This document shows, piece after piece, positions 1 through 23,007 of a DNA stretch of 23,007 bases. Under the pieces are notes generated by a model. The model made no database searches. It had not been told where the DNA came from and worked only from the letters and a program-made list of their open reading frames with translations. Both the position numbers and the translations under genes were made by a program. Origin of the DNA: a virus; the IMG/VR virus record IMGVR_UViG_3300006921_000170, positions 1-23,007 of that record; one strand, 5' to 3'. Position 1 is the stretch's first letter. The number at the start of each line of letters is the position of its first letter.

Positions 1-1
1 G

Positions 2-298
2 TTCAGAAATGAAACGATTCTCATATACCGTGGAATTTTAGAGGATCGCCCCGAACTTCTCGAACTGTCCAAAATCGAAAACAAAAACAGGAGCGAACAA
101 TTTCAGTTTATCAATTGGAGTTTCCCAGATAAGTACATTCAATTCATGTACAACGTCCAAAGCTACGAATGTTTGGAATGGGTTCGACGCCAACCCAAAT
201 GGTATTCATGCCTGTCCTCTAAATCGTACAAGCTAATCATGGATCATACAGATGGGCCGGTTGCGCGGACGCTAGATAACGATGAGCATGGCAAATAA
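2..298 (+). CDS. C-terminal part of an unknown protein (5' end outside window)
   Basis: The frame is open from base 2 to the TAA at 296-298, giving at least 98 codons with no start needed inside the window. The protein is rich in aromatic residues and Trp (segments such as FINWSFPDKYIQFMY and CLEWVRRQPKWYSC) and ends in a polar tail. I do not recognise a family. The absence of stops over 98 codons and composition like the neighbouring genes support a real coding end rather than chance. It lies directly upstream of the palindromic boxes at 315-382, so its transcript either ends there or crosses that control region. Confidence 0.6.
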   Translation, partial: FRNETILIYRGILEDRPELLELSKIENKNRSEQFQFINWSFPDKYIQFMYNVQSYECLEWVRRQPKWYSCLSSKSYKLIMDHTDGPVARTLDNDEHGK

Positions 299-314
299 AG
301 GCTTTTTTTGCAGG

Positions 315-382
315 GGTGAGGACTCACCATTTATTTAACTGGGTGGGGACTCACCTTTTATTTAACTAGGTGGGGACTCACC
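315..382. promoter_or_regulatory. Three palindromic operator-like boxes with 27-bp period
   Basis: Copies lie at 315-328, 342-355 and 369-382, exactly 27 bp apart. The first is GGTGAGGACTCACC, a perfect dyad (GGTGAG-GA-CTCACC). The other two read GGTGGGGACTCACC, one base off symmetry. The spacers are nearly identical and AT-rich (TTTATTTAACT). The last box ends 7 bp before the ATG of a ribbon-helix-helix protein. Short dyads in tandem just upstream of such a gene fit an autoregulatory operator; this is inference. Iterons for replication initiation are the alternative. Confidence 0.75.
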
Positions 383-389
383 TAAAAAC

Positions 390-572
390 ATGAACGAAAA
401 CACACACAGAGTATTAGTAAAGCTGGACAACGAAACCCGCGACAAGGCCAAAACCCAAGCGCGGCTACTCGGCGTTCGCCTGTCAGAACACTACCGAAAA
501 ACTCTAACGGCTGGACTCAACGAGTTCCAGAACGCCGACTTGTTAGAAAAAATCAAACAGATGCCAGTATGA
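390..572 (+). CDS. Ribbon-helix-helix (Arc/MetJ/CopG-like) DNA-binding protein
   Basis: 60 residues. The N-terminus (about residues 6-14, THRVLVKLD) has the alternating pattern of a beta ribbon. It is followed by a helix with ETRDKAKTQARLLG and a second helix (SEHYRKTLTAGL), the order and size of a ribbon-helix-helix repressor; the rest is a short polar tail. Family members bind short palindromic operators as dimers and often repress their own genes, which matches the three dyads ending 7 bp upstream. There is no Shine-Dalgarno sequence before the ATG (CCTAAAAAC). Likely role: regulator of the leftmost replication operon. Assignment is from sequence pattern and context. Confidence 0.6.
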   Translation: MNENTHRVLVKLDNETRDKAKTQARLLGVRLSEHYRKTLTAGLNEFQNADLLEKIKQMPV

Positions 573-609
573 AAAACACCCCCCTCCAAAACGGGTTGAG
601 TCAGCGGGC

Positions 610-1011
610 GTGTGTCCGCGTTGGATCAACCCCACTAATTTTATGGGGGCAAAAAAGAAACAGCCGAAACGCTCGGTTCTGGAAGTTCGTTTCGCATATT
701 TTTGGGGAATTCTGGACGGGCCAAAACTCGTCGAAGAACTCGCCTTTCATCCGAAACGAAAATGGAGGTTCGATTTCGCACATCCAGCGACCAAAACCGC
801 CATCGAGATTGAGGGCGGCGTATGGGGGCAGAGTCGGCACACCAAGCCGGTTGGGTACATCAGGGATTGCGAGAAATACAATGCCGCCGCTGCCGCTGGC
901 TGGACTGTCTTTAGGCTCACCGGCTACCACATCAACGAGGAGCATATTGCCCCGATAAAACAGTTTATATTATGCCAGAAGAACACGCGAAACATTCCCC
1001 CTCCCAACTGA
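610..1011 (+). CDS. Small PD-(D/E)XK-type endonuclease (Vsr/DUF559-like fold)
   Basis: 133 residues from a GTG at 610; an in-frame ATG at 643 (12th codon) is an alternative, and neither has a good ribosome site. Key segment: KWRFDFAHP (about 51-59, Asp55), then AIEIEGGVW (64-72, Glu66/Glu68), RHT (76-78), DCEKYN (86-91) and GWTVFRLT (97-104). This D...ExE...H...D..KYN...GW..FR order is what I know from small phage endonucleases related to Vsr/DUF559 proteins, which cut DNA through a PD-(D/E)XK-like metal site. Its role may be Holliday-junction or branched-DNA cleavage, or host DNA breakdown. The 3' end overlaps the next frame by 40 bases, more than usual here. Confidence 0.65.
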   Translation: MCPRWINPTNFMGAKKKQPKRSVLEVRFAYFWGILDGPKLVEELAFHPKRKWRFDFAHPATKTAIEIEGGVWGQSRHTKPVGYIRDCEKYNAAAAAGWTVFRLTGYHINEEHIAPIKQFILCQKNTRNIPPPN

Positions 1012-1142
1012 AGCACAAGAAAATCTGTCCTCAATGGACGAACGACTCCAGCGGCGACACAACCGCCGCCGACGAAGGCACAATGTTGCATGATGTAATG
1101 GAAAAATGGGCGACTGCTATTAAGGAGGGGGATTTCAAATGA
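972..1142 (+). CDS. N-terminal fragment of a split DUF2800 (Cas4/RecB-like) nuclease
   Basis: 56 codons from the ATG at 972 to the TGA at 1140-1142; it overlaps the next gene as ATGA. The peptide starts MPEEHAKHSPSQLKHKKICP and continues with ADEGTMLHDVMEKW. This matches the start of DUF2800 phage proteins as I remember them (an SPS motif, a Cys-Pro, then A-x-EGT-x-x-H). His40 corresponds to the conserved motif I His of RecB/Cas4 nucleases and Cys19 to the first iron-sulfur Cys. The rest of the family (D, D-x-K, three Cys) is in the following frame. Together they total 364 residues, about the length I expect for an intact DUF2800 protein. Either a true two-subunit protein, a frameshift-expressed one, or a one-base sequence error. 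Confidence 0.6.
   Translation: MPEEHAKHSPSQLKHKKICPQWTNDSSGDTTAADEGTMLHDVMEKWATAIKEGDFK
1123..1130 (+). promoter_or_regulatory. Strong ribosome binding site inside the split nuclease gene
   Basis: AGGAGGGG sits 8 bases before the ATG at 1139 and within the last codons of the 56-residue frame. Most other plus-strand genes in this window lack any Shine-Dalgarno sequence, so a strong one exactly at the junction supports real, coupled translation of the second frame. It could also stimulate frameshifting at this place. Confidence 0.6.
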
Positions 1143-2065
1143 CCTACGAATTGCCAACCCTCACAGACGAACACGCCACGCTGATTGGGTGGTGTATGAA
1201 GAAGGTTGAGCCGTTTTTGCGACAGGCCAACCAAACCCACATTGAGTGTCGGCTGGAAATCCCCGGCATAACTTGGGGAACCAGTGATGTTGTGCTGCTT
1301 ACCGGCAACCACATCACGCTGATCGATTACAAATTCGGCAAGTGGATTGTCGATGATCCAGAGGACAATATGCAAGCCAAGGCATACACTCTCGGCGCGT
1401 TCCACAAATTTCCAGAGGCCGAAACCGCCGAGTTTATTTTCCTCACGCCCCGGCATGAACTGGAACAATCGTCGCTGTTCGAGCGCGAGGAGGCGATGGG
1501 CTGGACGGACGAATTTAAGACTATTGTTGAGCGAGCCGATGACCCCTCCAGCCCGTACCGGCCCGACTCCGAAAACTGCCTATTTTGCGGGAGCAAATCC
1601 CGCTGCCCCGAATTACAAAAACGAGCTATGGACATTGCAGAAGACTACGACGGGCTACTTCTACCAGAGTCAGCGAAAACGGCGGCACTCACCGACCCGG
1701 CTCAACTCCAGCGGGCCTTGGATGTGGCGGCGATCATGGAACGATGGGCCAAAAACGTCCGCAACACCGCACTCGAACTGCGCCTCGAAGGCGTGGAGAT
1801 ACCGGGGTATGACCTCAAGCAAACCGCCGGGAACCGCAAGATCAAAGATGTGGCCAGCACATGGAGCGCACTCAAGGAAATCGTTCCACAAGAGGAATTT
1901 CTGGAGGCGTGTTCCATTACCCTCGGAACGCTGGAAAAGAAGCTCAAGGAGCAAGCCCCGCGAGGGCAGAAACAGGAATTTGCCAAGTCCACACTCGAAG
2001 TTCTGGACGGTCTAGGACTCATCGAGCGTGGGAGGGACAAAACATACCTAACGAAACAACGATGA
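1139..2065 (+). CDS. DUF2800 (Cas4/RecB-like) nuclease, main part
   Basis: 308 residues. ECRLEIPG (36-43) and GTSDVVLLTG (47-56) are followed by LIDYKFGK (61-68): Asp50, Asp63 and Lys65 fit the D...(D/E)-x-K site of RecB-family nucleases. CLFCGSKSRC (148-157) supplies three Cys in the C-x2-C-x5-C spacing of Cas4/AddB-type iron-sulfur clusters. The fourth Cys and the motif I His are absent here but present on the upstream 56-residue frame. DUF2800 proteins occur beside phage DNA polymerases and probably act in recombination or end processing. The start is set by AGGAGGGG 8 bases upstream and the ATGA overlap. The next gene also overlaps by ATGA at 2062. Confidence 0.75.
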   Translation: MTYELPTLTDEHATLIGWCMKKVEPFLRQANQTHIECRLEIPGITWGTSDVVLLTGNHITLIDYKFGKWIVDDPEDNMQAKAYTLGAFHKFPEAETAEFIFLTPRHELEQSSLFEREEAMGWTDEFKTIVERADDPSSPYRPDSENCLFCGSKSRCPELQKRAMDIAEDYDGLLLPESAKTAALTDPAQLQRALDVAAIMERWAKNVRNTALELRLEGVEIPGYDLKQTAGNRKIKDVASTWSALKEIVPQEEFLEACSITLGTLEKKLKEQAPRGQKQEFAKSTLEVLDGLGLIERGRDKTYLTKQR

Positions 2066-2772
2066 GTGAGAAAAAGAAAAAGGACGGCAGCGACAACGCT
2101 GAAAACACCACGGCAGTAGCACTCCCCCAACCGGCGGCGGGTTCTGTCAGTGGAGAAATCGAAACAAGCGACTTGGTTGTGCCATCCCTAAAAATGGCCG
2201 CTAAAACTGGCGAGTTGGGCGAACTATTCATGCCCGGTTCACTGGTGCTAAACGCCGAGTACGCACTGTACGGGGCGCGAGCCGACGAACCCGAGAAAAA
2301 GAAGGAAGACCCAGTTTGGATTACAATACTCCACGCGAAAAAATCCTACTACGAACACACCGAATACGGCTCTGGCGCAACCCCCAAAAACGCCGACACA
2401 CTGGACGAAGTGCTGGCTCAAGGTGGATCACTCGAATGGGTGAATGGCGCGAAGCCAACATGGAACCCGCAAGTGTGTTGCACCGTGCTGGTACGAGGGG
2501 ATGATGAGGCATATTTCCCGTGGGAGTATGGCAAACACCGCTACGCAATGGCCCGATGGATACTCTCCAGCTTCAGCGCGTACAACAACGCTGCCAAACC
2601 CATCCTCACCGCTGCGGCCCTAAACCTCCGCGCCGGGCTGGAGTATGGGAGTTGGAAACTGTCCTCGGCCCTCAAGAAAAAAGGCGGCAATAGCTGGTAC
2701 ATTCCAGTGCTGACCACGGGCGAGAAAAACGACGAAAAATTCGCCGCTTGGGCGCGAGAACTTACCCGCTGA
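2062..2772 (+). CDS. Conserved phage protein of the replication block, function unknown
   Basis: 236 residues from the ATG at 2062, which overlaps the preceding stop (ATGA). A longer in-frame extension back to 1861 would lie inside the nuclease gene and is rejected. After a charged, low-complexity start (KKKK, acidic and Ala/Pro stretch, about 1-35) there is a compact domain with LGELFMPGSLVL (51-62), ITILHAKKSYYEH, CTVLVR, YFPWEYGKHRYAMARW and AALNLRAGLEYGSWKLSSALKKKGGNSWYIPVL in separate pieces. It sits where many phages place a DUF2815-type single-strand binding protein between DUF2800 and polymerase, but I do not see that family's signature. A DNA-binding helper role is inference from position only. 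Confidence 0.65.
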   Translation: MSEKKKKDGSDNAENTTAVALPQPAAGSVSGEIETSDLVVPSLKMAAKTGELGELFMPGSLVLNAEYALYGARADEPEKKKEDPVWITILHAKKSYYEHTEYGSGATPKNADTLDEVLAQGGSLEWVNGAKPTWNPQVCCTVLVRGDDEAYFPWEYGKHRYAMARWILSSFSAYNNAAKPILTAAALNLRAGLEYGSWKLSSALKKKGGNSWYIPVLTTGEKNDEKFAAWARELTR

Positions 2773-2794
2773 CGGAGGGGTTGTGGGTAAACGG

Positions 2795-2831
2795 GGTGGC
2801 GGCGGGGTTTCTTGATTTGACCGTCGCCACC
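2795..2831 (+). promoter_or_regulatory. 11-bp hairpin just upstream of the DNA polymerase start
   Basis: GGTGGCGGCGG (2795-2805) pairs with CCGTCGCCACC (2821-2831) over 11 positions, with one G.U wobble in RNA and a 15-base loop. It ends 12 bases before the polymerase ATG (TCTACTTTAAAA between). No Shine-Dalgarno sequence adjoins the ATG; the nearest GGAGGGG is at 2774-2780, upstream of the stem. No U-run follows, so this is more likely a translational control or RNA-processing element than a terminator. Confidence 0.55.
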
Positions 2832-2843
2832 TCTACTTTAAAA

Positions 2844-4568
2844 ATGATAGCAATAGATTTCGAGACATACTACGACGCCGAATGCACCGTGAAGGGACTC
2901 GGCCCCGATGCTTATTGCCGTCATCCGAAATTCGATCCCTACATGGTGTCACTCTATGGGGATGGGATTGATTATGTTGGGCCGACTCAAGACGCACCTT
3001 GGTGCAATATTCCAGCCGACGCACAGTTTGTGGCTCACAATGCAGCGTTCGACTCCACGGTGTTCGAGGCTGCACAGCGCATGGGGTATATCCCCGGCGA
3101 TTTAATTCCAACATGGGACTGCTCTGCCAACCTCGCCGTGTACATCCAATGCCCGCGTAATCTGAAGGGCTTCGCGGAACAAATGTTGGGGGTGAAACCT
3201 GACAAGTCAGTGCGGGACAACATGAAGGGCAAGCTCCCGTCCGACCTAGACGAACCCGAACTCAAAGCCCTCATCGACTATGCCCGGTACGACTCCGTGT
3301 ATTGTCACGAACTCTGGCGGCTATACGAAAAGTATTGGCCCTACCATGAAAGAATTTTAGCCCGCCACACAATGACAAGCGGGCAGCGCGGCGTCCACAT
3401 TGACAAACCGAAACTGGATGCCGGGGTGGAGGTGCTTTATGAAATTAAAGAAGCGGCGGGGAAGAAGGTTCCGTGGGGCGCGGACGAGGAACCTATCAAC
3501 TCTCTCAAACAACTCAAAATTTATTGCTCCAAGGAAGGCATACCGGCTCCCGTTAGCACCAACCAGAACGAACCAGAATGCGTGGAGTGGGAGGCCGAGT
3601 ATGGTGACAAGTATCCAGTAGTGGCAGCACTTCGGGATTGGCGAAAATCCAACCGACTACTTCGACTGTTTCAGACCATCAATACTCGACTGCGCGAGGA
3701 TGGAACAATGCCGTTTGGCCTCAAGTATTTCGGCGCAACCCTCACGGGGCGTTGGTCAGGCGATACCGGCCTCAATATGCAGAATCTCCCACGGGGCGAG
3801 AGCTTCGGGATCGACACTCGCAGCCTGTTCATTCCACGGCCCGGCAAGAAATTCATCATCTGCGATCTGGCCCAAATCGAACCCCGCGTCATGGCATGGC
3901 TCACCAACAACACCGAGATGCTGGATTATGTTCGCAAGGGCGAGGACATATACACCGCGCACGCGCTCTCCACGATGGGGTTGGATAAGGTGGACAAGCA
4001 AGCCCGGCAACTCGCCAAGATTCGAGTGCTGGGGTTGGGGTATGGGTGTGGCGCGGCTCGATTCAAACAGATCGCCGATAATTGGGGCGTGACGTTATCC
4101 AAGGAAGAGGCTGAACACACCGTCAAGGAGTATCGCCGCACGAATCCAGAAATTAAAAAGTTTTGGAGGGAGCGGGAACGAGAGTTCAAAAAAGACATTA
4201 ACCAAAACCACTACTACGAACTCCCAAGCGGGCGGCACATTTCGTATTTCAATGTGTTGCACAAAAGCGAGCAGTGGTTTGCCTCCATCACGCGGGGCGC
4301 AACTCCACGGCACTGGTATGGCGGGAAGCTAGTCGAGAATGTGGTGCAAGCCACCGCCCGCGACATTTTTGCTGAACACTACTACTCAATTGTCCGCGCC
4401 GGGTTCGAGGTTATATGGACTGTCCACGATGAGATCATTGTGGAGGTTGACGAGGAGGATAAACAGGCCCGCGCCGAGATTCAGAATTTAATGTGCCGCA
4501 CTCCAGACTGGATAAAAGGTTGTCCAGTGGCGGCGGAAGCCTACGAAGCAAACGCATACACGAAATGA
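2844..4568 (+). CDS. polA-like: Family A DNA polymerase with 3'-5' exonuclease domain
   Basis: 574 residues from ATG 2844. An upstream in-frame ATG at 2748 would overlap the previous gene and crosses the hairpin; the family start (MIAIDFETYYD) begins at 2844. Exonuclease motifs: DFET (Asp5, Glu7), VAHNAAFD (63-70), YARYD (146-150). Polymerase motifs: TGRWSG (301-306), NMQNLP (311-316), motif A CDLAQIEPR (340-348, Asp341), motif B RQLAKIRVLGLGYG (388-401, Lys392, Tyr400), motif C TVHDE (526-530, Asp529). All catalytic residues are present, so it should be an active proofreading replicase. It is shorter than T7 gp5 and carries no obvious thioredoxin-binding insertion. The ATGA at its end couples it to the next gene. 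Confidence 0.95.
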   Translation: MIAIDFETYYDAECTVKGLGPDAYCRHPKFDPYMVSLYGDGIDYVGPTQDAPWCNIPADAQFVAHNAAFDSTVFEAAQRMGYIPGDLIPTWDCSANLAVYIQCPRNLKGFAEQMLGVKPDKSVRDNMKGKLPSDLDEPELKALIDYARYDSVYCHELWRLYEKYWPYHERILARHTMTSGQRGVHIDKPKLDAGVEVLYEIKEAAGKKVPWGADEEPINSLKQLKIYCSKEGIPAPVSTNQNEPECVEWEAEYGDKYPVVAALRDWRKSNRLLRLFQTINTRLREDGTMPFGLKYFGATLTGRWSGDTGLNMQNLPRGESFGIDTRSLFIPRPGKKFIICDLAQIEPRVMAWLTNNTEMLDYVRKGEDIYTAHALSTMGLDKVDKQARQLAKIRVLGLGYGCGAARFKQIADNWGVTLSKEEAEHTVKEYRRTNPEIKKFWREREREFKKDINQNHYYELPSGRHISYFNVLHKSEQWFASITRGATPRHWYGGKLVENVVQATARDIFAEHYYSIVRAGFEVIWTVHDEIIVEVDEEDKQARAEIQNLMCRTPDWIKGCPVAAEAYEANAYTK

Positions 4569-4885
4569 TTATGGAATCAACAGGACAAGCGGCCCGCGAT
4601 GCCGCGATGGAACAAGTCGAAGCCGCCGCCCAACCAGAGTGGAAGGAAGCCGCGCTCGATGCCATCTACACCACGGCCCGCCACCGGGCGGACTTCATCG
4701 TGGATGACGTTTGGCAAAACTTCCACGGCAACGATTCCACCCGTGATAAACGGGCGATAGGGCCGCTCATGCGAGTGGCGCAGCGCGAGGGTTGGATCAC
4801 GCCAACTGACAAGTTCCGCCCCTCATTCATAACCCATCACCACGCCACCCCTCGTCGAGTGTGGGAATCCAGAATTCTGGCATGA
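4565..4885 (+). CDS. Small conserved phage protein, possibly winged-helix
   Basis: 106 residues from ATG 4565, overlapping the polymerase stop by ATGA. After a helical, Ala/Glu-rich start (residues 1-40) comes DDVWQNF (45-51), then RDKRAIGPLMRVAQREGWITPT and RPSFITHHHATPRRVWES near the end. I have seen this RA-G-LMR-A...GWI-x-x-T...W-x-S pattern in short phage proteins near replication genes. The alternation of helices and a GWI-T strand resembles a winged helix, so a DNA-binding role in replication is possible, but this is inference. No Shine-Dalgarno sequence; translation is probably coupled to the polymerase. Confidence 0.6.
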   Translation: MIMESTGQAARDAAMEQVEAAAQPEWKEAALDAIYTTARHRADFIVDDVWQNFHGNDSTRDKRAIGPLMRVAQREGWITPTDKFRPSFITHHHATPRRVWESRILA

Positions 4886-5040
4886 CAGAGTACGACTGCA
4901 TAGACGATGAGCGCGAGGAAACTTGCGAGTATTGCCGGGGAAGCGGCCACATGACCGTGGACTCTGGCGGGGCTGGGCCAGCCTATGCGTGTCCAGATTG
5001 TTCCAGCGATGAGGATGATGAGGAAGAAGATGATGAATAA
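4882..5040 (+). CDS. Tiny DnaJ-type zinc-finger protein with acidic tail
   Basis: 52 codons from ATG 4882 (ATGA overlap with the preceding stop) to TAA 5038-5040. CEYCRGSG (15-22) and CPDCSS (37-42) form a C-x2-C-x-G-x-G ... C-x2-C pair as in DnaJ zinc modules, so one zinc ion is likely bound. The last ten residues are almost all Asp/Glu. No J domain is present. Very small zinc-ribbon proteins of this kind are common in phage replication blocks and may bind proteins or nucleic acid; the exact function is unknown. Its last codons overlap the start of the next frame by 8 bases. Confidence 0.65.
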   Translation: MTEYDCIDDEREETCEYCRGSGHMTVDSGGAGPAYACPDCSSDEDDEEEDDE

Positions 5041-5179
5041 TTTTGCGGCGGCTAGACATAAACAAAAAACTCGGCGGAATGAAAGGCCGCCCTTTGTCTA
5101 CGGGTTTTGGGTTTTTGCTGGGCCAACAACCGCCGCATACCCCCGGCTCGCGTGTGCGATGACCGGGGCAACTTTATGA
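5033..5179 (+). CDS. Possible 48-residue basic protein
   Basis: ATG 5033 overlaps the zinc-finger gene by 8 bases, and the TGA at 5177-5179 overlaps the next ATG (5176) as ATGA. It thus fits exactly into the chain of overlapping genes and fills a stretch of about 135 bases otherwise empty. The peptide has a basic start (RHKQKTRRNERP) and then a hydrophobic stretch (PFVYGFWVFAGP) and YPRLACAMTG. No family is recognised. The fit to the overlaps is the only strong argument; a short untranslated gap is the alternative. Confidence 0.35.
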   Translation: MNNFAAARHKQKTRRNERPPFVYGFWVFAGPTTAAYPRLACAMTGATL

Positions 5180-5340
5180 ACCAAAACACAAACGAATACG
5201 AAATCTCCGACGCTTGCCCCGAATCGCTAGATTTGGGTACACAAAAAGATTTCGACGAAAAATACGAAAAATGGAAAGCCAAGCAAATCAAACAACCCCC
5301 CGCATGGAGGTGGGTCACCGAGGAAGAAGCCAATGACTGA
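5176..5340 (+). CDS. Small acidic protein of unknown function
   Basis: 54 residues from ATG 5176 (MNQNTNEYEI...). The longer reading from 5107 has no support in overlap pattern. The protein is acidic and polar, with a Lys-rich middle (DEKYEKWKAKQIKQ, about 30-43) and PPAWRWVTEEEA near the end. No recognised domain. It overlaps the next gene by 8 bases (ATGACTGA). Likely a small accessory of the replication operon. Confidence 0.55.
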   Translation: MNQNTNEYEISDACPESLDLGTQKDFDEKYEKWKAKQIKQPPAWRWVTEEEAND

Positions 5341-5521
5341 ACAATGTGAAATGTTGGAGGAACGAGTGCGCGATCTCGAACGTCAACTGGCGCAGGAACA
5401 AGCCTCTCACCTAAACGAAAAGGAAATCTGGAAGCATGAACTCATGCGGGCCAAAATAAATGCGCGGCTCCAAATCCAAGACGAAATCGCAGCCCGGCGG
5501 GCAGCACAATTCGCGGACTAA
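5333..5521 (+). CDS. Small coiled-coil protein
   Basis: 62 residues. Almost the whole chain is predicted helix with heptad-like spacing (MLEERVRDLERQLAQEQ and KEIWKHELMRAKI), charged and without Pro or Gly, so a short dimeric coiled coil is likely. A weak purine stretch (GAGGAAGAAG) precedes its ATG, which lies inside the previous gene's end. The stop TAA is directly followed by the primase ATG at 5522. Function unknown; position suggests a partner or modulator of the primase. Confidence 0.55.
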   Translation: MTEQCEMLEERVRDLERQLAQEQASHLNEKEIWKHELMRAKINARLQIQDEIAARRAAQFAD

Positions 5522-6355
5522 ATGCCAACCACACTCCCTCCACGAATCAAAGATTGCCCCTCCAGCGGCACGGGCGTTCATAAATGGATATTCCATGCCG
5601 CGTGTGTTTTGGATAAGGCCGGGTTTGCGGACGCGGACATTGAGGAATGGATTGGGAAGCATTCCAGCCGTCGCCTCCAGCCGGGCGAAGTGCGAAATGC
5701 GCTCAAGTCGATCCGAAATTCCAGCGGTGAAGCTCGCCCGCGCTGGCCCTTTCCCAACCCCATCGACACAAAACGAATCGCCAACCTCGGCGGCGGCATG
5801 GCTGCACTGGTGAACTCGTCGATGGTCGAGTGTACGAATGCCGAAGATGCCCTCCAGCAATTATTCGAGGGCGACCCACTGCTTTGTTGCGGCCTAGATT
5901 CCAGAGAGTTTGCCACCAAACCATTGTCGCGCTGGACAAACCTCCCCCAACTCCAATTCATAGTCCCATCTCCCATGTCTGATAAATGGGGTGAAACTCA
6001 AGCGGGCAAACGATCCCAACACACACTCTCCAACACTGGCCCGCGCCACTACCTCGTTGTGGAATTTGACGAAGGCACTCACGACTCCCATGCCTCAATC
6101 ATCCAACACCTAGCCGCCGCCCTGCCTCTCTGCATGGCCGTGGATTCTGGAGGGAAGTCGATCCATGCTTGGTTCGATGTGAGGGAGCGGAGCGAGGATT
6201 CCACGCGGAAGTTTTTCCAGCTTGCTTGTCAACTCGGCGCAGACCCCGCCACTTGGACAAAATCTCAATTTGTAAGAATGCCCAATGGTCGCCGGGCAAA
6301 CGGCAACCTCCAAAAAATAATACACTTCAACCCCCCAAGATATGCTCCCTTTTGA
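5522..6355 (+). CDS. Archaeo-eukaryotic-type (Prim-Pol) DNA primase
   Basis: 277 residues, starting immediately after the previous stop. HYLVVEFDEGTHD (176-188) carries the acidic EFDE pair expected for the metal site; DSGGKSIHAWF (208-218) contains the family's S-G-G-x-S-x-H motif with His215; SQFVRMPNGRR (248-258) gives the late conserved Arg/Pro element. This set is characteristic of AEP/Prim-Pol primases of phages and plasmids, which make primers on single-stranded DNA. Upstream residues 1-120 are a helical domain with WIFHAACVL and EVRNALKSI, perhaps a PriCT-like or DNA-contact part. It is encoded just before an SF3 helicase, the usual partner. No Shine-Dalgarno sequence. Confidence 0.8.
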   Translation: MPTTLPPRIKDCPSSGTGVHKWIFHAACVLDKAGFADADIEEWIGKHSSRRLQPGEVRNALKSIRNSSGEARPRWPFPNPIDTKRIANLGGGMAALVNSSMVECTNAEDALQQLFEGDPLLCCGLDSREFATKPLSRWTNLPQLQFIVPSPMSDKWGETQAGKRSQHTLSNTGPRHYLVVEFDEGTHDSHASIIQHLAAALPLCMAVDSGGKSIHAWFDVRERSEDSTRKFFQLACQLGADPATWTKSQFVRMPNGRRANGNLQKIIHFNPPRYAPF

Positions 6356-7619
6356 AATATTCCACCATCCCTTATCGGGCCGATTCTTCATGCGTGACAA
6401 CCGCGAACGCTTCCTCTCCCTCAACGGCGATGCTGTTAAAAGGCAGTTAAAGTTGCGCGGGGTTCGAGGTACGAAGCAGCAGGGCGAGAACATGAGCGAC
6501 GTTGACCATGTGCTGGCGGAATGTACGCACGAATATTCCTGCGAATATGCCGGGCCACTCGCGGGGCACATGGCTGGCGTGTTGGTGTTTAAGGGGAATC
6601 GGGTGCTGGTCACTGACGATCCAGTTGTCATTAAGAGTGAGCCTCGCCCGTTCCCGATGATCGAAAAAATCCTCACCGAACTATTCCACGCGGTTGACCC
6701 GGCCCAAATGCTCCACGTTTTTGGTTGGCTCCACATGGCGCGGTTGATGATGAAAGCGGGGAAGCCCATGCCGGGCCAAGCACTCGTTATGGCTGGGCCT
6801 CGGAATTGTGGCAAAAATCTATTCCAAGACTTAATAACTGAAATGCTCGGAGGCCGCGTGGCCCGCCCATATCGGTATATGACTGGTAAGAGTGAGTTTA
6901 ATGCCGACCTGTTCCAAGCCGAACACTTAATGATAGCCGATGAAGCCCCCTACCAAGACATTGCATCGAGGCGGCTGTTTGGGACTCGAATTAAGGACTT
7001 CGCCGTGAATCAGTTCCAGAGTTGTCATGGCAAACACAAGGACGCGCTCACCCTCGCCCCCTGCTGGCGACTCACAGTTTCCACAAATGATGAAGCCGAA
7101 AACCTAATCATGCTGCCACCCCTCGATAACAGTATTGAGGACAAAATCATGCTATTTAAGGTGGCTCCAACCGAAATGCCGATGGATGCTGACTCTCCAG
7201 CGGGGCGCGAGGCTTTTTGGGACGGGTTGATGGCTGAATTACCGGGGTTTATCTGGTTTGTGGAGAATTATCGCATTCCAGATGAGCTAAAAGACCCTCG
7301 CTTTGGGATTAAGGCGTATCATCACAAGGATATTGTGGAAATTTTGGGAGACATGGCTCCAGAGGCGAGACTTTCGGAACTGATTGATGTGGTTATCCAG
7401 CCGAATGGCAAGCCGTGGCGCGGGTCGCTGCAAGACCTCGAAACCCAGCTTTTGGATGACTCCACCTACCGCTCCAGAGTGGAAAAATTACTCTCCTATC
7501 CGACCGCGCTCAAGACCTATGTGCGGCGACTCCACCGGGATCGACCCGATAAATTTTGCCACTCCAAAATAAATGGTCGCAATATGTGGGAAATTAAGGC
7601 TCCAGCGCGGCTGGATTAA
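6342..7619 (+). CDS. Superfamily 3 replicative helicase (DUF5906/D5-like)
   Basis: 425 residues; the start overlaps the primase gene by 14 bases. Walker A GPRNCGKN (152-159), Walker B HLMIADEA (195-202, Asp200/Glu201) and motif C RLTVSTND (243-250, Asn249) are in SF3 order, followed by LPPLDNSIEDKIMLF (258-272) where an Arg/Lys finger is expected. FHAVDP...GWLHMARL (115-135) is a helical part seen before the ATPase in phage helicases. With the separate primase upstream it should unwind DNA as a hexamer at the fork. A C-terminal region (about 340-425) with many charged residues may be a winged-helix DNA-binding end. It is the last plus-strand gene of the block. Confidence 0.85.
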   Translation: MLPFEIFHHPLSGRFFMRDNRERFLSLNGDAVKRQLKLRGVRGTKQQGENMSDVDHVLAECTHEYSCEYAGPLAGHMAGVLVFKGNRVLVTDDPVVIKSEPRPFPMIEKILTELFHAVDPAQMLHVFGWLHMARLMMKAGKPMPGQALVMAGPRNCGKNLFQDLITEMLGGRVARPYRYMTGKSEFNADLFQAEHLMIADEAPYQDIASRRLFGTRIKDFAVNQFQSCHGKHKDALTLAPCWRLTVSTNDEAENLIMLPPLDNSIEDKIMLFKVAPTEMPMDADSPAGREAFWDGLMAELPGFIWFVENYRIPDELKDPRFGIKAYHHKDIVEILGDMAPEARLSELIDVVIQPNGKPWRGSLQDLETQLLDDSTYRSRVEKLLSYPTALKTYVRRLHRDRPDKFCHSKINGRNMWEIKAPARLD

Positions 7620-7850
7620 AGCACCCTAAGCACCCCCAGCACCCGAATTATCCGAAGCACCCTAAGCACCCTAAGCACCTGAAGGTTTCGGGTGCAGAGG
7701 AAACCGGGCCTCCAAGCGTGAAAATAACGCGCCTAAAATGGAGGAAACAGACCCTCAGCACCCTAAGCACCCATTATCTCAACTTAATACAGAAAACAGT
7801 ATTTATATATAGAAGTCGCTGGAGTGGGTGCTGCGGGTGCTGGGGGTGAA
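7620..7850. repeat. Origin-like region: AGCACCC repeats with 9-bp period and AT-rich core
   Basis: AGCACCC (or AGCACCT) occurs at 7620, 7629, 7638, 7656, 7665, 7674, 7757 and 7766, mostly 9 bp apart (AGCACCCTA unit). The reverse, GGGTGCT, lies at 7826-7832 and 7835-7841. The pair 7757-7772 is a 14/16 inverted match to 7826-7841, flanking an AT-rich stretch (about 7773-7812) with an inner AATAC/GTATT dyad. A second hairpin, GGTTTC/GAAACC, is at 7684-7705. Iterons plus an AT-rich core are typical of replication origins. A structured transcription barrier between the converging gene blocks is the alternative. No gene is seen in this stretch. Confidence 0.55.
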
Positions 7851-7865
7851 AGCGGGGCTGGAACC

Positions 7866-7902
7866 AAAAAAGCCCCGCCCCCCGAAGTGGAGAGGCGAGG
7901 CT
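7866..7902 (-). terminator. Rho-independent terminator of the minus-strand block
   Basis: Read on the minus strand, AGCCTCGCC pairs with GGCGGGGCT over 9 bp (one U.G pair), loop of 14 bases, followed directly by a run of T. It lies 24 bp beyond the stop of the last minus-strand gene (7926). A related arm upstream (7852-7859, GCGGGGCT) can pair alternatively with 7871-7878. Confidence 0.75.
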
Positions 7903-7925
7903 GGAACCAGTGAGAGAGTCGCGGG

Positions 7926-8165
7926 TCAGCATTCGGCGTCCGCCGAGGCGTGGAGATTTAGGAATTCCACAAGACCGTCTTTGCCTTTGCCAATTTCATG
8001 TTTCTGTATGTCGCCCCAACCGATGAAGTCTTGCTGGTTGCCGTTGGCGCGGTACTTGGCCCTCACTTTGGCTTTGACACTGGATATGTCGGCCTTGGAT
8101 TTGGCCCAATGTCGGATGCACCCACATATTTGGGAGTCGAGTTGAGTTATTTCGTAGATAATCAT
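7926..8165 (-). CDS. Small protein of unknown function, last gene of the minus block
   Basis: 79 residues. Its ATG overlaps the preceding stop (ATGA) and is preceded by an excellent ribosome site (AAAGGAGGTGATGA). The middle is basic (WAKSKADISSVKAKVRAKYRA), followed by GNQQDFIGWGDIQKH. There are two Cys near the start (CGC). No domain recognised. A rho-independent terminator follows 24 bp after the stop. Confidence 0.6.
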   Translation of the reverse strand: MIIYEITQLDSQICGCIRHWAKSKADISSVKAKVRAKYRANGNQQDFIGWGDIQKHEIGKGKDGLVEFLNLHASADAEC

Positions 8166-8524
8166 TTCATCACCTCCTTTCTCTTTCTAATTGGCCGACG
8201 ATAGCAAGATGTGATTCGTCCTCCGTCTGGCGACCAAACCGTTGGCAGTGTGGAGTCTATCCCGCTGATGATTGCGGCCCACTCCCAACCTTCACTGGTT
8301 TGTGTGTGGTAGTTCCCAATAGTGAGAAATTCTTTCGGTATGGTTTCCCACTCGGTTCCTTCCAGCACCTTGTACCACTGCGACTGACACCACCCCCCTA
8401 GTTCGTTAAGCGGCACGGGCGTTCTGTAAACTGCGATTGCCTTTTCGCGGCCCACTGTTTTGGCGTTACAGATTGAAACCCGTCCAAAGAATCTGCTCTG
8501 GATCGGATGGTTTTTCATTTTCAT
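8162..8524 (-). CDS. Unknown protein rich in Trp
   Basis: 120 residues from the ATG at 8524, which overlaps the RlpA-like gene's stop (ATGA) and has GGAGG at a good distance; an ATG five codons earlier is less likely. The chain contains GGWCQSQWYKVLEGTEWETIP and EGWEWAAIISGIDS in separate parts, plus three Cys and a basic end (RRPIRKRKEVMK). No signal peptide or membrane segment. No family recognised. Translation is coupled to both neighbours by ATGA overlaps. Confidence 0.6.
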   Translation of the reverse strand: MKMKNHPIQSRFFGRVSICNAKTVGREKAIAVYRTPVPLNELGGWCQSQWYKVLEGTEWETIPKEFLTIGNYHTQTSEGWEWAAIISGIDSTLPTVWSPDGGRITSCYRRPIRKRKEVMK

Positions 8525-8898
8525 TTCACAATCCTCCATCGTGGCCGAATTAGTCCCGCCTCTATTTGGGCCAGTTGGGCAAACGCCCCGCTGGATAGGT
8601 CGAACTCCCGCCCGGCCACAAACGGCCCTCGATCTGTCACGGTGGCGATTATCGAGCGCGGGCCTAGCTGGAATTGCACTCGCGTTCCGAAGGGCAGCGA
8701 TTTATGAGCCACCGTCATGGCCGCTGGATTAAAGGGCTTACCGTTGGCCATTAGCCGCCCCCGGTATTTTTCCCCGTACCAACTCACCACGCATTTGCGT
8801 TCTACGGGCTTTTCAATAGCCGAGATGGGGTGAGTTCCCACCCCTACCATAAAAACGGCGCAGAGGGCCATTGTGGAGCCAATGAGAGCGGTTTTCAT
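8521..8898 (-). CDS. RlpA-like double-psi beta-barrel protein with signal peptide
   Basis: 125 residues from ATG 8898 (GGGAGGTGAAAG ribosome site, ATGA overlap). MKTALIGSTMALCAVFMVGVG is, in order, a Lys and a long hydrophobic segment: a signal peptide or membrane anchor. The rest matches RlpA proteins: VSWYG (38-42), ANGKPFNPAAMTVAHKSLPFGT (51-72, in two motif parts), TVTDRGPFV (86-94) and REFDLS (97-102). RlpA enzymes cleave stripped glycan strands of peptidoglycan. As I recall, the catalytic acid pair of the Pseudomonas enzyme lies in a GERYD-like segment; here it reads GKPFN, so the lytic activity may be altered or lost. Possible roles: lysis, entry, or host-surface change. Confidence 0.8.
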   Translation of the reverse strand: MKTALIGSTMALCAVFMVGVGTHPISAIEKPVERKCVVSWYGEKYRGRLMANGKPFNPAAMTVAHKSLPFGTRVQFQLGPRSIIATVTDRGPFVAGREFDLSSGAFAQLAQIEAGLIRPRWRIVK

Positions 8899-9119
8899 AC
8901 TTTCACCTCCCCGTAGTAGTTGCGATGCCCGTATTTCCCCTTGTAATGCGTCACTTGTTTGTAGGCCGTTGCCATGTGATGCCCGCTGGAATCCTTGACC
9001 AGTACAGTGTCGCCTCGCCTCACGGCCTCGCGCTCTGGATCGGTTAGGCCGCTGACCCACTTGTATTTGTTGCTGCCCCGGCCTTGGATTTCGCCGGTTG
9101 TGGATATTTGGGGGTTCAT
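8895..9119 (-). CDS. Small basic protein, function unknown
   Basis: 74 residues; ATG at 9119 overlaps the upstream stop, with GGAGG in front. Segments: GLTDPEREAVRRGDTVLVKDSSGHHMATAY and YKGKYGHRNYYGEV. The 'RRGDTVLVKDSSG' part looks like a strand-turn of a small beta barrel (SH3-like), but that is only a pattern impression. No Cys and no membrane segment. It precedes the RlpA-like gene in the same sub-operon. Confidence 0.55.
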   Translation of the reverse strand: MNPQISTTGEIQGRGSNKYKWVSGLTDPEREAVRRGDTVLVKDSSGHHMATAYKQVTHYKGKYGHRNYYGEVKV

Positions 9120-9313
9120 GCGACGGCCTCCTTTTTAACGACTTTCTTCAATCGCTGCCCGCTTGGGGTAGTGTGGACTACGCTTTTAACTAGCCTCTTT
9201 TTTTCAAGGGCATTGATTGAGCGATTGTGACGGTTCCCTTGAGAGATGAAAAATCCTTTAGACGCGATTCTCTCAAGAATGTGGTTTTGCAATTCGCCTT
9301 GCGCTGCTTTCAT
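9116..9313 (-). CDS. Small winged-helix-like DNA-binding protein
   Basis: 65 residues from ATG 9313, which overlaps the upstream stop (ATGA); the ATG five codons earlier sits inside the ribosome site and is rejected. Helix (ELQNHILERIASKG), short turn (FFISQGNRHN), helix (SINALEKKRLVKSV), then a wing-like strand pair (VVHTTPSGQRLKKVV) and a Lys-rich tail. This is the order of a small MarR/ArsR-type winged helix. A regulator of this accessory block is possible; no operator is identified. Confidence 0.5.
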   Translation of the reverse strand: MKAAQGELQNHILERIASKGFFISQGNRHNRSINALEKKRLVKSVVHTTPSGQRLKKVVKKEAVA

Positions 9314-9612
9314 GCCTCCACCCCCCAACTCTCAACAAGTTTCGCAACGCGCCCCCACTGGAACCCCTTGGCCTCGAACTCGTCATAGATTTCCCCATAG
9401 ATGCTGTTAAGGTAAACAGAGTAAACCATCATTTTATTGTTGCCCCATTCGTAGTCGACCAAGGCATTTTCAAAGTGTTTTTCGTTCATTTTAAAGAACA
9501 GAAAATCGCCCTCAATTTGGAACCGTTTGATTTGCGAAGGCTGGAATTCCTCCCCGAATAACTCGCCAAGGTGGATGGCGACCTCTTTTGTCGTTAGGTT
9601 TTCTTGTTTCAT
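9310..9612 (-). CDS. Unknown acidic protein
   Basis: 100 residues from ATG 9612, overlapping the preceding stop (ATGA) with GGGAGG upstream; a 24-codon longer reading is rejected. The start (LTTKEVAIHLGELFG, about 5-19) could be a short helix-turn-helix. The rest has DFLFFKMNEKHFENALVDY and IYGEIYDEFEAKGFQWGRVAKLVESWG. No recognised family or membrane segment. Function unknown. Confidence 0.55.
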   Translation of the reverse strand: MKQENLTTKEVAIHLGELFGEEFQPSQIKRFQIEGDFLFFKMNEKHFENALVDYEWGNNKMMVYSVYLNSIYGEIYDEFEAKGFQWGRVAKLVESWGVEA

Positions 9613-9971
9613 GCTACGGCCTCCCTCTTCGCCCCAAATTGAATGTCTATTTGTCGCCGCCACTCTTCGGCCCCCTCTTTGCAAGCCTCATGATAGTAGT
9701 CGCCCCGCCATGAGTTTTGCCCAAATTCCACGTTTTTCTCCGCCACTAAATCGGCGTCGAGAATTGCCGTTCGGACAGGTTCCCACTGGTCGTTTTCTAT
9801 TGTTGGATTTTCTGTTTCGGGGTCTGGAAAATGCACAAACAGCAATTCCCTTTTTTGTTCGGGGCAATATACAAACCCCGTGAAAAAACCCTCGCCGCAA
9901 ACGCCGTTTCGATGGTAGTCGATACTGGACACTCGCGGCCCGTTGTTTTTTTGTTTTATGTTTATTTTCAT
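9609..9971 (-). CDS. Unknown protein, first gene of a sub-operon (CAGTGAGA leader)
   Basis: 120 residues from ATG 9971. It has no GGAGG; instead CAGTGAGA stands two bases before the ATG, as at 10321, 11566 and 12635, and the N-terminus MKINIK resembles MKIQK/MKIEN of those genes. Segments include CGEGFFTGFVYCPEQKRELLFV and NVEFGQNSWRGDYYHEACKEGAEEW in two parts. No family recognised. It begins a run of seven overlapping genes ending at 7926. Confidence 0.6.
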   Translation of the reverse strand: MKINIKQKNNGPRVSSIDYHRNGVCGEGFFTGFVYCPEQKRELLFVHFPDPETENPTIENDQWEPVRTAILDADLVAEKNVEFGQNSWRGDYYHEACKEGAEEWRRQIDIQFGAKREAVA

Positions 9972-10051
9972 TTTCTCACTGTTTCATTTCGGGCCGCTGG
10001 ATTGCGCCCCCATCGACGGCCCCCGGTTTGGAGGTCGCCGAAGGGAATTCA
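9972..10051 (-). repeat. Intergenic boundary element A (hairpin repeat plus CAGTGAGA leader)
   Basis: On the minus strand it starts at the stop codon of the upstream gene (TGA at 10051-10049). It forms a stem CGGCGACC / GGCCGTCG with one mismatch around a TCCAAAC loop, and ends with CAGTGAGA (9974-9981) before the next ATG. The stop-proximal part, about 10010-10051, aligns with element B (about 10356-10398) at most positions; shared pieces on the plus strand include CCCATC, ACGGCCCCCG, GTTTGGAG and GAAGGGA. Confidence 0.6.
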
Positions 10052-10321
10052 AGTTTTAGCTTCTACTTTCGGGCAGACTTGTCTTAACGCGGTGTAAATA
10101 TGAGCGTCGGTTGCGTCGGGGTATGCTGCTTGAATCTTTTTCCCTAGCCCGGCGGCATAGAATAGGTCGAAGCAAAACCGTTTTTGCAAGTCTGAGACTT
10201 TATCGCTTCGTGGAAACGCGCCCCGGTTATACGAATCAATCACTTTTTGCCGCCCGTGTTTATCTAAAACCGCGTTTATTTTTTCGCGCATTTCGGTCAG
10301 TTTGTTTTTTTGTATTTTCAT
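10049..10321 (-). CDS. Small helical protein, single-gene unit with CAGTGAGA leader
   Basis: 90 residues from ATG 10321. The N-terminus MKIQKNKLTEMREKI is basic and helical; further segments are DKHGRQKVIDSYNRGAF, DLQKRFCFDLFYAAGLGKKI and ATDAHIYTALRQV. This looks like an all-helical small protein, possibly DNA-binding, but no family is recognised. No GGAGG; CAGTGAGA stands four bases before the ATG. Both sides are intergenic repeats (elements A and B), so it is a free-standing cassette. Confidence 0.6.
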   Translation of the reverse strand: MKIQKNKLTEMREKINAVLDKHGRQKVIDSYNRGAFPRSDKVSDLQKRFCFDLFYAAGLGKKIQAAYPDATDAHIYTALRQVCPKVEAKT

Positions 10322-10398
10322 TTTTTCTCACTGTTTTTCAAAGGGCGTTTGCCCTCCCATCAACGGCCCCCGCGTTTGGAGCCGCTGAAGGGAGATCA
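10322..10398 (-). repeat. Intergenic boundary element B (hairpin repeat plus CAGTGAGA leader)
   Basis: On the minus strand, from the TGA stop (10398-10396): CAGCGGC pairs with GCCGTTG (one G.U) around the TCCAAAC-containing loop. A second hairpin AGGGC-AAAC-GCCCT is followed by TTTGAAAAA, then CAGTGAGA (10326-10333) and the next ATG. The first hairpin is a diverged copy of element A, with changes that largely keep the stem. Confidence 0.6.
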
Positions 10399-10653
10399 AT
10401 CTATTTCATAAAAGGCCGCGATTTTGTTTTGTTCCAAGTCCCACATTGTATTTTGCTGCACTTGCGGGCCGGTTAGTTCGCCCGCTTTCCGCGCCACACT
10501 TAATATTGTATGATCCTTGCCAACGTAACCACACTCTGCCCGGTCAAGCCGCACTGGAAGCCCGCGCTTGATCCTATACACCGTGACCCAATGCTTGGGG
10601 TTGCCGTTTATGTCGTTCTTTTTTCGTTCGTATGTGTAAATGAAGGTTTTCAT
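10396..10653 (-). CDS. Unknown small beta-rich protein
   Basis: 85 residues; ATG 10653 overlaps the upstream stop (ATGA) with GGGAGGTGA in front. Segments KTFIYTYERKKND, KHWVTVYRIKRGLPVRLDRAE, GYVGKDHTILSVARKAGEL and NKIAAFYEID suggest alternating strands and one helix. No family recognised. It is the last gene of the sub-operon that starts at 11566, and its stop begins repeat element B. Confidence 0.55.
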   Translation of the reverse strand: MKTFIYTYERKKNDINGNPKHWVTVYRIKRGLPVRLDRAECGYVGKDHTILSVARKAGELTGPQVQQNTMWDLEQNKIAAFYEID

Positions 10654-10850
10654 TTCTTCACCTCCCGCCGCCGAACCACCCGATACGCCCCGCCGCCATT
10701 CTCCCGGTATGCTTTCAAGTTGTAGCGGAAGGCTTCGCGGGCTTCTTTATTTTCAAACGCGCCTTGGCTGTTTGTTTGGTGGGAGTCCTCATCATCCCAA
10801 CCGAAGCCATAGTTGCCTTGAATTATTTTGTAGTGTGTGAACCTGTTCAC
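10650..10850 (-). CDS. Unknown small protein with GTG start
   Basis: 66 residues from the GTG at 10850, which overlaps the upstream stop (GTGA) and has GGGAGG upstream. The longer reading from 10958 lies inside the upstream gene and is rejected. Segments: FTHYKIIQGNYGFGWDDEDSHQ, then FENKEAREAFRYNLKAYRENGGGAYRVVRRREV. The pattern, an aromatic strand, an acidic turn, a helix and a basic strand, is like small adaptor proteins, but I recognise no family. Confidence 0.55.
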   Translation of the reverse strand: MNRFTHYKIIQGNYGFGWDDEDSHQTNSQGAFENKEAREAFRYNLKAYRENGGGAYRVVRRREVKK

Positions 10851-11566
10851 GCCTCGCCTCCCCTCATTGCATCGACCAACTTTTGCCGCCGCTTGCCGAA
10901 GTAGTTTCGCAAGATGCGCCGGGCCAAGTCGCCGTCGCCATTCTGCAACGCGCCCCAAATGAAGCCGGGGCTAGTGTAGCCCTGTTCAAGTATTGCGTTT
11001 GCCAACAATGACGGCACATAATAATTTTCCTCGAAGTGGGCAATGAGATGCGAAACGTCGCCGGTGCAATCCCCAAGGGCTTCGCCGCTTTTTGTTTTCA
11101 TGCAGCAGTGCCAGCAATCGCCCCCGCTTGGGTTCTCTAATTTTTTTGCGCGGATCATTTCGCAAAAACCGTCGATATATTTTTTGACAAGTTTTGCCGC
11201 TTTTTTCGCGGGCTTCTTGTCCCGGTCTACCGGCACTGGATTTATCGGCACACCGTCCGCGCCGATTGTCATGCCGTCTTCATATAAGCACTGCCCGCCG
11301 GGATAGTTCACAAACCAATGGCCCTTTGTTTGGGTGATTCCAACCGGGCCGAATTCGTTTATTCTGGCCTTGGTTGTCATTGTCCGCCAACCGCCGGAAT
11401 TCAGCGCGTGCGTGCCGTCTGGATTTATGGTCACAATGTCTGTTTGGTGTAACCGTATGGCGAACGCTTCGCCCCGTTTCACAAGCCTCGTATTGTTTGC
11501 AAGTGGCTTGCCGCTTTCCTTGTTTCTTGCCGTTGCGAAAACGGCTTTTGCTTTTTGTATTTTCAT
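10847..11566 (-). CDS. Conserved Cys/His-containing mobile-element protein, function unknown
   Basis: 239 residues from ATG 11566 (the CAGTGAGA-led start MKIQKAK); the longer reading from 11647 runs into the intergenic hairpin and is rejected. Residues 10-100 form a beta-rich part (NTRLVKRGEAFAIRLHQTDIVTIN, GGWRTMTTKARINEF, HWFVNYPGG). A Lys-rich linker follows (KKPAKKAAKLVKKY), then SGGDCWHCCMKTKSGEALGDC and SHLIAHFEENYYVPSLLANAI. The Cys/His cluster may bind metal. I associate the 'GGDCW-C...H...H...YYVPSLL' block with uncharacterised proteins on plasmids and phages. First gene of a three-gene sub-operon. Confidence 0.65.
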   Translation of the reverse strand: MKIQKAKAVFATARNKESGKPLANNTRLVKRGEAFAIRLHQTDIVTINPDGTHALNSGGWRTMTTKARINEFGPVGITQTKGHWFVNYPGGQCLYEDGMTIGADGVPINPVPVDRDKKPAKKAAKLVKKYIDGFCEMIRAKKLENPSGGDCWHCCMKTKSGEALGDCTGDVSHLIAHFEENYYVPSLLANAILEQGYTSPGFIWGALQNGDGDLARRILRNYFGKRRQKLVDAMRGGEA

Positions 11567-11713
11567 TGTCTCACTGTTTATGTTTCTTTGTTTCTGGCCG
11601 CTGGCTTCGCCGGGCTTCATTCCCGGTTGGATTGGTTTAGCTCTCACTGTACCAACCCGGCCAGCGGCTCTACTCTGCCCCCTCGTTTGAAGGGACAGGC
11701 CAGAGCCGCCGCG
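11567..11713 (-). repeat. Intergenic boundary element C (large palindromic region with two CAGTGAGA copies)
   Basis: GCCGCTGG (11597-11604) and CCAGCGGC (11661-11668) are a perfect 8-bp inverted repeat; inside it TTGGT (11632) and ACCAA (11651) form a stem whose loop holds a second CAGTGAGA copy (minus strand, 11642-11649). Next to the upstream stop, GGCTCT (11666) and AGAGCC (11702) close a hairpin with inner TGCCCCCT/AGGGACA and a CAAAC loop, resembling elements A and B. The leader copy before the ATG is at 11569-11576. No gene is seen here. Confidence 0.55.
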
Positions 11714-12211
11714 CTAATCAATGTGGACTATCATTTCGCCGGTTGGGGTTTCGGGCATATAGTCCCGCCGGGCCGCGAATACCGAAACGCCCGCGCTTTG
11801 GCACAATTCAACCCGGTCGGAAGTGCTGGATTGTTCCCAATAATCGGCGGCTTCATTATACTCTTTTTCGCTGAATTTATCTTCATCTAGCACTGGATAA
11901 TCCTGCATTTCGCCCGCCATTGCGTCGGCGGCTTTCAAGTGTTCCGCCGCGTCACGGTGAACGCCGATCCATTCAACCCAACCGCAAAGCCAATGCCGTT
12001 CGCGGATAACTGTCCAAGGTTGGCCGTCATGTGGCCAGTCGGTCGGCTCTGGAATTTCGCCAAGCCGCGCTTGCGCTACTTCAAAATTTGAGCGTTCAAG
12101 GCAACTGGAATCCCTGTTTTGGCCAAGAAAAACAAACATTTCTGGCCAGTCCGCGCCCGCGTAGCTACCGGGTCGCATCCATGCGTCGAGGTTTTCGGGC
12201 TTGTAGATCAT
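11714..12211 (-). CDS. Conserved unknown protein, Trp-rich
   Basis: 165 residues; ATG 12211 overlaps the upstream stop (ATGA) with GGGAGG in front. Segments: MIYKPENLDAWMRPGSYAG, WPEMFVFLGQNRDSSCLERSN, RERHWLCGWVEWIGVHRD, AEHLKAADAMAGEMQDYPVLDEDKFSEKEYN in pieces. I recall close relatives annotated as hypothetical in bacteria and mobile elements, with the 'DYPVLDE..FSE.EY' stretch conserved; no function is known to me. It is soluble, acidic, and has no metal motif. It ends the first sub-operon, just before boundary element C. Confidence 0.65.
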   Translation of the reverse strand: MIYKPENLDAWMRPGSYAGADWPEMFVFLGQNRDSSCLERSNFEVAQARLGEIPEPTDWPHDGQPWTVIRERHWLCGWVEWIGVHRDAAEHLKAADAMAGEMQDYPVLDEDKFSEKEYNEAADYWEQSSTSDRVELCQSAGVSVFAARRDYMPETPTGEMIVHID

Positions 12212-12360
12212 TGTAAGAGCCTCCCGCCGCTAATCGTCGGTGAATTTAGATAAAGCAAAAACATTAAGCCAATCCCGCCCCAAACTATGGCCGTGAGTAT
12301 GGCTTGGCCTATGAATGATAGGGGCGTGAGGCCAGTTAGGTTGTGGATAAGTTTTTTCAT
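12208..12360 (-). CDS. Small single-pass membrane protein
   Basis: 50 residues from ATG 12360, overlapping the upstream stop (ATGA) with GGGGAGG upstream. After MKKLIHNLTGLTPLSFI comes a hydrophobic segment (about 18-39, GQAILTAIVWGGIGLMFLLYL), then a short polar tail. Lys at the start suggests an N-in orientation. A holin-like or other membrane role cannot be decided from a single segment. It lies far from the RlpA-like gene, so a joint lysis cassette is not supported by position. Confidence 0.55.
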   Translation of the reverse strand: MKKLIHNLTGLTPLSFIGQAILTAIVWGGIGLMFLLYLNSPTISGGRLLQ

Positions 12361-12635
12361 GCGTTGGCCTCCCCGTATGCGCTCTGAATTTTTTCGCCGG
12401 TATGGTCGCAAAGTAGGTTCTCGTCTTCCCAATTAATACCAACGGCAACAACTCGCCAACCGTCATTGCATTCGCATTCGATCGAATCTTGAACCTCTTC
12501 AAGTTCCTGTTTTACGGCCTCGAATGAGAGGGCCGCGCCGTCTTGTGTAAGGAAAAAAAGCGGGTATCCGCCCGGCCATGCGTACGGGCCGCTTTTCAAT
12601 ACTTCGTGTAGTTTTTTTGTGTTTTCTATTTTCAT
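12357..12635 (-). CDS. Conserved unknown protein, first gene of the minus block
   Basis: 92 residues from ATG 12635, chosen because CAGTGAGA then lies two bases upstream as in the three other leader-type genes; a second ATG directly before (12638) is possible. Segments: KLHEVLKSGPYAWPGGYPLFFL, TQDGAALSFEAVKQELEEV, GWRVVAVGINWEDENLLCDHTGEKIQSAYGE. The GPYAWPGGYPLFF...DGAALSFEA...CDHTG pattern belongs to a widespread family of hypothetical proteins in bacteria and mobile elements. The CDHTG Cys/His could bind metal with the earlier ECEC pair. It is read from the promoter at 12707-12680. Confidence 0.7.
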   Translation of the reverse strand: MKIENTKKLHEVLKSGPYAWPGGYPLFFLTQDGAALSFEAVKQELEEVQDSIECECNDGWRVVAVGINWEDENLLCDHTGEKIQSAYGEANA

Positions 12636-12637
12636 CA

Positions 12638-12670
12638 TCTCACTGATTTATTTCGCCGCGTTTTTGCGGC
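12638..12670 (-). promoter_or_regulatory. 5' leader of the minus block: hairpin plus CAGTGAGA
   Basis: Near the expected transcript start, GCCGC (minus strand) pairs with GCGGC around an AAAAAC loop (plus 12655-12670), followed by AAATAAAT and CAGTGAGA (plus 12638-12645). A stable stem near the 5' end often protects mRNA; the CAGTGAGA copy is the fourth leader-type occurrence. Confidence 0.5.
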
Positions 12671-12679
12671 ACAGGAAAG

Positions 12680-12707
12680 AGTGTAGTCAAATAACAGGAG
12701 GCGTCAA
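12680..12707 (-). promoter_or_regulatory. Sigma70-like promoter for the minus-strand block
   Basis: On the minus strand TTGACG (plus 12707-12702) and TACACT (12685-12680) are 16 bp apart. Predicted start is near 12673, about 38 bases before the first gene's ATG. This is the best -35/-10 pair I see in the divergent region. Confidence 0.6.
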
Positions 12708-12782
12708 CTATTATTTTTCACATTATTTCAACCAAACTCATTTCACCCCCGCAAACATTGGCTAAAATAAAGAAAACTTTTT

Positions 12783-12812
12783 TTGCTTTTTTTGTTTCGG
12801 GCCGCGTATATT
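12783..12812 (+). promoter_or_regulatory. Possible promoter for the packaging genes
   Basis: TTGCTT (12783-12788) and TATATT (12807-12812) are 18 bp apart, so transcription would start near 12819, just before the G-rich repeat. The -35 match is weak and the region is T-rich, so this is tentative. Confidence 0.35.
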
Positions 12813-12820
12813 AGGGGCAG

Positions 12821-12853
12821 TTCGGGCGGGTTTGGGCCGGTTCGGGCGGGTTT
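12821..12853. repeat. G-rich direct repeat, 20-bp period, copy 1 of an inverted pair
   Basis: TTCGGGCGGGTTT occurs at 12821-12833 and 12841-12853. The stretch has five GGG runs with short loops, so a G-quadruplex on the plus strand (or in the leader RNA) is possible. Its second half (12831-12853) matches the reverse complement of 18869-18891 at 20 of 23 positions. Confidence 0.65.
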
Positions 12854-12863
12854 ACAAAGAACA

Positions 12864-13400
12864 GTGGCCGGGAATAAAAACAGCGGGAATTACACTATCA
12901 GTGAGGCAACCAAGGCCGGGATACTTGAGGGGCTGAAAGCCGGGCAGGGAATTATTAAACTCTCCGCCGACTATAATGTGAGCAAAAACACGGTTCAAGC
13001 TATCCGCGAAAAAAACCGGGACGCTCTCCCGGCATGGCGACGGCGGAGCGCGGCGGGCATGATGGAAATTGCCGACAAACTTATCGATGATTTAAAGGAA
13101 ACCTATAAAGAGATAAAACCCGGCCAGAAACCCATTGCATTAGGTATACTAATGGACAAAATAAGCCAAGCTAATGGCGAGTCAAGTCAAGTTGTCGAAC
13201 ACAAACACTTGCACATTGCACACTCCGACGTTAATTCCCTACTTTCTGACAATAAGTCAGGAGGGAACGACGGGAAACAAAGGGAAAAAGATCAAGGAGG
13301 GACAATCTTGGACACTAAAAGCCCGGCCATCGACGTTGAACCATTGAACCAAAAAGAATCGCCGGGCGAGGACTCGAAGAGGGGGGAGGGGGTCGCGTGA
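12864..13400 (+). CDS. Helix-turn-helix protein, candidate small terminase subunit
   Basis: 178 residues from GTG 12864 (VAGNKNSGNYTI...); an earlier TTG at 12783 would read through the G-rich repeat and is not preferred. Residues about 15-50 (EATKAGILEGLKAGQGIIKLSADYNVSKNTVQAIREKN, in parts) form a clear helix-turn-helix. A helical middle follows (MMEIADKLIDDLKETYKEI, IALGILMDKISQA), then a disordered polar, acidic tail. DNA-binding start, helical oligomer-type middle and location before the large terminase fit a small terminase subunit, but sequence alone does not prove it. A transcription regulator is the alternative. No Shine-Dalgarno sequence. Confidence 0.55.
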   Translation: MAGNKNSGNYTISEATKAGILEGLKAGQGIIKLSADYNVSKNTVQAIREKNRDALPAWRRRSAAGMMEIADKLIDDLKETYKEIKPGQKPIALGILMDKISQANGESSQVVEHKHLHIAHSDVNSLLSDNKSGGNDGKQREKDQGGTILDTKSPAIDVEPLNQKESPGEDSKRGEGVA

Positions 13401-13460
13401 ATCGCGCCGCGTTGGATACATAATGGATTTAGCTGTTACAAAATTTTTTATAAAAAGGGC

Positions 13461-13835
13461 ATGAAGGAAGCTGAATTAGCAGAATATCTCGGCGTTCCAC
13501 GGGCGCAACTCGTCAAGTTCCGCAAGGAGAACCCCGAATACACCTACAAAGTCGGCCCCGCAATCCACTGGACTGAAGGAGGCTGCGCGGCTCTTTACAT
13601 AGACCTCGGCCTCGACCGCCCGCCCGACTACAAGCCGAAGGAAACATTTGCCACCACTGAACGCTGTTATTTCCCGAACAAAAACTTGGTGGAGGCGACA
13701 CTGGACGATGGCAAACTGGTACTTGTACGAGTGCGCGACTCGGCCATGTTCGTCCCAAAGATGCGGATACCGATAAAGCCAAACGGGAACGGCTGGACGG
13801 TGACGCGGCATCCGAAGCGGCGGGGGAGAATATGA
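13461..13835 (+). CDS. HTH-containing phage protein of unknown role
   Basis: 124 residues. The start MKEAELAEYLGVPRAQLVKFRKEN (about 1-24, in parts) is a helix-turn-helix like those in packaging or regulatory proteins, followed by YTYKVGPAIHWTEGGCAALYIDLGL. The second half is a small beta domain (CYFPNKNLVEATLDDGKLVLVRVRDSAMFVPKMRIPIK) with a basic end. The 13-codon frame before it (13423-13464) overlaps its ATG. It may share DNA recognition with the terminase system. Overlap by ATGA with the next gene. Confidence 0.6.
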   Translation: MKEAELAEYLGVPRAQLVKFRKENPEYTYKVGPAIHWTEGGCAALYIDLGLDRPPDYKPKETFATTERCYFPNKNLVEATLDDGKLVLVRVRDSAMFVPKMRIPIKPNGNGWTVTRHPKRRGRI

Positions 13836-14110
13836 TCGCTGAAAGCTACGAGCAGGAGCAGGAAGGAATCACGGCGGTGGCGTGTGCCGTGGTGGAGCAA
13901 GCGGCGAAGGACTACTGGAAGCTGAAGAAAAAGAAAGGCGAGAACGTGAAAATTTGCGGTGCGGCAATTCCGAGGGTGTATACCATGTTAGAGATTGAGA
14001 GATTTTTCTCTGAAGGTGGTGGGGCGCAATATTACTTGGACTTGGCGAATTCAAAAATTTCACCTTTCGCGGTGTTGCACCACTTAAAGACCCACAATGA
14101 CCCCTGCTGA
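13832..14110 (+). CDS. Small phage protein of unknown function
   Basis: 92 residues from ATG 13832 (ATGA overlap; GGGGGAG shortly upstream). A helical first half (AVACAVVEQAAKDYWKLKKKKG), then PRVYTMLEIERFFSEGGGAQYYLDLANSKISPFAVLHHLKTH in pieces. I have seen the 'AV-x2-QA-x2-DY ... EIERFF-S' layout in short phage proteins near terminase genes, with no known role. Overlaps the next gene by 14 bases. Confidence 0.6.
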   Translation: MIAESYEQEQEGITAVACAVVEQAAKDYWKLKKKKGENVKICGAAIPRVYTMLEIERFFSEGGGAQYYLDLANSKISPFAVLHHLKTHNDPC

Positions 14111-14315
14111 CCAGACCCAAGCCTTCTTGGAAGCATTGAGTGGAGTGGTGCAGCGGTTTTACGATGAATTTGATCTCACTTACCCGCAGATGATTGGCGC
14201 ACTGGAACTGGTAAAGGCCGACATGGTGGCCGAAGCCGGGGAGTACGTTACAACGGAGGTGTTGAATGAGGCACTGGAAGTAGAGGACGAAGATGAAGAC
14301 GAAGATGAAGATTGA
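14097..14315 (+). CDS. Small acidic protein with Glu-Asp repeat tail
   Basis: 72 residues. Helical body (QAFLEALSGVVQRFYDEF, YPQMIGALELVKADMVAEAG, VTTEVLNEALEV) and a tail of alternating Glu and Asp (last 10 residues). The GAAGAY repeats coding for this tail also contain the ATG and first codons of the next gene in another frame. No known family. Highly acidic tails can act as DNA mimics, but that is a guess here. Confidence 0.6.
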   Translation: MTPADQTQAFLEALSGVVQRFYDEFDLTYPQMIGALELVKADMVAEAGEYVTTEVLNEALEVEDEDEDEDED

Positions 14316-14637
14316 TAAAGATAAACTAGCATCAAACATAGCAGACGGGTTGGACTTAAAAACCGACATGGGGCGTGAGATCGTGAAGGTCGCACTGGAA
14401 TGTATAAAGTTGTTTGATGACAAACAGCAGGATTACGGCAGCACAAACATATCGGCCTCTGGAGAGATAGGTGTGGCGGTTCGGATTCAAGACAAGGCCA
14501 GCCGAATGCGGCACATCTTACTTAAAGGTATGCGTGGAGAGAAAGGTGTTAACAATGAGCCGCTGGTGGACACATACCAAGACGTAGCGAATTACGGCAT
14601 GATTGGAATGCTGTTAAATCGCGGCCACTGGAAATAG
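14293..14637 (+). CDS. Nucleotide modification associated domain 1 (DUF1599)-like protein
   Basis: 114 residues from ATG 14293; a second ATG at 14305 is possible. The pattern LFDDKQQDYGSTN (about 40-52), GVAVRIQDKASRM (60-72), EPLVDTYQDVANYGMIGMLL (89-108) matches DUF1599/Nmad1 proteins: a K-x2-DYG motif, an R-x2-DK motif, and a D-x3-D-x2-NY motif, with helices around an acidic metal site as in all-alpha nucleotide pyrophosphohydrolases. It likely acts on modified or unusual nucleotides in the phage pool; substrate unknown. It ends directly before the large terminase ATG. Confidence 0.7.
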   Translation: MKTKMKIDKDKLASNIADGLDLKTDMGREIVKVALECIKLFDDKQQDYGSTNISASGEIGVAVRIQDKASRMRHILLKGMRGEKGVNNEPLVDTYQDVANYGMIGMLLNRGHWK

Positions 14638-16269
14638 ATGTCATTCACCCCCACACCGCACCCCGTACTCGTCGTGCCTTCAAAGGCGCGTATGCAGGAG
14701 TTTGCGGATCGCGGGGACGAGGGGTTGGATGAACTAGCCCGCGCACTGGAGCAGCGCGAGCAACTAATCCAACTGGAAAAAGAAGACCCCTACCGCTACG
14801 GCTTTGAACCCGGCAACTGGAAAGACGCGGACGAACTCTGGAAAGGCTGCGGCGAATTACTAATCCAAGGAGGCAACCGGGCTGGAAAGTCCGAGTTCGC
14901 CGCCAAGCGCATAGTGCAGATGATGACTGCCAAAAAGGGCGCGAAGGTTTGGGTACTTGGAATGACGGCTCAATCTAGTATTCGAGATCAGCAGCAACTC
15001 GTTTACAAATACATACCGACCGAGTGGAAGAACATTAAGAAGGGCCGCGTTCAGAACGTCAGTTTTAGCCAGAAGAATGGCTTCACCGAAAACACGTTCA
15101 TCCTCCCCAACGGATCGCAGTGTTGGTTTATGAATTATTCGCAGGAAATGCGAGTGATCGAGGGTGGAGAGGTGGACATGATTTGGTGTGATGAGCTTGT
15201 GCCGCTGCCGTGGATTGAGACGTTGCGGTTTCGGTTGGTGACGCGGGCCTCCAGCCACGACCTCTCTGGAAGGTTACTAATCACATTCACCCCCGTGGAA
15301 GGCTACACCCCCACGGTGAAGGAATACATATCGGGGTATCGGGTGCTGGAGGCGCGGCCTAGTCCACTTCTACCCGGCACAGTGAACGTACCCGGTTGCC
15401 CGGCTGGAACCATGCCGTACACGGCGCAGTGTAGGAGGCCCGCTGCCCGGCTCATGTGGTTCTTCACCGACATGAATCCGTATAATCCGTATGAGGAAAT
15501 GAAGAAAACCCTCAACGGAGAGAACAGCATACAGATTAAGTTGCGGGCGTATGGGTATGCGGAGAATCTCGCTGGAAACCAATTCCCGAAATTTTGCGAG
15601 TCGCACACGCTGGATGCCGACAAAATTCCAGCAGAAGGCACGAACTACATGGCGGTCGATCCCGCGTGGAATCGGAATTGGTTTGTGCTTTGGTTGAGGG
15701 TGGATGATCGAGGGCGCAAATACATTTATAGGGAGTGGCCCAATTTAGACGAATATGGGGAGTGGGCAGTGCCGGGGGATAAAGCCGATGGTGCGCCCGG
15801 CCCGGCACAGAGCGTGGGGGCTGGACGCGGGCTTCCAGAAGTGAAGGAAATCATTGCCGACTTGGAGCAGGGGGAGGACATCGAGGTGCGATACATTGAT
15901 CCTCGCGCTGGAGCCAGCCAAGCAGCGGGCCGCGAGGGCGGCACAAGCATTATTGATTTATTGGGGGAAGGCGAAGACCCCATGTATTTTGAGCAAGCCG
16001 CTGGAATCTCGGTGGCCAACGGACTCACCATTGTAAACGATTGGTTAAATTACGATCAAGGCGAACCCGTAACGGCGGTTAATGAGCCGAGCCTCTATAT
16101 AAGTAAGGACTGCGGCAACCTAATATATAGTTTGCAAGAGTGGACGGGGCGCGACGGGGAGAAGGGTGCGAGTAAGGATTGCATAGACACGCTGCGGTAT
16201 TTGGCCGTGATGGAGCCGATATTTGTGAATGACAAAACCTTTGCTGGATCGGCAGTAGGTACATATTGA
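14638..16269 (+). CDS. terL: Terminase large subunit (DNA packaging ATPase-nuclease)
   Basis: 543 residues, starting right after the previous stop. ATPase: Walker A GGNRAGKS (78-85), Walker B VDMIWCDE (179-186), coupling motif LLITFTPVEG (213-222). Nuclease (RNase H-like): MAVDPAW (338-344, Asp341), RYIDPRAG (418-425, Asp421) and KDCIDTLRYL (513-522, Asp514/Asp517). Both halves look intact. It drives DNA into the capsid through the portal and cuts concatemers. Family members are usually 450-600 residues, so the length is normal. Its TGA overlaps the next ATG (TGATG). No Shine-Dalgarno sequence is visible. Confidence 0.95.
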   Translation: MSFTPTPHPVLVVPSKARMQEFADRGDEGLDELARALEQREQLIQLEKEDPYRYGFEPGNWKDADELWKGCGELLIQGGNRAGKSEFAAKRIVQMMTAKKGAKVWVLGMTAQSSIRDQQQLVYKYIPTEWKNIKKGRVQNVSFSQKNGFTENTFILPNGSQCWFMNYSQEMRVIEGGEVDMIWCDELVPLPWIETLRFRLVTRASSHDLSGRLLITFTPVEGYTPTVKEYISGYRVLEARPSPLLPGTVNVPGCPAGTMPYTAQCRRPAARLMWFFTDMNPYNPYEEMKKTLNGENSIQIKLRAYGYAENLAGNQFPKFCESHTLDADKIPAEGTNYMAVDPAWNRNWFVLWLRVDDRGRKYIYREWPNLDEYGEWAVPGDKADGAPGPAQSVGAGRGLPEVKEIIADLEQGEDIEVRYIDPRAGASQAAGREGGTSIIDLLGEGEDPMYFEQAAGISVANGLTIVNDWLNYDQGEPVTAVNEPSLYISKDCGNLIYSLQEWTGRDGEKGASKDCIDTLRYLAVMEPIFVNDKTFAGSAVGTY

Positions 16270-16466
16270 TGCGGTTGTTTGAGTTACCAGTGTTGGTAAG
16301 GCCAGATGAGGCGGCGGCAGTTACCGGGTTGAGTAAGAAACAACTGGCGCAACTTGCAAAGCTGAATGCGTTAAGAATTTACAGGACGGTGGGGGATCAC
16401 CGCCGGTATTATAGGGATGACTTAATTAAACACTTAAAGGGGGAAAAGAAAGATGGAGATAGTTGA
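16269..16466 (+). CDS. MerR/excisionase-like small HTH protein
   Basis: 65 residues from ATG 16269. LVRPDEAAAVTGLSKKQLAQLAKLNALRIYRTVGDHRRYYRDDLIKHL (in parts, about 7-55) has the layout of excisionase/MerR-type winged helices: a helix-turn-helix that ends in a basic wing with R-x2-GDHRRYY and a final DLI-x-HL helix. Such proteins bend or bind DNA. Its place between terminase and portal genes is odd for an excisionase and no integrase lies in the window. It may instead regulate late genes or help packaging. Overlaps the portal gene by 14 bases. Confidence 0.65.
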   Translation: MRLFELPVLVRPDEAAAVTGLSKKQLAQLAKLNALRIYRTVGDHRRYYRDDLIKHLKGEKKDGDS

Positions 16467-18546
16467 TAAATTAGCGAAGGCAGCGGACACACCAGATGTG
16501 CGGGAATTGGCGGCGGAATATAGCCGTAGCCTACACGATGGGGAATCACTGGATAAAATATCTGATGTAGACAACATTAGATTCACCCGCTGGACGGGGC
16601 AGACCACGGACGGGCGCAAGCACAGCGAGAGCTTACCAGAGGGCAAAGATGCTTTCCCTTGGGAGGGCGCGAGCGACACCCGCATTCCGTTGGCCGACCA
16701 GATCATAAACGACACGGTGGATGTGCTGACCACATCGTTTAGCCGGGCCACACTGAAGATTGGGGGAACCGAGATTGGTGATTCTGAAGCGGCGGGAGTG
16801 GCGAGTAATATGATGCGGTGGCAGCGCGACACCAAACTCTACCACACACTAAACCGCGAATCCGAGTTGTTGGCCCAATACGGGCAGCAATACGGCTGGA
16901 GTGCTTTGTTTGTTGGGTGGGAGCAAAAGAGTGCGGTGAAGGGGCGCAAGATCACGATGGAGGAAGTCGTGGCCTTGGCGCAGCAAGCGGGGGGCGAACT
17001 GGAAGCCTTACCTGACATGATAAATGATCCAGAGTCGGAGACTCATGTGGTGGAGATTCTACAAGCGCAATTCCCCGGCCTCGGAAAACGCAAGGCGCGG
17101 AAAGCGGTTAAGGAACTGCGCGACACTGGAGAAACGATTCTTCCACAAGCATACTTGGCGGTGAACCAACCGGCAGTTGTAGCGTTAAAGCCGTGGGAGG
17201 AAATCAGTCTGCCGCCCGAAACCGTGGATTTGCAATCGGCGCGAGTGATCTTCCGCCGGTTGTTTATGACGGAGGTGGAGTTGCGGGCCAAGGTTGTGGA
17301 CGAGGGCTGGAGCGAAGATTGGGTAGAGGCCGCAGTGAAGACGGCGGGCCGGTCAACGGAGTTCCACGACTTCACCGTGCAGTTGAGCGACTTGACCAGT
17401 AGCCACATTGACCGGCAGGACAACCTAATCGAAGTGGTGTATGCATATAGTCGCCAACTGGATGACAACAACATACCGGGTATTTATTACACAATATTTA
17501 GCCCGATAGCCCAAACTGGAGATGGCGGCGAGGACATTCATGCGAAGCACGAACTACTCGACTACGTTCACTGTCGCTATCCATTCGTCGAATATCGCAG
17601 GGAAAAACTCAAACGTCGCATCACGGAGAGTCGTGGAGTGCCAGAAATCTGCCGAACTTGGCAGGACGAGATCAAGACTCAACGAGATTCGATATACGAC
17701 TCGACGAGTTTTGAAACGCTTCCGCCCATCATGGTGAACAAGCGGCTTGGGCTGGCGAACAAAGTTGGCCCGGCGGTGCAGTTGCCGGTGATGAAGGCTG
17801 GAGACTACGAATTCATGCGCCCCCCGGCGCGGCAACCCAGCACAGCGTTTAACTTGATTGAAGCCGTGTCGCGTCAAGCTGATGAGTATTTTGGCAGGGC
17901 GAATCAAGGAGTGCCGCCCGTGCAGACGCAGATAAAGCAGCAGCGACTTGTGAACAACTGGTTAACAGTGTGGACAGAGGCGTATCAGCAAATGTTCCAG
18001 TTGAGTTTGCAGTATTTGTCGCCCGAAGAAATATCCCGCATCACTGGAACCAACATCATTCCAGAATCAGATATGTACCAGTTTGATTTTGTGTTGAAGT
18101 ACGATGTGCGAGAACTGGATACTGAATTTGTGGAGAGCAAACTCTCAAACATAGCGCAGTATGTTGTGCCACAGGACGTATCTGGAGTGCTGGATCGGAA
18201 CAAGTTAATCGGCATGATTACGAGGGCGATCAGTCCCGACATTGCGGAGGAACTTATCATCGACCAAGCCCCGGCTTCGCAGAAGATGTATGAGGACGTT
18301 AAGGGCCAGATTGGTCAGATGATGTTGGGTAACGAAGCCAGTTACACGGAGAACGACCCAGCCGCCCAAACTAAAATGCAATATGCACAGGAAATTGTTG
18401 GGCGCAACCCGAAGGCGCAAGAGGCGTTGCAGGGCGACGAACTGTTTAGGCAGTTGTTCGAGAACTACACGAAGAATCTGCAAATGTCATTGATGCAGCA
18501 ACAAAACGCTCAAATCGGGCGCATAGGAGTGAGTCAAGTAACATGA
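16453..18546 (+). CDS. Portal protein
   Basis: 697 residues from ATG 16453 with a purine-rich ribosome site (AGGGGGAAAAGAAAG). KDAFPWEGASDTRIPLADQIINDTVDVL (about 64-91, in parts) is a pattern I know from portal proteins of large phage families. Further: LNRESELLAQYGQQYGWSALFVGWE (133-157), long helical stem parts, and a Gln/Met-rich tail (MQYAQEIV, MSLMQQQNAQ). Length fits a 12-mer portal with a crown or barrel region. It follows terminase and precedes scaffold and capsid, the standard order. The exact family was not checked by search. Confidence 0.85.
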   Translation: MEIVDKLAKAADTPDVRELAAEYSRSLHDGESLDKISDVDNIRFTRWTGQTTDGRKHSESLPEGKDAFPWEGASDTRIPLADQIINDTVDVLTTSFSRATLKIGGTEIGDSEAAGVASNMMRWQRDTKLYHTLNRESELLAQYGQQYGWSALFVGWEQKSAVKGRKITMEEVVALAQQAGGELEALPDMINDPESETHVVEILQAQFPGLGKRKARKAVKELRDTGETILPQAYLAVNQPAVVALKPWEEISLPPETVDLQSARVIFRRLFMTEVELRAKVVDEGWSEDWVEAAVKTAGRSTEFHDFTVQLSDLTSSHIDRQDNLIEVVYAYSRQLDDNNIPGIYYTIFSPIAQTGDGGEDIHAKHELLDYVHCRYPFVEYRREKLKRRITESRGVPEICRTWQDEIKTQRDSIYDSTSFETLPPIMVNKRLGLANKVGPAVQLPVMKAGDYEFMRPPARQPSTAFNLIEAVSRQADEYFGRANQGVPPVQTQIKQQRLVNNWLTVWTEAYQQMFQLSLQYLSPEEISRITGTNIIPESDMYQFDFVLKYDVRELDTEFVESKLSNIAQYVVPQDVSGVLDRNKLIGMITRAISPDIAEELIIDQAPASQKMYEDVKGQIGQMMLGNEASYTENDPAAQTKMQYAQEIVGRNPKAQEALQGDELFRQLFENYTKNLQMSLMQQQNAQIGRIGVSQVT

Positions 18547-18767
18547 TGCAAAATCTGTCAGCGTTCCAGTGGCAGGGGGAGAATCCGCTTTGGAATGCCC
18601 TGCTGGATAATCTGGATGCCGCCATCGATGTGGAGATGGTGACGGCGGTTAGCGCGGACACGGTTGGTGAGGCGAGAGTTCATCAAGCGGGCCGCGCCGA
18701 TGCGCTGCTGGATTTCAAAAACCATTTGGTTGAGTTGAGGGAGAGTGCAGTCTCGAAGCTCAACTGA
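18543..18767 (+). CDS. Small protein after the portal, function unknown
   Basis: 74 residues; its ATG overlaps the portal stop (ATGA). FQWQGENPLWNALLDNLDAAIDVEMVTAVS (in parts), then GRADALLDFKNHLVELRESA. Helical and acidic, without Cys. Small genes in this place in other phages are also mostly unnamed. It is the last gene before the strong terminator at 18803. Confidence 0.6.
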   Translation: MMQNLSAFQWQGENPLWNALLDNLDAAIDVEMVTAVSADTVGEARVHQAGRADALLDFKNHLVELRESAVSKLN

Positions 18768-18802
18768 TATGTCGGTATAACGTATAGTCCATATTAGTAG
18801 TG

Positions 18803-18842
18803 GCCGCTCATCCTATAATGGGGTGGGCGGCTTTTTCTTTTC
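18803..18842 (+). terminator. Rho-independent terminator after the portal operon
   Basis: GCCGCTCATCC (18803-18813) pairs with GGGTGGGCGGC (18821-18831) over 11 positions, two of them G.U, loop about 7 bases, then TTTTTCTTTTC. It separates the packaging genes from the scaffold/capsid genes. A second dyad, GCATTTT...AAAATGC, follows at 18849-18864. Confidence 0.85.
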
Positions 18843-18868
18843 TTAAAAGCATTTTCAAAAATGCACCC

Positions 18869-18891
18869 AAACCCTCCCGAACCTACCCAAA
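18869..18891 (-). repeat. G-rich repeat, copy 2 (inverted relative to 12831-12853)
   Basis: Minus strand reads TTTGGGTAGGTTCGGG, then AGGGTTT; 20 of 23 positions match 12831-12853 on the plus strand. ACCCAAACC also recurs 19 bp apart on the plus strand (18865 and 18884). The minus strand has four GGG runs with loops up to 7, so a quadruplex is possible there too. The rest of 18768-19000 holds the terminator, a GGTTT/AAACC dyad (18952-18965) and no gene. Confidence 0.65.
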
Positions 18892-19000
18892 CCGACCCTC
18901 CAACCTAACTATTTTTTGCGAACCCACTCTTATAGGCGTTTAAGAGGTGCGGGTTTCTGCAAACCACAAAAATGCTGTCAGCCAAACTTGCGGGCTATAA

Positions 19001-20062
19001 ATGAGCATGAGCGATAAGGGAATCGAAGCCGTGAGTGACGCGGCACAAACGGAAGTCACAACGAATGTCGGCGAACTTTTGGACGCTGACGGATTAGCGG
19101 GCCAACTGGAAATGCTGTTGGAACGTGAACCGGCAGAAGCACCGGCCTTGGAAGACGAGGAAAAAGCTAAAGGCGAACAGCCTCCCGATGAAGGTGAGTC
19201 GAGTGACCCGCCAGAGGATGAGGCTAAAGCTGAAGAAGACGCTCTTTCACAGACTGAAGAAGAAACTGCGGAAGCTGAACCGGCTTTAGAAACCGATGAG
19301 CAATCCGAAAAGGACAAGGCCAACAAGGGTTTGTTCAAGAGGATCGACAAGCTCACGGCAAAAAGGCGCGAGGCAGAAAGCAGGGTTGACGGATTGGAAG
19401 CCGAGATTCGGACTTTACGCACTGAATTGGACGCCAAGGAGGAACTTCCATCGTTGCCGCCCGTTGATGGGAACCCATATAGCCGTTTGAAATCGACTCA
19501 AGAAGTCGAACGAGAAATGGATCAAGCCGAAGAAGTGCTTGAATGGTGTGAGGATAATACGGATGGCGCGGTGGTTAAAAACTCAAAGGGCGACGAAGTC
19601 GAATATAGTGCCGAGGAAATTCGGGGAATTAAAAAGAATGCCCGCAAATCCATTAAAAAGCACTTACCGAACCGGCTGGAATACTTGAAGGAAGAAGCTG
19701 CGGTAGCGCAGCAAGTAGAGCAAGTGTTTCCATACTGGAAGGACAGGAGTTCCGAGGGCTATCAAGAGGCTATGGAAATCCTCCGTAACAGGCCAGACAT
19801 TCGCAATCACCCGACATGGAAAGCCGACGTAAGTGTTTTCCAGTTAGGGCTACAAGCCTACCGGGAGATGGTGAACAACCCTACTCAAAAAACGGCGGCG
19901 AAGAAGGAGGTTAAGAAAGCCCCCGAACAACCCGCCGCCCCGGCTGCGGCCCCGGCCACATCGAGCGCATCTAAAGCCCGTTCAGTTTCCGCGAGAAAAA
20001 ACTTCGGTTCTGAAAATTCGGTGGATTCTTTAGCGACAGTATTAGAATCGGACTACATATAG
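19001..20062 (+). CDS. Scaffolding protein
   Basis: 353 residues from ATG 19001 (a second in-frame ATG at 19007 is possible). The first 100 residues are extremely acidic (EDEEKAKGEQ, EEDALSQTEEETAEAEP). A coiled-coil stretch follows (FKRIDKLTAKRREAESRVDGLEAEIRTLRTELDAKEEL, about 112-149, in parts), then a helical middle and an Ala/Pro-rich, finally basic tail (KKEVKKAPEQPAAPAAAPA, SKARSVSARKNFG). Acidic start, coiled coil, basic end, and position immediately before the capsid gene are the usual marks of a scaffold that guides capsid assembly and then leaves. Sequence similarity alone would be weak. The stop codon lies in a perfect dyad. Confidence 0.75.
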   Translation: MSMSDKGIEAVSDAAQTEVTTNVGELLDADGLAGQLEMLLEREPAEAPALEDEEKAKGEQPPDEGESSDPPEDEAKAEEDALSQTEEETAEAEPALETDEQSEKDKANKGLFKRIDKLTAKRREAESRVDGLEAEIRTLRTELDAKEELPSLPPVDGNPYSRLKSTQEVEREMDQAEEVLEWCEDNTDGAVVKNSKGDEVEYSAEEIRGIKKNARKSIKKHLPNRLEYLKEEAAVAQQVEQVFPYWKDRSSEGYQEAMEILRNRPDIRNHPTWKADVSVFQLGLQAYREMVNNPTQKTAAKKEVKKAPEQPAAPAAAPATSSASKARSVSARKNFGSENSVDSLATVLESDYI

Positions 20063-20065
20063 TCC
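20050..20065 (+). promoter_or_regulatory. Perfect hairpin across the scaffold stop codon
   Basis: GGACTA (20050-20055), loop CATA, TAGTCC (20060-20065): a perfect 6-bp stem that includes the TAG stop. No T-run follows. Next comes AATATTAGGGGGATATT (20068-20084), whose AATAT/ATATT arms would place the capsid ribosome site GGGGG in a loop. It may set the scaffold-to-capsid ratio by RNA cleavage or pausing. Confidence 0.4.
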
Positions 20066-20089
20066 AAAATATTAGGGGGATATTATATT

Positions 20090-21187
20090 ATGGCACTTCT
20101 TTTAGAGAAAAGTTACGCTGGCGAGACTTGGCAGTCTGGCGGCAGAGAAGACTTGTCCAACCTTATCGCAAATGTGGACAGCCGCAGCACACCTTTTACG
20201 TCGATGGCGAAAAAGGGCAAGAAGCCGGGCAACGCATTGATGAGTTGGCAGATGGATGCAATGGAGGCTCCCGGCGTAGGTGGGTACGTCGATGGGACTG
20301 ATGTTAGCATGGTTGAAGGTGGTTCTGGCGTAGGTCAGGGCGAGGCGGCTTCCGCCAAAAACGTATTGTTTGTCAACCCGGCGAAGAATCGTGTTCTGGC
20401 ATCGAACTACGTTCAGATGTTTAGGCGCACATTCCGCATTTCTAGTTTGGCAAACGAGATTCAAGTGGTCGCGGGCGTCAAATCGGAACTCGCAAACGGC
20501 ATTGCCAAGAAATTGGTTGAGCTTAAACGCGACATGGAGATGACGTTTTTGAACGACGGAGATGCACAGGCCGATGCTGGAGGCACAACTCCATATTTGA
20601 CCAAGGCACTGGGTTCATTCTTGGATGCTGATGGTCAAACAGGAACGTGCGCTCAACGGGTAAACTCAAACTTCTATTGCGATGCGATTGAAAGCGCGGC
20701 AACAACTGCCAACCTTACGGAAGCCAAGGTGCAGGATGTGTTGAAGAAGCTGTTTGAAAACACTGGAACAATTCGTGATTATGATTTGCTTCTTGGAACC
20801 ACCTTGAAGCGAGCATTCACGAACTTCACGCAGAGCGTCACTTCTACTGCGGCTACGGAGTCGAGTCACGACGTAACGGCAAGCCCAATCAAGACGTTCA
20901 GTCAAGATGCGGCGTCCAAGACGTTTATCAATGCGATTGATTTGTTCGAGGGTGATTTTGGCCGATTGCGCCTACACCCCTCCACCTTCATAGCAAGGGC
21001 TGGAAGCATTGTTCAGACGGTTGGCTACGTCATTCCGTTCGACCAAGCAGAGATTCGTTATGGCAAACTGCCGCAGATCAAGGAATTGACTGACAACGGT
21101 GGTGGCCCTGCGAGGCTCGTCGAGGCGGTGGCGGCATTAGTCGTTCACAACCCGAAATCATTCGGCATCTTCGACCTCGCAAGCTAA
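20090..21187 (+). CDS. Major capsid protein, DUF5309 (SU10-like) type
   Basis: 365 residues from ATG 20090, with AGGGGGA as ribosome site. Features that point to this family: REDLSNLIANVDSRSTPFTSM (about 19-39, in parts), ALMSWQMDAMEAP (49-61), a RVLASNYVQMFRRTFRIS block (about 103-119), LVELKRDMEMTFLNDGDA, and a later region with DYDLLLGTTLKRAFTNF and RLRLHPSTFIARAGSI. DUF5309 is an HK97-fold capsid family found in phages such as SU10. It forms the head shell around the scaffold encoded just upstream. Length is normal for the family. Confidence 0.8.
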   Translation: MALLLEKSYAGETWQSGGREDLSNLIANVDSRSTPFTSMAKKGKKPGNALMSWQMDAMEAPGVGGYVDGTDVSMVEGGSGVGQGEAASAKNVLFVNPAKNRVLASNYVQMFRRTFRISSLANEIQVVAGVKSELANGIAKKLVELKRDMEMTFLNDGDAQADAGGTTPYLTKALGSFLDADGQTGTCAQRVNSNFYCDAIESAATTANLTEAKVQDVLKKLFENTGTIRDYDLLLGTTLKRAFTNFTQSVTSTAATESSHDVTASPIKTFSQDAASKTFINAIDLFEGDFGRLRLHPSTFIARAGSIVQTVGYVIPFDQAEIRYGKLPQIKELTDNGGGPARLVEAVAALVVHNPKSFGIFDLAS

Positions 21188-21192
21188 TTAGT

Positions 21193-21609
21193 ATGATTGG
21201 GGTCGAAGGACTCAGCGACGAATTAGCTTCAAGCGTGGCCGGTGTGTTGCGTGGGCAGATGCAGCGCGAGCATGAAAGTGCTTATGCTGAACAAGCCCGC
21301 GCTGCACACGCGGCCAAGCGCGAAACTCGATCAGTGGAGGGGATGGGGGAACTCAAGGCGAGGATCAACCCCACCTCCTACCACTATTGGGGAAAGCGAC
21401 TCGGCTACAAGTGCTGGGATGACCGCAAGTTTATGAAAGAATACTTGAGGGACAATCCAGAGAGCCGCGTGAATGGGGTGAGTGGCAAGACTCAAGTGGG
21501 GTATGGGAGTGATAGGCCGATTGGCTATTACGACACTCCAGTTGGGCGCGTCACATACCGCAAAGTGTATGGGCCGAACGAGCGCGTCGAGGTAGATGCA
21601 AACGCTTAA
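21193..21609 (+). CDS. Phage structural-region protein of unknown function
   Basis: 138 residues from ATG 21193, shortly after the capsid stop. Helical start (GLSDELASSVAGVLRGQMQREHESAYAEQARAAHAAK, in parts), then a compact part: MGELKARINPTSYHYWGKRLGYKCWDDRKFMKEYLRDNPESRV in pieces, and a strand-rich end (VGYGSDRPIGYYDTPVGRVTYRKVYG). I recall the 'ARI-P-SYHYW--LGY-CW-D--F---LRDNPE' pattern in small phage proteins next to capsid genes. The function is not known to me. Overlaps the next gene by 14 bases. Confidence 0.65.
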   Translation: MIGVEGLSDELASSVAGVLRGQMQREHESAYAEQARAAHAAKRETRSVEGMGELKARINPTSYHYWGKRLGYKCWDDRKFMKEYLRDNPESRVNGVSGKTQVGYGSDRPIGYYDTPVGRVTYRKVYGPNERVEVDANA

Positions 21610-22306
21610 ATTCAGCACTGTCCTATATGGTGTGGCGCAACTCGCCGGGCTGGATAGGGACAATTTGCCGACGCACTTCTTTAAGCAAGCCCGCGACTTG
21701 GCGAGCCAGAGGTTGTCGGTGGCATGGGACACGGAACGGTGGCCCGATTTGGTGCGCGTGGAGAGCGCGACGGTCACAACGGCGAGTGACATTAACACGG
21801 CCCCGTATCCGACAACGGCGGGGATGATACTGCAAGTGTATCAAAAAGACCCCCGCGCAACGACAAACGCAATTCCAGTTGGATACTCGTTGTACGATAC
21901 GGGAACGGCACAGCAAATAGTTTTATCCGACAACACCACACCCGTTTATGTGGAGTTTGCGATTACGCGGCCTAATTTTACGGGAGACACATACAGTTCT
22001 TCCACAGACTACGCGGTGGATGACCAAGTTTATTACTCCACCACGGGACAATTTTACAACATGACCACGAACGCGACGGCTGGAACAGTTCCAACCGACA
22101 CCTCAAAGTGGACAGTTGTTAGCGTACCAAAGATTTTTGAGAACTACCTCATACGAGGAATTTATGCGGATTACCTTCGAGCAAACGGCCAACTCGAAAT
22201 CGCGGGTCTGGAAGACCGCACCGCCGAAGCCTTCATCACCGTGGAAGCGGATAAGGTGTATAGGCAGCAGGGCCAAGTGAAGAAACTTAATTTTGTAGGA
22301 TATTAA
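21596..22306 (+). CDS. Head-tail connector-like protein with a carbohydrate-binding-like insert
   Basis: 236 residues. The helical ends (TVLYGVAQLAGLDRDNLPTHFFKQARDLASQRLSVAW, in parts, and IFENYLIRGIYADYLRANGQLEIA, VEADKVYRQQGQV) look like connector or tail-completion proteins that sit below the portal. Between them, residues about 138-172 read as DYAVDDQVYYSTTGQFYNMT and then AGTVPTDTSKW. This is the Y-x-x-GD-V-x-Y...Y-x...GT-P...W layout of short family 5/12 chitin/carbohydrate-binding modules. The insert is probably surface exposed. Both the connector role and the insert assignment need a profile search. Confidence 0.55.
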   Translation: MQTLKFSTVLYGVAQLAGLDRDNLPTHFFKQARDLASQRLSVAWDTERWPDLVRVESATVTTASDINTAPYPTTAGMILQVYQKDPRATTNAIPVGYSLYDTGTAQQIVLSDNTTPVYVEFAITRPNFTGDTYSSSTDYAVDDQVYYSTTGQFYNMTTNATAGTVPTDTSKWTVVSVPKIFENYLIRGIYADYLRANGQLEIAGLEDRTAEAFITVEADKVYRQQGQVKKLNFVGY

Positions 22307-22309
22307 ATT

Positions 22310-22633
22310 ATGAAAGTACGAGCAGTAACAGGCGCAAGAACAATAACTTCCCCAGCAAACGGGGGCGTGACAGTTTTATCAGCATCAGCAGTCGATATAT
22401 TATCGGCGTCAGATTACCGAAAATCGTTTTTGGTAGCGAACCAAGGTACATCGAAGCTATATGTGAAGCTGGGGGCTACCGCCACATCGTCTTCGTGGCA
22501 TTTTGTATTGCCGCCTTGTGGATCAAACGATGATGGAACAGGTGGCACGGTTAGTGTAGATGGATATGTGGGAGTTGTTTCAGTTATTTCCTCAACCAGC
22601 ACAGGGCGAGTCTCGTACATCGAGTTCGGTTAA
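22310..22633 (+). CDS. Small beta-rich structural protein (possible decoration or tail protein)
   Basis: 107 residues, 3 bases after the previous stop. Rich in Ser, Thr, Val and Gly with strand-like alternation (TSPANGGVTVLSASAVDILSA, SKLYVKLGATATSSSWHFVLPP, VSVDGYVGVVSVISS, in parts). FLVANQGTSKLYVKLG resembles a repeated strand in phage minor head or fibre proteins. No Cys cluster, no membrane segment. The AT-rich leader (GATATTAAATT) has no Shine-Dalgarno sequence. Function inferred only from position and composition. Confidence 0.6.
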   Translation: MKVRAVTGARTITSPANGGVTVLSASAVDILSASDYRKSFLVANQGTSKLYVKLGATATSSSWHFVLPPCGSNDDGTGGTVSVDGYVGVVSVISSTSTGRVSYIEFG

Positions 22634-22644
22634 AATAAAATATC

Positions 22645-23007
22645 ATGGGAGCAGTATTTAGCGGCGGCGGCGCAGTTGTATCATACGATGACGGTGTACA
22701 AGCTGCTGCCAGCGGCACAACTGGAACGCAGCGTAACGAATTTAACGCCGCCATAAAATCCGTCACCAGCAGCACAACCGTTGGTGCAGTTTTTTTGTAC
22801 GACACTTCGCAAGATAGTGACGGGGGCGCGTGGCGTAAGAAGTGCAAGGGACTTTCTTGGTTCGACGAGGCGAGCAGCGCAACTAGATCGGCGCGGAGCG
22901 AGTTTCCCGCGATGTGTTTAATTGTCACGGACACAAACGCTGGAACCGTTTCACTCTACGATTTGGACGATGTAGCTGCACCCCTTTGGATGCAATTCGG
23001 TTCGGCA
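22645..23007 (+). CDS. Phage structural protein, 3' end outside window
   Basis: ATG 22645, then 121 codons open to the end of the window. MGAVFSGGGAVVSYDDGVQAA leads into a region with AVFLYDTSQDSDGGAWRKKC, KGLSWFDEA, EFPAMCLIVTDTNAGTVSLYDLDD and APLWMQFGS, in separate pieces. I know the order 'DGG-WR--C--LSW--E...FP---LIVT...VSLYDLDD---LWM-F' from proteins in the tail or fibre region of marine and other podovirus-like genomes. It is usually part of a long protein, so much of it lies outside. No Shine-Dalgarno sequence (AAAATAAAATATC). Confidence 0.7.
   Translation, partial: MGAVFSGGGAVVSYDDGVQAAASGTTGTQRNEFNAAIKSVTSSTTVGAVFLYDTSQDSDGGAWRKKCKGLSWFDEASSATRSARSEFPAMCLIVTDTNAGTVSLYDLDDVAAPLWMQFGSA

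What the first reader, a model, noticed from the sequence alone, without database searches (positions are those of the whole stretch)
7926..12645. Accessory gene block built from cassettes with a shared CAGTGAGA leader
Seen: 14 minus-strand genes fall into four units starting at 12635, 11566, 10321 and 9971. Each first gene has CAGTGAGA 2-4 bases before ATGAAAAT and an MKI- N-terminus (MKIENT, MKIQKA, MKIQKN, MKINIK). All ten other genes have GGAGG-type sites and most overlap by ATGA or GTGA. A fifth copy lies in a hairpin loop at 11642-11649. One copy at 7908-7915 is on the other strand, past the block's end. Inference: the 8-mer plus AUG-AAA-AU is a recognition element (RNA-binding protein, non-SD initiation or promoter), and genes were added as units, like morons.
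Basis: partly seen in the sequence, partly recalled or inferred. Interest (0 to 1): 0.75.

Follow-up and report, generated by a model that had tools for sequence, protein, structure and literature searches.

The report
Phage leaders matched by antisense tail
In a family of uncultured phages a swappable gene block carries one short tag just before the first gene of each of its units, and the end of the same transcript carries the tag's mirror-image partner, which suggests that the RNA's own tail controls translation of every gene placed behind a tag.

Summary
CAGTGAGA occurs six times in the window (0.35 expected); four copies lie 2-4 nt before the unit-leading ATGs, one in a hairpin loop and one reversed. 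The tag is bound to position and phage lineage, not to the gene. Close relatives (clade A) keep CAGTGAGA before different genes. A sister clade (B) has TGTGAGAAA or TGTGAAAA at the same places. The same gene carries the A tag in A phages and the B tag in B phages, and genes lose the tag when they sit inside a unit. AUG-AAA-AU is not conserved. Unit starts follow stem-loops, two of which are supported by compensatory changes; only unit 1 has an evident promoter, so these are not morons. The reversed copy lies between the last stop codon and a conserved terminator, where the transcript reads UCUCACUG (A) or UUUCUCACA (B), the complement of the tag; a third clade lacks both. Best reading: a start-associated ribosome-site tag recognised by the transcript's own 3' end, as an sRNA or in cis. 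Weak points: one A/B divergence, mismatched unit-1 and loop sites in most of B, no transcript data. Closest known: start-associated sequences of cluster K mycobacteriophages.

The parts
12680..12707 (-). sigma-70-like promoter TTGACG-16-TACACT, the only evident promoter of the block
   Evidence: the corresponding region is conserved in relatives, with -35/-10-like sequences
12655..12670 (-). 5' stem-loop GCCGC/GCGGC of unit 1, close to the expected transcript 5' end
   Evidence: all 8 aligned sequences keep the 5 pairs; one C-G to G-C change (not significant alone)
12638..12645 (-). CAGTGAGA leader of unit 1
   Evidence: same in L016 and L017
11714..12635 (-). unit 1 genes (MKIENT 12357-12635, MKKLIHN 12208-12360, MIYKPEN 11714-12211)
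   Evidence: first gene matches phrog_18452 and phrog_18238
11663..11710 (-). long hairpin with internal loop (20 pairs) before unit 2
   Evidence: with the adjoining helices 97.5% of cells paired, 23 cells with both sides changed, 0 of 500 shuffles reach this
11595..11662 (-). branched RNA following the hairpin, with the CAGTGAGA loop
   Evidence: z -6.1 for 11560-11709; conserved in A and B
11642..11649 (-). fifth CAGTGAGA copy, in a hairpin loop; replaced by AAATGTGA(A/G)AAA in clade B
11569..11576 (-). CAGTGAGA leader of unit 2
10396..11566 (-). unit 2 genes (MKIQKA 10847-11566, GTG-start gene 10650-10850, MKTFIYT 10396-10653)
10355..10393 (-). hairpin before unit 3, followed by a small GGGC/GCCC hairpin 10343-10354
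   Evidence: 9 cells with both sides changed, 0 of 500 shuffles
10326..10333 (-). CAGTGAGA leader of unit 3
10049..10321 (-). unit 3 gene (MKIQKN)
   Evidence: weak match phrog_9817
10008..10046 (-). hairpin before unit 4, 76% alike to the one before unit 3
   Evidence: (family D4)
9974..9981 (-). CAGTGAGA leader of unit 4
7926..9971 (-). unit 4 genes (starts 9971, 9612, 9313, 9119, 8898, 8524, 8165); includes an RlpA-like double-psi beta-barrel protein (8521-8898) and the conserved last gene (7926-8165)
7906..7919 (-). 3' element CTCTCTCACTGG; UCUCACUG (7915-7908) is the complement of the leader
7871..7902 (-). intrinsic terminator directly after the 3' element
   Evidence: conserved in clades A, B and C

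Best explanation
The block is one leftward accessory operon cut into units by structured RNAs. Each unit starts with a stem-loop, an A-rich linker and a start-associated 8-mer. The GUGA core of the 8-mer lies where a Shine-Dalgarno sequence would sit and can pair weakly with UCAC near the 16S 3' end (inferred). The whole 8-mer is a tag. The 3' end of the same transcript, a short stretch between the last stop codon and the terminator, is complementary to the tag. As a short 3'UTR-derived RNA (about 50 nt) or as the mRNA tail in cis, it base-pairs with the unit leaders and limits or coordinates initiation of all unit-leading genes together. Any gene inserted behind a tag then falls under the same control. 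Shown: tag positions, structured RNAs, exchange of genes behind the tag, and complementarity that differs between two phage clades on both partners. Inferred: co-transcription, release of an sRNA, pairing in the cell, repression rather than activation.
For: Tag and reversed copy. Same leader before different genes, and genes losing it when internal: (MQTI gene: CAGTGAGA in L016, GTGTGAGAAA in G003; MKRTIEIED gene: tagged in G001, L073, L024, untagged in L087; MKQVIPFQTG gene: tagged in L022, GGAG site in G003). 3' element matches the clade's own tag: A UCUCACUG in three contigs (window, L016, L261), B UUUCUCACA in six. Leader x 3'-element matrix: own-clade complementarity 8/8 in A and 9-11 nt at the strict B sites, smaller for B leaders against the A element, none in clade C. 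Two compensatory pairs, AU to UA and CG to GC (92% paired, slid registers 22-64%). Structured leaders. Position next to a conserved terminator.
Against: The A/B difference is one evolutionary split, not many events. In clade B most unit-1 sites, one further leader (L075, third leader) and nearly all loops read UGUGAAAA, which mispairs at one position (5-7 contiguous pairs), and are conserved in that form. By duplex energy alone the window's tagged starts rank 4th-7th of 34 sites scanned, because GGAG sites also bind a CU-rich seed, and many genome positions bind better. Some A leaders pair with the B element over up to 11 nt because of their A-runs. No transcript data, host unknown. No promoter for a separate sRNA was found.
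Confidence: 0.48

Rival explanations
1. The 8-mer is only a weak GUGA-type ribosome site in an A-rich leader after a hairpin (standby or S1-dependent initiation). Similarity among units comes from exchange between leaders, and the 3' complement is incidental.
For: GUGA is the core common to all A and B tags and sits at Shine-Dalgarno distance. The loop and most unit-1 sites in B keep GUGA but not full complementarity. Clade C leaders are plain A-rich.
Against: Conservation extends beyond GUGA and differs by clade in all units at once; internal genes of the same operon use GGAGG; the 3' element changes with the tag at two positions.
Confidence: 0.27
2. The tag is the binding site of a phage RNA-binding translational regulator (RegA-like) or other protein acting on RNA.
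For: Repeated asymmetric site at start codons, one copy presented in a conserved hairpin loop.
Against: It does not explain a complement, rather than a copy, in the 3'UTR of the same transcript that changes with the clade. No candidate protein identified.
Confidence: 0.12
3. The tag is a DNA operator, so orientation does not matter.
For: A reversed copy exists; concerted change between clades is expected for operators.
Against: Strict spacing to ATG, only one evident promoter, one copy inside a structured RNA loop, and the reversed copy lies in a 3'UTR with no promoter next to it.
Confidence: 0.05
4. The tag has no regulatory role: leader and first codons are homology through which cassettes recombine.
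For: L017 unit 1 and window unit 2 share the leader plus seven codons before diverging.
Against: Different downstream genes joined at the leader, different tags per clade, and RNA structure under selection.
Confidence: 0.08

Closest known systems
Start-associated sequences (SAS/ESAS) of cluster K mycobacteriophages (Pope 2011, PMC3203893)
   Same: Short asymmetric repeat within a few nt of many start codons of non-structural genes, conserved beyond the Shine-Dalgarno core, before genes of different families; upstream inverted repeats at a subset; a single copy in the opposite orientation in K1 phages.
   Different: Different sequence (GGGATAGGAGCCC), phage group and core. ESAS carry putative promoters (PMC11373665), the hairpins of units 2-4 here do not. 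A complement next to a terminator has not been described for SAS.
3'UTR-derived bacterial sRNAs and phage antisense RNAs (sar, OOP, DicF; reviewed in PMC12197685)
   Same: Short complement next to an intrinsic terminator, targets near ribosome sites.
   Different: Here predicted only; the targets are all unit starts of the RNA's own operon; processing and Hfq binding unknown.
5'-3' UTR pairing as in staphylococcal icaR mRNA (from own knowledge; the original paper was not found in the library)
   Same: A 3'UTR motif complementary to a ribosome site of the same mRNA.
   Different: Several leaders per transcript here.
T4 promoter-early-stem-loop cassettes and morons (own knowledge)
   Same: Exchangeable genes joined to a repeated regulatory segment.
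   Different: No promoter or terminator per unit here.

Membership tests
SAS/ESAS (cluster K) | 13-bp GGGATAGGAGCCC 3-9 nt before starts | tested here: not met
   The window tag is CAGTGAGA
SAS/ESAS (cluster K) | Repeat at many starts, conserved beyond the Shine-Dalgarno core, in front of different gene families | tested here: met
SAS/ESAS (cluster K) | Upstream inverted repeats that contain promoters | tested here: not met
   Hairpins present at units 2-4; no convincing promoter there (the weak scan hit at 10341-10314 overlaps the unit 3 start codon)
3'UTR-derived sRNA | Intrinsic terminator at the 3' end of an mRNA | tested here: met
3'UTR-derived sRNA | Seed complementary to target leaders, changing together with them | tested here: inconclusive
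   Two compensatory pairs across one clade split; mismatches at unit 1 and loop in most of B
3'UTR-derived sRNA | Stable short RNA released in the cell | not testable with these tools
   No transcript data
Moron | Own promoter and terminator per cassette | tested here: not met
   only unit 1 has an evident promoter and only the block end a conserved terminator with U-tract

The most novel reading that the evidence does not exclude
The phage uses an operon-wide barcode: a tag at each cassette start and an antisense tail on the same transcript, co-evolving as a lock and key, so that newly acquired genes come under the phage's control on arrival. Start-associated sequences of other phages may work the same way.
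Probability: 0.38. Interest if true: 0.8.

Novelty: new variant of a known kind. Interest (0 to 1): 0.6.

Why it matters
Phages constantly exchange accessory genes, some of them anti-defence genes (an ArdC-like gene stands behind the tag in one relative). A shared tag with a matching antisense tail would explain how a foreign gene is brought under control at once. It also gives a concrete, testable hypothesis for start-associated sequences, whose function has been described as unknown since 2011 (PMC3203893).

Tried and rejected
Rfam: nothing relevant. tRNA/tmRNA: none. BLAST of the block against named phages: none; TerL finds only a 33% relative. Host search in genome contigs with a TerL profile: none. 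The viral-contig leader pattern mostly returned isolated single hits; only contigs with several copies or homologous elements were used. Duplex energy scan over the whole window: not discriminating. Relatives beyond clade C (L045, L064, L028, L029) show other leaders and no recognisable 3' element. The last viral scan was too loose and stopped at its limit; no new clade in it. The first pair count was off by one register and was replaced.

Full report
WHAT IS THERE. The window is the whole held record of an uncultured virus (23,007 b) with DNA polymerase, exonuclease, primase, terminase-like and major head genes. Between the primase-like gene and the terminase lies a leftward block of 14 small genes. 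CAGTGAGA occurs six times against 0.35 expected. Four copies are 2-4 nt before ATGAAAAT at the first genes of four units, one lies in a hairpin loop upstream of unit 2, and one is reversed just past the last stop codon. The ten other genes have GGAG/GGAGG-type sites.

RELATIVES. A TerL search gave 80 loci. L016, L017 and L014 (TerL 94-96%) belong to clade A; L016 and L017 keep CAGTGAGA at unit 1, at the loop and at unit 2, and L016 also at the unit behind the CCCTTC hairpin; L014 is cut off just after CAG of the unit 1 leader. L075, L087, L172, L073, L024, G001 and G003 (clade B; TerL about 87-88% where measured) have the same architecture with (A/G)TGTGAGAAAATG or ATGTGAAAATG. G018 and G019 (L069, L071; clade C, TerL 86%) keep the block position, the last gene and the terminator but have A-rich starts without the tag.

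THE TAG BELONGS TO POSITION AND LINEAGE. The genes behind the leaders differ widely: MKIENT, MKIQKA, MQTI, MKTK, MKIKKDV (ArdC-like), MKRTIE, MINIDE, MITKEQ, MKKL. The MQTI gene has CAGTGAGA in L016 and GTGTGAGAAA in G003. The MKRTIEIED gene has the tag when first (G001, L073, L024) and none when internal (L087). The MKQVIPFQTG gene is tagged in L022 and has a GGAG site inside a unit in G003. ATG-AAA-AT is therefore not part of the element.

STRUCTURED RNA. Unit 2 is preceded by a hairpin with internal loop plus a branched RNA that presents the tag in a loop. Across ten sequences 97.5% of cells pair and 23 cells have both sides changed, which none of 500 shuffles reaches. The hairpin before units 3 and 4 shows nine such cells, again beyond 500 shuffles. 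Unit 1 starts with a short hairpin near the expected transcript 5' end; its conservation is clear but its covariation is not significant alone. The hairpins at the unit boundaries lack U-tracts, so they do not look like terminators; they resemble processing sites, which is inference.

THE REVERSED COPY. On the mRNA strand it reads CUCUCUCACUGG and stands about 5 nt before a terminator stem. Clade A has the same stretch in three contigs (window, L016, L261). Clade B has UUUCUCACACAU there in six contigs (L075, L087, L172, L171, G001, G003). Each is the complement of its own clade's tag: 8 of 8 nt in A, 9-11 nt at the strict B leaders; clade C shows none. Between A and B two neighbouring pairs change on both sides, AU to UA and, at some unit 2 leaders, CG to GC; 92% of cells pair in register against 22-64% when slid (hand-joined leader and 3' element with an artificial spacer). 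The chance of one given 8-mer complement in a 22-nt 3'UTR is about 2e-4 (15/65,536, own arithmetic).

LIMITS. This is one split. Most B unit-1 sites, one further leader and nearly all B loops carry UGUGAAAA with one mismatch, conserved as such. Energy alone does not single out the tagged starts. Host and transcripts are unknown. I therefore put the antisense-tail mechanism near one half, and the claim that the tag is a start-associated element of translation at about 0.85.

COMPARISON. Start-associated sequences of cluster K mycobacteriophages are the closest known kind (PMC3203893): repeat at start sites, conservation beyond Shine-Dalgarno, upstream inverted repeats at a subset, one reversed copy in K1 phages. 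The sequence and the promoter content of ESAS differ (PMC11373665), so this is not a member. In Adephagia the reversed SAS lies in the loop of a strong hairpin in a non-coding gap whose sequence matches in 140 phage records, but the loop complement is lost or altered in Pixie, ShedlockHolmes, Hammy and Yuna, while Pixie, Hammy and Yuna (checked) keep their SAS. So that parallel is a lead, not support.

Noticed in passing
L267:8693-8705 (Mycobacterium phage Adephagia JF704105.1, 58,682-58,694): The single reversed SAS copy (CCUCCUAUCC when read rightwards) is presented in the loop of a strong stem (z -6.2 for the 67-nt stretch), second of two tandem hairpins in a non-coding gap; 140 phage records match this stretch, but the loop is lost or altered in Pixie, ShedlockHolmes, Hammy and Yuna.
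   Followed up: partly
window 7619-7850: Nine-base-spaced AAGCACCCT repeats and a 15-nt perfect inverted repeat (7631-7645 / 7834-7848) at the convergent gap after the primase-like gene; relatives have other repeats there (GGGTGCT in L016, AGTGCCTA in L069), perhaps an origin or terminus.
   Followed up: no
L075:6696-7562: ArdC-like antirestriction gene with zincin domain directly behind a clade B leader, so the block can carry anti-defence genes.
   Followed up: partly
window 8521-8898: RlpA-like double-psi beta-barrel protein conserved near the 3' end of the block in clades A, B and C, next to the conserved last gene.
   Followed up: partly
L253:1-700 and L254:1360-2226 (both ends of G001): The two ends of this 42,225-b contig repeat the unit 1 promoter, leader and first gene next to two different small-terminase-like genes; tandem paralogues or an assembly effect.
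   Followed up: no
L253, outside the block's own 3' element: A second UUUUCUCACA lies between GGGG and CCCC arms (CGGGGGATTTTCTCACAAAATTTTCCCCG) in G001.
   Followed up: no
L017 1238-1262 and window 11546-11576: Unit 1 of L017 and unit 2 of the window share leader plus seven codons (MKIQKAK) before unrelated sequence, as if genes were joined inside the first codons.
   Followed up: partly
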